DNA from: Arthrobacter dokdonellae
GTDB taxonomy: Bacteria > Actinomycetota > Actinomycetes > Actinomycetales > Micrococcaceae
Length of the DNA stretch: 64,000 nt
Assembly (NCBI RefSeq): GCF_003268655.1
Contig: NZ_CP029642.1
Coordinates: forward strand, 1,240,001 to 1,304,000
Direction: 5' to 3'
Position numbers and translations under genes: made by a program. Of the stretch, positions 1 through 64,000 are shown one piece after another; the first letter of the stretch is position 1; the number at the start of each line of letters is the position of its first letter. The notes under the pieces were generated by a model. That model saw nothing but the letters and a program-made list of their open reading frames with translations. It did not search any database and was not told the DNA's origin.

Positions 1-698
1 TCCGCGCCGAACCCGGCCAGACCATTGCCCTGGTGGGTTCCTCCGGCGCCGGCAAGTCCACCATCGCGCAGCTGCTTTCCCGCCTGTACGACGTCGACTC
101 CGGCGCCGTGCGCATTGGCGGCACCGACGTGCGGGACCTGTCCTTTGACGGGCTGCGCGCCGCGATTGGCATGGTGACCCAGGACGGGCACCTGTTCCAC
201 GAATCAATCCGCTCCAACCTGCGCCTGGCCAAACCCGACGCCACGGATGCCGAAATCTGGGATGTGCTGCGGCGGGCCCGGCTCGCGGCCTTCGCAGAGG
301 CCCTGCCCGACGGGCTGGACACCGTGGTCGGGGAGCGCGGCTACCGGCTCTCCGGCGGGGAGCGCCAGCGGCTGACCATCGCGCGGCTGCTGCTGGTCCA
401 GCCCGCCGTGGTCATCCTCGATGAGGCGACGGCGGCCCTTGACTCCACGAACGAGGCCGCCGTCCAGGCCGCCCTGGGGGAGGCGCTGGAAGGGCGCACC
501 GCCGTCGTCATCGCCCACCGGCTCTCCACCATCCGCTCGGCCGACGCCATCCTGGTCGTTGAGGGCGGGCGGATCGTGGAACGCGGCACGCACGATTCGC
601 TCATTGCCGCCGGCGGGCGCTATGCGGAACTGCACGACACCCAGTTCGCCCAGGCCGTCGCCGCGGTCACGGACGCCGCCATCCCCGGGGACGCCTGA
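1..698 (+). CDS. ABC transporter ATP-binding subunit, C-terminal part (cut by window edge)
   Basis: The reading frame is open from the first bases, so only the nucleotide-binding domain of a longer protein is seen. In order it shows Walker A (GSSGAGKST), a Q-loop (VTQDGHLF), the ABC signature LSGGERQR, Walker B (VVILDEATAALDS) and the switch histidine (IAHRLSTI). This arrangement is typical of the C-terminal half of ABCB/MsbA-type exporters, where a membrane domain precedes the ATPase. That is known of the family; the membrane part lies outside the window. The short tail after the ATPase fold is unremarkable. The substrate cannot be told. An insertion sequence begins about 60 bases downstream. 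Confidence 0.9.
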   Translation, partial: RAEPGQTIALVGSSGAGKSTIAQLLSRLYDVDSGAVRIGGTDVRDLSFDGLRAAIGMVTQDGHLFHESIRSNLRLAKPDATDAEIWDVLRRARLAAFAEALPDGLDTVVGERGYRLSGGERQRLTIARLLLVQPAVVILDEATAALDSTNEAAVQAALGEALEGRTAVVIAHRLSTIRSADAILVVEGGRIVERGTHDSLIAAGGRYAELHDTQFAQAVAAVTDAAIPGDA

Positions 699-745
699 CC
701 CGCACGTCCATGTTGCACATCTTGGACTGGGAAAACGCTTTCTGA

Positions 746-759
746 GATGATTTTCGTCC
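746..759. repeat. Target-site duplication, left copy
   Basis: GATGATTTTCGTCC here recurs exactly at 2269-2282, immediately outside the two ends of the insertion sequence. The base before both copies is also A, so the duplication could be read as 14 or 15 bp. Duplications of about this length are known for IS481-type elements. Confidence 0.85.
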
Positions 760-849
760 TGTGATCTCGCATACCTTATTGGACAGTTTTGTCTCGGACC
801 TTCGTAGACACTCTGTCTCATCGCCTTGTAGACAGTTGGTCGGTTTTGC

Positions 850-2145
850 TTGTGGATTGTGCATAAAACACAACCATCAATCAAAGTCCGTCATCTCGTT
901 GCTACATGGCCTTCCGATGCTCCTCGCGGTGCCGTGAGCGCGTTTTGTAAACAACATAATGTCTCCCGGGCCTGGTTCTACCAGGTCCGGGCGGCAGCCC
1001 AAGCGCTCGGCCCGGTCAAGGCGTTGGAGAAGAGGCCTCCGATCGCGTTGCGGCATCCGAAAACCACTCCCGCTTCCATGGTCGATCTGCTGCTGGGAAC
1101 CCGCGAGGAGTTGGAGAAGGCCGGCTTTGATGCCGGCCCGCTCTCAGTGATCGCCAAGTTGCGCCGACAGGGCTTCCAACCGCCCTCCAGGGCGACTGTG
1201 GCCAGGATCTTCACCCGTGCCGGCGTCGTGGTGCCGGAGCCGAAGAAGAAGCCCCGCAGCGCCTATATCCGGTTCGTCTATCCGCAGCCGAATGCGTGCT
1301 GGCAGATTGACGCCACCGAGTGGGTGCTGGCGTGCGGGACGAAGGTCACGATCTTCCAACTCATCGACGACCATTCACGGCTGGCCCTGGCCTCGTTGGC
1401 TGCTTCCGGGGAAACCAGCGAGGCCGCGATCAGGGTCGTGACAACCTCGATTGACCGACACGGGGTACCCCAGCGCTTCCTCAGTGACAACGGCGCGGCT
1501 CTTAACCCGACACGGCTGGGCAGGCGCGGGGAACTGGTGGAATTCCTGAAGGCCCGGGGCGTGGAACCCATCACCGGAAAACCCTACAAACCCACTACCC
1601 AGGGCAAGAACGAGCGGTTCCATCAAACCCTGCACCGGTACCTGAAGCAGCAGCCACCAGCCACCACGCTGGAGGTCCTGCAAACCCAGATCGATGCCTT
1701 CGACCGGTACTACAACACCGAACGTGAACACCAGGCCCTGAAGCCGGGTATGACACCGCAGGAAGCCTGGAACGCCACACCCAAGGCCCCGGCACCCGGC
1801 CCGCCGGAACCAGAAGAACCCACGGTAGGGGCAGAGCGGTTCAGCGGCCAGCGTCGTGTCGGACGAGACGGCAATGTCACCGTCTTGGGGACGCATTTCA
1901 AGATGGGCAAGAAATACATCGGCACCACCGTGAACATCATTCACGACGACACCGACATCATGTTCTTCGACAGCCTTGGCTCAGAAATTATCAGCCACCC
2001 CATCCCACCCAAAGGCACCCCATACGTAGGCAACGGCAAACCCTCCGGCATCGCGGCAGACCCCGCCGGCGCCGTGCGGAAACGTAAAATCAGGCCAGTC
2101 AAAACAACAACTACGACCGAACAGCCCGAACCAGAAACCGTCTAA
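850..2145 (+). CDS. IS481-family DDE transposase
   Basis: The 431-residue protein has an N-terminal helix-turn-helix region (about residues 10-110) and an integrase-type catalytic core (about 140-300). Likely acidic residues lie in WQIDATEW, FLSDNGAAL and GKNERFHQTLHRY, the usual D-D-E order. A C-terminal basic/beta region of about 100 residues follows and is longer than in minimal IS481 transposases; it may bind the repeated end sites, which is inference. The start at 850 is the first in-frame start, and an upstream site is not obvious. The gene looks intact. Confidence 0.85.
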   Translation: MWIVHKTQPSIKVRHLVATWPSDAPRGAVSAFCKQHNVSRAWFYQVRAAAQALGPVKALEKRPPIALRHPKTTPASMVDLLLGTREELEKAGFDAGPLSVIAKLRRQGFQPPSRATVARIFTRAGVVVPEPKKKPRSAYIRFVYPQPNACWQIDATEWVLACGTKVTIFQLIDDHSRLALASLAASGETSEAAIRVVTTSIDRHGVPQRFLSDNGAALNPTRLGRRGELVEFLKARGVEPITGKPYKPTTQGKNERFHQTLHRYLKQQPPATTLEVLQTQIDAFDRYYNTEREHQALKPGMTPQEAWNATPKAPAPGPPEPEEPTVGAERFSGQRRVGRDGNVTVLGTHFKMGKKYIGTTVNIIHDDTDIMFFDSLGSEIISHPIPPKGTPYVGNGKPSGIAADPAGAVRKRKIRPVKTTTTTEQPEPETV

Positions 2146-2154
2146 AAAGAAGTG

Positions 2155-2195
2155 AGACACTTCCGGTCTGGCCACTACTCAGACCGGAAGTGTCT
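2155..2195 (+). terminator. Hairpin at the end of the transposase gene
   Basis: A 16-bp perfect stem (2155-2170 with 2180-2195) and a 9-nt loop lie just after the transposase stop codon, inside the element. There is no T-run, so termination activity is uncertain. Confidence 0.5.
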
Positions 2196-2268
2196 ACACA
2201 ACAATGAGACATCAACTGTCAACACAGGTGCGAGACATGAACTGTCTACAGAGGTCCGAGACATGACA

Positions 2269-2282
2269 GATGATTTTCGTCC
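2269..2282. repeat. Target-site duplication, right copy
   Basis: Exact copy of 746-759, abutting the right end of the insertion sequence. Confidence 0.85.
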
Positions 2283-2303
2283 AGGACGTGCAACACAGAT
2301 TTC

Positions 2304-2711
2304 TTAAGGGGCGAGCCGGGGGAGGACATACTCTGTCAGCAGCGGGGCGAGGTCGTCAAAGTCTGCCGCACGGGCGGGGTCCATCCAACGCAGTTCGGCA
2401 ATCTCGGCCGCGGGCTCAATACCGGCACCCGCCCAGCTCCCGGGCGCGGTAAAGACCGTGGCTTCAATGTCGGTGTTGGATTCGTTGGCCGCCGTGCCGG
2501 TCCACACGCCCATCAGCACAAGGTCCGCGGCGGCCACCTGGATGCCCACTTCTTCCGCAAGTTCGCGCGACCCGGCCTGCGCGGCATTCTCCCCGGGCTC
2601 CGGCTTGCCGCCCGGGTGCATGAACTTGGTGGTGCCGGACTTGCGCACCGTCAGCAGGCGACCGTCCCGGTCGTAGACACAAACGGCAGATACCCGCAAA
2701 TAGTTCTTCAC
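2304..2711 (-). CDS. NUDIX hydrolase
   Basis: The 135-residue protein carries a complete Nudix box at residues 35-57 (G-x5-E-x7-REL-A-EEVGI), the Mg-binding catalytic helix that cleaves nucleoside diphosphates linked to another moiety. The N-terminal strand (YLRVSAVCVYDRDGRLLTV) and overall length fit a MutT/ADP-ribose-type single-domain enzyme. The substrate cannot be read from the sequence; the family spans oxidised nucleotides, NDP-sugars and coenzymes. The insertion sequence is just downstream. A remnant of a YnfA-type membrane protein lies immediately upstream on the same strand. Confidence 0.88.
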   Translation of the reverse strand: MKNYLRVSAVCVYDRDGRLLTVRKSGTTKFMHPGGKPEPGENAAQAGSRELAEEVGIQVAAADLVLMGVWTGTAANESNTDIEATVFTAPGSWAGAGIEPAAEIAELRWMDPARAADFDDLAPLLTEYVLPRLAP

Positions 2712-2735
2712 GGCTTCGATCCTAACGTCTCCGGA

Positions 2736-2905
2736 TCAGGCCGGACGCGGGGCGAACATGATGACGTATACGCCAAAGAGGCACACCACGGCGCCGATAA
2801 CGTCCCAGCGGTCCGGCGTGAACTTGTCGAAAACCATGCCCCACACCAGTGACCCGGCAATGAATACGCCGCCATAGGCGGCGGCTCCATCAGCGGCCGA
2901 CTGGT
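2736..2905 (-). pseudogene. YnfA/UPF0060-family membrane protein, C-terminal remnant
   Basis: Reading the minus strand back from the TGA at 2736-2738 gives [15 protein letters not shown], then [14 protein letters not shown], then a hydrophobic helix ending MFAPRPA. This is the conserved C-terminal half of the small four-helix YnfA (UPF0060) family. The upstream sequence is not hydrophobic and lacks the first two helices, and no full-length frame with a start exists. It therefore appears to be a 5'-truncated remnant. The region from about 2906 to 3079 holds no recognisable gene. Confidence 0.7.
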
Positions 2906-3079
2906 CGCGTAGTCGGCGTGCGTGGGCCGTTTCTTCCGGGTCGCTTCTTTTTCGTGGGTTGGCGCCTACTGCCGTCTGGTTATTGGGGGTGGGGAAGCGT
3001 ACGCGAGGCGGCCCCCGTCTGCACGGCGGCCGGGTGGAAGCGCAGCAGACCGGTCGCGGGTGAGGGATGATCTTTCATC

Positions 3080-4000
3080 TCAGCCCAGGGGGCGTGTGGA
3101 ACGGCGGCCGTCGACGGCCAGGAACACCAGCGCCAGCAGGATGGGCCCGTACGTCAACAGCGCCGACCAGCCCAGCTTTTCGCCCAGCAGCAGCGACACC
3201 GCCACCAGCAGCACGGGCTCCACATAGCTGAGCAGCCCAAACAAGGACAGCGGCAGCCACTTGCTGGCCAGCAGGTAAAACAACATGGCCAGCGCGCCCA
3301 GGACCCCGATGGCGGCGGCCCCCAGATAGCCGGAGTGCGGGGCGGTGCCCGAAGGGCCCGCACCGAACAGGCCGGGGCCGGCCACCCCATGCGGGCCGGC
3401 GACGATGAACCAGACGCCCAGGGGCAACATCGCCAGCAGTTCCGCGGAAAACGCGGCGAGGGTGTCGGTGCCGAGCTTGCGGCGCAGCACAAAGTAGACG
3501 GGATAGGTCAGGCACACCACCAATGTGGGCCAGGCCAGGCCGCCAGCGGAGAAGGCCTGGTGCGCCACTCCGGCCGCCGCGGCCGCCACGGCCAGTTTCC
3601 GCAGCAGGCTGAGCCTGTCGCCAAAGAAGGCCCGGCCAGCCACCACCATGGTCAGCGGCAGCAGGAAGTAGCCAAAGGAGACGGACAACGCCATGCCGTT
3701 CAAGGGCGCCCACAGGAACAGCCACAGCTGGACGCCCACCACGGCTGCGGCCAGCGCGCCGGGCAACAACGTGGACGGGCGGCGCCGGACCAGGGACACC
3801 AGGGCGGCAATTTCGGCCCGTCCCCAGGCCGCAAACGGCAGGACCACTGCCAGGGTGGCCAGGGTCAGGATCACGCGCCAGCCAAAGATCTCCTCGGCGC
3901 CCCAGCCGGGCAGGGATCCGGCGATGAAGAAGATGACGGCGAACAGGGCCGACGCCGCAAGGGACGCCCCGGCGCCGCGTGCCGCGTGATGACTCCGCAT
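3080..4000 (-). CDS. rarD: RarD-like EamA/DMT-superfamily permease
   Basis: A protein of about 306 residues with ten predicted hydrophobic segments, resembling RarD and related EamA-family transporters of the drug/metabolite superfamily. Conserved-looking features are the YFLLPLTMVVAGRAFFGDRLS segment mid-protein and SYVEPVLL with LLLGEKLG in the C-terminal repeat. I chose the ATG at 4000 (MRSHHAARG) because a GGGG-rich ribosome site precedes it; the frame extends 12 codons further to 4036. The transported compound is unknown. It stands alone on the minus strand, with a tRNA gene upstream. Confidence 0.75.
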   Translation of the reverse strand: MRSHHAARGAGASLAASALFAVIFFIAGSLPGWGAEEIFGWRVILTLATLAVVLPFAAWGRAEIAALVSLVRRRPSTLLPGALAAAVVGVQLWLFLWAPLNGMALSVSFGYFLLPLTMVVAGRAFFGDRLSLLRKLAVAAAAAGVAHQAFSAGGLAWPTLVVCLTYPVYFVLRRKLGTDTLAAFSAELLAMLPLGVWFIVAGPHGVAGPGLFGAGPSGTAPHSGYLGAAAIGVLGALAMLFYLLASKWLPLSLFGLLSYVEPVLLVAVSLLLGEKLGWSALLTYGPILLALVFLAVDGRRSTRPLG

Positions 4001-4172
4001 AGCGTGGCCCCTGCCTGAAAAGGTGCGCATGAACAAGATGCGCCTGAAAACCGCGATAAAGCTGTCCCTGAAACGCGCGAACTAACTTCCGAACTCCGGC
4101 AGGATCCGTGCGGCCGCGCCATCCCCGCTCAGCGGCAGCCCCGCAGCCTCCGGCGCGCAACGGACAAAAAAG

Positions 4173-4244
4173 TGCCCCCGCCGGGGATCGAACCCGGATT
4201 TGCCCTTTAGGAGAGGGCCGTCTTATCCATTGGACTACAGAGGC
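4173..4244 (-). tRNA. tRNA-Arg (anticodon CCT)
   Basis: The minus strand folds into a cloverleaf. The acceptor GCCTCTG pairs with CGGGGGC (two G-T wobbles), followed by a D arm, an anticodon stem GCCCT/AGGGC around loop CTCCTAA, and the T arm CCGGGTTCGATCCCCGG. Loop position 34-36 reads CCT, decoding AGG. CCA is not encoded. Confidence 0.93.
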
Positions 4245-4308
4245 GCGTGAACCAGCCTAGCGGACTGGCTTTGCAAGTAAAAAAACCGCAGGGCCCGCAG
4301 GCAGGCAA

Positions 4309-4950
4309 TCATGGGGCCGCCGGGGCCTCCGGCGCAGGAGCGGCCTTCCTGCGGAGCCCTGCATAGAGCGCAAAGCCCATCCCCGCCAGCGTCACCACCA
4401 GCAGGAACCACGACGCAACCACGAGCACCGAGGCCAAGGTGACGGCCCCGGCGTCGAGCGCCTTCGCGGAAAGCATGCGGTCAATGGCCACGTTGGCCCA
4501 CAGCTGGATGCCGGCAAACAACACAGGGAACACCCACAGCAGCCGCCGGAGCCATTTTTTGGCCACGTTGATGGCAATGAGCGTCATGGCGGACAGCCCA
4601 AAGACCAGCGGAAACAGGGTGCCGGCGGTCTTGTGCACAAACTGCAGCTGCCCCATCGCGTCGGCATTCATGGCCGAGCGGAGCGCCTCAACATGCGTGG
4701 CGCCGAAGCCGAACACCATGGAATCGGGCATGGCCAGGCCCCCGGAGAGGTCCGTCATCTGGTTCAGCGTCAGCAGGTGGAAGTACCAAAACAGGAACAG
4801 GCTGGCCACGGCGCCGGCAATCAGGATCAGGTTCGCGTTGCCCTGGGCCTTCGCCGGACGGCGCCGCGTGCTCGCATTGACGACGGGCCCGCTGGGGAGA
4901 GTGGGCGCAGCACCATGTTTCTTTGCGCGCTGGGCGGGAGTTTTAGCCAT
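4309..4950 (-). CDS. Hypothetical four-helix membrane protein
   Basis: The 213-residue protein has a basic, proline-rich N-terminus (residues 1-40) and four hydrophobic segments near residues 45-65, 110-135, 145-165 and 180-200, with an Ala/Pro-rich C-terminal tail. I chose the ATG at 4950 because the hydrophobic reading begins soon after it; the same frame runs far upstream antisense to the next gene and that part is not credible. No family is recognised with certainty. A GC-rich tract of short GGGACC-type repeats (about 4987-5035) separates it from the divergent phosphatase-like gene. Confidence 0.7.
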   Translation of the reverse strand: MAKTPAQRAKKHGAAPTLPSGPVVNASTRRRPAKAQGNANLILIAGAVASLFLFWYFHLLTLNQMTDLSGGLAMPDSMVFGFGATHVEALRSAMNADAMGQLQFVHKTAGTLFPLVFGLSAMTLIAINVAKKWLRRLLWVFPVLFAGIQLWANVAIDRMLSAKALDAGAVTLASVLVVASWFLLVVTLAGMGFALYAGLRRKAAPAPEAPAAP

Positions 4951-5049
4951 GGATCCATTATTGCCCAGTTCCGCCCCCGCCCTTCCGGGACCGGGCCCGG
5001 GACCAGGCCGGGACCAGGGCCGGGACCGCGGCCGGATTAGGCTGGATGC

Positions 5050-6069
5050 ATGGCCGACAACCTGGACCCCCGCCTGACCGACGCCCAACTCGCCGGGGCG
5101 CTGGTGCGCAAAGCCGGCCTGCTCGCCCTGCGCATGCGCAACCGCGGGCTGGAGGCGCTGCGCGGGACGGCGACGGAAAAGGCCAACGTTGCCGACGTCG
5201 TCACGGCCGCCGACACCGCCGCCGAACGCTACGTGGTGGATCAGCTGCTGCGCTGCCGTCCCCAAGATTCGATCCTCGGGGAGGAGGGGGCCGCGCACGC
5301 CGGGACGTCGGGGCGCACCTGGGTGATCGACCCCGTCGACGGCACCTGGAACTTCTTCAGCGGCTCCGCCTACTGGTGTTCCGCCCTGGCCCTGGCGGAG
5401 GAGACTGCGGGGAAGGGGGCCCCGGCGGGGGAGGCCCCGGCGGGGGGGGCCCCGGCGGTCGGGCCGGACAACACCGCGATGCCAGTGGCTGCCGATCCGT
5501 CCGGCGCGTTGGCGCACGACGCCGGAGCCTCCTTGGGCGCCCCCGTGTCGCGGGGTGCCGGGGAGCCTGCCCGTGACGGGCTCGCCGACGCGGCTGTGCT
5601 GCTGGGGGCAATCTTCCAGCCGCAGGAGGACAAGCTGTGGCTCGGCGGGTCGCTGCAGAAAGCCACATTGAACGGCGAACCTGTCGCGGTTGACACCCGG
5701 CAGGACGTGGGACTGCTCGCGGGAGTGACCTACATCCACCCCGGCTGGCTGGCCGCCCGCCAGGCGGCCGGGCCCTGGCAGCGTGCCGCCCGGCTGCCGG
5801 CCACGCTGCGCATGCTCGGCTCCGGCTCCTGCGACCTGGGCCGGGTGGCCCAGGCGGAACTGGGCGTCTGGTTCCAGCACAGCTGCCCGGCCTGGGACTG
5901 GCTCCCGGGCAAGGGGATCGTGCGCGCGGCGGGCGGGGAGACCGGCGTCGTCCGGGTCAACGGACTGGACTGGTTCGTGGCGGGGCCGAAGGGGGCGGTG
6001 GACGCCATTACGGCCGCGCTCGCGGACACAGGTCTCGGGGACGGCCCCGTCACGGAGGACCTACCTTAA
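5050..6069 (+). CDS. Inositol monophosphatase family protein with low-complexity insertion
   Basis: The 339-residue protein carries the family's metal-site motifs: GEE at 77-79, DPVDGTWNF at 94-102 and WDW with Asp283. These are typical of Mg-dependent, lithium-sensitive sugar or inositol phosphatases. Between residues about 119 and 180 a Gly/Ala/Pro/Glu-rich stretch (GAPAGEAPAGG and following) interrupts the usual alpha-beta fold. This makes the protein longer than typical members (about 260-280 residues). The insertion may be an exposed loop. The substrate could be inositol-1-phosphate, histidinol phosphate or PAP; the sequence does not settle it. Confidence 0.8.
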   Translation: MADNLDPRLTDAQLAGALVRKAGLLALRMRNRGLEALRGTATEKANVADVVTAADTAAERYVVDQLLRCRPQDSILGEEGAAHAGTSGRTWVIDPVDGTWNFFSGSAYWCSALALAEETAGKGAPAGEAPAGGAPAVGPDNTAMPVAADPSGALAHDAGASLGAPVSRGAGEPARDGLADAAVLLGAIFQPQEDKLWLGGSLQKATLNGEPVAVDTRQDVGLLAGVTYIHPGWLAARQAAGPWQRAARLPATLRMLGSGSCDLGRVAQAELGVWFQHSCPAWDWLPGKGIVRAAGGETGVVRVNGLDWFVAGPKGAVDAITAALADTGLGDGPVTEDLP

Positions 6070-6211
6070 GGGGCGCCCGGTATGGGGGCCGCATAAGTGA
6101 CGCTCGACAAGACGAGGGTCCTCCACCGGATGCCACAGGCGGCTTGTTGTCCACAGCGCCCTCGAAGCCCGCAGTTGGTTGTCAGCGGGGCCAACTAGAC
6201 TGGATGGCACC

Positions 6212-8830
6212 ATGGACATGTTGTTTGACCCCTACGCCAAGAAGCCCAAACCTGCCGCGGAACGGGCCGCCGGACTCCTGCCGCCTTTCCCGGCAGGCTC
6301 TCCCGCCGGTTCTGCCGCCTGGGAGCCGTCCGACGCCGATGATCCCGGAGCCGACGCCCCGGAACCAGACTTGCCGGAGGCGGCGCTTCCGGACGGGAGG
6401 CCGACGGGCTACGGGCCGGCGGATGTTGCCGGGCCAAGCGCCGGCGGGCACGGCAGCGACCCGGGGGCGGGGAGCCGCTGGCCGGATCCGGCAGGGCTGC
6501 TGCAGGGGATGAACCCGCAGCAGGAGGAGGCCGTCATCCACGCCGGATCGCCGCTGCTCATTGTGGCCGGCGCCGGCTCGGGCAAGACCCGCGTGCTCAG
6601 CCACCGGATCGCCTACCTGCTCGCCACCGGCCGGGCGCACCCCGGAGAGATCCTGGCCATCACCTTCACCAACAAGGCCGCGGCCGAGATGCGCGAACGC
6701 ATCCATGCACTGATCGGCCACGCCGCGAAGGCCATGTGGATTTCCACCTTCCACTCCTCGTGCGTGCGCATCCTGCGCCGAGAGGCAAAGACCATCGGGC
6801 TCAATTCCAACTTTTCGATCTATGACTCCGCCGACTCCCTGCGCCTCATCACGCTGGTGTCCAAGGGCCTGGAACTGGATCCGAAGAAGTTTGCGCCCAA
6901 GGCCATCATGCACAAGATTTCGGCGCTGAAGAACGAGCTCGTCGACGCCGACGAAAACGCCATGAACACCAATTTCAAGGAGCCCTTCGCCGCCGCCGTG
7001 GCGGAGGTCTACAAGGGCTACACGCAGCGGCTGCGCCAGGCCAACGCCATGGACTTCGACGACCTCATCGCCGAGACCGTCTACATGTTCCGGGCATTCC
7101 CCGGCGTGGCCGATTCCTACCGCCGCCGCTTCCGGCACGTCCTGGTGGACGAATACCAGGACACCAACCACGCCCAGTACGCCCTGGTGCGCGAAATTGT
7201 CGGCGAAGAGGGCGCCACCACCGGGATCCCACCCGCGGAACTGACCGTGGTGGGAGATTCCGACCAGTCCATCTATGCCTTCCGCGGCGCGGACATCCGC
7301 AACATTGTGGAGTTTGAACAGGACTATCCCAGCGCCGCCACCATCAAGCTGGAGCAAAACTACCGTTCCACCCAAAACATCCTCAGCGCCGCCAACGCCG
7401 TCATTTCCCGCAACCCCAACCGCCGCGAGAAAAGGCTCTGGACGGCCGAGGGCGACGGCGAGAAGATCATCGGCTACGTTGCCGAATCCGAGCACGAGGA
7501 AGCCCGCTTCATCGCCGAGGAAATCGACCGTCTCCAGGATGAGACTGACCTGCGGCCCGGCGACGTCGCCATCTTCTACCGCACCAACGCCCAGTCGCGC
7601 GCCATCGAGGACATCCTGGTCCGCACCGGCCTGCCCTACCGTGTGGTGGGCGGCACCCGCTTCTACGAACGCAAGGAAATCAAGGACGCACTGGCCTACC
7701 TGCGCGCCCTGGTCAACCCGGACGACGACGTCAACCTGCGCCGGATCCTCAACGAACCCAAGCGCGGCATCGGCGACCGCGCAGAGGGCGCCCTGGCCTC
7801 CCTGGCAGAGCGCGAACGGATCTCCTTCTCCGCCGCACTGGCCCGCGCGGAGGAGGCCCCGGGGATGGCCACCCGGTCCCTGAACGCCGTCACCACGTTC
7901 GCCAAGATGATGGCGGACCTCCGCGAGGTGGCCGCCAGCTCGGGCCCGGCCACGTCGCTGGAGGCGGTGCTGGAACAGTCCGGCTACCTGGAGACGCTGC
8001 GCAGCTCAACGGATCCGCAGGACGAGTCGCGCGTGGAAAACCTGGCGGAGCTGCTCGCCGTCGTGCGTGAATTTGAAAAGGACACCCCCGACGGGACGCT
8101 GGGGGAGTTCCTGGAGCAGGTTTCCCTGGTGGCCGACGCCGACCAGATTCCCGACGCGCCCGGCGGCTCGGAGGCGGAAGCCGCGGCGGCCGTGGCCGAG
8201 GCCAAGCGGCTGGGCGTGGTGACGCTGATGACGCTGCACACGGCCAAGGGGCTGGAATTTCCTGTGGTGTTCCTGACCGGCATGGAACACGGGATCTTCC
8301 CGCATTCGCGCTCCGCCACGAGCCCGACGGAGCTGGCCGAGGAACGCCGCCTGGCCTATGTGGGGCTGACCCGAGCCCGCAAGCGCCTGTACCTGACCCG
8401 CTCCGAGGTCCGCAGCCTGTGGGGGCAGAGCCAGTACAACCCCGCCAGCCAGTTCATCGAGGAGGTGCCCGCGGAGCTGATCGACTGGAAGCGCGAAGGC
8501 ATGGCGCGCATGGCACCGCCCGCAGGCGGCGGCTTTGGCACCAGCCGCTACTCGGGCTCCTTCTGGGGTGCCGGCTCCGCCGTGGGCGGGCGCGACACCG
8601 GCCAGCTGCCGCCGAGCATTTCCGCCCGGGCCGCCGCCGGCCGGGTGCAGCCGCAGAAGGAGGTCATCTCCGTCGGGGTGGGGGACAAGGTCAACCACAC
8701 GGCGTTTGGTGAGGGCACCGTCTCCGCCGTCCAGGGTGCCGGGGACAAGATGGTGGCCACGGTCCAGTTCACCATTGGCGAGAAACGGCTGCTGCTGCGC
8801 TACGCGCCGCTGACCAAGGTGAGCCCCTGA
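6212..8830 (+). CDS. pcrA: ATP-dependent DNA helicase PcrA/UvrD
   Basis: An 872-residue superfamily 1A helicase. An N-terminal extension of about 95 Pro/Ala-rich residues precedes the Q-motif (MNPQQEEAV, near 100). Then come Walker A GAGSGKT (Lys125), motif Ia TFTNKAAAEM, motif II VDEYQDTN, motif III GDSDQSIYAFRGAD, motif IV QNYRSTQNIL, motif V TLHTAKGLEFPVVF and motif VI RLAYVGLTRARKRLYL. The C-terminus has the PcrA-type RNA-polymerase-binding tudor-like fold (VGDKVNHTAFGEGTV). The role is 3'-5' unwinding in repair and conflict resolution. The ATG at 6212 is favoured over 6179 by its purine-rich upstream sequence. pcrA before sucCD is a common actinobacterial order. Confidence 0.95.
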   Translation: MDMLFDPYAKKPKPAAERAAGLLPPFPAGSPAGSAAWEPSDADDPGADAPEPDLPEAALPDGRPTGYGPADVAGPSAGGHGSDPGAGSRWPDPAGLLQGMNPQQEEAVIHAGSPLLIVAGAGSGKTRVLSHRIAYLLATGRAHPGEILAITFTNKAAAEMRERIHALIGHAAKAMWISTFHSSCVRILRREAKTIGLNSNFSIYDSADSLRLITLVSKGLELDPKKFAPKAIMHKISALKNELVDADENAMNTNFKEPFAAAVAEVYKGYTQRLRQANAMDFDDLIAETVYMFRAFPGVADSYRRRFRHVLVDEYQDTNHAQYALVREIVGEEGATTGIPPAELTVVGDSDQSIYAFRGADIRNIVEFEQDYPSAATIKLEQNYRSTQNILSAANAVISRNPNRREKRLWTAEGDGEKIIGYVAESEHEEARFIAEEIDRLQDETDLRPGDVAIFYRTNAQSRAIEDILVRTGLPYRVVGGTRFYERKEIKDALAYLRALVNPDDDVNLRRILNEPKRGIGDRAEGALASLAERERISFSAALARAEEAPGMATRSLNAVTTFAKMMADLREVAASSGPATSLEAVLEQSGYLETLRSSTDPQDESRVENLAELLAVVREFEKDTPDGTLGEFLEQVSLVADADQIPDAPGGSEAEAAAAVAEAKRLGVVTLMTLHTAKGLEFPVVFLTGMEHGIFPHSRSATSPTELAEERRLAYVGLTRARKRLYLTRSEVRSLWGQSQYNPASQFIEEVPAELIDWKREGMARMAPPAGGGFGTSRYSGSFWGAGSAVGGRDTGQLPPSISARAAAGRVQPQKEVISVGVGDKVNHTAFGEGTVSAVQGAGDKMVATVQFTIGEKRLLLRYAPLTKVSP

Positions 8831-8980
8831 CTTCAGCCGTGGAGGGCGTTATTGTGAGGGGAATAACCCCCGTCACCTGTGGTGCCACGGGAGAATATGT
8901 GCTTGCCCGGCAAGGCGGTACTGTGTAAAAGGGGTTTTGCACCCCATGATCACTACTTCGACGTAGAAGGACACAAACCC

Positions 8981-10150
8981 GTGGACCTGTTTGAATACCA
9001 GGCGCGCGACATGTTTGAGGCTCACGGAGTTCCCGTGTTGGCCGGCATCGTGGCGCACACCCCTGAAGAAGCAAAGGCAGCAGCCGAGAAGATTGGCGGC
9101 GTCACCGTTGTCAAGGCGCAGGTGAAGGTTGGTGGCCGCGGCAAGGCCGGCGGCGTCAAGGTAGCCAAGACCGCCGACGAGGCGTTCGAGCACGCAACCG
9201 CCATCCTCGGCATGGACATCAAGGGCCACACCGTTAACACGGTCATGATTGCCCAGGGCGCGGACATCGCCGAGGAGTTCTACTTCTCCGTGCTGCTGGA
9301 CCGGGCCAACCGCAACTACCTGGCCATGTGCTCGGTGGAAGGCGGCATGGAGATCGAAGAGCTGGCCGTGGAGCGCCCCGAAGCGCTGGCCAAGGTTGCC
9401 GTCGATCCGGCCGTCGGCATCGACGCGGCCAAGGCCGATGAGATCGTCGCCACCGCGGGCTTCCCCGCGGAAATCGCCCCGAAGGTGGCCGCCGCCATCA
9501 TCAAGCTGTGGGACGTCTTCAAGAAGGAAGACGCCACCCTGGTTGAGGTCAACCCGCTGGTCCGCACCGGCGCCGGCGACATCGTGGCCCTGGACGGCAA
9601 GGTCTCCATCGACGAGAATGCCGACTTCCGCCATCCCCACCACGCCACCCTGGAAGACGCCGCCGCTGCCAACCCGCTCGAGGCCAAGGCCAAGGAAGCC
9701 GGCCTGAACTACGTCAAGCTCGACGGCGAAGTCGGCGTCATCGGAAACGGTGCAGGCCTGGTCATGTCCACGCTGGACGTCGTGGCCTACGCGGGAGAGA
9801 ACCACGGAGGCGTCAAGCCCGCGAACTTCCTGGACATTGGCGGTGGAGCGTCCGCGGAGGTCATGGCCAACGGCCTGGACGTCATCCTCAACGACCCCCA
9901 GGTCAAGAGCGTCTTCGTCAACGTCTTCGGCGGCATCACCGCCTGCGACGCTGTGGCCAAGGGCATTGTCGGCGCGTTGGCCGAACTGGGCTCGGCAGCC
10001 AACAAGCCGCTGGTTGTCCGCCTCGACGGCAACAACGTCGAGGAAGGCCGCCGCATCCTCAACGAGGCCAACCACCCGTTGGTCACCCTGGCCGCCACGA
10101 TGGACGAGGGCGCCGACAAGGCCGCCGAACTCGCCAACGCTTCGAAGTAG
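8981..10150 (+). CDS. sucC: Succinyl-CoA synthetase (ADP-forming) beta subunit
   Basis: A 389-residue ATP-grasp subunit starting at GTG 8981 (reads [19 protein letters not shown]), preceded by AGAAGGA at 8964-8970. It contributes the nucleotide-binding half of the TCA-cycle enzyme that converts succinyl-CoA to succinate with substrate-level phosphorylation. Visible features are [16 protein letters not shown] in the ATP-grasp fold and the C-terminal ligase domain [13 protein letters not shown] with [11 protein letters not shown]. The frame extends 34 codons further upstream, but that part is not family-like. sucD follows after 12 bases, so the two are one operon. Confidence 0.96.
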
Positions 10151-10162
10151 AGGTTTAGAAAC

Positions 10163-11065
10163 ATGTCCATCTTCTTGAACAAAGACTCCAAGGTCATCGT
10201 CCAGGGCATCACCGGCGGCGAGGGCACCAAGCACACCGCCCTGATGCTCAAGGCCGGCACCCAGGTTGTTGGCGGCGTGAACGCCCGCAAGGCCGGCACC
10301 ACGGTTGTCCACGGCGCCGTTGAACTGCCCGTTTTCGGCACCGTGAAGGAGGCCGTCGCCGAGACCGGCGCCGACGTCTCCATCGTGTTCGTCCCCCCGG
10401 CCTTCACCAAGGACGCCGTGGTTGAGGCCATCGAGGCCTCCGTGCCGCTGGTCGTTGTCATCACCGAAGGCGTGCCCGTGCAGGACTCGGCAGAGTTCTG
10501 GGCGCTGGCCCAGTCCAAGGTTGACGCCGACGGCAACCAGGTCACCCGCATCATCGGCCCGAACTGCCCCGGCATCATCACCCCCGGCGAGGCACTCGTC
10601 GGCATCACGCCGAACAACATCACCCAGAAGGGCCCGATCGGCCTGGTCTCCAAGTCAGGCACCCTGACCTACCAGATGATGTTCGAACTGCGCGACCTGG
10701 GCTTCTCCAGCGCGATTGGCATCGGTGGCGACCCCGTCATCGGCACCACGCACATCGACGCGCTGGCCGCGTTCGAGGCCGACCCGGAGACCAAGGCCAT
10801 CGTCATGATCGGTGAGATCGGTGGCGACGCTGAAGAGCGCGCGGCCGAATACATCAAGGCCCATGTCACGAAGCCCGTAGTTGGCTACGTTGCCGGCTTC
10901 ACCGCGCCCGAAGGCAAGACCATGGGCCACGCCGGCGCCATCGTCTCCGGTTCCGCGGGCACGGCGCAGGCCAAGAAGGAAGCACTCGAGGCTGCCGGCG
11001 TGAAGGTCGGCAAGACGCCATCCGAGACCGCCTCACTGCTGCGCGAGATCTACGCAGCCCTGTAA
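10163..11065 (+). CDS. sucD: Succinyl-CoA synthetase alpha subunit
   Basis: A 300-residue alpha subunit with an N-terminal CoA-binding Rossmann domain ([15 protein letters not shown] near residues 10-24) and the phosphohistidine loop GHAGAIVSG with His256, the residue transiently phosphorylated in this family. [11 protein letters not shown] and SKSGTLTYQ are further signatures. Length matches E. coli SucD. It partners SucC encoded just upstream, and a strong intrinsic terminator follows 13 bases after the stop. Confidence 0.96.
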
Positions 11066-11078
11066 TTCCTCGCCAAGG

Positions 11079-11122
11079 CGCGGCCGCCGCACCGGTTCTC
11101 CGGTGCGGCGGCCGCGTTTTTT
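11079..11122 (+). terminator. Intrinsic terminator of sucCD
   Basis: A perfect 17-bp GC-rich stem (11079-11095 with 11100-11116), a TTCT loop and a run of six T immediately after. It lies directly downstream of sucD on the same strand. Confidence 0.95.
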
Positions 11123-11193
11123 GTGGGTCCAGGGGCGTGGCGGACGACGCCGGTGCCTCCCCGCGCGTGAAGGCGCGGCACGGCGTCGTACCC

Positions 11194-11256
11194 GTTGAGG
11201 TTGGAGATCATGACGTCCGCTCGTGCCTCGCGGACGTCATGATCTCCAACCTCAAC
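11194..11256. repeat. Perfect 27-bp inverted repeat
   Basis: Arms 11194-11220 and 11230-11256 are exact reverse complements around a 9-nt loop, with no T-run on either side. It lies between the sucD terminator and the 3' end of the rhodanese gene. It could fold as a cruciform or hairpin; its function is unknown. Confidence 0.85.
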
Positions 11257-11274
11257 CGGAGCTCCTGCAGGCGC

Positions 11275-11595
11275 CTACTCCGGCGCCACCATCGGCAGGC
11301 CCTCGGCCTCCCAAGTGCTCATGCCTCCCACCAAGGTGTCGGCGTCGTATCCGAGGTCGGTGAGGGCGGCGGCCACGCGGCCGCTCCGGCCGCCGCCATG
11401 GCACACGGCGATGATCCGGCGCGACTTGTCCAGTTCGCCGGCGCGTTCCAGCACGGAGCCGGAGGGCAGGTGCACGGCGCCGGCAATCATGCCGGTGGCG
11501 AGCTCGTCGCCCTCACGGACGTCGATGACCTGCACGCCGCGGCCGGCGGCGAGCAGGTCGGCGGTGGTGATTTCCTGCATGGCGGTTTCGTTCAC
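11275..11595 (-). CDS. Rhodanese-domain protein
   Basis: A 106-residue single-domain sulfurtransferase-like protein. It has VIDVREGDELATGMIAGAVHLP followed by the active-site loop CHGGGRSGR, where the cysteine would carry persulfide. The loop starts with Cys and contains the usual Gly/Arg residues, so it is probably catalytically competent. The GTG at 11595 is chosen because CAGGAGCACCC precedes it closely. The partner is unknown. It is monocistronic and convergent with sucCD. Confidence 0.88.
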   Translation of the reverse strand: MNETAMQEITTADLLAAGRGVQVIDVREGDELATGMIAGAVHLPSGSVLERAGELDKSRRIIAVCHGGGRSGRVAAALTDLGYDADTLVGGMSTWEAEGLPMVAPE

Positions 11596-11737
11596 GGGTG
11601 CTCCTGGGGGTGAGGGCGGCGGCGCGGGTGTGGCACCCGGGCGGCCGCCGCCGTCGTACGTGCAAAAAAACTGACCCTTCCACCGTACCGGCCGCCGGGG
11701 CCCCCGCCGAACTCGGCGGCATGGCTAAGCTGGGGAC

Positions 11738-12862
11738 GTGAATTCAACCCGCGCCCCGCGTCACAAGGCAGTCGACGTCGAAGACCTGAACGGCTTCGAT
11801 TCGTTGGTCGACGGCGGTGCCACGTCCATGCACGGATGGCACTTCCAGTCGGTGGACCTGCGGCAGCGGTCCGCCGAGTTGGCAGGGCTGCGGGCGTCGG
11901 GCGCCATTTTCATGGGCTGCCGCTTTGCGGAGGGCGTTGAAGGGTTGCTGCGGGCACGCGGGGCGCTGATTTTTCCGACACTGCCCAACATCCCGTTCAA
12001 TGCCTACCGCGGGCACCTGTACACGGGATCGGAGCTGTACGCGGGCGTTGCGGGGGCTGAATACGAGGCCGTTCCGGACGCGCAGATATACCAGTGGACG
12101 CTGCAGGACGGCCAGGGCCGGGCCTTGAACGCCACGCTCGCCACCGCCATGCACGACCACGCCATTTCCGACGCCCTCGACGAGTTCCTCGACGCCTGTG
12201 CCATGGACGGCATGCCGGTGGTGGGCGTCATGGGCGGCCATGCCTCGGGCCGGGACAGTGCGGAGTACGCCCAGGCTGCCCGGCTGGGACGGACCCTGGC
12301 CGGGCGCGGCTTCATGGTGGCCACCGGCGGCGGCCCGGGAACCATGGAGGCAGCCAACCTCGGCGCCTACCTTTCCGCGTACGACGCCGGTGCCCTGGAC
12401 AGCGCCCTGCGCACCTTGGCTGCCGTCCCCGGCTTCCGGCCCTCCATCACGGCGTGGGTCCGCGCCGCGGGCCGGGTGCTCGCGGACTTCCCGGGCGGGG
12501 CGGACAGCCTGGGCATCCCTACCTGGTTCTACGGCCACGAACCGCCCAACCCGTTCGCCACCCGGATCGCCAAGTACTTCACGAACTCCATCCGGGAGGC
12601 CGTGCTGCTCTCCCGCTCCGGCGGTGGCACCATTTTCCTGCCCGGAGCGGCTGGCACGGTGCAGGAAATATTCCAGGACGCGTGCGAGAACTACTACGCG
12701 GCCGCCGAGGCGGTGGCGCCGATGATCCTGGTGGGCCGGAGGCACTGGGAGGAGGAACTGCCCGTACGGGGCCTGCTCTCCGCGCTGGCGAACGGCCGGG
12801 CCATGGCGGAGCAGGTCCACCTGGTGGATTCCGTCGAGGAGGCCTGCGAGCTGCTGGCCTAG
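11738..12862 (+). CDS. LOG-family (lysine decarboxylase-like) protein
   Basis: The 374-residue protein contains the nucleotide-binding signatures of the LOG/TIGR00730-related superfamily: GGGPGTMEAAN (near 198-208) and PGAAGTVQE (near 304-312, the PGGxGTxxE motif with Gly-Gly replaced by Gly-Ala-Ala). Such proteins are phosphoribohydrolases acting on nucleoside monophosphates. It is longer than the roughly 200-residue cytokinin-activating LOGs, with about 140 extra N-terminal residues, closer to PpnN-like nucleosidases. Substrate assignment is inference. It starts at GTG 11738 after TGGGGAC. Its 3' end overlaps the convergent IclR gene by four bases. Confidence 0.75.
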   Translation: MNSTRAPRHKAVDVEDLNGFDSLVDGGATSMHGWHFQSVDLRQRSAELAGLRASGAIFMGCRFAEGVEGLLRARGALIFPTLPNIPFNAYRGHLYTGSELYAGVAGAEYEAVPDAQIYQWTLQDGQGRALNATLATAMHDHAISDALDEFLDACAMDGMPVVGVMGGHASGRDSAEYAQAARLGRTLAGRGFMVATGGGPGTMEAANLGAYLSAYDAGALDSALRTLAAVPGFRPSITAWVRAAGRVLADFPGGADSLGIPTWFYGHEPPNPFATRIAKYFTNSIREAVLLSRSGGGTIFLPGAAGTVQEIFQDACENYYAAAEAVAPMILVGRRHWEEELPVRGLLSALANGRAMAEQVHLVDSVEEACELLA

Positions 12863-13650
12863 CCGCCGAGGCGGCTCGTGACCAGCCGCGCGGTGGCGGC
12901 ACACGCCTCGCCCAGCGTCTGCAGGCGCTCCGGCGACACCCGGAACTTGGGTGCCGGGATGAGGACAGCGGCCACGGCGTCGCCGCGGTGGTCGTATACC
13001 GGGGCGGCGACGCCCACCTCGTCCAGGGAGGACTCGCCATAGTTGGTGGCGAAGCCGCGTCGGGCAACGTCGCCGAGCCGCAGGACGTAGGCCTCCAGTC
13101 CGGCGTCGTCCAGGCCGGGATAGAACACGGTCCCGTCGCGGAGCAGGCTGCGCACGCGGTCCTCGGGTTCCAAGGACAGAAACACTTGCACCGAGGCACT
13201 GAACGCGTCGTGGTACCGGGCACCGAGCGGGGCGGTGTGCTTGACCTGCTGGGGACTGGCGATCTGCTCCACACACATGGATTCACGGCCGTTCCAGACC
13301 ATGAGGGCACTCGTCTCGCCCGTCTGTTCAGTGAGCCGGCGCAGCAGCGGGTAGGCCGCGCGCCGTTCCTCCAGCTCCGCGAGCAGCGGGCCCGCCACGG
13401 CGATCAGGCCCAGGCCCAGTTTGAAGCGGCGTGAGTCCGGGTCCCGCTCCACCAGCTCCTCCTGCTCCAGCGTGGCCAGGATCCGGGACACGGTGCTTTT
13501 GTGCATTCCCACGCGCTGCGCGATTTCGGTCACGCCCAGCAGGGGCTCCTCCGCCGAAAAGCACCGCAGCACGGCAATGGCGTTGACAATGACGGATGTC
13601 CCGCGCGCATCGGAGGTGCCGGAGTCTGCCTTGGCCGCGGAAGTAGTCAT
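12859..13650 (-). CDS. IclR-family transcriptional regulator (creatinine island)
   Basis: A protein of about 263 residues with an N-terminal winged helix (IAQRVGMHKSTVSRILATLEQEELVERD) and a C-terminal IclR effector domain (about 90-255). The ATG at 13650 is preferred to 13659 because GGAAAG sits eight bases before it. It lies immediately downstream of a creatinase gene on the same strand, 80-90 bases away with a hairpin between. By position it is a candidate regulator of creatine/creatinine use. The effector is not known. Confidence 0.85.
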   Translation of the reverse strand: MTTSAAKADSGTSDARGTSVIVNAIAVLRCFSAEEPLLGVTEIAQRVGMHKSTVSRILATLEQEELVERDPDSRRFKLGLGLIAVAGPLLAELEERRAAYPLLRRLTEQTGETSALMVWNGRESMCVEQIASPQQVKHTAPLGARYHDAFSASVQVFLSLEPEDRVRSLLRDGTVFYPGLDDAGLEAYVLRLGDVARRGFATNYGESSLDEVGVAAPVYDHRGDAVAAVLIPAPKFRVSPERLQTLGEACAATARLVTSRLGG

Positions 13651-13687
13651 GGACACCATCTTTCCTTACCGATCCGTTAATTAAGTG

Positions 13688-13719
13688 CAGCTGCGGCGGC
13701 CGGGTGGCCGCCGCAGCTG
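13688..13719 (-). terminator. Hairpin downstream of creatinase copy 1
   Basis: A 14-bp perfect stem (CAGCTGCGGCGGCC with its complement) around a 4-nt loop, about 20 bases past the creatinase stop. There is no clear T-run in the minus direction, so it may stabilise the mRNA 3' end rather than terminate strongly. Confidence 0.55.
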
Positions 13720-13739
13720 GTGTTGCTTTGTGTGGGGTG

Positions 13740-14999
13740 TTAGGGGTTGATGATGTTGTTGGTGGGGCCGTAGCCGAATTTGGTGATGTTTTCGGCGCCG
13801 TTTTCGTTGATGACGAGGATGTCGTGTTCGCGGTAGCCGCCGGCGCCGGGTTCGCCGTCGGCGACGGTGATCATGGGTTCCATGGAGACGACCATGCCTG
13901 GTTCCAGGACGGTGTCGATGTCTTCGCGCAGTTCCAGTCCGGCTTCGCGGCCGTAGTAGTGGGAGAGGACGCCGAAGGAGTGTCCGTAGCCGAAGGTGCG
14001 GTTCGGGAGCAGGTCGTGGCTGATGTAGATCTCGTTCAGTTCCGCGGCGATGTCCTTGCAGACGGCGCCGGGCTTGATGAGTTCCAGGCCGCGTTCGTGG
14101 ACTTCGACGTTGACGTTCCACAGTTCCAGGGAGCGGGCGTCGGGTTCGCCGAGGAAGAGGGTGCGTTCCAGGGCGGTGTAGTAGCCGGATGTCATGGGGA
14201 AGCAGTTCAGGGAGAGGATGTCGCCTTGCTGGAGTTTGCGGGTGGTGGCCCAGTTGTGGGCGCCGTCGGTGTTGATGCCGGACTGGAACCAGACCCAGGT
14301 GTCGCGGACTTCCTGGTCGGGGAAGGTGCGGGCGATTTCGTGGACCATGGCTTCGGTGCCGATGAGCGCGACTTCGTATTCGGTGATGCCTTCGCGGATG
14401 GCGGCCTTGATGGCTTCGCCGCCGAGGTCGCCGATGCGGGCGCCGTGCTTGATGACTTCGATTTCCTCGGCGGACTTGATCATGCGCTGGCGCATGGCGG
14501 CCTGGGAGACGTCGGTGAGGGTGGCGTCGGGGAAGGCGGCCTGGAGCTTGTCGCGGAGCAGGACCGGGAGGGTGTCGTCCTCGACGCCGAGGCGGGTGGC
14601 CTTGATGCCGCGGCGGCGCAGGGCTTCCTGGATGCCGAAGTAGAAGTTGTCGCGGCGCCAGTCGGTGTAGACGATGTTGTCGCCGTAGCTGGTGCGCCAG
14701 GGCATGCCGGCGTCGATGTTGGCGGTGATGGAGACGGAGTCGTCGGCGGTGACGACCAGGGCGTAGGAGCGGCCGAAGTAGGTGAAGAGGTAGTCGGAGT
14801 AGTACTTGATGTTGTGGTAGCTGGTCAGGACCACGGCGTCGAGGTTCTTTTCGGCCATGATGGTGCGCAGCCCGCCCAGGCGGCGTTCGAACTCGGCGTC
14901 GGTGAAGGTCAGGGGCGCCTTCGTGCCGTTGTGCAGCGTCTTGAGGCGCTCGAGCTCGGAAACGTTCGTCGCGGACGAGGAAGTGGTGGAGAGTGTCAT
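13740..14999 (-). CDS. Creatinase (creatine amidinohydrolase), copy 1
   Basis: A 419-residue pita-bread (M24) fold enzyme strongly resembling Pseudomonas/Arthrobacter creatinases from memory of the family. Segments include TSYHNIKYYSD, SANIDAGMPW-like ITANIDAGMPWR, WFQSGINTDGAHN with the catalytic-type His, ALERTLFLGEP, and the C-terminal GYREHDILVINENGAENI. It would hydrolyse creatine to sarcosine and urea without metal. ATG 14999 is chosen because AAAGGAACC lies nine bases upstream; the frame extends six codons further. The protein is identical to copy 2 except Thr6 (Ala in copy 2). Dipeptidase or DMSP lyase, the other M24 options, fit less well. Confidence 0.93.
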   Translation of the reverse strand: MTLSTTSSSATNVSELERLKTLHNGTKAPLTFTDAEFERRLGGLRTIMAEKNLDAVVLTSYHNIKYYSDYLFTYFGRSYALVVTADDSVSITANIDAGMPWRTSYGDNIVYTDWRRDNFYFGIQEALRRRGIKATRLGVEDDTLPVLLRDKLQAAFPDATLTDVSQAAMRQRMIKSAEEIEVIKHGARIGDLGGEAIKAAIREGITEYEVALIGTEAMVHEIARTFPDQEVRDTWVWFQSGINTDGAHNWATTRKLQQGDILSLNCFPMTSGYYTALERTLFLGEPDARSLELWNVNVEVHERGLELIKPGAVCKDIAAELNEIYISHDLLPNRTFGYGHSFGVLSHYYGREAGLELREDIDTVLEPGMVVSMEPMITVADGEPGAGGYREHDILVINENGAENITKFGYGPTNNIINP

Positions 15000-15065
15000 G
15001 GGGTGGTTCCTTTGCATTTTTGGTGATGTGTAGATTGGAGGGAAGTGTTGGGGCGTGGCGCGCCG

Positions 15066-16439
15066 TCAGTGCGACTGGAGGGGCGCCTTCGAGGTTTCCT
15101 TGGCGCAGGCCACGGCGATCAGTGACACCACGGCAGCTGCCATCAGGTAGAAGCCCGGTGCCAGTTTTGATCCGGAGGAGGCAATCAACAGCGTGGCAAC
15201 GAAGGGGGCAGTGCCGCCGAAGATGGCGTTGGACAGGTTGAAGCTGACAGCAAAGCCGCTGTAGCGGACCTTGGTCGGGAACAGCTCCGCCAGGAAGCTG
15301 GGCAGCGTGCCGTCGTTGAGCGTCAGCATGGCGCCGAGGAGGACCTGGACAAGCAGGATGACGACAAAGTTTCCGGTGTCCAGGAGCATGAAGGCGGGTA
15401 CCGTCAGGAAGACGAAGAGCACCGATGCCGTGATGAGCACCTTCTTGCGGCCGAACCTGTCGGACGCCAGGCCGGTGAGGAAGATGAAGCCAATATAGGT
15501 GAGCAGCGCAATGGTCGTGGCCACGAAGGATTCCGTCGCCCCAAAGCCCAGCTCCTCGCTGAGGTAGGTCGGCATGTAGCTGAGGATGACGTAGAAGCCG
15601 ACGGCGTTCAGCAATACGGCGCCCACGGCCAGCAGCAGGGACCTCCAGTGATTCCGGAAGAGCGAACTGACAGGTGCCTTGACGACGTCGTCTTCCTTCT
15701 CCAGGGCGCGGAAGGCCGGGGTGTCCTCCAGCTTCACCCGGATGTACCGGCCGATCAGGCCCATCGGGGCAGCCAGCAGGAATGGCAGCCGCCATCCCCA
15801 TCCATGCATTTGATCGGCGGTGAGTGTGATGGACAGCAGGGCTGCGATGAGCGAGCCCAGCAGCAGGCCGGCGGCCGTGCTGGCGGGGACCACGGCGGCA
15901 TAGATGCCCCGGCGGTTCGGCGGCGCGTATTCAACCAGGAAGGCCGATGCTCCGGCGTATTCGCCGGCTGCGGAGAATCCTTGCACAATGCGGACCACCA
16001 GCAGCGTGATCGGCGCCCAGAGTCCGATCATGTCGTAGCCGGGGATGAGTGCGATGGCGAACGTCGCGGCGGACATGATCAGGATGGACAACGAAAGGGC
16101 GTTCTTGCGTCCCACCTTGTCGCCGATGTGTCCCCAGACGAAGCCGCCCAGTGGCCGGACGAAGAAGGACACGGCGAACAGGCCGAAGGTCAGCAACAGG
16201 CCCGTTTGCTTGTCGGCCTCCGGGAAGAATGCGCCGGCGATGGTCGCCGCCAGGTAGCCGTAGACGGCGTAGTCGAACCATTCAACGAAGTTGCCGATGA
16301 AGCTGGCGGTGATGACCCGCTTCCGCGTGCCCTTGTCGATGCCCTTTTCCGGGCTCGGCTGCCCGCTCATGCTCATCTGCCCGCCGGCGGACGCCATCGT
16401 TGCCGTCCGGCCCGTGCTTGGAGATTTGTGATTTGTCAT
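15066..16439 (-). CDS. MHS-family (MFS) transporter, likely for creatine/creatinine or related
   Basis: A protein of about 457 residues with twelve hydrophobic segments, starting at ATG 16439 after GGTGGAACCC. The first-helix motif GNFVEWFDYAVYGYLA and the loop GHIGDKVGRKNALSLSI are hallmarks of the metabolite:H+ symporter subfamily that includes ProP and ShiA. It lies between the two creatinase copies and after creatininase, so creatine, creatinine or a linked betaine/amino acid is the plausible substrate (inference). An operator-like cluster of repeats sits directly upstream. Its 3' end abuts the upstream leader of creatinase copy 1, so the two are probably co-transcribed. Confidence 0.87.
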   Translation of the reverse strand: MTNHKSPSTGRTATMASAGGQMSMSGQPSPEKGIDKGTRKRVITASFIGNFVEWFDYAVYGYLAATIAGAFFPEADKQTGLLLTFGLFAVSFFVRPLGGFVWGHIGDKVGRKNALSLSILIMSAATFAIALIPGYDMIGLWAPITLLVVRIVQGFSAAGEYAGASAFLVEYAPPNRRGIYAAVVPASTAAGLLLGSLIAALLSITLTADQMHGWGWRLPFLLAAPMGLIGRYIRVKLEDTPAFRALEKEDDVVKAPVSSLFRNHWRSLLLAVGAVLLNAVGFYVILSYMPTYLSEELGFGATESFVATTIALLTYIGFIFLTGLASDRFGRKKVLITASVLFVFLTVPAFMLLDTGNFVVILLVQVLLGAMLTLNDGTLPSFLAELFPTKVRYSGFAVSFNLSNAIFGGTAPFVATLLIASSGSKLAPGFYLMAAAVVSLIAVACAKETSKAPLQSH

Positions 16440-16470
16440 GGGTTCCACCAAAAGTGTTGGGGTTGCAGTC

Positions 16471-16516
16471 TGTTTATATTGCATTGTTTATATTGCAGCG
16501 AACTATTTATGTTGCA
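16471..16516. repeat. Three direct repeats upstream of MHS transporter
   Basis: TGTTTATATTGCA occurs at 16471-16483 and 16485-16497, and a variant TATTTATGTTGCA at 16504-16516. The tract is AT-rich against a GC-rich background and sits 30-80 bases before the transporter start. It is probably promoter and regulator-binding sequence. Confidence 0.6.
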
Positions 16517-16520
16517 GCGA

Positions 16521-16537
16521 GTGCAACGCTGTTGCAC
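16521..16537. promoter_or_regulatory. Candidate operator palindrome upstream of MHS transporter
   Basis: GTGCAACGCTGTTGCAC is a perfect 7-bp inverted repeat with a 3-base centre, adjacent to the triple direct repeat. The CAAC/GTTG half-site is of the kind bound by GntR or similar dimeric regulators; which regulator binds is unknown. Confidence 0.6.
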
Positions 16538-16603
16538 CAGAATATGTGTGTTCCCGGTCACTGTCAATACCCACTTGGAGGTGCGTTCACCATGAGGTCA
16601 CGC

Positions 16604-16640
16604 AAAAAGCGCCGCTGCGGGAATTCACCCGAAACGGCGC
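16604..16640 (-). terminator. Intrinsic terminator after creatininase
   Basis: On the minus strand a two-part stem (GCGCCG with CGGCGC outside, CGGG with CCCG inside) ends in five T (16604-16608). It separates creatininase from the MHS transporter promoter region. Confidence 0.75.
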
Positions 16641-16689
16641 CTTCTGGCCCCCTGTGCGCAATTGAGTTGCTCTGAACGCAACCTTCCGG

Positions 16690-17487
16690 TCAGGCGGGCA
16701 CGGCAGCCGGTTCCAGCGCCAGCTCGCCGACCAGGTCCAGGGCGAGGTCCGCCACAACTTGGTCGTACAGCAGGCCACCCTTGTCAGCGCTGGATCCGGC
16801 TGCCGAGGAGAGGCAGCCGGTGGCGGGCGTCCGCTCCGGCACCACCGGGAGCCGGTCAAAGCGAGGCAGCACCGCCGCGGGTCCGTCGACCAGGCGGTCC
16901 ATCGCCACGCGTGCGGGCTCAAGGTGCAGCATGAGCGAAGTCTCCAGGACGCCCCCGTGCTCGATGTCCCAGCCCGGGAAACCGTCGGGATAGACCTGCG
17001 CCAGTGTGTCCTGACTGACAAAGTCCCAGTAGGAGAGCAACAGCACGCTCTGCTTCGCCCCGGGGCCGATCCCGGATTCCTCCAGGGCCAGGTCGATTCC
17101 CTCGTAGAGGAACTGGTAGTTCTCGAAATGGCCGTTGACAAAGACCACGTTCCTGACGCCCTGTTTGAGAAAGGACTTGACCAGGTTCCGTGTCATGGCG
17201 ATGAGGGACGTGCCGTCCAAGCTGGTGGTCCCGGACAGGTGGTTGCCGCCGCCGGACTTCTGCTGCGACTTGTACCCGTAGGCGATGGGTTGGGCAACCA
17301 GCGCTCCCAGCCGCCTGGCGACACCTTCCGCGAAATGTCTGGACAGGATGGTGTCGGTCCCCAGCGGCAGGTGCGTTCCGTGCTGCTCCAGCGACCCGAC
17401 AGGGATGAGGACGATTGCCTCCCCCGACGACAGGGCGTCACGGTAGGCGAAGGCATCCATGTCTTCCAGGAAAACTGACTTGTCCAT
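16690..17487 (-). CDS. crnA: Creatininase (creatinine amidohydrolase)
   Basis: A 265-residue enzyme that opens the creatinine ring to give creatine. Metal ligands seen in the Pseudomonas enzyme are present: Glu and His in GSLEQHGTHLP, the Asp of GTD soon after, and His/Glu in NGHFENYQF. The block YGYKSQQKSGGGNH and the stretch SYWDFV...DIEHGGVLETSLML are diagnostic of creatininase proper rather than other family members such as MftE. ATG 17487 (MDKSVFLEDM) follows a GAGGAGCC ribosome site; the frame extends 25 codons upstream without similarity. It lies downstream of creatinase copy 2 and ends at a good terminator. Confidence 0.93.
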   Translation of the reverse strand: MDKSVFLEDMDAFAYRDALSSGEAIVLIPVGSLEQHGTHLPLGTDTILSRHFAEGVARRLGALVAQPIAYGYKSQQKSGGGNHLSGTTSLDGTSLIAMTRNLVKSFLKQGVRNVVFVNGHFENYQFLYEGIDLALEESGIGPGAKQSVLLLSYWDFVSQDTLAQVYPDGFPGWDIEHGGVLETSLMLHLEPARVAMDRLVDGPAAVLPRFDRLPVVPERTPATGCLSSAAGSSADKGGLLYDQVVADLALDLVGELALEPAAVPA

Positions 17488-17562
17488 GGTGGGAAGGCTC
17501 CTCGATAAGTGTTGTCTGCTGGGGCACGGGGTGTGCAGCGGCTGGTTCGTGCGGGAAGTCAC

Positions 17563-17594
17563 CAGCTGCGGCGGCCGGGTGGCCGCCGCAGCTG
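17563..17594 (-). terminator. Hairpin downstream of creatinase copy 2
   Basis: Same 14-bp stem and 4-nt loop as at 13688-13719, located between creatinase copy 2 and creatininase. Confidence 0.5.
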
Positions 17595-17614
17595 GTGTTG
17601 CTTTGTGTGGGGTG

Positions 17615-18874
17615 TTAGGGGTTGATGATGTTGTTGGTGGGGCCGTAGCCGAATTTGGTGATGTTTTCGGCGCCGTTTTCGTTGATGACGAGGATGTCGT
17701 GTTCGCGGTAGCCGCCGGCGCCGGGTTCGCCGTCGGCGACGGTGATCATGGGTTCCATGGAGACGACCATGCCTGGTTCCAGGACGGTGTCGATGTCTTC
17801 GCGCAGTTCCAGTCCGGCTTCGCGGCCGTAGTAGTGGGAGAGGACGCCGAAGGAGTGTCCGTAGCCGAAGGTGCGGTTCGGGAGCAGGTCGTGGCTGATG
17901 TAGATCTCGTTCAGTTCCGCGGCGATGTCCTTGCAGACGGCGCCGGGCTTGATGAGTTCCAGGCCGCGTTCGTGGACTTCGACGTTGACGTTCCACAGTT
18001 CCAGGGAGCGGGCGTCGGGTTCGCCGAGGAAGAGGGTGCGTTCCAGGGCGGTGTAGTAGCCGGATGTCATGGGGAAGCAGTTCAGGGAGAGGATGTCGCC
18101 TTGCTGGAGTTTGCGGGTGGTGGCCCAGTTGTGGGCGCCGTCGGTGTTGATGCCGGACTGGAACCAGACCCAGGTGTCGCGGACTTCCTGGTCGGGGAAG
18201 GTGCGGGCGATTTCGTGGACCATGGCTTCGGTGCCGATGAGCGCGACTTCGTATTCGGTGATGCCTTCGCGGATGGCGGCCTTGATGGCTTCGCCGCCGA
18301 GGTCGCCGATGCGGGCGCCGTGCTTGATGACTTCGATTTCCTCGGCGGACTTGATCATGCGCTGGCGCATGGCGGCCTGGGAGACGTCGGTGAGGGTGGC
18401 GTCGGGGAAGGCGGCCTGGAGCTTGTCGCGGAGCAGGACCGGGAGGGTGTCGTCCTCGACGCCGAGGCGGGTGGCCTTGATGCCGCGGCGGCGCAGGGCT
18501 TCCTGGATGCCGAAGTAGAAGTTGTCGCGGCGCCAGTCGGTGTAGACGATGTTGTCGCCGTAGCTGGTGCGCCAGGGCATGCCGGCGTCGATGTTGGCGG
18601 TGATGGAGACGGAGTCGTCGGCGGTGACGACCAGGGCGTAGGAGCGGCCGAAGTAGGTGAAGAGGTAGTCGGAGTAGTACTTGATGTTGTGGTAGCTGGT
18701 CAGGACCACGGCGTCGAGGTTCTTTTCGGCCATGATGGTGCGCAGCCCGCCCAGGCGGCGTTCGAACTCGGCGTCGGTGAAGGTCAGGGGCGCCTTCGTG
18801 CCGTTGTGCAGCGTCTTGAGGCGCTCGAGCTCGGAAACGTTCGTCGCGGACGAGGAAGCGGTGGAGAGTGTCAT
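17615..18874 (-). CDS. Creatinase (creatine amidinohydrolase), copy 2
   Basis: Same 419-residue enzyme as the copy at 13740-14999, with Ala instead of Thr at residue 6 and no other change seen. The start ATG at 18874 has the same AAAGGAACC leader, so both copies should be translated equally. It is placed directly downstream of an NCS1 permease and upstream of creatininase, giving a permease-creatinase-creatininase order on the minus strand. This neighbourhood is the more natural one for the gene, so this may be the original and the other the duplicate; that is inference. Confidence 0.93.
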   Translation of the reverse strand: MTLSTASSSATNVSELERLKTLHNGTKAPLTFTDAEFERRLGGLRTIMAEKNLDAVVLTSYHNIKYYSDYLFTYFGRSYALVVTADDSVSITANIDAGMPWRTSYGDNIVYTDWRRDNFYFGIQEALRRRGIKATRLGVEDDTLPVLLRDKLQAAFPDATLTDVSQAAMRQRMIKSAEEIEVIKHGARIGDLGGEAIKAAIREGITEYEVALIGTEAMVHEIARTFPDQEVRDTWVWFQSGINTDGAHNWATTRKLQQGDILSLNCFPMTSGYYTALERTLFLGEPDARSLELWNVNVEVHERGLELIKPGAVCKDIAAELNEIYISHDLLPNRTFGYGHSFGVLSHYYGREAGLELREDIDTVLEPGMVVSMEPMITVADGEPGAGGYREHDILVINENGAENITKFGYGPTNNIINP

Positions 18875-18934
18875 GGGGTGGTTCCTTTGCATTTTTGGTG
18901 ATGTGTAGATTGGAGGGAAGTGTCGGGGCGTGCC

Positions 18935-20473
18935 CTAGACCAGCTGCGCTGGTTCCGCGTGCTTGTCCTCGCAGGCGTCCCCGTGTTCCGCCAGCACGGC
19001 GTCGTCGTGCAGGTCGGCGCGGATGCCCAGGGGCACGCCGGCCTTGATGCGCTTGCGGAAGCGCGGGTAGCCAAGCGCAAGGTAGAGGCCTGCTGACGTG
19101 ATGGTGCCGGCCAGCCAGGAGAGGTCTATGCCGCCCATGGCCGTCGCGATGGGGCCCTGCAGGATGGGCATTCCTCCGTACATGAACAGCCAGGTCATGA
19201 CGATGCCGGCGAAAAATGCGATGAAGGCCGGCGCGTTGATGGATTTCAGGGCTGTGGACTTCGGGTCCAGGAACAGGTACGAGAAATCCTTGTGGTGCCG
19301 TTCAAAGATGAAGTAGTGGACTGCCATGATGCCGCCCCAGGTAGCCACCCAGGCGACGATGGTGCCCAGCCAGGAGTCGAGGATCATGGCGAAGTCGGAG
19401 GCGAACATGAAGGCGATGACCGCACCCATGGACAGCACGCCCACCAGGATGGAGAGCTTGCGGCGGGAGAGCTTCACATCCAGGGCCTGGAAGGCGACGC
19501 CGAAGGTGTACAGGTTGATGATGTTGGTGGCAATGGGGCCGTGGATCACCAGCAGAATGACCGGGATGGCCATGGTGCCGAAGTTGGAGACGATGAGCTG
19601 GCCGGGATCCGCCTGCCCGTTCTTCGTGGCGAGGCTGGCTCCCAGGATGCCCAGCCAGACCACGGGCAGGAACTGGCCCAGGACGCTGACCAGGAACAGC
19701 TTGGCGGGCTTGACCGTGCGGCTGACAAAGCGGGAGTAGTCGGGGGCGTAGGTGAACCAGCCGATGCCCCAGCCGATGCCGATGACGGTCATGATGGCGG
19801 ACATGGCGGCGATGCGCGGCATGCCCTCCAGCACGTGGCCGGCCGGGCCTGCATAGCCCCAGTTGATGTCAAGGTGTGTCCAGGCGATGATGGACATCGC
19901 GACCAGGACGATGATGGTTGGCGGCATGGTGATGCGTTCAAACTTGGCGATGGCGCGGTATCCCCGGTAGCAAATCGCCACCTGGATGGACATGATGATC
20001 GCGGCGACAAGGATGCGCACCGGAATGTTTTGCTGGTGGGGGTCAACCCAACCGATCATGCCGAACAGGGCCATGACCAGGTCAAGGATGACCCAGGTGT
20101 TCACAGCCGACCAGCCAATGGCGATGGTGGCCTGGATGGCGGCCGGAAGGTAGGCGCCGCGCCGGCCAAACGCGCCGCGTGCCAGCAGCATTCCCGTGGC
20201 GCCCGTACGCTGGCCAAGGATGACGAAGAAGCCAAAGCCGGCCATGCCGATGGCGTTTCCAACGATCAGCACGATCAAGGTGTCGCGCAGCCCCAGCCCC
20301 AGCTGGATCCCGAGGGCCCCGAGGATCCAGTTGATGGGGGCGACGTTGGCGCCCGCCCAGATCCAAAACTGGCCGGACAGCCTGGTGGTCCGTGCCGATT
20401 CCGGGATGGGCTGCAGAACGTCTTCAACGTCGATGGTCGCAGTTTCAGGCGACCGTTGCTTGCTGCGGTTCAT
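18935..20473 (-). CDS. NCS1-family permease, candidate creatinine/creatine importer
   Basis: A 512-residue protein with about twelve hydrophobic segments. NCS1 (nucleobase:cation symporter) traits are FWIWAGANVAPINWILGALG at the first helix, GYRAIAKFERIT in the middle and APDYSRFVSRTVKPAK in the central loop. Members carry cytosine, purines, allantoin or hydantoins. Its position directly upstream of creatinase and creatininase, and divergent from a PucR regulator, suggests the cyclic urea-like creatinine as substrate (inference). The creatinase copy 2 leader follows within 60 bases, so they likely share a transcript. Confidence 0.85.
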   Translation of the reverse strand: MNRSKQRSPETATIDVEDVLQPIPESARTTRLSGQFWIWAGANVAPINWILGALGIQLGLGLRDTLIVLIVGNAIGMAGFGFFVILGQRTGATGMLLARGAFGRRGAYLPAAIQATIAIGWSAVNTWVILDLVMALFGMIGWVDPHQQNIPVRILVAAIIMSIQVAICYRGYRAIAKFERITMPPTIIVLVAMSIIAWTHLDINWGYAGPAGHVLEGMPRIAAMSAIMTVIGIGWGIGWFTYAPDYSRFVSRTVKPAKLFLVSVLGQFLPVVWLGILGASLATKNGQADPGQLIVSNFGTMAIPVILLVIHGPIATNIINLYTFGVAFQALDVKLSRRKLSILVGVLSMGAVIAFMFASDFAMILDSWLGTIVAWVATWGGIMAVHYFIFERHHKDFSYLFLDPKSTALKSINAPAFIAFFAGIVMTWLFMYGGMPILQGPIATAMGGIDLSWLAGTITSAGLYLALGYPRFRKRIKAGVPLGIRADLHDDAVLAEHGDACEDKHAEPAQLV

Positions 20474-20629
20474 GCGCGTCTCGATTCACTACGGTGTGAT
20501 TGCAGGGGGACTTGGTGGGATTGACGATTGACCCAGCTTATGGGTGATTTGGCCCACATCATAGATACTTTTTGATTACACTTAGCCCAAAAGCAGCGAC
20601 ATAATGTCGCCTGTCCACGAAGGAATGCC
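20474..20629. promoter_or_regulatory. Divergent promoter region between NCS1 permease and PucR regulator
   Basis: 156 bases separate the divergent starts. The tract is more AT-rich than its surroundings and contains an interrupted inverted repeat TGGG-N8-CCCA within TGGGTGATTTGGCCCA, a candidate PucR site. I could not fix -35/-10 boxes. Confidence 0.45.
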
Positions 20630-22135
20630 ATGATCACGCTCGCCGAGGTCCTTGCCTCCCAGTCCATGTCCGCCGCCGACCCCATGCTGTGCAGCGACGT
20701 CCCGGGAACCCTGCACCGGGTGGTCCGGTGGGTGCATTCCAGCGAGGTGCTGGAGATCGCCCCGCTGCTGCGCGGCGGAGAGCTGCTGCTCTCCGGCGGC
20801 GAGGCGCTGCTTGCCCTTCCATCGAAGGAGCAGGAGGACTACGTCCGCAGCCTGGCTGTCCGGAACATCGCTGCCTTGGCAGTGCAGTCGGCCGGCAGGG
20901 CCGACCCGCTGCCCGAGGGCCTCATTGCCGCGGCCAACGCGAACGGGCTGCCGCTGATTGACCTGCGGGCGGTGGCCCCCTTTGTCGACATTGCCGAAGC
21001 AGTGAACCGGCTGGTGGTCAATGAACAGGCGGCTGCGCACCAGGTGGTCGACGACGTCTCCCGCAGGATTGCGCGCCAGATCACCGACAAGGGCCCGCAC
21101 GTCCCAACCATCCTGGAGTTGGTGGCCGCGGGGCTGGCGGCCGAAGTGTCGCTGGCGGCCCCCGACGGCCAGCCCCTGGGTCATGCGGGCGGCGCGGCTG
21201 ACGACGGCGGTTCAAGGGCGGTGGCCGGCATTGTGGTGGGCGGCCAGCTGGCCGCCCAACTGACACTGCGGTCCGCGTCGCCGGATCCATTCCTGCTCGA
21301 ACTGGCGGCCGACCGGCTCTCCGGCATCCTGGCGCTGGCGCTCGCGCAGGCCTTCCACCCGACGCCGGCCCAAGTCGCCGAGGCGAGCCTGCTGGAGGCG
21401 GTGCTGGAGGACGGCAGCGCGGGGTCCATCAGGCGGCTGTGGCTGCAGGCCGGGCTGCAGCCCGGCCAGGCGGCGGTCATGGCCGTCTTCCGGACGTACG
21501 GCAGGGACGCCGACTTCGCCGCCGTCGCACGGGCCCTGCGCACGGGGGCGGTGAACGTCAGATCCCATTTGTGGGACGGGGACCTGGCGGTGCTCTTCGC
21601 CCTGCCGCAGCACAGTGCGCGGACGGCGCGCGAAGCGCTGCTGCGTGCGGCGCGGGACGCAGTGGGCGCCTTGGACGTCTGTGCGGCCTTCGGGCCATGG
21701 GTGGCCGACGGCCCGAGCGCGCACAAGTCCTATGTTGAGGCGCGGGAAATTCTGGGATATGCGGAGGCGTCAGCCGGCGAGGTGCTGGATGCCATGGATT
21801 TCCTGGGCCGGCGGATCCTCGGCGCCGTGCCGGATCCGGCATTCCTGGGCCCCTATGTGCGTGCGACGGTGGGGGGAATAGTGGACTGGGACCAGAAGCA
21901 TGGCACGGCCCTGCTGGCGACACTGCTGTGCTGGCTTGAATCGGGGTGTAACACGACGGGATCGGCGCTCACCTTGAACATTGAGCGGCAGACCATGCAC
22001 AAGCGCCTGAACAAGATTCACGAACTGCTCGACGGCGACCCCCGCACCTCCGGCAGGCTGTCCGCCATCCACATCGCCGCGGCGGTGGCCGCAACCGCGC
22101 CGCCCTCCTCGCGTATGTCCGGCAGAAACGCCTAG
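20630..22135 (+). CDS. PucR-family transcriptional regulator
   Basis: A 501-residue protein with an N-terminal PucR domain (about residues 5-130, with [28 protein letters not shown] sequence split across it), a middle GGDEF-like region, and a C-terminal helix-turn-helix ([22 protein letters not shown] near 435-460). PucR proteins activate purine, allantoin and amino-acid catabolism in response to pathway metabolites. The start ATG 20630 follows GAAGGAATGCC. It is divergent from the NCS1 permease, the typical arrangement for a regulator and its target. The last four bases overlap the convergent GntR gene. Confidence 0.88.
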
Positions 22136-22806
22136 AGGACGCTGCGGACCGTCCTTTCGAAGCTGGTCACGTGCTCCAGGGCCAGGCTGCCGGCCAGCTC
22201 GGCCTCTCCGTCGGCAATGGCCCGGAGCAGGGTGCTGTGCTCGGCGATGTGTCCGGCCACGGACGGGATCTTGTCCAGCACCAGGCACCAGATGCGCGTA
22301 GCCAAGTTGTCATAGCGGATGAGCACGTCCTCCAGGTGCGGATTCGCGGCGGCCGCATAGATCTGCCGGTGCACCATGATGTCGTAGCGCATGAGCGCCA
22401 GCTGGTCCGTGCCGCCGGGGCCGGAACCTGCAATGTCGGCGGCGAGTTCCCGCAACGTTTCGCGCATGCCGGGCGTTGCCGTGCGGGCCGCACGCCGGGC
22501 TGCCAGGGGCTCCAGCAGTTCGCGGATTTCGGAGATGTCTGCCAGCTCGGTGATGTCCACCCGGGTTGCGAAGGTTCCGCGGCGCGGGTAGGAGACCACC
22601 AGGTGGTCGCTCTCCAACCGCTTGAGTGCCTCGCGCACCGGTGTGCGTCCCATCCCCAGCCTGGCGGACAGCGCCGAGTCGTTGATGGCTTCTCCCGGGC
22701 GTATCTCCAGCATGATCAGCTGGTCGCGCAGGTGCCGGTAGGCCTGCTCGGCGAGGGGCAGGCCCGTGCCTTCGGCCACCTCGTTGTCCACCGCAAGACT
22801 CATCAT
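22132..22806 (-). CDS. GntR-family (FCD/FadR-type) regulator of the sarcosine operon
   Basis: A protein of about 224 residues with an N-terminal winged helix ([25 protein letters not shown]) and a C-terminal all-helical FCD ligand domain. AAGGAGGAGAG precedes two adjacent ATG codons, 22806 and 22803; either may be used. It is divergent from glyA-soxBDAG-sdaA-purU, making it the likely repressor of that operon. A CAACATATTGTTG palindrome lies in the shared intergenic region. The effector (sarcosine, glycine or creatine) is unknown. Confidence 0.87.
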
Positions 22807-22878
22807 CTCTCCTCCTTGCTGCCGCTCTGCTTTGCGCGGGCCAAATGGGCTGAATGTTGCTGTTGGTCAAACAGCCCC

Positions 22879-22909
22879 TTGACTCGGCGTGATCTACAAC
22901 ATATTGTTG
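22879..22909 (+). promoter_or_regulatory. Candidate promoter with overlapping operator for the glyA-sox operon
   Basis: TTGACT (22879-22884) is followed after 17 bases by TATTGT (22902-22907). The palindrome CAACATATTGTTG (22897-22909) overlaps the -10 box, a layout suited to repression. A second inverted repeat, CTAATA...TATTAG, lies just downstream at 22918-22940. Confidence 0.5.
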
Positions 22910-22986
22910 CATTCAATCTAATATATCAGTCATGTATTAGTTGGCCAGTAGTTGTGGACTACATACGAATTGCAAAGGAGCAACCC

Positions 22987-24308
<1,322 letters not shown>

Positions 24309-24312
<4 letters not shown>

Positions 24313-25529
24313 GCACCGAACACCTGCCCGAACACCCGGAATTCCTGTGGCGCAACCCGGACCCCAAAAAGTCCTACGACGCCGTGATCGTCGGCGGAGG
24401 CGGGCACGGCCTGGCCACCGCCTACTTCCTGGCCAAGAACCACGGGATGACAAACATCGCCATCCTGGAAAAGGGATGGCTGGCCGGCGGCAACATGGCC
24501 CGGAACACCACCATCATCCGTTCCAACTACCTGTGGGATGAAAGCGCCGCCATCTACGAGCACTCCCTCAAGCTGTGGGAGATCCTGCCCGAGGAGCTGG
24601 AGTACGACTTCCTGTTCAGCCAGCGCGGTGTCATGAACCTTGCCCACACACTGGGCGACGTGCGCGAAAGCATGCGCCGCGTCGGCGCCAACCAGCTCAA
24701 CGGCATCGACGCCGAGTGGCTGGACCCGAAGCAGGTCAAGGAACTGTGTCCCATCCTTAACATCAGCGACAACATCCGCTACCCCGTCATGGGCGCCACC
24801 TACCAGCCCCGGGCCGGCATCGCCAAGCACGACCACGTGGCCTGGGCGTTCGCCCGCAAGTGCGACGAGTTGGGCGTGGACATCATCCAGAACTGCGAGG
24901 TCACCGGCTTCATCAAGGACGGCGACAAGGTCACCGGCGTGCAGACCAGCCGCGGCACCATCAACACCGAAAAGGTGGGCCTGTGCGCCGCCGGGCACAG
25001 CTCGGTCCTGGCCGAAATGGCCGGGTTCCGCCTGCCCATCCAGTCGCACCCGCTGCAGGCCCTCGTCTCGGAGCTGCACGAGCCGGTCCATCCCACGGTG
25101 GTCATGTCCAACCACGTGCACGTGTACGTCTCCCAGGCCCACAAGGGCGAACTCGTCATGGGCGCCGGCGTGGACTCCTACAACGGCTACGGACAGCGTG
25201 GCTCCTTCCACGTGATCGAGGAGCAGATGGCGGCCGCCGTCGAGCTGTTCCCCATTTTCGCCAGGGCACACGTGCTGCGCACCTGGGGCGGCATCGTGGA
25301 CACCACGATGGACGCCTCGCCCATCGTCGGGACCACCCCGGTGGAAAACATGTTCGTGAACTGCGGCTGGGGAACGGGCGGCTTCAAGGGCACGCCCGCG
25401 GCCGGGCTGACGTTCGCACACACCATCGCCACCGGCACCCCGCACGAGCTGAACAAGCCCTTCTCGCTGGAACGCTTTGAAACCGGCGCCCTCATCGACG
25501 AGCACGGCGCCGCAGCCGTGGCCCACTGA
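24309..25529 (+). CDS. soxB: Heterotetrameric sarcosine oxidase, beta subunit
   Basis: A 406-residue DAO-family flavoprotein beginning at GTG 24309. The N-terminal FAD motif [20 protein letters not shown] is at about residues 22-41. [18 protein letters not shown] and the C-terminal [16 protein letters not shown] are typical of SoxB. In known enzymes this subunit binds FAD and covalent FMN and oxidises sarcosine to glycine; the conserved His beside the FMN site lies in this family's [10 protein letters not shown] region. The 4-base overlap with glyA and the short gap to soxD show translational coupling. Confidence 0.95.
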
Positions 25530-25563
25530 CCCGGCCCCACACAGGAAAGACCAGGAGCACACA

Positions 25564-25923
25564 ATGTTGTTGTTTTCATGCCCCAACTGCGGGCCACGCA
25601 ACGAAACCGAATTCCACTATGGCGGGCAGGCCCACGTGGCCTACCCCGAACAGCCGGGCGAACTCTCCGACCGCGAATGGGCGGAGTACCTCTTCTACCG
25701 CAAGAACACCAAGGGCCTCTTCGCCGAGCGGTGGGTGCACAGCGCCGGCTGCCGGAAGTGGTTCAACATGGTCCGCGACACCGTCAGCTATGAGATCCAG
25801 GCCATTTACGGGATGGGCGAACAGCCGCCGGAAGGCCTGACCGCGCCACCGGCCGCACAGGCCAAGTCCCAGCCCTTGGCACCCGCCGAGGCCAGCAACA
25901 CCAACGCATCGGAAGGAGTGTAG
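25564..25923 (+). CDS. soxD: Sarcosine oxidase, delta subunit
   Basis: A 119-residue zinc-binding subunit. The known ligand set Cys6, Cys9, His59 and Cys63 is exactly present (CPNCG and HSAGCRKW). The core ends near residue 90 and is followed by a Pro/Ala-rich tail. ATG 25564 has GGAGCACACA before it; the frame extends upstream into soxB without similarity. It bridges SoxA and SoxB in the tetramer. Confidence 0.95.
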
Positions 25924-25925
25924 AG

Positions 25926-28868
25926 ATGACCGAGCAGAACAACCAGCCGAACAGGCTGCCCAGCGGCGGCCGGATCGACCGCAGCATCACCTGGAACTTC
26001 ACCGTGGACGGCGTTCGGCACACGGGCCACCCGGGTGACACCGTGGCCTCCGCGCTGATCGCCAACGGCCGTCTGGCCGCCGGGAATTCACTGTATGAGG
26101 ACCGTCCCCGCGGCATCCTCTCCGCCGGCGTCGAGGAATCCAACGCCCTCATCAAGGTGGCCGGACGCTTCCCCGGCCACGCCGCCGAATCCATGCTGCC
26201 CGCCACCGCCGTGCCCCTCGTCGACGGGCTCGAGGCCGAACTCCTGTCCGGCCTCGGCAAGCTGGACCCCACTGAGGACGAGGCCGTCTACGACAAAAAG
26301 TACGTCCACACCGACGTGCTCGTGGTCGGCGGGGGCCCCGCCGGGCTCGCCGCGGCCCGGGAGGCCGCCAGCACCGGCGCCCGCGTGATCCTCATCGACG
26401 ACCAGCCGGAACTGGGCGGCGCCCTCCTCTCCGGCCGCGACGAGACTGTCGACGGCAAGCCCGCCCTCGAATGGGTGGCCGACGTCGAGGCGGAACTGCT
26501 GACCAGCGAGGAATGCACGGTGCTGCACCGCACCACCGTGTTCGGTTCCTACGACAGCAACTTCCTGATCGCCGTGCAGAACCGCACCGGCCACCTGGCG
26601 GAGGAACCCGGAGACGGCGTTTCCCGCCAGCGCATCTGGCACATCCGCGCCAAGCAGGTGGTCCTGGCCACCGGCGCCCACGAACGCCCGATCGTCTTTG
26701 AAAACAACGACCGCCCCGGCATCATGCTGGCCTCCGCCGCCCGCACCTACCTCAACCGCTATGGCGTCGCGGCCGGATCACGCGTGGTCATCGGCACCAC
26801 GAACGACAGCGCCTACCAGCTCGCCGCGGACCTGCTCAGCGCGGGTGTCGGGGTGGCCGCCGTCGTCGACGCCCGCCAGCAGCTCTCCCCGGTCGCTTCA
26901 TCGGCCGCAGACAGCATCCGCGTCATCACGGGCAGCGCCGTGGTCAACACGTCCGGGGAGTCCCGCGTCAACAAGGTCACGGTGTCCGCGATCGACGACG
27001 ACGGCGCCCCCGTCGGTCCGGTCGAGGACATCGACGCAGACCTCCTGGCCGTCTCCGGCGGCTGGAGCCCCGTGGTGCACCTGCACAGCCAGGCGCAGGG
27101 CAAGGTCCGCTGGGACCTGGAACTGGCCGGCTTTGTGCCCTCCACCGTGGTCAAGAACCAGCAGACGGTGGGCGCCTGCCGCGGCAGCTACGCCCTCACC
27201 GACTGCGTAGCCGAAGGCGCCACGGCCGGCTCGGTGGCCGCCGTCAACGCCGGCTTTGCCACGGCCGACGCCGTTGCTGCCGCCACCGCCGCCGCGGCCC
27301 GCCCCGCCCGCCCGGCCCAGCCCACCGGACCCACCCGCCCGCTGTGGCTGGTCGGCGGGACGGAAGGAACGGCGTCGGACTGGCACCACCACTTCGTCGA
27401 CTTCCAGCGCGACCAGAGCGTGGCGGACGTCTGGCGGTCCACCGGCGCCGGCATGCGCAGCGTCGAGCACATCAAGCGGTACACCTCCATCAGCACCGCG
27501 AACGACCAGGGCAAGACCTCCGGCGTGAACGCGATCGGCGTCATTGCCGCCGCGTTCCGCCAGCAGGGCACCGAAGTCGACCCCGACATCGGCGCCATCG
27601 GCACCACCACCTACCGGGCACCGTTCACTCCCGTCCCGTTCGTGGCCCTGGCCGGACGCCAGCGCGGCGAGCTGTTCGACGCCGCCCGCCGCACCTCCAT
27701 CCACTCCTGGCACGAGGACCGCGGCGCACTGTTCGAGGACGTCGGCCAGTGGAAGCGCCCCTGGTACTACCCGCAGCCGGGCGAGGACATGGACGCGGCC
27801 GTGCTGCGCGAATGCGCCGCCGTCCGCGACTCCGTGGGCTACATGGACGCCACCACGCTGGGCAAGATCGAGATCCGCGGCAAGGACGCGGGGGAGTTCC
27901 TGAACCGGATCTACACCAACGCGTTCAAGAAGCTCGCCCCCGGCTCCGCCCGCTACGGCGTCATGTGCACCCCGGACGGCATGATCTTCGACGACGGCGT
28001 GACCCTGCGCCTGGACGACGACCGCTTCTTCATGACCACCACCACCGGCGGCGCCGCCAAGGTGCTGGACTGGCTGGAGGAATGGCAGCAGACCGAATGG
28101 CCGGATCTGGACGCCACGTTCACCTCGGTGACGGAGCAGTGGACCACCATCGCCGTCGTCGGGCCCAAGTCCCGCGCCGTCCTGGCCAAGGTGGCCCCTG
28201 GGCTGGACCTCTCCAACGACGAGTTCAAGTTCATGACCTTCAAGGAGACGGTCCTGGCCTCCGGCGTCGCCGCCCGGGTCTGCCGCATCTCCTTCTCCGG
28301 CGAGCTCGCCTACGAGATCAACGTCCCGGCCTGGTATGGCCTGGCGACGTGGGAGGCCGTCACGGAGGCCGGGGAGGAATTCAACATCACCCCCTACGGC
28401 ACCGAGACGATGCACGTGCTCCGCGCCGAAAAGGGCTACCCGATCGTCGGCCAGGACACGGACGGCACCGTCACACCGGCGGACGCCGGCATGGACTGGG
28501 TGGTCTCCAAGGCCAAGGACTTCATCGGCAAGCGCTCCTACCAGCGCGCCGACGCCGTCCGCGAGGGCCGTAAGCACCTGGTCAGCGTGCTGCCGGTGGA
28601 CGGCTCGATCAGGCTGCCGGAAGGAACGCAGCTCGTGGAAGCCGGCGTGGCCGTGAATCCCGCCTACGGGCCCGTGCCGATGCAGGGGTTCGTCACCTCC
28701 AGCTACCACAGCGCCGCGCTGGGACGGTCCTTCGGGCTGGCCCTGATCAAGGACGGCCGCAACCGGATCGGCGAACGCATGGTGGCCGCCGTCGGCCCCG
28801 AGCTGGTGGACGTGGTTATCGGGGAAACTGTACTTTTTGATGCCGAAGGGAAGCGCCGAGATGGTTAA
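25926..28868 (+). CDS. soxA: Sarcosine oxidase, alpha subunit
   Basis: A 980-residue multidomain subunit. Residues about 15-100 are a ferredoxin-like N-terminal domain ([18 protein letters not shown]). Residues 130-470 form an NAD-binding flavodisulfide-like domain with [18 protein letters not shown] and [11 protein letters not shown]. Residues 580-970 are an aminomethyltransferase (GcvT-like) domain that binds tetrahydrofolate and captures the methyl carbon as methylene-THF. An Ala/Pro-rich linker lies near residues 455-475. The start is two bases after the soxD stop. Confidence 0.95.
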
Positions 28869-29499
28869 CACAGCAGAAAACACAGAGGTACTGGCACTGC
28901 GCCGGAGCCCGGCCCAGCACCTGTGGACGGAGTTCAGCGCCGGCTCGGTGGCCGGGTCGCGCGGGGTCAGCCTGCGTGAAGTACCGTTCCAGACCATGGT
29001 CGGCATCCGCGTCGACCCCCTCTCCGAGGCCGGCGCCAGGATCGGCGCACTGACGGGCGGACTGCCCGAGAGTTGCGGCAAGGTCGCGTCCGGCCCCCAC
29101 GGGGTGTCCACCCTGTGGCTGGCCCCGGACGAGTTCCTCGCCATTGCCCCGGACCACGGCGTGGACGACGGCGGCTTCGTCGCCGGGCTGGTGACCGCCC
29201 TGGGCGACGGCGCCGGCCAGGTCATCGACCTCTCCAGCAACCGGACCACCTTTGAGCTGTCGGGACCCAGCGCCCGCGAGGTGCTGGAGAAGAGCTGTGC
29301 CGCGGACCTCCACCCGCGCACCTTCACCGAAGGCACGGCCATCACCACCGAGGTCGGCAAGATCCCGGTGCTGCTGTGGAAGACCGGGGCGGAGACTTTC
29401 CAGCTCTTCCCGCGGGCGTCGTTTGCCGACTACCTGGGCCGCTGGCTCCTGGACGGCATGCGGGAGTTCGCCGCTGCAGGACACCCGACATGGCTCTGA
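28861..29499 (+). CDS. soxG: Sarcosine oxidase, gamma subunit
   Basis: A 212-residue subunit with GcvT-like fold features ([47 protein letters not shown] split across two blocks). It is part of the SoxABDG tetramer and has no known catalytic residues of its own. ATG 28861 overlaps the soxA end by eight bases; an upstream in-frame start at 28837 is less likely. The next gene overlaps its stop. Confidence 0.92.
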
Positions 29500-30863
29500 G
29501 CGTTCTTGACCTGTTTTCCATCGGCATCGGGCCCTCCTCCTCCCACACGGTGGGCCCGATGCGGGCGGCCAAGCGCTTTGCCGACGGCCTGGCGCACGAC
29601 GGCGAGATGTCCGGCGTCGTCCGCGTGAAGGCGGAGCTCTTCGGCTCCCTGGGCGCCACGGGCCGCGGGCACGGCTCCGATAAGGCAGTGGTGCTCGGAC
29701 TGCAGGGGCACGACCCCGAAACCGTCGACACGCACAGGGCCGACGACCTCGTGGCCGAGTCCGCCCTGGACGCGGCGCTGATGCTCGGCGGCACCCACCG
29801 GGTCGACTTCAACTACGGCGAGGACGTGGTCCTGCACCGGCGCAAGTCGCTGCCGGCCCACCCGAACGGCATGACCTTCCGTGCCGTTGACCACCGCGGG
29901 GAGGTGGTGCGCGAGCGCACCTACTATTCCGTGGGCGGCGGCTTTGTGGTGGACGAGGAGGCCGTGGGTGCGGACCGGGTGGTCATGGACGAGACCGTGC
30001 TGCCCCATCCCTTCACCACCGCGGACGAGCTGCTGGCCATCTGCCGGCGGGAGGGCCTGTCCATTGCCGAGGTCATGCTCGCCAACGAGATGGTGTGGCA
30101 CACGGAGGAAGACCTGCGCGCCAAGCTGCTGAACATCTGGTCCGTCATGCAGGCCTGCGTGGCCAACGGCTGCGCAGCCGACGGCATCCTGCCCGGCGGG
30201 TTGAAGGTGACGCGGCGGGCGCCCGGGCTGCTGCGCGACCTCCAGACGCCGGACGATGCCGCGGACCCGCTGCTGGCCATGGAATGGGTCAACCTCTTTG
30301 CCCTGGCCGTCAACGAGGAAAACGCCGCCGGCGGCCGGATCGTCACCGCCCCCACCAACGGGGCGGCCGGCATCATTCCGGCCGTGCTGCACTACTACAT
30401 GAAGTTTGTGCCGGGCGCCAATGACGACGGCGTCGTGCGGTTCCTGCTGACGGCCGCCGCCATCGGCATCCTCTTCAAGCTCAACGCCTCCATCTCCGGC
30501 GCGGAGGTTGGCTGCCAGGGGGAGGTGGGCTCGGCATGCTCCATGGCCGCCGGCGCGCTGTGCGAGGTGCTGGGCGGGACCCCGGTCCAGGCCGAGAACG
30601 CCGCCGAGATTGGCATTGAGCACAACCTCGGCCTGACCTGCGACCCGGTGGGCGGGCTGGTGCAGATCCCGTGCATCGAACGCAACGCCATCGCCAGCGT
30701 CAAGGCCATCAACGCGGCACGGCTGGCCCTGCACGGGGACGGCAGCCAAAAGGTGTCATTGGACAAGGCAATCGAGACGATGCGCCAGACAGGAGCGGAC
30801 ATGATGACCAAGTACAAGGAAACCTCCCGCGGAGGCCTCGCCGTGAACGTGATTGAGTGCTGA
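29490..30863 (+). CDS. sdaA: L-serine ammonia-lyase (single chain, iron-sulfur)
   Basis: A 457-residue enzyme converting serine to pyruvate and ammonia. The N-terminal FSIGIGPSSSHTVGPMRAA is a family signature, and the C-terminal domain has the cysteine-containing GCQGEVGSACSMAAGAL (Cys342, Cys350) and LTCDPVGGLVQIPCIERNAI blocks expected to ligate the 4Fe-4S cluster. The start overlaps the soxG end by ten bases. In this operon it drains the serine made by GlyA from sarcosine-derived glycine, completing a route to central metabolism. Confidence 0.95.
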   Translation: MALSVLDLFSIGIGPSSSHTVGPMRAAKRFADGLAHDGEMSGVVRVKAELFGSLGATGRGHGSDKAVVLGLQGHDPETVDTHRADDLVAESALDAALMLGGTHRVDFNYGEDVVLHRRKSLPAHPNGMTFRAVDHRGEVVRERTYYSVGGGFVVDEEAVGADRVVMDETVLPHPFTTADELLAICRREGLSIAEVMLANEMVWHTEEDLRAKLLNIWSVMQACVANGCAADGILPGGLKVTRRAPGLLRDLQTPDDAADPLLAMEWVNLFALAVNEENAAGGRIVTAPTNGAAGIIPAVLHYYMKFVPGANDDGVVRFLLTAAAIGILFKLNASISGAEVGCQGEVGSACSMAAGALCEVLGGTPVQAENAAEIGIEHNLGLTCDPVGGLVQIPCIERNAIASVKAINAARLALHGDGSQKVSLDKAIETMRQTGADMMTKYKETSRGGLAVNVIEC

Positions 30864-30864
30864 G

Positions 30865-31803
30865 ATGGGCGCCCTCGACACTGCCACGGAAACCGCCGCC
30901 GAAACGGCACGGCCGGCCACGGCCCAGTACGTCCTGACCCTGGACTGCCCGGACAGCCCCGGGATTGTCCACCGGCTCTCCGGCGTCCTGCTTGACCACG
31001 GCGCGGACATCATCGACAACCGCCAGTTCAGCGACCGCCAGCACCTGCGCGCTGTCCCCGGGACGCCGGAGCCTGACGGCCACTTCTTCATGCGGCTGCA
31101 CTTTGCCGCGCCCGCCGGGGAGGAAACCCTGACGTCGCTGCGGTCGGCGCTGGAACCGCTGGCGGCCCGGCACGGCATGCGCTGGGAGCTGCGCCCGCAC
31201 GGCGCCAAACGGCGCGTGCTGATCATGGTCTCCAAGTTTGAGCACTGCCTCAACGACCTGCTGTTCAGGACGCGCACCGGGGAACTGCCGGTGGACGTCG
31301 TCGCCGTCGTCTCCAACCACCCCGACCACCAGCGGCTGGCGGAATGGCACGGCATCCCGTTCCACCACGTGCCGGTCACCGCCGGTACAAAGCCGGCGGC
31401 GGAAGCCAGGCTGCTGGAACTGGTGGACGAACTGGACGTGGAACTGGTGGTGCTGGCCCGGTACATGCAGGTGCTCAGCGACGGGCTCACCCGCAAGCTG
31501 GAGGGTCGGGCCATCAACATCCACCACTCGTTCCTGCCGTCGTTCAAGGGCGCCAAGCCGTACCACCAGGCGTACGCCCGCGGCGTGAAGACGGTGGGTG
31601 CCACGGCGCACTACGTGAACAGCGAGCTTGACGAGGGACCCATCATCTCCCAGCAGGTGATCGACGTGGACCACTCGTACGGGCCCGACGACCTGGTCGC
31701 GGCCGGGCGGGACACCGAGTGCAAGGCGCTCAGCAATGCCGTCCGCTGGCACTGCGAGGGCCGGGTCATCGTGCAGGGGAACCGGACCATCGTGTTGCGC
31801 TGA
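30865..31803 (+). CDS. purU: Formyltetrahydrofolate deformylase
   Basis: A 312-residue enzyme that hydrolyses 10-formyl-THF to THF and formate. It has an N-terminal ACT-like domain (LDCPDSPGIVHRLSGVL, about 22-95) and a formyltransferase-type catalytic domain with SNHPDHQRLAEWHGIPFHH and INIHHSFLPSFKGAKPYHQAY. Starting one base after the sdaA stop, it is the last gene of the operon. Its role here is to regenerate free THF when sarcosine oxidation overloads the one-carbon pool (inference, supported by similar operons). Confidence 0.94.
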   Translation: MGALDTATETAAETARPATAQYVLTLDCPDSPGIVHRLSGVLLDHGADIIDNRQFSDRQHLRAVPGTPEPDGHFFMRLHFAAPAGEETLTSLRSALEPLAARHGMRWELRPHGAKRRVLIMVSKFEHCLNDLLFRTRTGELPVDVVAVVSNHPDHQRLAEWHGIPFHHVPVTAGTKPAAEARLLELVDELDVELVVLARYMQVLSDGLTRKLEGRAINIHHSFLPSFKGAKPYHQAYARGVKTVGATAHYVNSELDEGPIISQQVIDVDHSYGPDDLVAAGRDTECKALSNAVRWHCEGRVIVQGNRTIVLR

Positions 31804-31823
31804 CCCCGTCCACCCGCTCCCCT

Positions 31824-31889
31824 CCCAACTGTGTCGCGGAAAGTGCACATATTTCGCCATGTTCGTGCAGTTGATGCGACACAGTTGGG
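31824..31889. repeat. 14-bp inverted repeat between purU and the VIT-like gene
   Basis: CCCAACTGTGTCGC (31824-31837) and its exact complement (31876-31889) enclose 38 bases that include GTGCAC and GTGCAG. It lies between two convergent gene ends. It could be a bidirectional terminator, although no T-run is present, or an intergenic repeat element. Confidence 0.6.
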
Positions 31890-31892
31890 GCG

Positions 31893-32984
31893 CTAGCCGA
31901 TGACGGCCCCGAACGTGAGGCCCAGCAGGTAGGTGGCCGCCGCGGCACCCATGCCGATCGCCAGCTGCCGCAGCCCCCGCCACAGCGGCGACGCGCCGGA
32001 GAGAAGTCCGACGACGCCGCCCGTCACCATCAGCACCAGACCCACCAAGACGCAGGCGAGGACCAGCGCCCCGAGCCCGCTCATGCCGAAGAGAAAAGGG
32101 ATGATGGGCACGATGGCGCCGGAGGCAAAGAAGCAGAAGCTCGAGCTTGCTGCGCCCCATGCGGTGCCCAGCGTCTCGTGTTCGTCCGGACGCTCAAAGT
32201 TGTCGGGCGTCAGGGACAGGCTGGGATCGCAATCGCAGGTGAACTGGCCCATGCGTTCGGCGGCGCGGTGCTCGGCAGCTTCGCGGGACATGCCCCGGGC
32301 CAGGTAGACGAGCACGAGCTCGTTGTCGTTCAGGTCCAGGGAGGGCGCAGCCGAGAGCGTCACCCGGGTCGGCTGCGACGCGCCGAGCAGCTCGCGCTGC
32401 GAGCGGACGGAGACAAATTCACCGGCACCCATGGACAGGGCGCCGGCCAGCAGGCCGGCGACGCCGCTGAACAACACCACATGGCTGCCCACTCCCGTGG
32501 CCGCCATGCCCATGACGAGCGAGAGGTTGCTGACCAGGCCGTCATTCGCGCCGAACACGGCGGCCCGGAAGGACCCGGCGAGGCGGTTGCGCCCGCGCGT
32601 GGCCAGGCCGCGGACCACTTCCTCGTGGATGGCCTCGTCGGCCGCCATGGCGCGGGTCGCGTCAGTGTCGGTGGCGTAGGGGGAGCGGGATTCCGAGCGC
32701 TGGGCAAGTGCGAGAACAAAGACGGAGCCAAACCTGCGGGCCAGCAGCCCGAGCAGGCGGTTGCGCAGGGACGCACGCGTTCGGATGCCGGCATGCTCGC
32801 CCAACAGGTTCAGCCAGTGCTGTTCGTGGCGGCCCTCGGCCTCGGCCAAGGCCATCAGGATCGCCTTTTCCTCGCCGTCGCGGCGTCTGGCAAGGTCGCG
32901 ATACACGGTTGCCTCGGCCCGCTCATCGGCCAGGTACTGCCGCCAGCGCTTGATCTCGGCCGGCGTGGGAATGCGTTCTGGCAC
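31893..32984 (-). CDS. VIT1/CCC1-family transporter with ferritin-like N-terminal domain
   Basis: A 363-residue protein. Residues 1-130 resemble an erythrin/rubrerythrin-type helical domain (YLADERAEATVYRDLARR, EAEGRHEQHW, AADEAIHEEVV) supplying Glu/His metal ligands. Residues 140-363 are a VIT-like membrane domain with GANDGLVSNLSLVMGMA and SMGAGEFVSVRSQRE, the helix that binds metal in plant VIT1. Such fusions are thought to export or sequester iron or manganese. The GTG start at 32984 follows GAGGAG. The CDCDP motif in the cytoplasmic loop is a further possible metal site. Confidence 0.87.
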   Translation of the reverse strand: MPERIPTPAEIKRWRQYLADERAEATVYRDLARRRDGEEKAILMALAEAEGRHEQHWLNLLGEHAGIRTRASLRNRLLGLLARRFGSVFVLALAQRSESRSPYATDTDATRAMAADEAIHEEVVRGLATRGRNRLAGSFRAAVFGANDGLVSNLSLVMGMAATGVGSHVVLFSGVAGLLAGALSMGAGEFVSVRSQRELLGASQPTRVTLSAAPSLDLNDNELVLVYLARGMSREAAEHRAAERMGQFTCDCDPSLSLTPDNFERPDEHETLGTAWGAASSSFCFFASGAIVPIIPFLFGMSGLGALVLACVLVGLVLMVTGGVVGLLSGASPLWRGLRQLAIGMGAAAATYLLGLTFGAVIG

Positions 32985-33009
32985 GGTGGAAACTCCTCAA
33001 GTCAGCCAT

Positions 33010-33661
33010 CACTGTAGCGCGAATCGACGCGGTTTTTTGGGCGGCGGCCCTAGGAAAAAGGTTTCGGGGAACCGCAATCCGGCAGCGCTGCATTCCGGGC
33101 CGCTCAGTCAGGAAGGGTGCAACGCGGTTTGTCCTGGTTTGGTTGTCTCCCGGGCGGCGGCTTTTCCGAAAGCGGGCCGCCTCGATGTCCACGCGCTCAT
33201 GTTCGGCCATCACCTGCTGCTGTCCGGGCCGGCCCGGGTGGGCGGAGACCGTTGCAGCATTGGCGGGCGGTCCATCAGCCGGAAGTTTTCCGTAACATTC
33301 CCGCCGTGTCAGGACTTTCAGGCAAAAAACAATGGATGCCGTCCATCCCCTTCAGCGTGAAAATTCGTCAGCGCACGACGGCGGGGCGCCCCGGACGGGG
33401 GAGCGGTCATGGTGCCGCGTTGCGTAGTGCCTGCCCTCGCGTTGTTGAAAATAATGGCGACGTGCGGACCGGCATCGCGGCTTCCCGGGAACCCAGGCGG
33501 CCTCGAACCATGCAGTGAAAATCAGTCGCCGGTTGCCGGCCGCACGGCACGGGAACGATGTCCGAAGGCGGCCGGCGGCCCTATCCGTCGCGGGGCCCGG
33601 CGTGGTTAAGTGCTGTGGCGCGGGTTACACAACCGCGCAGCAGCGACCCCAAGGACAAACA
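33010..33661. other. 650-base gap with no supported gene
   Basis: Short open frames occur on both strands but none has a plausible protein composition, start site or family resemblance. The last 60 bases serve as leader of the GH84 gene, with AAGGACA just before its start. I see no RNA gene or repeat. Confidence 0.5.
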
Positions 33662-36412
33662 ATGACACACGAAAGACCCTCACTCAGGACACGAATGGCC
33701 GGCGTGGGGACCGCCGCCGTCGTGGCCGGTTCCCTCCTCCTCAGCGCCGCGCCCGCGGCCCTGGCCGGGGAACAGGCCGTGGACAGCAAAGCCACTGCCA
33801 AGACGCCCGCCATCTACCCCGTGCCACAATCCGTCGTCAGCCAGGGCCGCGACGTGCCCCTGAACGGCAAGGTCACCCTGGTGGTGGGCCAGGCCACGGA
33901 CAAGCCGGCGATCATCTCGGCGACGGCGCTGCTGAAGGAATCAAGCCACAACGTCACCGTGGCGCTCGATGACAGCAACGTCAAAAACGGCAGCGTCGTC
34001 TACCTCGGCACACCGCAGAGCAACCCCGAAGTGGCCGACGCCCTGGGCGCCCTGGGCGTGGACGCGGCACCGACGCTCACGCACGCCGAAGGTTATGTGC
34101 TGGCGACCGGAACGGTCAAGGGCCGCAGCGCAGCGGTGCTGGCCGGGGCCGACGGCAGCGGCAGCTTCTACGCCGTCCAGACACTGCGCCAGGTGATCAG
34201 CGACAAGGACATTGCGCCCGTCCGGGTCAGGGACTGGCCGCTGATGAGCGTGCGCGGCACGGTGGAGGGCTTTTACGGCATCCCGTGGTCCCACCAGGCC
34301 CGGCTGGACCAGTTCGCCTTCTACGGCCAGGAGAAGATGAACACCTACATCTACTCGCCCAAGGATGATCCGCTGCTGCGCGCCCAGTGGCGTGAGCTGT
34401 ACACCGGCGACCAGCTGGCGCAGCTGAAGGACCTCATCGACACGGCCACGGCGAACCACGTGAAGTTCACCTACGCGCTCTCGCCCGGCAACGACATCTG
34501 CTACTCGAATCCGGCGGACCTGGCCTCCACGGTGGCCAAGTTCGAGTCGCTGTACGCGCTCGGGGTCCACAACTTCTACATCGCCCTGGACGACATCTCC
34601 CCGTACCTGCAGTGCGCCGCGGACAAGGCCATGTTCCCCAAGGGCAACTTCCGGGGACTTGCCGACGCCCAGGCCTACTACCTGAACGCCGTCAACGCCG
34701 CGTTCATCAAGAAGCACCCCGACGTCGGGCCCCTGGAGATGGTGCCCACCAACTATGCCGGATCGGGGGCCGCCCCCTACAAGGCCGAGCTTGGCGCGAC
34801 CATGGACAAGGACATCCTGCTGCAGTGGACCGGTGAAAATGTGGTCTCGCACCGGATCACCACGGCCAGCACCAAGGCCGCCCAGGTCACCTACGGCACG
34901 GCAGCCGATCCCCGGGGACTGTTCATCTGGGACAACTACCCGGTCAACGACTTTGCCAAGAACAAGCTGTTCATGGCGCCGCTGATCGGCCGCGACGCCG
35001 ACCTTTACACGGCCACGAGCGGCATCACGGCGAACCCGATGATCGAGTCGTACGCGTCGCTGCCCACGCTGTTCAACTTCGCCGACTTCACCTGGAACGG
35101 CCCGGCCTATCAGCCCAAGCCGTCCATGGCCGCGGCCCTGAAGCTGCTGGCCGGCAGCAACAAGGGCGCCGTGGAGTCCCTCACCGCCTTTGCCGACCTG
35201 AACCAGAACTGGCAAGACGACCCGCTCACCCCGAGCGCACCCGCACTGTCCGCCGACGTCGCGTCCTTCTGGGCCGCGTACGACGCCGGGGCCTTCCCCG
35301 CCCGTTCGGCGCTCGCCGCGAGGGCCTCACTGATCCAGCACATGCCCAAGGTCCTGGCCAAGATTGCCTCGGCCGGCTTCTACGCCGACACGAAGCACTG
35401 GATCGACACCGCCGCCAACTGGGGAGACGCCACCCAGGACGCCCTGGACATGCTCCAGGCCGTGAAGGACAACGACGGCGCGGCACTGGTGAAGGCGCGC
35501 ACCAAGCTCAACGCCGCGGTGGCCGCGGCAGGCGCGGCCACCCAGCCCACGCAGTCCGGAGCCGACCAGGGCCTGGTGGTGCCGCAGGTCGGCGACGGCG
35601 TCTTCCAGGCGTTCGTGGCCAAGGCCAAGTCCGTGGCGGACGCCTGGCTCGGAGCAGTTCCCGCCGCCGGAACGGCGCCGAAGGCCGTCACCAGCATGCA
35701 GGCGTATGGCAACAACGTCCCGGCCAACATGTTCGACGGCGACACCGGCACCATCTTCTGGACGAACAACACCCCCGTGGTGGGGGACACGATCGGTGCC
35801 GACCTGGGCGCGCCCGCCAGCATCACCGCCGTGAAGATCCAGCAGTCGGACTCGGACATCGTCCAGGCCGACATGATGTACCACGCGAAGCTGCAGTACT
35901 CCGTGGACGGCACCACGTGGACCGACGCCGGCACCTTTGACAACGCCCCCGTCATCAACGCCACGTTCGCCACGCCCGTGACGGCCCGCTACGTGAGGAT
36001 CGTCGCCACCGCCGTCAACCCGGGAGGCAAGTGGATCAAGATCCGCGAATTCACTGTCAGCACCGTCCCGGCCGGCATCACCTCCACGATCGCCCCGGCC
36101 GCCGGCAGCACGTTGTCCGCGGCCGTTGACGGCCGGGTGGACACCGCCTGGACCGGCGCCCGCGCCGCCGTGCTGGGCGACAACGTCACCCAGCTTTTCG
36201 ACGCCCGCACCGTGCCGTCCGTGACTGTCGTCGGCACCGCGTCCGGGACCGTCCAGGTCCAGCGTGGGGGCGTGTGGGCCAAGGCCGGCAAGCTCAAGGC
36301 CGGTTACACAAAGGTGACCGTCGGCGGCTCTCCCGTCACCGGTGTCCGGCTCGCCCTGGACCGCGGCCCGGCCCCGGTGATCAACGAGATCATCCTCGGC
36401 GCCGCCCAGTAG
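33662..36412 (+). CDS. Secreted GH84 beta-N-acetylglucosaminidase with F5/8-type domain
   Basis: A 916-residue exported protein. A signal peptide (residues 1-35, ending AALA) is followed by an N-terminal GlcNAcase domain (YPVPQSV, about 45-185). The GH84 barrel (about 190-500) has VRGTVEGFYGIPWSH and YIYSPKDDPLLRAQWR, with the catalytic aspartate pair Asp310-Asp311 in FYIALDDISPYLQ. A helical region follows, and then a discoidin-like carbohydrate-binding domain (about 680-800). The family includes O-GlcNAcases and clostridial hyaluronidase-like NagH. Likely substrates are extracellular GlcNAc-containing glycans (inference). ATG 33662 follows AAGGACA; an upstream frame extension lacks similarity. 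No sortase signal is seen. Confidence 0.92.
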   Translation: MTHERPSLRTRMAGVGTAAVVAGSLLLSAAPAALAGEQAVDSKATAKTPAIYPVPQSVVSQGRDVPLNGKVTLVVGQATDKPAIISATALLKESSHNVTVALDDSNVKNGSVVYLGTPQSNPEVADALGALGVDAAPTLTHAEGYVLATGTVKGRSAAVLAGADGSGSFYAVQTLRQVISDKDIAPVRVRDWPLMSVRGTVEGFYGIPWSHQARLDQFAFYGQEKMNTYIYSPKDDPLLRAQWRELYTGDQLAQLKDLIDTATANHVKFTYALSPGNDICYSNPADLASTVAKFESLYALGVHNFYIALDDISPYLQCAADKAMFPKGNFRGLADAQAYYLNAVNAAFIKKHPDVGPLEMVPTNYAGSGAAPYKAELGATMDKDILLQWTGENVVSHRITTASTKAAQVTYGTAADPRGLFIWDNYPVNDFAKNKLFMAPLIGRDADLYTATSGITANPMIESYASLPTLFNFADFTWNGPAYQPKPSMAAALKLLAGSNKGAVESLTAFADLNQNWQDDPLTPSAPALSADVASFWAAYDAGAFPARSALAARASLIQHMPKVLAKIASAGFYADTKHWIDTAANWGDATQDALDMLQAVKDNDGAALVKARTKLNAAVAAAGAATQPTQSGADQGLVVPQVGDGVFQAFVAKAKSVADAWLGAVPAAGTAPKAVTSMQAYGNNVPANMFDGDTGTIFWTNNTPVVGDTIGADLGAPASITAVKIQQSDSDIVQADMMYHAKLQYSVDGTTWTDAGTFDNAPVINATFATPVTARYVRIVATAVNPGGKWIKIREFTVSTVPAGITSTIAPAAGSTLSAAVDGRVDTAWTGARAAVLGDNVTQLFDARTVPSVTVVGTASGTVQVQRGGVWAKAGKLKAGYTKVTVGGSPVTGVRLALDRGPAPVINEIILGAAQ

Positions 36413-36540
36413 CACCGGCCTGCGCACGGCAGCGGCGCACGGCAGGCGCCGCCGTCGTACCTCCACGAGGGGGACGGCGGCGGCGCTTGCCCATGTCCGG
36501 CAAAAGCCAACCGCGGTAGTCTGGCAGGGGAGGTATGGTG

Positions 36541-37314
36541 ATGCACTCCACGCACATCCACGACGGAAAGACCCCAACCCTGATCTCCTCGGTGAGCCGG
36601 GCGCTGGCCGTCCTGGACTGCATCGGCTCCGCGTCGCGCCCGCTGCCGGCCAAGTCGATCGCGCGGGCCACCGACCTGAGCCTGGGCACCACCTACAACG
36701 TGCTGCGGACCCTGGCCCACTCCCGGTACGTGGTCCAGGACACCGACGGCTTCGTGCTCGGCCCCGGCCACCCCGCCTTGGCCGCCGCGGGCAGCGCCGT
36801 TGCCCTGGCCCGGGTCCGGGGCGTGCTCAACAGCCTCCGCGATGAACTGGGCGCCCCCGTCTACCTGGCCCGCTTCCGGGACGGTGAGATCGAGCTGGTG
36901 GACATTGTCGACGACGCGCTCGCCCCGCGGATGGACCTGTGGGTCGGGCTGGAGGACGGCGCGCACGCCACGGCCTTCGGCAAGCAGATCCTGGCCGGGC
37001 GCACCGTGGCCGAACGCCTCGACTACGTCTCCGCCCACCCGCTGGCCGGGCTCACGCCACACACCGTCACCTCGCCGCGGGAGTTCCTCCACCTGCTCGA
37101 CGGCGGAGCGACCGCCATGCGCGACGAGCAGGAATATGCGCTGGGGTTCACCTGCCTGGCGGTCCCCGTCGCGGCGTCCACGTGGGCCGGGGCGCTGGCC
37201 ATCTCCCGGCCGGTCGGGGCAGTGCGGGCCGGCACGGACCCCACCCGGGCGCTGGAACGGGCGGCCGCCCGGCTGGAACTGCTCCTGGCCACGGGCGGGA
37301 CGCCCGGAGGCTGA
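36541..37314 (+). CDS. IclR-family regulator upstream of the E1 dehydrogenase genes
   Basis: A protein of about 257 residues with an N-terminal winged helix (IARATDLSLGTTYNVLRTLAHSRYV) and the IclR effector domain. Two in-frame ATG codons (36535 and 36541) follow GGGGAGG; spacing favours the second. The same-strand neighbour 210 bases downstream is the E1 alpha gene, so regulation of that operon is plausible. Its short effector domain is ordinary. Confidence 0.85.
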   Translation: MHSTHIHDGKTPTLISSVSRALAVLDCIGSASRPLPAKSIARATDLSLGTTYNVLRTLAHSRYVVQDTDGFVLGPGHPALAAAGSAVALARVRGVLNSLRDELGAPVYLARFRDGEIELVDIVDDALAPRMDLWVGLEDGAHATAFGKQILAGRTVAERLDYVSAHPLAGLTPHTVTSPREFLHLLDGGATAMRDEQEYALGFTCLAVPVAASTWAGALAISRPVGAVRAGTDPTRALERAAARLELLLATGGTPGG

Positions 37315-37525
37315 CGGACGGACTGTGCTGACGGACGGACTGTTCCGAGGCGAAGGCCCGGAGTTGTCAAGGGCGTTGTTTTCATCCCCTGAAATCCGTG
37401 CGGTGTCCGCCCCGCGGCGCCCTGCCTAGGCTCATTGTTAATGGGCATGCGGGCCGTTGGATGAGTGCGCGCACAGTGCGGCGCACCGTCGCCGGAGGCA
37501 TCGCATCTGGTGGCAAGGAGAGACG

Positions 37526-38548
37526 ATGACCGTGCAATCAACCGAGGTTGCAAGCGGCCTCACCACTGAAGGGCGGCAGGAACTGCTGCGCCGGATGATC
37601 CTCATGAGGACGTTTGAGGAAGCGGTCCTGCGTGACTACCACGCGGACAAGAGCCCGGGCTTTGACATCGGTGCGGGCCTGATCCCGGGGGAGATGCACC
37701 TCTCCGCCGGGCAGGAACCCGTGGCGGCGGGCGTGTGCGCGCACCTGGAGACCCGGGATGCACTGACGGCCACGCACCGCCCGCACCACCTGGCCATCGG
37801 GAAGGGAATGAACCTGCGCTCGCTGGCGGGGGAGATCTTCGGCCGGGAAACGGGGCTGGGCCACGGACGTGGCGGGCACATGCACCTCTTCGACCCCGCC
37901 ACGCACTTCTCCTGCTCGGGCATCGTGGCCGAGGGCTTCCCCTCCGCGCTCGGCCAGGCGTTCGCGTTCCAGCGTGCCGGCAGCCGGAACGTCGCGGTCG
38001 CGGTCGCCGGCGAGGGCGCCGCCAACGCAGGCCCGTTCCACGAGTCCCTGAACCTGGCAGCGCTGTGGAAGCTGCCCGTCGTGTTCGTCATCGAGGACAA
38101 CGACTGGGGCATTTCCGTGGCACGGGCGGCGTCCACGTCCGTGCCGTCGAACGCGGTCCGCGCCGTCGGCTACGGCATACCCGGGCTCCGCGTGGAGGAC
38201 AACGACGTCGAGGCCGTGCACGCCGCGGCCGGGGCCGCCGTCGCCCGCGCCCGCGCAGGCCAGGGGCCCAGCCTCATCGAGGTGCACACGCTGCGCCTGT
38301 GGGGCCACTTCGAGGGCGACGCCCAGGGCTACCGGCCCGAACTTGCCCAGGTGCCGGACCGCGACCCCATCCCCGCCTACGAAAAGCGCCTGCGCGACGC
38401 CGGCGCCCTCGGCGATGAAGAGCTGGAGGAGATGAAGGCGAGCGCACTGACCCAGGTGGCGGACGCCGTCGAGCATGCCAAGGCGGCGCCAACGCCCAAC
38501 CCGGACGAGGCCCGCAAGTACGTCTTTGTGGAAGGGAGAATCTCATGA
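37526..38548 (+). CDS. Thiamine-diphosphate-dependent dehydrogenase E1, alpha subunit (acetoin/pyruvate type)
   Basis: A 340-residue protein starting at ATG 37526 after AAGGAGAG. It contains the ThDP motif GEGAANAGPFHESLNLAALW...VIEDNDWGIS (GDG-to-N type) and the phosphorylation-loop-like GRGGHMHLFDP. This family includes pyruvate, branched-chain and acetoin dehydrogenase E1 alpha; AcoA is the closest in feel. It overlaps the beta-subunit start by four bases. Confidence 0.87.
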   Translation: MTVQSTEVASGLTTEGRQELLRRMILMRTFEEAVLRDYHADKSPGFDIGAGLIPGEMHLSAGQEPVAAGVCAHLETRDALTATHRPHHLAIGKGMNLRSLAGEIFGRETGLGHGRGGHMHLFDPATHFSCSGIVAEGFPSALGQAFAFQRAGSRNVAVAVAGEGAANAGPFHESLNLAALWKLPVVFVIEDNDWGISVARAASTSVPSNAVRAVGYGIPGLRVEDNDVEAVHAAAGAAVARARAGQGPSLIEVHTLRLWGHFEGDAQGYRPELAQVPDRDPIPAYEKRLRDAGALGDEELEEMKASALTQVADAVEHAKAAPTPNPDEARKYVFVEGRIS

Positions 38549-39606
38549 GCCAGGCAACTGCGGCGGCCGCGCACCGGCCGCTGCCCCGGGAACCCGAACC
38601 GGGCACGCGGCGGCTGAACACGGCCAAGGCCATCCAGGAGGCCATCGCCTCGCAGATGGCGGCGGACCCGTCGGTGTTTGTCATGGGCGAGGACGTGGGC
38701 GCGTACGGCGGCATCTTCTCCTCCACCACGGGGCTGCTGGAGCGGTTCGGCCCGGAGCGCGTCCTGGACACCCCGATCTCGGAGTCGGCGTTCATCGGGC
38801 TGGGCATCGGCGCGGCGGTGGAGGGCATGCGGCCCGTCGTGGAGCTCATGTTCGTGGACTTCTTTGGCGTGTGCATGGACCAGATCTACAACCACATGGC
38901 CAAGATCCACTACGAGTCCGGCGGCCACGTCCGCGTGCCCATGGTGCTCATGACGGCCGTGGGCGGCGGCTATTCGGACGGCGCCCAGCACTCGCAGACG
39001 CTGTGGGGGACGTTTGCGCACCTGCCCGGCATGAAGGTGGTGGTCCCGTCCAACCCGTACGACGCCAAGGGGCTCATGACGGCGGCGATCCGCTCCGATG
39101 ACCCGGTCGTGTACATGTTCCACAAGGGCGTCATGGGGCTGGCCTGGATGGCCAAGAACCAGCGCTCGATCGGCGCCGTGCCGGAGGGGGACTACGTGGT
39201 GCCGATCGGCAAGGCCAGGGTGGCCCGCGAAGGCGCCGACGTGAGCATTGTGACGCTGTCACTGTCCGTGCACCACAGCTTGGACGTGGCCGAGAAGCTG
39301 GCGCCGGAGGGCATCAGCGTGGAGGTGCTGGACCTGCGCTCGCTTGTCCCGCTGGACCGGGGTGCCGTGATTGCGACGGCAGCCAAGACCGGACGGGTCA
39401 TCGTGGTGGATGAGGACTACCGCTCGTTCGGGCTCTCCGGGGAGATCGCGGCCACCATCACCGAGCACGACCCGTCGCTGCTGAAGTCGTTCAGCCGCGT
39501 GTGCGTGCCGGACGTTCCCATTCCGTACGCCCGGGAACTGGAATATGCTGTGTTGCCAACGTCCGCGCGCATCGAGGCCGCGGTGAGAAAGGCGGTGGCC
39601 GCGTGA
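38545..39606 (+). CDS. Thiamine-diphosphate-dependent dehydrogenase E1, beta subunit
   Basis: A 353-residue transketolase-like beta subunit with FVMGEDVGAYGGIFSSTTGL near residues 45-65, DTPISESAFIGLGIGAA, and the C-terminal domain VIVVDEDYRSFGLSGEIAA. It forms the alpha2beta2 E1 with the preceding gene, decarboxylating a 2-oxo acid or cleaving acetoin. The ATG at 38545 overlaps the alpha stop, and its own stop overlaps the lipoyl-protein GTG. Confidence 0.88.
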   Translation: MSQATAAAAHRPLPREPEPGTRRLNTAKAIQEAIASQMAADPSVFVMGEDVGAYGGIFSSTTGLLERFGPERVLDTPISESAFIGLGIGAAVEGMRPVVELMFVDFFGVCMDQIYNHMAKIHYESGGHVRVPMVLMTAVGGGYSDGAQHSQTLWGTFAHLPGMKVVVPSNPYDAKGLMTAAIRSDDPVVYMFHKGVMGLAWMAKNQRSIGAVPEGDYVVPIGKARVAREGADVSIVTLSLSVHHSLDVAEKLAPEGISVEVLDLRSLVPLDRGAVIATAAKTGRVIVVDEDYRSFGLSGEIAATITEHDPSLLKSFSRVCVPDVPIPYARELEYAVLPTSARIEAAVRKAVAA

Positions 39607-39833
39607 CTGATGTCCTGTTTCCGATGATGACCGGCGACGCGTCCGAGCCCGGCGTGGTGTCCACCTGGTACGTGGCCGACGGCGACCCCGTCAAGGACAG
39701 GCACCTGCTCGCCGAGGTGTCCATCGACAAGGTCGACGCCGAAATCTACGCGCCCCTGGCCGGCACCGTCCGGCTCCGGGTCCAGGAGGGCGACGAGGTG
39801 GCCCAGGGTGCCGTGATCGCCGTCATCGAATGA
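39603..39833 (+). CDS. Stand-alone lipoyl-domain protein
   Basis: A 76-residue protein that is a single biotinyl/lipoyl carrier domain. The lipoylation lysine is Lys43 in SIDKVDAEIYAPLAGTV. GTG 39603 overlaps the E1 beta stop, so it is translationally coupled. Normal E2 subunits carry this domain fused to a peripheral-subunit-binding segment and a catalytic acyltransferase of more than 200 residues; both are missing here, and the frame ends cleanly with TGA. No E3 gene follows. It may be a free acyl/aldehyde carrier serving an E2 core encoded elsewhere, or the relic of a truncated E2. Confidence 0.85.
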   Translation: MTDVLFPMMTGDASEPGVVSTWYVADGDPVKDRHLLAEVSIDKVDAEIYAPLAGTVRLRVQEGDEVAQGAVIAVIE

Positions 39834-39849
39834 GGATCTTCACCGCATG

Positions 39850-40007
39850 TGGGCCGGTCCGGTGATTACCGGACCGGCCTCGCGCCAGACACGGATTGGC
39901 CGGTCGGCCGGCGCGGAGTCTACTTTAAGGACCCGCCAGGGCACGGCTTCGAGCTGATCACCCGGCCGTATTTCCAGACGCCAGCGACTGGTGGCCGAGC
40001 CAGCTAG
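39850..40007 (+). pseudogene. VOC/glyoxalase-family remnant
   Basis: The plus-strand frame ending at TAG 40005-40007 reads TDWPVGRRGVYFKDPPGHGF followed by ELITRPY. This is the C-terminal metal-ligand region of vicinal-oxygen-chelate proteins, where the Glu in FELIT is the usual metal ligand. No start or N-terminal half is present, so it is a truncated remnant of about 50 residues. The left boundary is approximate. Confidence 0.7.
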
Positions 40008-40318
40008 TGTGCCGCGAGGCGGAAGCCGAGGCGCCGGCCCGCCCGCACACCCGTCTGTGCGACGGTCACCACCAGGGTGCCGATTTCGGGGATCCACTGG
40101 GCCGGCCGGACGGCCTCCGTGAGAGCGTTGACCAGTTCGGCCGGTTCGGCGGACCAGTATTGGCGGTGCCCGCCCGGGGTGAAAAACGTGACGGATCCGA
40201 GGTTGATGTCCACGGCGGGCAGGACGGGGATGCCTTCGGGGCGCTTGGCCTGCTGTGTGCGGACGGTGCGGTTGGCCTGCTGTGTGCGGACGGGGCGGTT
40301 GACGGCAGTAATGGTCAT
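40004..40318 (-). CDS. Hypothetical 104-residue protein with duplicated heptad-like segment
   Basis: Not recognised. Residues 8-26 hold a 9-residue in-frame duplication (VRTQQANRT / VRTQQAKRP), encoded by two 27-bp direct repeats at 40245-40271 and 40272-40298 differing at one base. The rest is mixed alpha/beta in character (INLGSVTFFTPGGHRQYW). The gene overlaps the VOC remnant stop in the opposite strand and sits among decayed genes, so it could itself be a spurious or relic frame. Confidence 0.35.
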   Translation of the reverse strand: MTITAVNRPVRTQQANRTVRTQQAKRPEGIPVLPAVDINLGSVTFFTPGGHRQYWSAEPAELVNALTEAVRPAQWIPEIGTLVVTVAQTGVRAGRRLGFRLAAH

Positions 40319-40454
40319 GTCATGGCCTTTGCGTGTGCTCTTGCCCGCACCGGTTGGCGTCGGGCCGCTTCCTCATCCGAACCACCCTGTGAACATGGGG
40401 TTGGTGCGCGGCCAGTCGGAGCTTGGCGCCGCATCTCTTGAAGCTGGCACCACT

Positions 40455-41214
40455 CTACCGCCAAAAAGTACGACGGCGGGTGGCGGCGTAATAAATTACG
40501 TCACCACCCGCCCCACTTCCAACTCCCCACGCCCAGGCCAGACCGCCGATGATGGCCACGGGCAGCCCGCCCACCAGGATGTCGTAGGCGATGGTCAGCG
40601 CGAAGACCACGTCGCTGACCACGATGGAGATCAGCTGGCGGTGAACACGCGCTGCCAGATGTCCTGGCCGATCAGCAGGCCCAGGGTGTAGATGGCAAGG
40701 TAGGTGATGATGGTCTGCGGGCCGATCCCGTTCCATTGGAAGAAGCTGGCTCCACCCGGAACTGGATGCCGGACAGGCCGCCGACGGCCTTCCACGCGAA
40801 CGGGAGCATGAGCAGGAAGACGCCCACGGTCTTGATGACGAACTGCACCTGGTCGGCGAGCGTGATGGACCACATGCCGCCGATGGTTGAGTAGACCAGC
40901 ACGATGGCGCCGCCCACCGCAATGGCGAGCCACCGGTCCCAGCCGGACAGGACCACAAAAATTGTGGCATGGGCGCCCGAAGAGGTGGCCGAGATCAGGA
41001 CAGTCTAGGCCAGCATGACGATGCCGGACATCGTGGTGGTTTTCTGGCCGTACCGCAGGCTGAGCATCTGGGAAACGGTGTAGATCTTCAGGCGCAGGAT
41101 GGTGCCGGCGAAGAGGAGGCTCAGCAGCAGCATGCCTATGGCAACGTTAAAGGTCATGAAGGTGCTCCAGAGTGGCTGCGGATCCGCGAAATAAAATTGC
41201 CCAAGAGGCAACAT
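40455..41214 (-). pseudogene. Sodium:solute symporter (SSS family), decayed
   Basis: Pieces of one symporter are spread over frames on the minus strand. From 41214, ILRLKIYTVSQMLSLRYGQK leads to an in-frame TAG at 41005-41007. The same frame then resumes with GGAIVLVYSTIGGMWSITLA and DQVQFVIKTVGVFLLMLPFA. A frameshift near 40745 leads to FFQWNGIGPQTIITYLAIYT and IGQDIWQRVF, then another shift into a final helix ending at 40455. The N-terminal helices are absent. It is divergent from an intact XRE-cupin regulator, which was probably its control gene. Confidence 0.85.
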
Positions 41215-41223
41215 CCGTTGTCC
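41206..41223. promoter_or_regulatory. Shared palindromic operator, copy A
   Basis: AGGCAACATCCGTTGTCC contains CAAC-N4-GTTG. It matches 15 of 18 positions with 48306-48323, upstream of the ureohydrolase operon. It lies between the symporter remnant and the XRE-cupin gene and is a likely binding site of that regulator. Confidence 0.65.
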
Positions 41224-41319
41224 ATTAGGCTAAACTGTGATGGACGCGACAGTCAAAGTGACCCTGCCCGTGGGAGGGCCACGGTGGGTGCGCGTAGCCC
41301 GGACCCCTTAGGAGCACAC

Positions 41320-41904
41320 ATGAAGGCACTGCCCGTTGAACCCAGCTCTGCCCCGGTGGCCATCGGCTCACGGATCCGTGCCGCCCGTCAGTCACAGCGG
41401 CTCACGATTGAGCATGTGGCCGACGCGACCGGGCTGACCAAGGGGTTCCTGAGCCGCGTGGAGCGTGACCTCACCTCTCCCAGTGTCGCGTCCCTCGTGA
41501 CACTGTGCCAAGTCCTGTCCATTTCCATCGGCGAGCTTTTTGCCGCCCCCGAGACGCACCTGACGCGCCGCGGTGAGGGCCCGCGCATCTCGCTGGGGGG
41601 CGAGGGCATCGTGGAACGGCTGCTCACCGCCCGCTCGGAGCGCCGCCTGCAAATCCTTGGCACCACCATCGAACCGTTTGGCCGCGGCGAATCCGAGCTG
41701 TACGCCGTCGACTGTGACGTTGACGTGCTGCACATCGTCAGCGGCGAGCTGACGCTGATCATGACCCAGGAATCGTACGACCTGCAGGCCGGGGACACGC
41801 TCTCCTTCCCCGGCCGGGAGCCGCATTCCTGGGAGAACCGCTCCGCCGCCCCCGTGGAGGCCCTGTTCATCCTGGTCCCCGCCGCCTCCGGATCGGGCTA
41901 CTGA
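41320..41904 (+). CDS. XRE-family regulator with cupin domain
   Basis: A 194-residue protein with an N-terminal helix-turn-helix (residues about 15-70: IRAARQSQRLTIEHVADATG, FLSRVERDLTSPSVASL) and a C-terminal cupin (about 110-190: VDVLHIVSGELTL, GDTLSFPGREPHSWENRS). It is the PuuR-like architecture that senses small amines or related metabolites. ATG 41320 follows TAGGAGCACAC; the frame extends further upstream but that part is unlikely. Its divergent symporter is broken, yet a matching operator is present before the ureohydrolase gene at 48.4 kb, suggesting that operon is now its main target. Confidence 0.88.
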   Translation: MKALPVEPSSAPVAIGSRIRAARQSQRLTIEHVADATGLTKGFLSRVERDLTSPSVASLVTLCQVLSISIGELFAAPETHLTRRGEGPRISLGGEGIVERLLTARSERRLQILGTTIEPFGRGESELYAVDCDVDVLHIVSGELTLIMTQESYDLQAGDTLSFPGREPHSWENRSAAPVEALFILVPAASGSGY

Positions 41905-42032
41905 CGCCCACGAGCCGCCAAGCGGATACCTAAGTTCCCACCGGCCCGTTCACGGCAAATTCAAAGCCAGCACGTTGATCCTTGAAGACAGGACACAACG
42001 CCAAACTTGGACTTTGAGAGCGAGGGCCCGTC

Positions 42033-42320
42033 ATGGCACGAACAGCCGACGGCAGGAAAATCGCCCAGACGGTCACGTCCGTGGTGGCCATGGGCGCACT
42101 GGGGACGGCGGCACTGGGCAGCGTTGCATTGGATGGCACCATCAACGCCGCCAACGCAGCCAAGGCCGCAACGACCCAAAACAGCGGCACCACGACGCCG
42201 GACCCGTCCTCGGACTCAGGTTCCTCACCGGACTCCGGCTCACAGTCCGGCTCCTCCTCCGGCACCCAGCTGCTGCCCGGCAACGGAAGCGCCAGCCACT
42301 CCCGGTCGGCGGGATCCTGA
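42033..42320 (+). CDS. Small exported or membrane-anchored Ser/Gly/Thr-rich protein
   Basis: A 95-residue protein: a short basic start, one hydrophobic segment (about residues 10-34, TVTSVVAMGALGTAALGSVA) serving as signal or anchor, an Ala-rich stretch and a disordered tail dominated by Ser, Gly, Thr and Pro. The ATG follows GAGCGAGG. It opens the ApbE redox operon, with the next gene starting one base after its stop. In related operons an FMN-binding domain protein with a similar anchor and linker can occupy this place. Here no FMN-attachment motif (D-x-x-S/T-G-A-T) is seen, so it may be a shortened relative or an unrelated linker protein. Confidence 0.7.
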   Translation: MARTADGRKIAQTVTSVVAMGALGTAALGSVALDGTINAANAAKAATTQNSGTTTPDPSSDSGSSPDSGSQSGSSSGTQLLPGNGSASHSRSAGS

Positions 42321-42321
42321 C

Positions 42322-43383
42322 GTGGCGCCGGATGACGCCACGGCCCGCCGGTCCTGGCAGGTGTGGGGACTGTCCGCCTCGGTGGTGGTGACCGATCCCG
42401 GGCAGGCCGATGCCGCGGCCAGGCTGGCACAAGGGATGCTCGACGCCGTCGACCTCGCCTGCAGCCGCTTCCGCACGGACTCGGAACTGGCGGTGCGGCG
42501 CGGGGACCTGGTGCACGGCGCCACCGTGTCTCCGCTGCTGGCCACCCTGATGGAGTCAGCCTTGGCGGCGGCCCGGTGGACGGGCGGCGCCGTGGACCCC
42601 ACCCTGGGCGGGGACCTCATTTCCCTCGGCTACGACGCGGATTTTGCTTCCCTCCCCGGGCCCGGAAGGAACGACGGCGCCCGGTCGGCCGGCCGCTTGG
42701 CTGCCGGTCCGTCCTCCACAGGACTTTCGTCCGCCGGCAGGTCCCAGGCGCACGCGCCCCAGCCCAGTGCCCTCCTGCCCGGCGCGCCCCAGCCGCACGA
42801 GCCCCGCGCGCCCGGCTGGACTCGCATCGCCCTGGACAGCAGGTGCCTGACTGTTCCCGCGGACGTCACCGTGGATCTCGGCGCCACGGCCAAGGCGGTG
42901 GCGGCGGACATGGCGGCGGCGCGGATCGCCGTCGAACGTGGCTGCGGCGTGCTGGTGAACCTGGGCGGCGACATCGCCACCGCGGGCCCGGCCCCGGACG
43001 GGGCGGCCGGGCACTGGCAGGTCCTGGTCCAGGACACGCCCGGCGACCCCGCCCAGCAGGTGTCCCTGCCGGCGGGCCGCGCGCTGGCGACCTCCAGCAC
43101 GTCCAAGCGCCGCTGGCAGCAGGCCGGCGCGCTGCGCCACCACATCCTGGACCCGCGCTTCGGACTGCCGGCCGACGCCGTCTGGCGCAGTGCCAGCGTC
43201 GCCGCGCCCACCGCGCTGGAGGCCAATGCGTACAGCACCGCCGCCATCGTCAAGGGGCATGCGGCCGCCGCCTGGCTGCGGGATTCCTCCGTCAGCGCCC
43301 GTCTGGTGGACCAGGGCGGCCGCGTCCTGACGACGGCGGGCTGGCCCGCGCCCGAGCTGGCGGGAGCTGGTTTCCATGGATGA
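42322..43383 (+). CDS. apbE: FAD:protein FMN transferase (ApbE family)
   Basis: A protein of about 353 residues starting at GTG 42322. Family features are SRFRTDSELAVRRGD near the N-terminus, the WTGGAVDPTLGGDLISLGYD block, VTVDLGATAKAVAAD, VLVNLGGDIATAG, and the C-terminal ATSSTSKRRW with HHILDPRFGLPAD. ApbE attaches FMN covalently to Thr or Ser of exported redox proteins. No lipoprotein signal is visible at this start. A Pro/Ala/Ser-rich insertion (residues about 115-160) enlarges one loop. It overlaps the next gene by eight bases. Its FMN acceptor is not identified in the window. Confidence 0.88.
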   Translation: MAPDDATARRSWQVWGLSASVVVTDPGQADAAARLAQGMLDAVDLACSRFRTDSELAVRRGDLVHGATVSPLLATLMESALAAARWTGGAVDPTLGGDLISLGYDADFASLPGPGRNDGARSAGRLAAGPSSTGLSSAGRSQAHAPQPSALLPGAPQPHEPRAPGWTRIALDSRCLTVPADVTVDLGATAKAVAADMAAARIAVERGCGVLVNLGGDIATAGPAPDGAAGHWQVLVQDTPGDPAQQVSLPAGRALATSSTSKRRWQQAGALRHHILDPRFGLPADAVWRSASVAAPTALEANAYSTAAIVKGHAAAAWLRDSSVSARLVDQGGRVLTTAGWPAPELAGAGFHG

Positions 43384-43954
43384 CGCCATGTGGGCCTTTG
43401 CCCGGGTCAGCGGCCTGGTGTCCATGGTGCTCCTGACGGGTTCGGTGCTGTTGGGCATTCTGGCCAGGTCCGGGCGGCCGCTGCTGGTCATTCCGCGGTT
43501 TTCCGTTTCACTGCTGCACCGCAACATTTCGCTGCTGGCAGTGGTGTTCCTTGTTTTCCATGTGACGCCCCTGCTGCTCGATTCCTACGCGCGGGTCAAC
43601 CTGGTGGACGTGGTGGTCCCCTTCCTGGGCAGCTACAGGGGGTTTTGGCAGGGCCTGGGCACGGTGGCCCTGGACCTGATGGCCGCCGTGGTGGTCACCA
43701 GCGCCCTCCGGCACCGGCTGGGACAGCGGACATTCCGTGTGGTGCACTGGGCCAGCTATGTCATGTGGCCGCTGGCGCTGGCGCACTCCGTGGGGAACGG
43801 AACGGACGGGACGAGCGCGCCGGTGGTGGCCGCCGCCGTCGTACTCACCGTGGCTGTGCTGGCCGCGGCGGCGTGGAGGGTGTCGGCCGGCTTCCTGGAG
43901 ACGGCGTCGCTGCGGGGCAGTGGTGGAACCGCCCGGAACGGGTGGCGGCCATGA
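43376..43954 (+). CDS. Ferric-reductase-like transmembrane heme b protein
   Basis: A 192-residue integral membrane protein with five to six hydrophobic helices. His48 and His62 in one helix (LLHRNISLLAVVFLVFHV) and His124 and His137 in another (FRVVHWASYVMWPLALAHSV) have the 13-14 residue spacing that places two stacked b hemes across the membrane in ferric reductases and NADPH oxidases. The cytoplasmic FAD/NADPH domain of those enzymes is missing; the next two genes could supply electrons instead. It overlaps apbE upstream and the NuoF-like gene downstream (ATGA). Confidence 0.88.
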   Translation: MDDAMWAFARVSGLVSMVLLTGSVLLGILARSGRPLLVIPRFSVSLLHRNISLLAVVFLVFHVTPLLLDSYARVNLVDVVVPFLGSYRGFWQGLGTVALDLMAAVVVTSALRHRLGQRTFRVVHWASYVMWPLALAHSVGNGTDGTSAPVVAAAVVLTVAVLAAAAWRVSAGFLETASLRGSGGTARNGWRP

Positions 43955-45267
43955 GCGCGGACACGGCGGTGGAGCCGGTGGAAAGGGGCGCTGCCGGGCA
44001 GTCCGCCGCTTCCCGGCTGTTCGCTGGCGGCGCCAACGCCGGGCATGCTGCGCACCTCGCGGCCTACGGCACGATGCCGCGACGCGCGCCGGGAGGATCG
44101 CTGGCGCAGGAGCTGGAGGCCTCCGGGCTGACCGGCCGCGGCGGCGCGGGGTTCTCCGCGTGGCGGAAGTTTGCCGCCGTCGACCTCTCCCGCAGGCCCA
44201 ACAGGTATGCGCGGCGGACGGGCGCGCCGGTGCTCATCGCGAACGGCGCGGAAGGCGAGCCGCTCAGCTTCAAGGACGCCACGCTGCTGCACAACGCCCC
44301 GCATCTGGTCATCGACGGGCTGCTCGCGGCGGCGGAGGCACTCGGCGCGGGCAGCATGTTCATCTATGCCGGCGCGGCACGGCTGGAACCTGTGGCCGCG
44401 GCGCTCGCCGAACGGGCGGATGCCCGGAGCATTGCGCTGCTCGAGGCACCGGACACCTTTGTGGCCGGCCAGGCCAGCGCCGTGGTCAATTTCCTGGAGA
44501 CCGGCAGGGCGCTGCCCCGCGACCTTGCAGGACGGCTGGCCGAAAGTGGCTTCAAGGGCCGCCCCACACTGGTCCACAACGTTGAAACGTGGGCCCACGT
44601 CGCCCTCGTGGCCCGCTACGGGGCCGACTGGTTCCGCGCCGAGGGCACTGCGGAGGACCCGGGCACGCGGCTGGTGTCGGTGACCGGCAACGTCCCGTCG
44701 GAGGTGGTGCTCGAGGTGCCCGGCGGTGCCGGCCTGGGCGACGTGCTCGCGTCGGCGGGGGTGGGGCTCGACGCCGTTTCCGCCGTCCTGGTGGGCGGGT
44801 ACCACGGGTGCTGGGTCCGGCCTTCGGGAATGGTGCTTTCGACGGGGGCGCCGTCCGGTGGCGCGCCGTCTGGGCCGCCGTCCCCCGGGGCGCCGTCCGC
44901 GGGCTGGGTCCGGCCGGGCGCCGGAGTGTTGCACGTGCTGGGTGTGGGCCGGTGCGGCCTCGAGGCCACGGCACGGATGGTGGATTATTTGGCGGGGGAG
45001 TCGGCACGCCAATGCGGCCCATGCATGTTCGGGCTGCCGGCGCTCGCGGACGTCATGAAGCGTCTCGCTGCCGGCTCGGGCGCGCCGGACCTGGTGCGCG
45101 AGGTGGAGCGGCTGTCGGCCCTGGTGTCCGGCCGCGGCGCCTGCCACCACCCGGACGGCACGGTGCAGCTCATCCACAGCGCACTGGAGACATTTGCCGA
45201 CGACGTCCGGTGGCACCTGGCGGGACAGTGCCTTGCGGCAGCCCGGGCAGACGGAGCGGCGCAATGA
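43951..45267 (+). CDS. NuoF-like NADH:acceptor flavo-iron-sulfur protein
   Basis: A 438-residue relative of the 51-kDa subunit of complex I. FMN/NADH-site elements are LTGRGGAGFSAWRKF (about 47-61) and LIANGAEGEPLSFKD. An SLBB-type region follows (EVPGGAGLGDVLASAGV). The C-terminal 4Fe-4S domain has SARQCGPCMFGLPAL and a distal Cys in GRGACHHPDGT. A Gly/Pro/Ser-rich insertion (about residues 294-318) is unusual. No NuoE or NuoG partner is present, so this is not a respiratory complex I gene. Translational coupling on both sides ties it to the membrane heme protein and ferredoxin. Confidence 0.87.
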   Translation: MSADTAVEPVERGAAGQSAASRLFAGGANAGHAAHLAAYGTMPRRAPGGSLAQELEASGLTGRGGAGFSAWRKFAAVDLSRRPNRYARRTGAPVLIANGAEGEPLSFKDATLLHNAPHLVIDGLLAAAEALGAGSMFIYAGAARLEPVAAALAERADARSIALLEAPDTFVAGQASAVVNFLETGRALPRDLAGRLAESGFKGRPTLVHNVETWAHVALVARYGADWFRAEGTAEDPGTRLVSVTGNVPSEVVLEVPGGAGLGDVLASAGVGLDAVSAVLVGGYHGCWVRPSGMVLSTGAPSGGAPSGPPSPGAPSAGWVRPGAGVLHVLGVGRCGLEATARMVDYLAGESARQCGPCMFGLPALADVMKRLAAGSGAPDLVREVERLSALVSGRGACHHPDGTVQLIHSALETFADDVRWHLAGQCLAAARADGAAQ

Positions 45268-45512
45268 ACGCCGGCGGGCCGGCGGCGCGGCTGCACATCG
45301 ACTGGACCGTGTGCGACGGACGTGGACTCTGTGCCGAACTGCTTCCGGAAGCGCTCACGCGCGACGACTGGGGCTACCCGCTCGCCGCGCCCGGCCGGAT
45401 CCGCGGCAGCGGCGACGCGACGAACGTGCCCCTGACCGGCGCAGAACTCGTCCCGGCCATGGACGCCGTGAAGCTCTGCCCGCTTCTGGCCCTGCGCATC
45501 ACCCGCCCCTGA
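45264..45512 (+). CDS. Mini-ferredoxin
   Basis: An 82-residue protein with Cys17, Cys23 and Cys72 (VCDGRGLCAELLPEAL and VKLCPLLAL), a three-cysteine arrangement typical of actinobacterial 3Fe-4S ferredoxins. The position between the first and second ligands seems to lack a fourth cysteine. ATG 45264 overlaps the stop of the NuoF-like gene by four bases. It probably relays electrons between that flavoprotein and the membrane heme protein. It is the last gene of the operon. Confidence 0.85.
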   Translation: MNAGGPAARLHIDWTVCDGRGLCAELLPEALTRDDWGYPLAAPGRIRGSGDATNVPLTGAELVPAMDAVKLCPLLALRITRP

Positions 45513-46068
45513 ATGCGGACGCTCCTGCAGTTGTGGGGGTGTTTGGCCGGACGCTCCTGCAGTTGTGGGGGTGTTTGGCCCGGCGATAGTCAGTCGCGTT
45601 GGTGTTTGACCCGACGCGCTTGCTGTTGGAGGCTTTCAGGGTTGTCGCCGGGCCTTCCTGCTCCTTGCGCCAAACGTTGACGGCAACCAGTGACGTGGTA
45701 ACCAGGGCGCCCGTAGACAGCAGCCACAACGGAAAACCGCCGATGTCGGCAGCGGAACCGTCAAAGCCCATCGACAAGAGGAGTCCTCCCATTGCCGCCG
45801 AGGCCACTGCCGAAACCGCCGTGGCGGTGAATAGCCAAAGAATGGCGCGGCTCCGCTTCAACGAGCCCTTGGGCGCCACCAGCAAGAAGGCTAGGGGAGT
45901 AGCCACGGCCAAGCCGATCGTGGCGATGTAGGCGGGGCCATACAGGAGCTCCGTGCGGGGGAACGCAAGCCCGGCGACAGCAGCCGATACCGCCAGCACT
46001 CCGGGAAGGGGTTGGGCGTGGGGAGAATGCGTCCGTTTGCTCCAGTGTGCTCCCACGTGATCCCCCAA
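45499..46068 (-). CDS. Hypothetical four-helix membrane protein with repeat-encoded C-terminus
   Basis: A 189-residue protein with four hydrophobic segments (about residues 25-40, 45-65, 78-100 and 112-130) and a polar C-terminus. Family not recognised. The last about 35 residues are translated through the two 32-bp direct repeats at 45517-45580, giving two copies of a H-P-H/T-x-C/A-type segment. The frame may have been extended by repeat insertion, and its stop lies inside the ferredoxin 3' end on the other strand. Codon use of the membrane part is less GC-biased than its neighbours. Confidence 0.6.
   Translation of the reverse strand: MGDHVGAHWSKRTHSPHAQPLPGVLAVSAAVAGLAFPRTELLYGPAYIATIGLAVATPLAFLLVAPKGSLKRSRAILWLFTATAVSAVASAAMGGLLLSMGFDGSAADIGGFPLWLLSTGALVTTSLVAVNVWRKEQEGPATTLKASNSKRVGSNTNATDYRRAKHPHNCRSVRPNTPTTAGASAFRGG
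45517..45580. repeat. 32-bp tandem direct repeat, two perfect units
   Basis: Units 45517-45548 and 45549-45580 are identical and contain GACGCTCCTGCAG followed by a G-run. The core and the 32-base period match the array at 59160-59280. Confidence 0.92.
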
Positions 46069-46151
46069 GTCCCGGTGACTACCGTGGTAGCCACCATTCC
46101 ACTGTCGAGTGCATGATCAGCATATGCCGCCCCGGATCTGCGGGAGGGTCG

Positions 46152-48131
46152 TCAGCCGACGTGCACCCAGGGGCGCTGGGTCAGGTCAGGCTCGGCCTCG
46201 CGCAGCACCTCGCGGGTGACAGGCGCGATCTCGCCTTCGCCGAAGAAGAGGAACTTGAGGAGGTTGGCGATGGGGTTGCCTTCGTTCCAGCGGAAGTAGA
46301 TGTGGGGGATGACTCCGGTGGCGTCGCGCACGTGGAGCAGGACGGCCGCCACGGTGTTGGGCACGGTGGAGCCGTGCACCTCGAGGATCTTGAACCCGTA
46401 GAGCTCAATGCCGCGCACTTCCAGTGCCGTCTCGAAGTCGGAGGAGTCGTCCACGATGACCTCCAGGAAAAGGGCGTCCTGCGGGTCGCCGATCTCGTTG
46501 ACGGTGGCTGCGTGGCTGAGCTTGCGGCGGTAGGCAGCGGCGTCGCGGGTCTTGGGGTCGTGGGAGATGAAGCGGATCGTCCCCTCGTCCACGGCTGCAA
46601 CGTATTTCATGGCGGCCTCGTCCATGCGGATGTACGTGGCCCTCAGCTCGAAGGCGCGCCGCATGCGGGACAGCAAGCTGACGCCCACGATGCCGGCGAT
46701 GAACAGCGCCGCAATTTTCAGCCCGTCCGGGCGCTCGATGGAGTTCGCCACCGTGGTATAGATGAACGCCACGGACACGGCGCCAAAGCCGATGGTCTGC
46801 GCCTTTTGCTTTTTGCGCTTGGCCGAGAGGGTGACGGCAATGGCGGCGGAGGTGATCAGGACCAGGACACCGGTGGCATAGGCGCCGCCCTGGGCGTCGA
46901 CGCTGGCCTTGAAGGCGAGCGTGATGACGACGGCGATGACGCCGAACACCAGCACCAGGGGCCGCACGGCGCCGGCCCATTCCGGGGCCATGCCGAAGCG
47001 GGGCAGGTAGCGCGGCACCAGGTTGAGCAGGCCCGCCATCGCGGAGGCGCCGGCAAACCACAGAATGGCGATGGTGCTGAGGTCGTACACCGTGCCGAAG
47101 CCTTGGCCGAGAAGCTGGTGGGCCAGATAGGCCAGGGCGCGGCCGTTGGCGGCCCCGCCCGGCTGGAACTCCGCCGCGGGAATGAGGATGGTGGTGGCCA
47201 GCGAGGAGGTGATCAGGAAGGTGCTCATGATGACGGCCGCCGTCGTCAGCAGCTTGTGTGCCCCGGCGATCCGGCCCGTCGGCTTGTCCTCGGTGTCGCC
47301 CGGGCGCCCCTTGATCTGGGGCATGACCGCCACGCCGGTCTCGAAGCCGGACAGGCCCAGTGCCAGGCGGGGGAAAACGAGCAGGGCGATGGCCACCACC
47401 ATGACGGGGTTGCCATGCTGGGTGGTCAGGGCCGTCCACCAGTCCGCGGTGAGGAGGGGGCTGCCCAGGGCCTTGACCAGCGCGACGGCGATCACCACCA
47501 GGTTCAGCGACAGGAACACGGCTACCAGGACCACGGCAATTCCGATGGCCTCCTTGAATCCGCGAAGGAACACGGCGGCCAGGGCAGCGACCAATACCAG
47601 GGTGATGACGATGTTTTGTCCGTGGAGGAAGGCGGGCGCAAACGGGTTTTCAATCACGTGTGCCGAGGCATCGGCGGCGGAAAGCGTGATGGTGATCATG
47701 AAATCCGTTGCGGCAAAACCCAGAAGGGCCAACACGAACAGCTTGCCCCACCACCGGGGGAGCAGGCGCTCCAGCATGGCGATGGAGCCGGCGCCGTGCG
47801 GGCTTTCCCGGGCCACGCGCTTGTACACGGGAAGGGCTCCGAAAAGGGTCACGATGACAAGGACGATGGTGGCCAGCGGCGCCAGCACTCCGGCCGCCAG
47901 TGCGGCGATGGCGGGCTGGTAGCCGAGGGTGGAAAAGTAGTCCAGCCCGGTCAGGCACATGACCCGCCACCAGGTGTGCGGCTTGTGCTCGGCGTCGGGG
48001 CGCCCGTGGGGACCCTGGTGCTTTCCTGAACTTTCGGGCATGCCTTCCATGAGCCATAGGCGAAACGCCATGGTGCCCTTCGGCTTGAGCGGGGTCCCGG
48101 GATCCGCTGGGGGACGGGAGAGGGAAGTCAC
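46152..48131 (-). CDS. APC-superfamily permease with large cytoplasmic C-terminal domain
   Basis: A protein of about 659 residues. GTG 48131 is chosen because AAAGGATCC lies just upstream; the frame runs 60 codons further without similarity. Eleven to twelve hydrophobic segments (about residues 45-470) are followed by a hydrophilic C-terminal domain of about 170 residues ([36 protein letters not shown]). This layout resembles KUP/KdpA-independent potassium or amino-acid APC transporters of actinobacteria. The opening [20 protein letters not shown] and [15 protein letters not shown] are conserved-looking. The substrate is unknown. Confidence 0.8.
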
Positions 48132-48305
48132 GGGAGGATCCTTTCGCCCATGGACGCGCGGCACTAGTCCGCCCATTGGCGGCTCAGTGAGACTAACACT
48201 GCAAGCTCGCGGGAAACCCGGTTTTGACGAAATCTTGACGCATGTGTTTTCGCCCTGGCCCGACGTCGAACGGAATTCCCTTTGAGACAACTTTTGATTC
48301 ACATT

Positions 48306-48323
48306 AGGCAACTTCAGTTGTAC
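48306..48323. promoter_or_regulatory. Shared palindromic operator, copy B
   Basis: AGGCAACTTCAGTTGTAC contains CAAC-N4-GTTG and matches 15 of 18 positions of the site at 41206-41223. It lies 60-80 bases before the ureohydrolase start, a good place for regulation. Confidence 0.65.
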
Positions 48324-48382
48324 GATGGTGAACGTAGACCGCCCGTGACGCAGGTCTACTGCCTATGAAACGAGGGACGTCC

Positions 48383-49465
48383 GTGAAAGAGATCCGCATC
48401 GAGGCCAATGGGAACCTGGGGCCCATCGATTCCTCCCAAATTCCACGCTATGCGGGTGCTGCCACGTATGCGCGGCTGCCCCGGCTGGACCAGATAGCCA
48501 AGGCTGACGTGTCCGTCGTCGGCGTCCCCTTTGACAGCGGCGTCTCCTACCGGCCAGGTGCGCGGTTTGGCGCCAACCACGTCCGTGAAGCGAGCAGGCT
48601 GCTGCGCCCGTACAACCCGGCCTGGGACGTGTCCCCGTTTGAAAACTGCCAGGTGGCGGACGCCGGGGACATGGCCGTGAACCCGTTCAACATCAACGAG
48701 GCCATTGAGACCATCCAGCACAATGCACTGGACCTCACGGCGGGCGGCTCGAAGCTGATGACCATCGGCGGGGACCACACCATCTCGCTGCCGCTGCTGC
48801 GCGCCGCCGCCGAGCGCGCCGGCGAGCCGGTTGCCATGCTGCACTTCGACGCGCACCTGGACACCTGGGACACCTACTTTGGCGCCGAATACACCCACGG
48901 CACCCCCTTCCGCCGCGCCGTCGAGGAAGGCCTGCTGGACACCGAGGCCATCTCGCACGTGGGCACCCGCGGCCCGCTGTACGGCAAGAAGGATCTCGAC
49001 GACGACCACCGCTTCGGCTTCGGCATCGTCACCAGCGCCGACGTCTACCACCAGGGCGTGCTGGAGACCGTGGCGAAAATCCGCGACCGCATCGGCAAGC
49101 GCCCCCTCTACATCTCCGTGGACATCGACGTCCTGGACCCCGCGCATGCCCCCGGCACCGGCACCCCGGAGGCCGGCGGCATCACCAGCCGCGAACTGAT
49201 CGAGATCATCCGGGGCTTCCGCGGCATGAACCTCATCGGCGCCGACATCGTGGAGGTGGCGCCCGCCTACGACCACGCCGAAATCACCGGCGTCGCCGCC
49301 AGTCACGTGGGCTTTGAGCTCATCTCCCTGATGGCGGACAACCATGTCCCCGGCGACCGTTTCGGCGCCGCGAACGGCTATGCCGCGCAGTCGCTCGATG
49401 CTGAAGCACGACGCCGGCCGGCCGGCTTTGCTGCCCGGACCGTCGCCACGGGCGGTGCCGAGTGA
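48383..49465 (+). CDS. speB: Agmatinase/guanidinobutyrase-family ureohydrolase
   Basis: A protein of about 360 residues with the full binuclear Mn signature: [21 protein letters not shown], and [22 protein letters not shown]. It hydrolyses a guanidino compound to an amine and urea. Arthrobacter enzymes of this group act on 4-guanidinobutyrate as well as agmatine, so the symbol is tentative. GTG 48383 has GAGGGA five bases upstream; an ATG at 48365 is the alternative. It is coupled by a 4-base overlap to a ThDP enzyme gene and preceded by the XRE-cupin-type operator. Confidence 0.87.
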
Positions 49466-51183
49466 GTGACGCGGCAATCGGCCAGACGACCGATTTTGAC
49501 CCCGGCGCCCCGGCAGCCCCGGCGAGGGGAACCACCCAGCGCAACGGCGGGGACCTCGTCGTCGAAACCCTGACGGCCCTGGGCGCGAAGACCGTCTTCG
49601 GCATCCCGGGCCAGCACGCGCTGGGCCTGTTCGACGCCCTCAGCCGCTCCCCGCTGCACTTCGTCTCCTCCCGCGTGGAGAACAACTCGGCGTTCGCCGC
49701 GGACGGCTATTCGCGCGCCACGGGCGAGGTGGGCGTGCTGTTCCTCTCGACCGGTCCCGGCGCCCTCACCGCGCTGGCCGGCCTCCAGGAGGCGTATGCC
49801 ACGGGCGTGCCGATGATCGTGGTCGCCAGCCAGATCCCGCTGGAAGGCCTGGGGGCCCGGCGCAAGGGCATGCTGCACCAGCTCGATGACCAAAAGGCGT
49901 CGGCGGCCAACGTCACCAAGAGCCAGCGGCTCATCCAGCACGCCTCCGGCATCCCCTCCGCGATCCAGGACGCCTGGACGGAGGCCGTGTCCTCGCCGCA
50001 GGGACCGGTGTGGATCGAGGTTCCGCAGAACGTGCTGCTGGATCCGATCTTTGTGCCCGCCGTCGAGGACGCCCTGGCCGAGCCCTTCGACAACCCGCCC
50101 CGGGTGGAGCTGGTCCGCGAGGCCGTCACATGGCTGACCGAATCCAAACGCCCCGCCATCGTGGCCGGGGGAGGGGTGCGCCGGGGACGGGCCCGGGCGC
50201 AGCTGCTGTCCATCGCCGAGAAACTCAACGCCCCGGTGGTCTGCACGCCCGGCGGCAACGGGGCATTCCCCTGGAACCACGAGCTCTCGCTGCAGTCGTG
50301 GGTCGAGGACCGCTACGTCACCGAGGTCCTGGAGGATGCCGACGTCCTGGTGGTCATCGGCTCGTCCCTGGGCGAGGTGTCCAGCAACTACTTCACCATG
50401 GAACCGCGCGGGCGCATCATCCAGATCGACGCCGAACCCCGGGTCCTGGAGTCCAACCGCCCTGCGCTGGGCATCCGGGCCGACGCCGGGCAGGCCCTGA
50501 CGGCGCTCGACGACGCCCTGGACGCGTCGCTCAGTGCCGACGCCGACTGGCACGGCGCCACGCCCCAGGCGGTGGTGAAGGAGACGCTCGCCAAGGTTGC
50601 CCAGCGTCTCGACGGGCAGGACCTGTCCGTCGAACGAAAGTTCATGGCGGACATCCGCGAGGCGGTCCCGGCGGACATGCAGACGTTCTGGGACATGACC
50701 ATCTCCGCCTACTGGGGCTGGAGCTGCTGGGACTCCCGCGACGGCGAATTCCACTCGGCCCAAGGCGCCGGCGGCCTCGGCTACGGCTTCCCCGCCGCCA
50801 TTGGCGGAGCCCTCGGCCTCCAGGGCCAGGGCAGGCCCGCCCGCGTGCTGGCCGTGGCCGGCGACGGCTCCTCCATGTACTCCATCTCCGAATTGGCCAC
50901 GGCCAGGCAGCACAACGCGCCGGTCACCTGGCTGATTGTGGACGACGGCGGCTACGGCATCCTGCGCGAGTACATGGTCGGCGCTTTCGGGAAGGCCACG
51001 CACACGGAGCTGGCCCGCCCGGACTTCGTCAAGCTCGCGGAAGCCTTCGGCGTCCCGGCCCGGCGAGTCAGGCCCGAGGATGTCGGGGACGCGCTCAGGG
51101 AAGGCTTCGCCGCGGACGGGCCGAACGTCGTCGTGGTTGACGTGCTCCTGAAGATGTTCGGGCCCACGCACCTGGACATCTGA
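49462..51183 (+). CDS. Thiamine-diphosphate enzyme of the acetolactate synthase/benzoylformate decarboxylase group
   Basis: A 573-residue three-domain ThDP protein: PYR domain ([36 protein letters not shown] with the catalytic Glu), central domain (about 200-340) and PP domain ([17 protein letters not shown], with DDGGYG in place of the usual N-x-G). The GDG motif is intact. Coupling to the ureohydrolase suggests action on a 2-oxo acid linked to guanidino or arginine catabolism, for example a 2-oxo-guanidino acid decarboxylase (inference). Ordinary acetolactate synthase is unlikely: no regulatory subunit follows and the neighbours do not fit. Confidence 0.83.
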
Positions 51184-51269
51184 AGTTCCGAACCGGAGGG
51201 GCCCGCTGCCGGGGAGCGGGAACAGGCTGGCGCCGCGGACGAAGGCCAGGAAATAGAACCGACCGGGCC

Positions 51270-51722
51270 TTGGAGTGGACCGAGCTGGCACCGCTCATTG
51301 GCCCCAGTTTGGTGGGAGAGGTGGAAAGGAAGGCCGCCCAATTCACCGTTGAGGTCACGAGGGAGACGCTTCAGGCCGTCGGGGCGGCTGAAAGCCCTGA
51401 TTCGGGCGAGCGAGAAAAGTGGCAGGCGGCGCTCCAACGGCTGAATGAACATCTTTTCGGGCTGAAGTTTCGGGACGAGATACTTCGCGTCACGCAGGAG
51501 CGCCTGTCCGCCATCAGCGGTGGAGTCCTGAAAGGCGTGGACATTGGCTCGGACAGGTTGGTGGGGCGCCACCAAACCGACGTCGCCTTCAAGGTCGTCG
51601 AAGTGAGTGTCGGAAAGCTGAATAGGACATTGATCGCCCACAGCGCGAAGCAGGATGACCCGTTTGTTGCCTGCCAGCTGCTTGAATCCGGATTGCAGGG
51701 CGGAATTGCGTCCTTGGGGTAG
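51270..51722 (+). CDS. Hypothetical protein
   Basis: Not recognised. The 150-residue frame begins with TTG 51270, a weak choice. The composition is charged and helical (EREKWQAALQRLNEHLFGLKF, RVTQERLSAISGG) with no hydrophobic segment. Third codon positions are less GC-rich than in neighbouring genes, hinting at different ancestry. It stands alone between the ThDP gene and the next small gene. Confidence 0.45.
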   Translation: MEWTELAPLIGPSLVGEVERKAAQFTVEVTRETLQAVGAAESPDSGEREKWQAALQRLNEHLFGLKFRDEILRVTQERLSAISGGVLKGVDIGSDRLVGRHQTDVAFKVVEVSVGKLNRTLIAHSAKQDDPFVACQLLESGLQGGIASLG

Positions 51723-51815
51723 CCGGTGCGGGTGTCTGCGGGCCGGCAAGCAGAGCGCGTGATCACACGATACGCCCACACGCCGGCGGATCCGTCAAAG
51801 CGGATAATGGGAGCC

Positions 51816-52151
51816 ATGGAGCCTGCGGTGCGCTTTGAGACGGTGGTGGACCTGTTCGCGGAGATGCCCGGCATCACCCCGCCCGACGCCGGACGCGGCT
51901 TTGGGCGGTCGGCCCTGCGGATCGACGGGCGGATCTTTGCGATGCTGGTCCGCGGCCGCTTCGTGGTGAAGCTGCCGGCGGGCCGCGTGGACGCGCTGCT
52001 CGCGGCGGGTGAGGGTGGCCGCTTCGACGCCAACAAGGGCAAGCCCATGAAGGAATGGTTCGCCGTTGCCCCGGATTCGACCTTGGACTGGGGCACGCTG
52101 GCGGCCGAGGCGCTGGATTTTGTCCGCGGGCGCGGACCGGCAGGGACCTAG
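51816..52151 (+). CDS. YjbR/TfoX-N-like small protein
   Basis: A 111-residue protein (from ATG 51816; the frame extends to 51726). GRSALRIDGRIFAMLVRGRFVVKLP and FDANKGKPMKEWFAV resemble the TfoX N-terminal/MmcQ-YjbR-like fold, in which a two-layer alpha/beta domain binds partners or DNA. The role is unknown. The next pseudogene begins ten bases downstream. Confidence 0.7.
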   Translation: MEPAVRFETVVDLFAEMPGITPPDAGRGFGRSALRIDGRIFAMLVRGRFVVKLPAGRVDALLAAGEGGRFDANKGKPMKEWFAVAPDSTLDWGTLAAEALDFVRGRGPAGT

Positions 52152-52161
52152 ACGGGGCCGC

Positions 52162-52556
52162 ATGGCGATTGTGTACAAGGCCGAGCTGCGGCCTTCAAAA
52201 ATGGAACTCCTGGCCCAATGGCTGCCGCAACAGCCGTGGTTCAGCGGTGACTCAAAGGCATGGGTCCGGCTTGGCTCCTTTCGCTGTGACGACCCCGACG
52301 GCGAGGTGGGCCTCGAGACCCTCCTGGTCGGCGCCGGGGCCGGTGCCTGCCAGGTGCCGCTGAGCTACCGGGCCGCACCGCTGGACGGGGCCGCGGCGTT
52401 CCTTGTCGGCACCATGGATCGCTCACGCTGCGGATCGTCCGCGCACTGGACCTCTCCGCCGTCGTGCATGGTGAGCCCGCGCTGACAGCGTCCCGGGCGG
52501 GGCAGGACACGCCGGTACAGCTGGCGGCCCTGGCAGCCGGACCCGTCGCGTCCTAG
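52162..52556 (+). pseudogene. Maltokinase N-cap-like (CG0192-type) protein, internally deleted
   Basis: From ATG 52162 the frame reads AELRPSKMELLAQWLPQQPW, GSFRCDDPDGEVGLETLLVG and PLSYRAAPLDGAAAFLVGTM, the N-terminal part of a family resembling maltokinase N-terminal caps. After that it shifts. A different frame continues LRIVRALDLSAVVHGEPALT and ends TAG at 52554-52556, matching the family's C-terminal type strand (V-R-x-LDLS). The middle section (about 50 residues) is missing. It is read as a deletion plus frameshift near 52415. Confidence 0.7.
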
Positions 52557-52593
52557 GGATGCGCCCGGGAAAGCTTGTCGGCGTTTTGCTCCG

Positions 52594-53010
52594 TCAGGCA
52601 CCCAGAGTGTCGGCATGCCGGTGGGAGACCTTCCATGCCCCGTCTTCCCGCCGATAGACCTGCGTGGCCCGGAGGGTGTAGGTCCGGGGCTGGCCGTCCA
52701 CGGACGCCGAGGTGTGCTCCAGGGCCGAGGTGTAGGCCATGCCGTCGGCCACGTCGTACGCCTGCAGTTCAACTGCGTAGGACGTGCAGTCGGAAAATGA
52801 GTGCTCAAGGTAGGTGAAGACCTCCTCAAGCTGTCGCTGTCCAAAAGCGTCGCGCCACGCACCCAGCAGGCTCACGGGCTCATTGCGGGACCAGATGGCC
52901 CGGCGCGGAGCCGCGTTCCCATTGTGGAGCGCCACTTCCGCCTGGTACAAGGTGGAGTTGACCCATGCCAGAAAATCTTCCCGGTTGTCCATGGTCCAGT
53001 ATCGCGCCAT
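52594..53010 (-). CDS. SnoaL/DUF4440-like protein
   Basis: A 138-residue protein of NTF2-like (cone-shaped) character, with DFLAWVNSTLYQAEVALHNG, FTYLEHSFSDCTSYAVELQAYDV, and a C-terminal RREDGAWKVSHRHAD, typical of DUF4440/SnoaL-like proteins. ATG 53010 is chosen; the frame continues antisense to the TetR gene. Function unknown. It is divergent from the TetR gene across two operator palindromes and is therefore probably its target. Confidence 0.75.
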   Translation of the reverse strand: MARYWTMDNREDFLAWVNSTLYQAEVALHNGNAAPRRAIWSRNEPVSLLGAWRDAFGQRQLEEVFTYLEHSFSDCTSYAVELQAYDVADGMAYTSALEHTSASVDGQPRTYTLRATQVYRREDGAWKVSHRHADTLGA

Positions 53011-53034
53011 CTGCCGTCCAGTGAAATCCCTCAG

Positions 53035-53048
53035 TTGAACAAGTTCAA
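53035..53048. promoter_or_regulatory. TetR operator, site 1
   Basis: TTGAACAAGTTCAA, a 6-bp inverted repeat with a 2-base centre, lies 25 bases before the SnoaL-like start. Confidence 0.7.
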
Positions 53049-53069
53049 AAATGGTGATTGACTCAATAC

Positions 53070-53081
53070 TGAACACGTTCA
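53070..53081. promoter_or_regulatory. TetR operator, site 2
   Basis: TGAACACGTTCA shares the half-site TGAAC-N2-GTTCA with site 1. It lies 16 bases before the TetR start, so the regulator probably represses itself and the divergent gene. Confidence 0.7.
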
Positions 53082-53097
53082 AAAACAAGGGGTCCAG

Positions 53098-53751
53098 ATG
53101 GTCGGCAACAAAAGTGCGCAAACCCGGGTGCTGGTGCTGGAGACGGCGCTGGCCATGTTCCGCAGCAAGGGCTATGCCAAGACCACTATGCGGGCCATTG
53201 CCGTCGAGGCCGGCGTTTCCCTGGGCAGCGCCTACTACTACTTCGCGTCCAAGGACGAGCTGGTCCTGGAGCTCTACCGGGAATCCGTCGCGGAGCAGCG
53301 GGCAGCCGCCTCCAAGGTGTTGGGAACCACGAATGGCTTGGCCGGGAGGCTGGGGGCTGCCATGCACGCCGGCCTTGACGCGCTCGCTCCGTATCACAGC
53401 TTTGGCGGGGCGTTCATGGGCAGCGCACTGCCGCCGCAATCTGCCGTCAATCCGTTTGGCGAGGCGTCGCGCGAGGTCCGGGAGTCCGCCGTCGGAATAT
53501 TCACGGAGGTTGTGGCCGGCACAAAAGTTCCCCCGTTCCTCCGCACCAGGCTGCCCGAGCTGCTGTGGCTCGCCTACATGGGGATCGTGCTGTTTTGGGT
53601 GTACGACCGCTCCGAAGGCCAGCGCCGCACGCGCACCCTGGTCGACGGCGCGGCACCGCTGATCGGCAAGCTCGTCTCCCTGTCCAGGCTGCCGGTGGTC
53701 AAGCCGCTGGTCGAGGAGGCGCTCGAGCTCAAGGACCGGGTGCAGCCATGA
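53098..53751 (+). CDS. TetR-family regulator
   Basis: A 217-residue protein with an N-terminal TetR helix-turn-helix (residues about 10-55: AMFRSKGYAKTTMRAIAVEAG, VSLGSAYYYFASKDELVLEL) and a helical ligand domain. The ATG follows AAGGGG. It is divergent from the SnoaL-like gene and overlaps the epimerase gene by four bases. Paired TGAAC/GTTCA palindromes in the intergenic region are its likely operators. Effector unknown. Confidence 0.9.
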   Translation: MVGNKSAQTRVLVLETALAMFRSKGYAKTTMRAIAVEAGVSLGSAYYYFASKDELVLELYRESVAEQRAAASKVLGTTNGLAGRLGAAMHAGLDALAPYHSFGGAFMGSALPPQSAVNPFGEASREVRESAVGIFTEVVAGTKVPPFLRTRLPELLWLAYMGIVLFWVYDRSEGQRRTRTLVDGAAPLIGKLVSLSRLPVVKPLVEEALELKDRVQP

Positions 53752-54641
53752 AACTGGCCGTGATCGCCGGAGCCTCCGGATTCATCGGCACGCACTTTCG
53801 GCGCGAGTTGGAAGCCGCCGGGTGGCAGGTCCGCAGCGTCGGCCGGACGACGGGCGACGCCACCTGGGGAGACACCGCGGCCATCGCCGGGGTGCTCGAA
53901 GGCGCCGACTTCCTGCTGAACCTGGCCGGCAAGTCGGTGTCCTGCCGCTACAACGCACGCAACAAGGCGGAAATTGTCCGGTCCCGGCTCGAGACAACGG
54001 CGGAGCTGGGCCGCGCCATCGCCGCATGCCGCGTTCCGCCCCTCGACTGGTTCAACGCCAGCACGGGCACCATCTACCGGGATGCGCGGGACCGGCCCCA
54101 CGCCGAGGACGACGGCGAACTTGGCTCGGGCTTCTCCGTGGACGTGGCGCGGGGCTGGGAAGGGGCGCTCGCGGCGGCAGCCACCCCGGCGACGCGGAAG
54201 ATCCCGCTGCGGATCACCATTGTCATGGGCCCGGGTGGCGGCGTGATGCGGCCCTTCGTGAACCTGGCCAGGCTGGGGCTGGGCGGGGCCATGGGAGGCG
54301 GCGGGCAGAAGTACAGCTGGATCCATGTGGACGACCTGATCCGCGCCGTGCTGTTCCTGCACGGCCATCCCGAACTGCACGGCCCCGTCAACATTGCTTC
54401 GCCCCGTGTGGTCGACAACCGCGAGCTCATGGCGGCGGTGCGCCGGAACGTGGGTGTTCCGTTCGGATTGCCCACCCCCGCCTGGCTGCTGAAAATGGGT
54501 GCGGTGGTGATACGCACGGAACCTGAGCTGGTGCTCAAAAGCCGGTGGGTGTGGCCCGCGAAGCTGCAGGACGCCGGATTCACCTGGCAGCATCCGGACA
54601 TGGACGGCGCGCTGGCTGACATTATGGCAGGGGACCGCTGA
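53748..54641 (+). CDS. NAD-dependent epimerase family protein (TIGR01777/DUF1731 type)
   Basis: A 297-residue extended short-chain dehydrogenase-like protein. The N-terminal AVIAGASGFIGTHFRREL is a dinucleotide-binding GxxGxxG motif, and SWIHVDDLIRAVLFL and GPVNIASPRVVDNRELM are typical of the YfcH/DUF1731 subgroup. That group has an altered catalytic site and usually unknown substrate. Its start overlaps the TetR stop, so it is co-transcribed with the regulator. Confidence 0.85.
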   Translation: MKLAVIAGASGFIGTHFRRELEAAGWQVRSVGRTTGDATWGDTAAIAGVLEGADFLLNLAGKSVSCRYNARNKAEIVRSRLETTAELGRAIAACRVPPLDWFNASTGTIYRDARDRPHAEDDGELGSGFSVDVARGWEGALAAAATPATRKIPLRITIVMGPGGGVMRPFVNLARLGLGGAMGGGGQKYSWIHVDDLIRAVLFLHGHPELHGPVNIASPRVVDNRELMAAVRRNVGVPFGLPTPAWLLKMGAVVIRTEPELVLKSRWVWPAKLQDAGFTWQHPDMDGALADIMAGDR

Positions 54642-54642
54642 C

Positions 54643-55023
54643 ATGGCGGGACCGGGTCGGGACTCAGGAATTTGGCAGGCTCAATCGCCGGGATTTCGGC
54701 GGGCACAATCACACGGTCCTTCGTATGGTTTTCCGGTCGCTGCCGTGTTTGGCCTTCCACTGGCAGTCCTGGTGGCCTGGCCGCTGCGCCGGATTCGCAG
54801 CCAGTGGCTCCACGTGGCCGCCCTTGCCCTGGCCACCGGGCTTGCGTTCTGGATCGCAGTCGCCGGTATGGGCGGGTGGGCCAATCTGCTTTCGGGGTGG
54901 GGTGTGGGCCTGTTCGCCGGCGACTGCGCAGCCATCGGGCGTGCCGCTGTCATGCCCATGGTCGCCCGGCGGAACGGACGGCCCCCGACGCCGCCCGCAA
55001 AAGGCCCCACAGCCTCATGGTGA
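54643..55023 (+). CDS. Small hypothetical membrane protein, possibly truncated
   Basis: The 126-residue frame starts one base after the epimerase stop. Residues about 30-48 and 55-75 are hydrophobic, with LRRIRSQWLHV between them; the C-terminus is basic and Pro-rich. Family unknown. The first 28 residues have no resemblance to anything and look like read-through, so it may be a truncated membrane protein. Confidence 0.4.
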   Translation: MAGPGRDSGIWQAQSPGFRRAQSHGPSYGFPVAAVFGLPLAVLVAWPLRRIRSQWLHVAALALATGLAFWIAVAGMGGWANLLSGWGVGLFAGDCAAIGRAAVMPMVARRNGRPPTPPAKGPTASW

Positions 55024-55107
55024 AAGGATGGGCCAGCAGATCGATGGCCGCCTGCACGCGGCGTCGATCCGCAGCCCCGAAAGCCCGCCGTCCGATAGGC
55101 TCGGCCC

Positions 55108-57189
55108 ATGAGCAACGCGGCCACCATCAATGTCACCACGCGCACCATCGAGCTGGCCGAACTCGGCCCCGACTCCCCATTGCCCACGGTGCAGCCGCTG
55201 CTTGAGCCGCCCTACGTCGTGGACGGCGGCATTCCCGAGGAAATCGTCGAGGGTGCCCGCTGGGGCAGGGCGAAAAACATGTACCCCTACCCGCTGCAGG
55301 ATGCGTACACGCGGGGGACCAGCGCAACGGAGCTGACCGCCGTCGTACTTGAAAATGGGCACCTCAAGGCCACGTTCCTGCCGCAGCTGGGCGGGCGGCT
55401 GTGGCAGCTGACCGACAAGGACGCGGGCAAGGAACTGCTGCACACGGGGGACCGCATCCAGTTCGCCAACCTGGCGCTGCGCAACGCGTGGTTTGCCGGC
55501 GGCATCGAGTGGAACATCGGCACGCGCGGGCACTCGCCCACCACCTGCGCGCCGCTCCACACCGCGGTTGTGCACACGCCCGAGGGGCAGGAGGTGCTGC
55601 GCATGTGGGAGTTCGACCGCCTGCGCGAGGTGGTGTTCCAAATTGACGCGTGGCTGCCGGCCGGTTCCAAGGTGCTGTTCACGGCGGTGCGCATCCGCAA
55701 CCCGAATGACCATGCCGTGCCGATGTACTGGTGGAGCAACGCCGCCATTCCAATGGGCCCGGCAACGCGGGTCATCGCCCCGGCCGCGCGCGCCTACGCC
55801 ACGGGCTACGACGGCTCCATGGCCGTGGTGCGGCCCGCCGACTTCCACGGGATCGACGCCACCTGGCCCGCCCGGAATCCACATGCGGCGGACTTCTTCT
55901 TCGACCTGGCCCCGGAGCAGCGCCGCTGGGAGGTCGCCATGGACGACGCCGGAGACGGGCTTGCGCTCATCTCCTCACCCCGGCTGCGGGGCCGGAAGCT
56001 GTTCGTCTGGGGCGAGAACGCCGGCGGCCACCGGTGGCAGGAGTGGCTGACGCCTTCCTCGCAGGGCGCGGAGCCGCGGCGGTATGCGGAGATCCAGTCG
56101 GGACTGGCCCAGACCCAGTTTGAACACGTGCCGATGCCGGCCGGGACGTCGTGGCAGTGGGTCGAGGCCTACGGCAACGCGCGCTTGGACCCTTCCCAGG
56201 CCGGTGGCGCCTGGGACGCCGCCGGTGGACATGCCGGGGAAAGGGTGGATGCCCTGGTTTCCGAAGAGGCCGTGGAGGCGGCGCTCGCCGACTCCACGCG
56301 CTGGGCGGACGTGGCTCCCACGGAATTTGTGGTGGCCGGCAGCGGCTGGGGTGCGCTGGAGCGGGCCCGTCGGCATGCGTCCGGCATGGACTGGATTGAC
56401 GAGTCCGGCACGCCGTTTGCCGACGAAAGCCTGACCGCCGACCAGGCGCCGTGGCTGGACCTGCTGACGGCGAACGCCGGCATTGTGGAGAAGCCCTTCG
56501 AGGCGTCGGTTGCGGAGGAGGCGCGCCAGCCGTTTGGCGGGGCTGGATCGTTTGTCAGGGGCCTGGACTGGGAGGACCTGCTCGCGGCCGCACGCAACGA
56601 AAGCGCCGAGGCCGCGTTCCACCACGCGGTCATGGTCCACGCCCGGGCGGACGCCACGAGCGCCGAAGACATGCAGGCCGTGATTGGGATGTATCGGCGG
56701 GCCATGGGGGGCCTTGTCACCGCTGACACGTTCGCGGCGGGAAACCATCCGGACGGGATCGTCGGGGCCGGCGCACCGCTGGGCAACCGAAGCCGGCCGC
56801 TGGCGCTCCGGGGCTTGGGCCTGGCGCTGATGGCTGCCGGGGACGTCGACGAGGGACTGACTCAACTCAATTTCGCCTGCCACTACGCGCCCGGCAACCG
56901 TGCCCTGCTGCTGGAAGCCATGTCGCTGGCCGTGGACAACGGCTGGCCGGAAATGGTGTTTGACGTGCTTGAAGGGGCGCCGGCATCCATGCTGTCGCTG
57001 GGCCGGGTGAAGTTCCTGCAGGCCAGGGCCCATGCTGACGCGGGGAACAGGGGTGCAGCGGCCGCGATCCTCAAGGCAGGGATTGAAGTGCCGGACCTGC
57101 GCGAGGGCGCCAATTCCATCACCGAGCTGTGGCGGCGCGTCTGTCCGGGGGAGGACGTGCCCGAGCAGTATCAATTCAGCATGCGCTGA
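55108..57189 (+). CDS. DUF5107-domain protein with C-terminal TPR-like region
   Basis: A 693-residue protein. Residues 30-330 resemble the DUF5107 beta-sandwich domain: LPQLGGRLWQLTDKDAGKEL, GGIEWNIGTRGHSP, MYWWSNAAIPMGP, and RRYAEIQSGLAQTQFEHVPM. Residues 500-680 are Ala/Leu-rich helices with alternating small residues, in the style of tetratricopeptide repeats. The family is often carbohydrate-related (galactose-mutarotase-like) but is not well characterised. The ATG is chosen as the first in-frame start. It is monocistronic, with a repeat-filled gap downstream. Confidence 0.75.
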   Translation: MSNAATINVTTRTIELAELGPDSPLPTVQPLLEPPYVVDGGIPEEIVEGARWGRAKNMYPYPLQDAYTRGTSATELTAVVLENGHLKATFLPQLGGRLWQLTDKDAGKELLHTGDRIQFANLALRNAWFAGGIEWNIGTRGHSPTTCAPLHTAVVHTPEGQEVLRMWEFDRLREVVFQIDAWLPAGSKVLFTAVRIRNPNDHAVPMYWWSNAAIPMGPATRVIAPAARAYATGYDGSMAVVRPADFHGIDATWPARNPHAADFFFDLAPEQRRWEVAMDDAGDGLALISSPRLRGRKLFVWGENAGGHRWQEWLTPSSQGAEPRRYAEIQSGLAQTQFEHVPMPAGTSWQWVEAYGNARLDPSQAGGAWDAAGGHAGERVDALVSEEAVEAALADSTRWADVAPTEFVVAGSGWGALERARRHASGMDWIDESGTPFADESLTADQAPWLDLLTANAGIVEKPFEASVAEEARQPFGGAGSFVRGLDWEDLLAAARNESAEAAFHHAVMVHARADATSAEDMQAVIGMYRRAMGGLVTADTFAAGNHPDGIVGAGAPLGNRSRPLALRGLGLALMAAGDVDEGLTQLNFACHYAPGNRALLLEAMSLAVDNGWPEMVFDVLEGAPASMLSLGRVKFLQARAHADAGNRGAAAAILKAGIEVPDLREGANSITELWRRVCPGEDVPEQYQFSMR

Positions 57190-57200
57190 GCACGAGGGGG

Positions 57201-57395
57201 ATCGATGGTGCAGCTCCTGCGGGTTGCCGGCCGCCCCCATTGAATTCTGGGAATCGATGGTGCAGCTCCTGCGACTTAGGCCCGGTCCAGGTCGCGGGAG
57301 CTGCACCGTCGATTTCTGGGGCCCGGTCCAGGTCGCGGGAGCTGCACCGTCGATTTCTGGGGCCCGGTTCAGGTCGCGGGAGCTGCGCCGTCGAT
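57201..57395. repeat. Inverted array of 21-bp motifs with 41-bp spacing
   Basis: Two forward copies of ATCGATGGTGCAGCTCCTGCG (at 57201 and 57253) are followed by three inverted-orientation copies (57293-57313, 57334-57354, 57375-57395) spaced exactly 41 bases, the last with one change. The two orientations could pair in long hairpins. The array fills the gap between the DUF5107 and GntR genes; no gene is supported. Confidence 0.85.
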
Positions 57396-57495
57396 TTCCG
57401 TGGCCGGGTTCAGGGCCTCGCTGTGTCCGCCACCGGCCACCGGATGGCAGGAACCCGCATTGACACCGGCCTGTGAGCCGTGTCATAGTCATGTC

Positions 57496-58203
57496 ATGAA
57501 CTTGTCAGACAGCTGGACAGCCGGACAGCATCAGATTGTCCGGGTGAGCGCGGCGGAGGCCGTCTTTAAGGCCGTCCGGGACGCCATCGAAGGCGGCCAG
57601 CTCGCCGTGGGGTCCAAGCTGAGCTCCGAAACGGCGCTGGCGCAGCGATACGGCGTCAGCCGTTCCGTGGTCCGCGAGGCACTGCGCTCCTGCACGGCGC
57701 TTGGGCTGACCGCCACGCAGACCGGCAAGGGCACGTTCGTGATCGCCAACCGCGCGCCCGGCGACCTGGTCTTGGGCCAGTTTTCGGCCCGCAGCCTCAT
57801 GGAGGCCCGCCCGCACATCGAGGTGCCGGCCGCCGAGCTCGCCGCCACGCGCCGCACCGAGGAGCAGCTGGAACAAATGCGCGGCATCATTGAGGACATG
57901 GCCGGGGAGGACGACCCCGAAATCTGGGTCAGCCTGGACGGCAGCTTCCACGCGGCCATCGCCACCGCCAGCGGCAACGGGGTCTTCGAGCGGGTGGTCC
58001 ACGACATCCGCGGCGCCATGGTCAACCAGTCGGAAACCCTCAACCTCATCACCGGCCGCCGCCTCAAGTCCGACCACGAACACCGCCTCATCCTGGACGC
58101 CATCGCCCGCGGCAACTCCGGGGAGGCCGGCCGCGCCATGGCCGTCCACCTCAACGCCGTCGACGCCGCCCTGACCTTGATTATTGGAGACACCGACGCA
58201 TGA
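57496..58203 (+). CDS. GntR/FadR-family regulator of the asparagine cluster
   Basis: A 235-residue protein with an N-terminal winged helix (ALAQRYGVSRSVVREALRSCTALGL) and a C-terminal FCD domain (EDPEIWVSLDGSFHAAI-type, HRLILDAIARGNSGEAGRAM). The ATG at 57496 precedes MNLSDSWTAG. It overlaps the asparaginase start by four bases and is the first gene of the asn/asp operon. It is likely autoregulated; the effector is probably an amino acid (inference). Confidence 0.87.
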   Translation: MNLSDSWTAGQHQIVRVSAAEAVFKAVRDAIEGGQLAVGSKLSSETALAQRYGVSRSVVREALRSCTALGLTATQTGKGTFVIANRAPGDLVLGQFSARSLMEARPHIEVPAAELAATRRTEEQLEQMRGIIEDMAGEDDPEIWVSLDGSFHAAIATASGNGVFERVVHDIRGAMVNQSETLNLITGRRLKSDHEHRLILDAIARGNSGEAGRAMAVHLNAVDAALTLIIGDTDA

Positions 58204-59162
58204 CATCCACACAATTCCCGGCCCACGCGCCCCTCGCCGTGCAGACGCGCGGTTCCATGGTGGAGAGCGTCCACTACGGTTCGCTGGCGGCAGTGAAGCC
58301 CGACGGCGGGACCCTCCTTTCGCGCGGGGAGCCCACCGCCCGCATGTACCCCCGTTCGGCATTGAAGCCGCTCATGGCCGTGGCGATGCTCCGCGCCGGC
58401 GTGGACCTGACGGACCAGCAGCTGGCCCTGGCCGCCGCCAGCCACTCCGGCGCCGCCGGGCACCAGGAAACTGCCGAAAAAATCCTGGCCGACGCCGGTC
58501 TGACTGTGGACGATCTCGGCAACTCCACCGATTTGCCCTACGGCACCGCCGAACGCACTGCCTGGCTGGCCGCCGGCCACGGCCCCACGCACCTGGCGCA
58601 AAACTGTTCAGGCAAGCACGCGGCGCTGCTGGCCACCTGCGTGGCGAACGGCTGGCCCGTGGAAACGTACCTGGACCACAACCACCCGCTGCCCGCGCTG
58701 ATCCGCGAGGTGGTGGCCGAGCTGACCGGGGAGGAACTGACGGACATCAGCACCGACGGCTGCGGCACCGAGGTCTTCGCGCTGTCCTTGACCGGCATGG
58801 CGCGGGCGTTCAGCCGGCTCACCACCGCGGCACGGGGGACGCCCGAGCACCGCGTGGCCGACGCCATGCGCGGCAATCCGGAGCTGGTGGCGGGCGAGGG
58901 CCGCGACGTGACCGCGCTGATGCGCGCGGTTCCGGGCCTGTTGGCCAAGGACGGCTTTGAGGGTGTCCAGCTCATCGCGCTGGGCGACGGCGGTGCGGTG
59001 GCCCTGAAAATTTCCGACGGCGGTGACCGTGCCCGCATGCCGGCCGCGGTGCCGGCGCTGCTTGCCCTCGGCGTCGAGGCAGCCTTGCTGGAACCGTTCA
59101 ACAACCTTCCCGTGCTGGGCGGCGGACACGAAGTCGGCACCCTCCACGGCCTCCCCTACTGA
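58200..59162 (+). CDS. Asparaginase II-family amidohydrolase (Rhizobium-type)
   Basis: A 320-residue protein of the asparaginase_II (R. etli-type) family rather than the E. coli class. The SxxK pair is in PRSALKPL (near residues 52-58), and the block NCSGKHAALLATC plus DGCGTEVFALSL are family hallmarks. It hydrolyses asparagine to aspartate and ammonia, feeding the aspartase encoded next. The ATG overlaps the regulator stop. The gene's stop codon is the first base of a 32-nt repeat array. Confidence 0.85.
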   Translation: MTSTQFPAHAPLAVQTRGSMVESVHYGSLAAVKPDGGTLLSRGEPTARMYPRSALKPLMAVAMLRAGVDLTDQQLALAAASHSGAAGHQETAEKILADAGLTVDDLGNSTDLPYGTAERTAWLAAGHGPTHLAQNCSGKHAALLATCVANGWPVETYLDHNHPLPALIREVVAELTGEELTDISTDGCGTEVFALSLTGMARAFSRLTTAARGTPEHRVADAMRGNPELVAGEGRDVTALMRAVPGLLAKDGFEGVQLIALGDGGAVALKISDGGDRARMPAAVPALLALGVEAALLEPFNNLPVLGGGHEVGTLHGLPY

Positions 59163-59280
59163 CCCTCCTGCAGATCCGGGGCGTTTCGGGCTGACCCTCC
59201 TGCAGATCCGGGGCCCTTTCCACCGACCCTCCTGCAGATCCGGGGCCCTTCGGCGTGACCCTCCCGCAGTGCCTGCCCGT
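59160..59280. repeat. 32-nt-period tandem array at the asparaginase 3' end
   Basis: Units start at 59160, 59192, 59224 and 59256, each 32 bases apart. They begin GACCCTCCTGCAGATCCGGGG; the last is degenerate. The first unit overlaps the asparaginase stop codon. The core CTCCTGCAG and the period match the array at 45517-45580. Confidence 0.9.
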
Positions 59281-59369
59281 TGCGGGATCCCAGCCAGCGA
59301 ACCCACATCCCCTAAATACTGCAACCACCGTCCTGTACATATTCGCCCTGCCTTCATCCAAGGAGCACC

Positions 59370-60815
59370 ATGACCCACCTGACCGCGACCCCGCTGGACC
59401 CCCTCACGGCGCCCGCCCCCGCCGTCGTCCGCAGCGAACACGACCTCATCGGCGACCGTGACGTGCCGGCCGCCGCCTACTGGGGCGTGCACACCCTGCG
59501 CGCCGTGGAAAACTTCCCCATCACGGGCCTGCCGTTGTCGACCAACACGCACCTCGTTAACGGGCTCGCAATGGTTAAGCAGGCCGCCGCCCAGGCCAAC
59601 CACGAGCTGGGCCTGCTCGACGACGAGCGCGCCGGCGCGATCGTCCAGGCCTGCCAGGAAATCATCGCCGGCGAACTGCACGACCAGTTCGTGGTGGACG
59701 TCATCCAGGGTGGCGCGGGGACGTCGTCGAACATGAACGCCAATGAGGTCATCGCCAACCGGGCCCTGGAAATCCTCGGACACAACAAGGGCGATTACCA
59801 GTACCTCCACCCGAACGACCACGTCAACCTCAGCCAGTCCACGAACGACGTCTACCCGACCGCCGTGAACGTGGCCACGATTTTCGCCGCCAAGTCGCTG
59901 GTGAAGGCGATGGAATACCTGTGCGACGCTTTTGCCGCGAAGGCCGTGGAGTTCCGCACCGTGGTGAAAATGGGGCGCACGCAGCTGCAGGACGCCGTGC
60001 CCATGACGCTCGGCCAGGAGTTCAACACTTACGCGGTGACCATGGGGGAGGACCGGGCGCGGCTTGCCGAATCAACCCTGCTGGTGCACGAAATCAACCT
60101 CGGCGCGACGGCCATCGGCACCGGGCTCAACGCTCCCCAGCGCTACTCGGAACTGGCCTGCCGCCACCTGGCGGAAATTTCCGGGCTGCCGCTGGTCACC
60201 TCCGCGGACCTGATCGAAGCCACCCAGGACGTCGGCGCGTTTGTGCACCTGTCCGGCGTCCTCAAGCGCGTGGCCGTCAAGCTGTCCAAAATCTGCAACG
60301 ACCTGCGCCTGCTCTCTTCCGGCCCGCGCGCCGGACTGGGCGAGATCACACTGCCCGCCGTGCAGGCAGGATCCTCGATCATGCCCGGCAAGATCAACCC
60401 GGTGATCCCGGAAGTGGTGAACCAGGTCGCCTACGAGGTCATCGGCAACGACGTCACCATCACCATGGCGGCGGAAGGCGGACAACTCCAGCTCAACGCC
60501 TTTGAACCGGTCATCGTGCACAGCCTGACCAAGAGCATGCGCCACCTTGAAGCGGCGTGCCGCACCCTGGCTGACAAGTGCATCCGGGGCATCACCGCCC
60601 ACGAGGACAAGCTGCGGGCCCAGGTGGAGCACTCCATCGGGCTGGTTACAGCGCTCAACCCGCGCCTGGGCTATGCGGCATCGACGATGATCGCGCTCGA
60701 GGCGCTCTCCTCCGGCCGCGGCGTGGCCGAACTTGTCCTAGAGCACAAGCTCCTGACGGCCGAACAACTGGACGAGCTGTTGCGTCCGGAACACCTGGCC
60801 AACCTCAACGATTAA
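59370..60815 (+). CDS. aspA: Aspartate ammonia-lyase
   Basis: A 481-residue class II fumarase/aspartase. It shows GGAGTSSNMNANEVIANRALE, STNDVYPTAVNVA, and the signature loop GSSIMPGKINPV with the catalytic Ser. It converts aspartate to fumarate and ammonia. The ATG has AAGGAG seven bases upstream. It follows the asparaginase by a repeat-containing 200-base gap and precedes the permease, consistent with asparagine use through aspartate and fumarate. Confidence 0.95.
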   Translation: MTHLTATPLDPLTAPAPAVVRSEHDLIGDRDVPAAAYWGVHTLRAVENFPITGLPLSTNTHLVNGLAMVKQAAAQANHELGLLDDERAGAIVQACQEIIAGELHDQFVVDVIQGGAGTSSNMNANEVIANRALEILGHNKGDYQYLHPNDHVNLSQSTNDVYPTAVNVATIFAAKSLVKAMEYLCDAFAAKAVEFRTVVKMGRTQLQDAVPMTLGQEFNTYAVTMGEDRARLAESTLLVHEINLGATAIGTGLNAPQRYSELACRHLAEISGLPLVTSADLIEATQDVGAFVHLSGVLKRVAVKLSKICNDLRLLSSGPRAGLGEITLPAVQAGSSIMPGKINPVIPEVVNQVAYEVIGNDVTITMAAEGGQLQLNAFEPVIVHSLTKSMRHLEAACRTLADKCIRGITAHEDKLRAQVEHSIGLVTALNPRLGYAASTMIALEALSSGRGVAELVLEHKLLTAEQLDELLRPEHLANLND

Positions 60816-60820
60816 GCACG

Positions 60821-60844
60821 CGGCCCGCAAAGGCGCGGGCCGCA
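60821..60844 (+). terminator. Hairpin between aspA and the permease
   Basis: GCGGCCCG (60821-60828) pairs with CGGGCCGC (60837-60844), 8-nt loop, directly after the aspA stop. No T-run follows, so it may act as an mRNA processing or attenuation hairpin rather than a full stop. Confidence 0.5.
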
Positions 60845-60863
60845 TTCACCGATAGGCAAGCGT

Positions 60864-62423
60864 ATGCACAACCAAACGAAAACGGACTCTTCCGACCTGG
60901 TACAGGACGTCCCGAACGCGGCCCTGACGGCGGAAGACGCCGGCCTCCACAAGGGGCTCAAGTCCCGCCAAATCCAGATGATAGCCATCGGCGGGGCCAT
61001 TGGCACGGGCCTCTTCATGGGCGCCGGCGGACGCCTCGCCGGCGCCGGTCCCGCCCTGATGTTCAGCTACGCGATCTGCGGCTTTTTCGCCTTCCTGATC
61101 CTGCGGGCGCTGGGCGAACTGGTCATCCACCGGCCGTCGTCGGGCTCCTTTGTCTCCTACGCCCGCGAATTCTTCGGCGAGAAGGCCGCCTTTGTCTCCG
61201 GCTGGCTGTACTGGCTGAACTGGGCCATGACCGCCATCGTGGACATCACCGCGATCGCCCTGTACATGCACTTCTTCGCCAAATACGTGCCGTGGATCGG
61301 CGCCGTGCCCCAGTGGGCGTGGGCACTGGGCGCGCTGTTGCTGGTGCTGGGCCTGAACCTGGTCTCGGTGAAGGTATTTGGCGAAATGGAGTTCTGGTTC
61401 GCGCTGATCAAGGTGGTGGCCCTCGTCGGTTTCCTGGTGGTTGGCACCTACTTTGTCATCTTCGGCACGCCGGTGGCCGGCCAGCAGGTGGGCTTCAACC
61501 TGATCGCGGACCACGGCGGATTCTTCCCCAACGGGCTCCTACCCGTGGTGGTGGTCATGCAAGGCGTGGTGTTTGCCTACGCCTCGATCGAGCTCATCGG
61601 CACGGCAGCCGGCGAAACGCAGAACCCCGAAAAGGTCATGCCCAAGGCCATCAACACCGTCATCATCCGCATCGCCGTCTTCTACGTGGGCTCGCTGGTT
61701 CTGCTGTCACTGCTCCTGCCGTACACCGCCTACAAGGCGGGGGAAAGCCCGTTTGTGACGTTCTTCGGCTCGATCGGGGTCCAGGGCATGGACTCCATCA
61801 TGAACCTGGTGGTGCTCACCGCGGCCATGTCCTCGCTGAACGCGGGCCTGTATTCCACCGGCCGCATCCTGCGCTCCATGTCCCTGGCCGGCTCCGCGCC
61901 GAAGTTCGCCGCGAAGCTGAACAAGCGCGGCGTCCCGTACGGCGGCATCGCCCTGACGGCCATCGTTGCCGGGCTCGGCGTGATCCTCAACGCCGTTGTT
62001 CCGGCGTCGGCGTTTGAAATTGTGCTGAACATGGCGGCGCTGGGCATCATCGCGTCCTGGGGCATGATCGTGCTGTGCCAGCTGGCCCTATACCGTCTGT
62101 CGAAGAAGGGCCTGGCCATCCGGCCGGCATTCCGGATGATTGGTGCGCCGTGGACCGGCTATCTGACCCTTGCCTTCCTGTTGGCAGTCGTTGTCCTCAT
62201 GGCGTTCGACAAGCCCGTGGGCACCTGGACGGTGGCTTCGATTGTGGTCATTGTCCCGGCCCTGATGATCGGCTGGTACGCCTCCCGCGGCCGCATTAAC
62301 GAGATTGCCGCCGGGCGCGACGGCTTTACTGGCGCCCACCCGGTGATCGCCCACCACAGCCACGCGACGGCAGCCGCCGACGCCGCCGACGCCGGCTCCA
62401 ACAGTGGCCCCGCGGCGCCCTAG
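60864..62423 (+). CDS. ansP: Amino-acid permease (APC family, probably asparagine/aspartate)
   Basis: A 519-residue protein with twelve hydrophobic segments, and the AAT-type N-terminal block [20 protein letters not shown] and [31 protein letters not shown] and [21 protein letters not shown] are further family marks. It resembles the AnsP/GABA/CycA group; the position in an asparaginase-aspartase operon favours asparagine (inference). The symbol is tentative. The C-terminus is Ala/Asp-rich. Its end overlaps the convergent GntR gene by four bases. Confidence 0.85.
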
Positions 62424-63091
62424 CGGATGACCCTCATGCCGGGGCCGATGTGGTGCGACTGCAGGCCGCGTTCCGCCGCGTCCAGGCGCTCGGCCAGATT
62501 TGCCTTGGCCTGCTCAACCTGGCCAGCAAGCACCAGTCGGCAGAATTCCTCGTGCTGGGCCAATCCGTGGGCAGTGATGCTTTCGTCAGCCTCCCGGCGT
62601 GCTATGACCAGGCGCAGCCGCGTCATGAGGGCCTCATGGGTTTGCGAGAGGATCTGGGACCTCAGGAAACCGACGGTGCGTGCATGGCACAGCGAATCCG
62701 CCTGGACAAAACCAAAGACGTCATCGTTCTGCACCGCCTCGCGCATCCCGTCCACGGCACGCTTGAGGAGTTCCAGCTCGTCGCCGGTGGCAGTTCGTGA
62801 AGCTTCCACGCCCGCCAGCTCCAGCACCCTGCGCGCGCGGTAGATCTCGGAAATGTCCTCCGCGTCCAGGCTTGTCACTTCAAGGACGCGGGTCGCCGGA
62901 TTGCGGACCAGCAGACCCTCGTTCACCAGGGTGTTCAGCGCCTGGCGCACGGTGGCGCGTGAAATGCCCAGCTCCTGGGCCATGGCGTCCTCGGTGATCC
63001 TGGCCCCGGGTGCCACGTCCCCATTGAGGATTTGTTGTCGCAGTGCCGAGGTGCTCAACTCCGCAGTGGTGGTGCGTTGGATCTTGTTCAC
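62420..63091 (-). CDS. GntR-family (FCD) regulator
   Basis: A 223-residue protein starting at GTG 63091 with CAGGAGCATC upstream. The winged helix ([26 protein letters not shown]) and FCD domain are clear. It is convergent with the permease and adjacent to a FAD oxidoreductase on the same strand, so it may control that oxidoreductase rather than the asparagine operon. Confidence 0.86.
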
Positions 63092-63173
63092 GGTGTGATG
63101 CTCCTGAGGTCCGTCTGTCTTCCCTGCCGGGGTCCTGCCGGTGTCGTTGGCTGTTGTGCCCAGTGTATTGGGT

Positions 63174-64000
63174 TCACTGTTCGCCGGGGCGGCGGGGCGC
63201 CGGCAGGCTTGCCGGGTGTTCGCCCTCCAGCAGGCGGGACGGCCTGAACCCGTCAAAGAGTGGTTCGGGTTCGCCATGGATTTCGGCCACGACGCCGGCA
63301 CCCAGCAGGGGTGCCAGGGTCACGCCGCTGTGCGTGGCGACCAGATACAGCCAAGGTTCGCCGGCCACTGTACCGATGACGCTCCGGCCGTCGGCAGGCA
63401 TGGCGCGCCGGCCAACGCCCAGTTCGCTGATGGAGGCATTCCCGGTGTTGCGCAGCATTGCCTGGAGCCGGCGGGTGAATTCGGCGGCCAGCGGTGATTT
63501 TGCGTCCGGCGTGCTGTCCGGCTCGGCCGTGGCGTCAAGGTCCAGGGCCTGGAGCATCAGCCTCCCTCCTCCGGCCGGCCTGACATTGAGTTCCGGGCTG
63601 GTGACCAGCCTGGTGATGTCGGCGGACAGCGGGTTCGTGACGGCAAGATAGCCCACCGTGACGTCGCCAGGTTCCCGATAGTCGGTCATGACCGGCCCCA
63701 GGCCCGCTGCGGCAGTTATCGAATTGGTCCACCGGCCGGCTGCGCTGACGACGTGGTCAACCAGGATCGTCGACCCGTCGCTGAGGACCACCTGGGCTCC
63801 GGAAGCCGTGCCCGCGAGGCGCTCCACCCCCACCCCGGCGAGGACCCGCAGCCTGTGCAGTCGCGCCTCGGCCAGCCGCGCCCGGATGTACAGGTTGGGG
63901 TAGCAGTGGGCCTCGCGGGGGAAGATCGCAACAATTTCGCAGCCGGCGGGGACCACCAGGTCCGGCACCAGCTCCCGGGCGTAGCCGGGGGCGATCTTTT
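63174..64000 (-). CDS. FAD-dependent oxidoreductase (DadA-like), cut by window edge
   Basis: The frame is open to the window end, so the FAD-binding N-terminus is missing. The visible 275 or so residues include SAAGRWTNSITAAAG and a C-terminal VGRRAMPADGRSVIG with VATHSGVTLAPLLG, typical of D-amino-acid dehydrogenase/sarcosine-oxidase-like DAO proteins. The substrate is likely an amino acid or amine, but cannot be told. It lies downstream of nothing visible and is same-strand with the GntR gene. Confidence 0.8.
   Translation of the reverse strand, partial: KIAPGYARELVPDLVVPAGCEIVAIFPREAHCYPNLYIRARLAEARLHRLRVLAGVGVERLAGTASGAQVVLSDGSTILVDHVVSAAGRWTNSITAAAGLGPVMTDYREPGDVTVGYLAVTNPLSADITRLVTSPELNVRPAGGGRLMLQALDLDATAEPDSTPDAKSPLAAEFTRRLQAMLRNTGNASISELGVGRRAMPADGRSVIGTVAGEPWLYLVATHSGVTLAPLLGAGVVAEIHGEPEPLFDGFRPSRLLEGEHPASLPAPRRPGEQ

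Follow-up and report, generated by a model that had tools for sequence, protein, structure and literature searches.

A probable transmembrane electron relay to an ApbE-attached flavin on a domain-less, membrane-anchored tail protein

Which protein receives the FMN attached by ApbE in a genome that encodes none of four known acceptor domains? The question is raised by five consecutive genes in a 64,000-nucleotide stretch of the Arthrobacter dokdonellae chromosome (the window; NZ_CP029642.1, positions 1,240,001 to 1,304,000), which encode a small exported protein, ApbE, a membrane protein, a NuoF-like protein and a ferredoxin (Table 1). An earlier note had read these genes as one translationally coupled operon whose FMN acceptor was missing from the window. 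All five open reading frames were recovered as that note had placed them, with neighbours overlapping or 1 base apart, and a survey of gene order showed that the arrangement persists, with exceptions, far beyond the genus; it is therefore not a chance one, and the operon is confirmed as real. An HTH-cupin gene, identified by profile matches, adjoins it here and in the four closest relatives (L032–L035; 93–95% identical), and its product may regulate the operon.

Table 1. Features of the operon and of the adjoining gene, by position in the window
Feature	Position	Strand	Details
HTH-cupin (PuuR-like) regulator, candidate	41320..41904	+	adjoins operon; profile matches
Small exported tail protein	42033..42320	+	95 aa; 1 base before apbE
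Last seven codons, HSRSAGS: proposed FMN attachment site (C-terminal Ser95)	42297..42317	+	C-terminal conservation; Streptomyces-type loci have DSTSGAS here
apbE	42322..43383	+	GTG start, 353 aa; PF02424 E 4.2e-41, 141.7 bits (cut-off 25.6)
MsrQ-like/ferric-reductase-like membrane protein	43376..43954	+	192 aa; 8-base overlap with apbE; Ferric_reduct PF01794 E 3.2e-9
NuoF-like flavo-iron-sulfur protein	43951..45267	+	438 aa; 4-base overlap; Complex1_51K PF01512 E 1.1e-25, NADH_4Fe-4S PF10589 E 2.7e-17
Three-Cys ferredoxin	45264..45512	+	82 aa; 4-base overlap; Fer4_15 PF13459 E 4.9e-8

The core of the operon (ApbE, a two-heme MsrQ-like membrane protein and a NuoF-like protein) is a published cluster type. 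Excerpts of Meheust et al. 2021 (PMC8238504) describe MsrQ-like clusters with apbE, including a NuoF-like protein in 31 clusters, as broadly conserved in Actinobacteria. The present operon shares their PF01794 two-heme protein, apbE and NuoF-like protein, the last of which supplies the NAD-binding partner of such systems (PF00175 or NuoF-like PF10589) through PF10589. It differs in that an FMN-binding-domain gene, typical according to the same excerpts, is absent from the cluster and from the whole genome, and a domain-less tail protein is found instead. The excerpted methods kept clusters only if ApbE, FMN-bind, DUF2271 or DUF3570 carried a signal peptide or lipidation site, a filter that a cluster of the present type would fail.

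PF01794 is the sole domain above cut-off in the membrane protein, which lacks the cytoplasmic FAD/NAD domain that is fused to the heme domain in NOX and ferric reductases. NOX and STEAP structures head its Foldseek list with weak E-values, and its AlphaFold model (pLDDT 89) has five long helices, against the six transmembrane helices of the MsrQ-like definition. The two predicted heme pairs, His48/His62 and His124/His137, are conserved in 72, 72, 71 and 72 of 72 aligned sequences, comprising the window and 71 of the 80 named loci, namely those in which a single intact gene of suitable length is present. Cys335, Cys355, Cys358 and Cys398 of the NuoF-like protein are invariant in 8 aligned sequences, and four invariant Cys were also found in 12. 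This protein is presumed to be the entry point for NADH, a donor inherited from the NuoF family, and the ferredoxin, with three Cys read from its sequence, is the presumed link to the heme. The transmembrane two-heme path proposed earlier, served by NuoF-like protein, ferredoxin and ApbE and lacking a cytoplasmic FAD domain, is supported; the part that is not is the missing acceptor.

The operon apbE is the only one found in the genome by PF02424 profile search. The HHILDP region of its product aligns with the solved ApbE 1vrm and others and fits the catalytic pattern H-x-[IL]-[DN]-P, a loose form of which is present in 121 of the 124 tail-type ApbEs and in 10 of the 11 canonical ones; the latter form a separate group with a support of 0.999. 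By a hydrophobicity test applied from the start closest to the profile match, none of 135 ApbEs has a signal peptide, and the same test finds none in the ApbE of this operon. Either the acceptor must be modified before it is exported or the topology is unusual, which holds equally for canonical ApbE/FMN_bind pairs. Profile searches of the whole genome returned no FMN_bind, DUF2271, DUF3570 or Flavodoxin_4 domain, which rules out an acceptor of these kinds elsewhere in the genome. Excerpts of PMC12052999 give the ApbE motif as D-x-x-[ST]-G-A-[ST]. A degenerate-codon search for it found 80 sites in the genome versus 85 in a reversed control, which is chance level; a DNA search of the window for a canonical motif gave none, with 1.1 expected. 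Forty of the 80 sites, chosen by codons able to read Ser or Thr at both places, were examined by eye; 39 were in frame, many frames were spurious, and one site lay in an apparent exported subtilisin-like protease, as read from its sequence. None of the 40 looked like a plausible flavin carrier, and on that sample an acceptor with the canonical motif elsewhere in the genome was rejected.

The operon's own small exported protein, hereafter the tail protein, is the likely acceptor. It consists of an N-terminal membrane helix (best segment, residues 14–32) and a Ser/Gly/Thr/Pro-rich tether that ends in HSRSAGS, and searches of Pfam and NCBIfam at E 0.1 assigned it to no family. A protein-database search with it returned two close relatives and nothing else; a Streptomyces tail returned two matches, apparently deleted or chimeric genes. 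The small proteins of related loci follow the same plan: a membrane helix leads into a linker that varies (its median length past the helix is 71 residues), and the extreme C-terminus is conserved. The N-side of the helix is the more positive in 109/109 automatically picked tails. In a class-wide set of 54 tails (set 1, window included), drawn from 35 genera and 23 families and sharing this architecture without an FMN_bind domain, 45 end in [ST]xG[ST]; 1.5 are expected, and 20,000 composition draws gave 8 at most. With one tail per genus, 28/35 have this end. When set 2 was added, 102 of 118 distinct tails ended in [ST]xG[ST] or [ST]GA[ST] (97/105 without the hand-added rows). Twelve of the 118 lack both terminal motifs and also show no [ST]G[AGS][ST] among their last ten residues, although four of these end in GS. 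Among 423 control ORFs from the same loci, selected mechanically on both strands with an extra filter for third-position GC > 0.8 and including some that are not genes, three match the terminal motif, two of which read as extra tail proteins, and [ST]GA[ST] ends are absent. Ends of the form [ST]x[GA][ST] occur in 0/156 membrane proteins, 0/142 ApbEs, 1/168 NuoF-like proteins and 0/159 ferredoxins of these operons, and no convincing fusion of a tail to any of these four was found.

In 11 Streptomyces-type loci (L195, L198, L199, L203, L205, L213, L214, L217, L219, L224 and L238), closely related and amounting to 8 distinct ends, the tail terminates in DSTSGAS-stop, which is the full ApbE motif. 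The claim that the FMN acceptor is missing is therefore not supported, given the family-conserved C-terminus of the tail protein and the textbook motif that Streptomyces-type loci bear in that position. The end of the window's own tail protein departs from the consensus at three positions (H for D, and A-G for G-A), which counts against its C-terminal Ser as the FMN site. According to excerpts of PMC12052999, a stretch of seven residues is enough for ApbE, tags performed best when placed at one end of a protein and loss of the motif Asp had minor effects; in Klebsiella pneumoniae a Gly-to-Ala change gave ~50% flavinylation, and Thr is favored over Ser by ApbE.

Genomes were sampled for holding a NuoF-like gene or for kinship. 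L092, whose upstream ORF is a histidine kinase, was removed from set 1, and seven automatic picks (L170, L194, L215, L221, L223, L226 and L227) were removed from set 2, in which [ST]xG[ST] had stood at 42/63 and [ST]x[GA][ST] at 57/63 before hand edits; the 45 of 54 of set 1 is likewise an automatic count. Ten tails were added by eye (L095, L163, L164, L166, L168, L169, L171, L187, L194 and L204), of which six fit the terminal pattern and four do not, and four non-matching ends were entered (L104, L215, L221 and L226). Merging of ends identical over the last 14 residues reduced 124 to 118, two ends being common to both sets (L044/L188 and L091/L177). L036 (masked) and L100, L147, L212 and L225 (contig end) could not be counted.

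Pairing of ApbE and tail was followed across 38 relatives, of which 19 have the operon. Twelve of these encode no FMN_bind and exactly one ApbE, that of the operon; the other seven have FMN_bind with a second ApbE adjoining. All 11 FMN_bind genes in the 38 relatives (10 genomes) adjoin an ApbE of their own. In four Mycobacterium-type genomes (G040, G427, G428 and G432), apbE is absent from the operon and the surrounding stretch (in G040 it lies 1.5 Mb away), and the genome has a single ApbE, no FMN_bind and a tail directly before the membrane gene. Ten named loci have the membrane gene and no apbE in the stretch (L163, L164, L166, L168, L169, L171, L187, L200, L228 and L232); a tail precedes the membrane gene in seven, and none was seen in three. 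No tail was found at 15 more distant loci with membrane and nuoF genes and no apbE, nor beside apbE at seven loci (L092/L170, L112, L113, L223, L227, L231 and L236). Two ApbEs are encoded without any FMN_bind in three genomes (G425, G434 and G459), which, like these tail-less apbE loci, counts against the tail as acceptor. FMN_bind does not occur in L090–L159, and in the 80 named loci it was seen only near L189 and L207, both of which also have tails. L207 had been taken for a natural exchange of tail for FMN_bind, wrongly, since its tail is encoded immediately ahead of the membrane protein.

The operon ApbE could instead modify an unlinked protein; the tail would then be an accessory that uses its conserved C-terminus to dock on ApbE or on the membrane protein. 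In the genome of L170 (G433), where a single ApbE occurs without FMN_bind or any recognised tail, some other acceptor must exist, and in the A. dokdonellae genome the 80 motif sites described above, including that in the protease, would offer candidates. Against this, their number is at chance, none of the 40 examined resembles a flavin carrier, the Streptomyces-type tails end in the full ApbE motif, and the tail gene remains beside the membrane gene even where apbE lies elsewhere. We consider this explanation unlikely. Slightly less likely still is that the terminal SxGS is kept for a reason unrelated to flavin, such as a different modification, a signal for a protease or for export, or the nucleotide context of an overlapping apbE start. 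The terminal Ser codon is indeed TCN in 91/98, and TCA-TGA can overlap an ATG. However, the ends use five Ser codons and all four Gly codons, the motif persists where the match to the ApbE profile starts more than 100 bases on (L048, L090, L117 and L119) and where the next gene encodes the membrane protein, such ends are nearly absent from the other four operon proteins, and the end alternates with textbook [ST]GA[ST].

That the small gene is a decayed FMN_bind remnant without its domain, in a strain where the system is dying, appears very improbable. FMN_bind proteins of relatives do likewise possess a helix at the N-terminus and a linker of low complexity, but the domain-less architecture is shared across the genera and families of set 1, FMN_bind gave no hit in L090–L159 and in the 80 named loci occurs only near L189 and L207, and the canonical ApbEs stand as a group of their own.

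We therefore favor a transmembrane electron relay to an ApbE-attached FMN on the C-terminal Ser of a disordered, membrane-anchored, domain-less tail, a reading we consider quite probable: electrons from the cell interior would be handed on to a flavin at the very tip of a floppy tail. ApbE would attach FMN covalently to the terminal serine. Electrons from NADH would enter at the FMN/Fe-S centers of the NuoF-like protein and move by way of the ferredoxin to the two b hemes of the MsrQ-like protein, from there to the tail FMN and finally to an acceptor outside the membrane. The tether, presumably disordered, may allow the flavin to move as a lipoyl arm does, by swinging.

PplA, FmnB and Ndh2 are components of Gram-positive flavin-based extracellular electron transfer. 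Like that system, in the outline given by PMC8238504, the proposed relay would run across the membrane to an extracytoplasmic covalent flavin; unlike it, the genome has no FMN_bind protein, and a heme cytochrome with a NuoF-like donor is found here. Flavin-tag, a designed ApbE tag of seven residues (Tong et al. 2021, cited from excerpts of PMC12052999), likewise relies on a short terminal peptide being sufficient for ApbE, but is man-made, and the tails described here would be its counterpart in nature. FMN_red proteins whose C-terminal region is extended, as excerpted from PMC11334425, also carry the flavinylation motif in an unstructured C-terminal extension. There it lies beside a folded flavin-binding domain, whereas the tails have no recognised domain and the proposed acceptor Ser comes last.

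A flavin carrier of this kind was not found described in open-access papers. It is fairly likely that the tails form a natural, actinobacteria-wide class of domain-less covalent flavoproteins, in which ApbE places FMN at the final residue of a membrane-tethered, disordered peptide and this peptide swings outside the membrane as a redox arm. This would extend the ApbE acceptor rule from [ST]GA[ST] to [ST]xGS-COOH and account for part of the genomes with an orphan apbE. By the excerpted figures of Meheust et al. (PMC8238504), 670 genomes (4%) have ApbE but no known substrate. If true, the tail class offers an answer for an actinobacterial part of these, and the tail would carry electrons without having a fold, as a flavin tag that nature made before it was engineered.

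All five genes of the proposed electron-transfer operon lie where the earlier note had placed them, and ORF reading bore out its claim of coupling: each junction is a one-base gap or an overlap. Pfam assigns ApbE, Ferric_reduct, NuoF-type FMN plus 4Fe-4S, and Fer4_15 domains to the operon proteins, and the 95-residue first protein gave no family match in Pfam or a further profile search. ApbE attaches FMN to a Ser or Thr of acceptor proteins. Genome-wide profile searches of the host genome (4.53 Mb, two contigs) found exactly one ApbE gene, that of the operon, and no FMN_bind, DUF2271, DUF3570 or Flavodoxin_4, four known acceptor domains. The operon apbE is an orphan as Meheust et al. 2021 (PMC8238504) use the term; they count 670 genomes whose ApbE still lacks a known substrate, and 31 MsrQ-like clusters that include a NuoF-like protein. 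The upstream neighbour, an HTH-cupin regulator gene in the window strain, is a sensor-kinase-like gene in loci of other lineages (L036, L037, L047-L049, L091 and L092).

Window coordinates of the operon and features discussed with it
Feature	Position	Strand	Remark
Operon small-apbE-memb-nuoF-fdx	42033-45512		
Membrane protein	43376-43954		MsrQ-like, two predicted hemes
Short overlapping frames	40455-41214	minus	resemble a frameshifted sodium/solute symporter, read by eye

The small protein, here called the tail, precedes apbE in 17/17 readable operon relatives (L032-L049, masked L036 left out). In these it combines one N-terminal helix and a linker variable in length and sequence with a constant end, S-x-G-S in 16 of the 17 and RASG in the remaining one. 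For a class-wide search the NuoF-like alignment was run against 394 genomes; 361 matched at E 1e-35, ordinary NuoF among them, and 70 stretches were picked from these for family spread. In set 1 (54 tails from 23 families and 35 genera, window and relatives included, L092 dropped), an [ST]xG[ST] end was found in 45 tails, the random expectation being a mean of 1.5 and a maximum of 8 in 20,000 trials that drew four residues from each protein's last 40. With one sequence per genus, 28/35 carry this end. Information content reaches 3.5-3.6 bits in the last two columns and 2.8 in the fourth-last, and is at most 2.1 in the rest of the last 16.

Set 2, the best 80 of at least 504 confirmed named loci, includes Nocardia, Mycolicibacterium, Rhodococcus, Gordonia, Williamsia, Leifsonia, Cryobacterium, Sinomonas, Curtobacterium, Frankia, Paractinoplanes, Streptomyces and records titled Acidimicrobiia and Solirubrobacterales, among others. 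Among these best 80 of at least 504, at least 11 tails end in DSTSGAS-stop (ten Streptomyces-titled records and L219, titled Actinobacteria bacterium), and HATSGAS, NSGAS, TTGAS and VSGAS also occur. Read as sequence, DSTSGAS is the complete seven-residue ApbE motif, D-x-x-[ST]-G-A-[ST], set out in a JBC review (PMC12052999). The review reports that in the K. pneumoniae system Gly to Ala reduced modification and Asp to Ala had nearly no effect. The merged 118 distinct ends comprise 13 [ST]GA[ST], 24 [ST]GG[ST], 40 [ST]SG[ST], 8 [ST]AG[ST] and 17 other [ST]xG[ST], then 4 with [ST]G[AGS][ST] within the last ten residues and 12 without; when hand-added rows are excluded, 97/105 match. FMN_bind proteins of the window's genus use SGGT beside SGAT, so the GG form has precedent among ApbE sites. 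The window's own tail end, HSRSAGS, departs from the consensus.

Some loci differ in arrangement. The tail gene of L102 lies at the operon's 3' end rather than ahead of apbE. L183, L135, L142, L146 and L159 each encode two tail-like small proteins, and in the last four the upstream one carries TGAS and then an acidic extension of 13-18 residues. Tails of L104, L226 and L221 have a TSGGS- or TSGS-like motif (TSGGS in L104 and L226) followed by an extension of 4 to ~40 residues, so that the site would be internal.

As controls, 423 ORFs with a membrane helix and a C-terminus of similar composition were picked mechanically from the same loci (third-position GC >0.8). An [ST]xG[ST] end occurred in 3/423 and [ST]GA[ST] in 0/423; on reading, two of the three appear to be further tail genes, one behind the ferredoxin gene in L102 and one a tandem second tail in L183. 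Applied to the tail counts, Fisher's test, with relatedness ignored, gave 1.6e-88. An [ST]x[GA][ST] end was seen in 0/156 membrane proteins, 0/142 ApbEs, 1/168 NuoF-like proteins and 0/159 ferredoxins. DNA context does not account for the conserved end, because Gly is written there with each of its four codons and Ser with five, and the end is kept in tails whose ApbE match starts >100 bases downstream or whose next gene is that of the membrane protein.

Among 38 relatives, ApbE is present in 22 and FMN_bind in 10 (11 genes), every FMN_bind gene having an adjoining ApbE. The 19 operon genomes among them divide into 12 with a single ApbE and no FMN_bind, and 7 with a separate FMN_bind/ApbE pair. 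Fifty further genomes were picked for holding the NuoF-like gene (47 from the 80 named loci plus three G genomes); FMN_bind is present in 29 and absent from 21. By eye, these 21 hold one ApbE in 17 cases, two in three (G425, G434, G459) and none in G431, a small metagenome-assembled genome. A tail was seen in 16 of the 17 single-ApbE genomes; in the seventeenth, G433 (locus L170), which like the others lacks FMN_bind, no tail was recognised close to the operon. In G040, G427, G428 and G432 the stretch around the operon lacks apbE (1.5 Mb away in G040), and the tail still adjoins the membrane gene. In a tree, 11 canonical ApbEs, those paired with an FMN_bind gene, form one group (support 0.999) separate from 124 tail-type ApbEs. 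FMN_bind was not found near the operon in L090-L159; within the best 80 of at least 504 named loci it occurs there in L189 and L207, both with tails. No tail was found beside apbE in L092/L170, L112, L113, L223, L227, L231 and L236, nor in L200, L228 and L232, whose stretches show no apbE, nor in 15 loci of a more distant, apbE-less version with membrane protein, NuoF-like protein and ferredoxin (L120, L123-L127, L129-L132, L134, L138, L139, L141, L144). In L123, L124, L129 and L144, NuoF-like and ferredoxin matches fall within one ORF.

The heme histidines, on whose conservation the earlier note had staked its reading, are kept: positions 48, 62, 124 and 137 are retained in 72, 72, 71 and 72 of 72 aligned sequences. 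AlphaFold models the membrane protein (pLDDT 89) with five long helices, two of which carry two histidines each; MsrQ-like proteins are described as six-helix in PMC8238504. In Foldseek, NOX and STEAP structures rank first; the top four hits have probability 1.00, TM by query spans 0.49-0.62 and the best E is 0.047. Cysteines 335, 355, 358 and 398 of the NuoF-like protein are kept in 8/8 aligned sequences. In 109/109 automatically picked tails (a few genomes counted twice) the N-side flank of the helix is the more positive (mean +3.2 vs -0.7); by the positive-inside rule, the C-terminus would face out. Past the helix the chain runs for 43-160 residues (median 71) and is predicted from its composition to be disordered. 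A simple hydrophobicity test, in which each protein was taken to begin at the start codon closest to its profile match, found no signal peptide in 135/135 actinobacterial ApbEs, canonical ones paired with exported FMN_bind proteins included, so flavin is probably added before export.

We propose that electrons, presumably from NADH, would pass through the NuoF-like protein to ferredoxin, then to the inner and outer hemes, and from there to FMN on the tail's C-terminal Ser and an acceptor beyond the tail; iron reduction or quinone is a possible final destination. We found no description of C-terminal tail acceptors in the open-access PMC text searched, and tail proteins may stand unremarked in tables of PMC8238504. 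The membrane and cytoplasmic parts are of a known kind and the proposed acceptor is the new part. Tail-type clusters would escape surveys that require ApbE or FMN_bind to carry a signal peptide.
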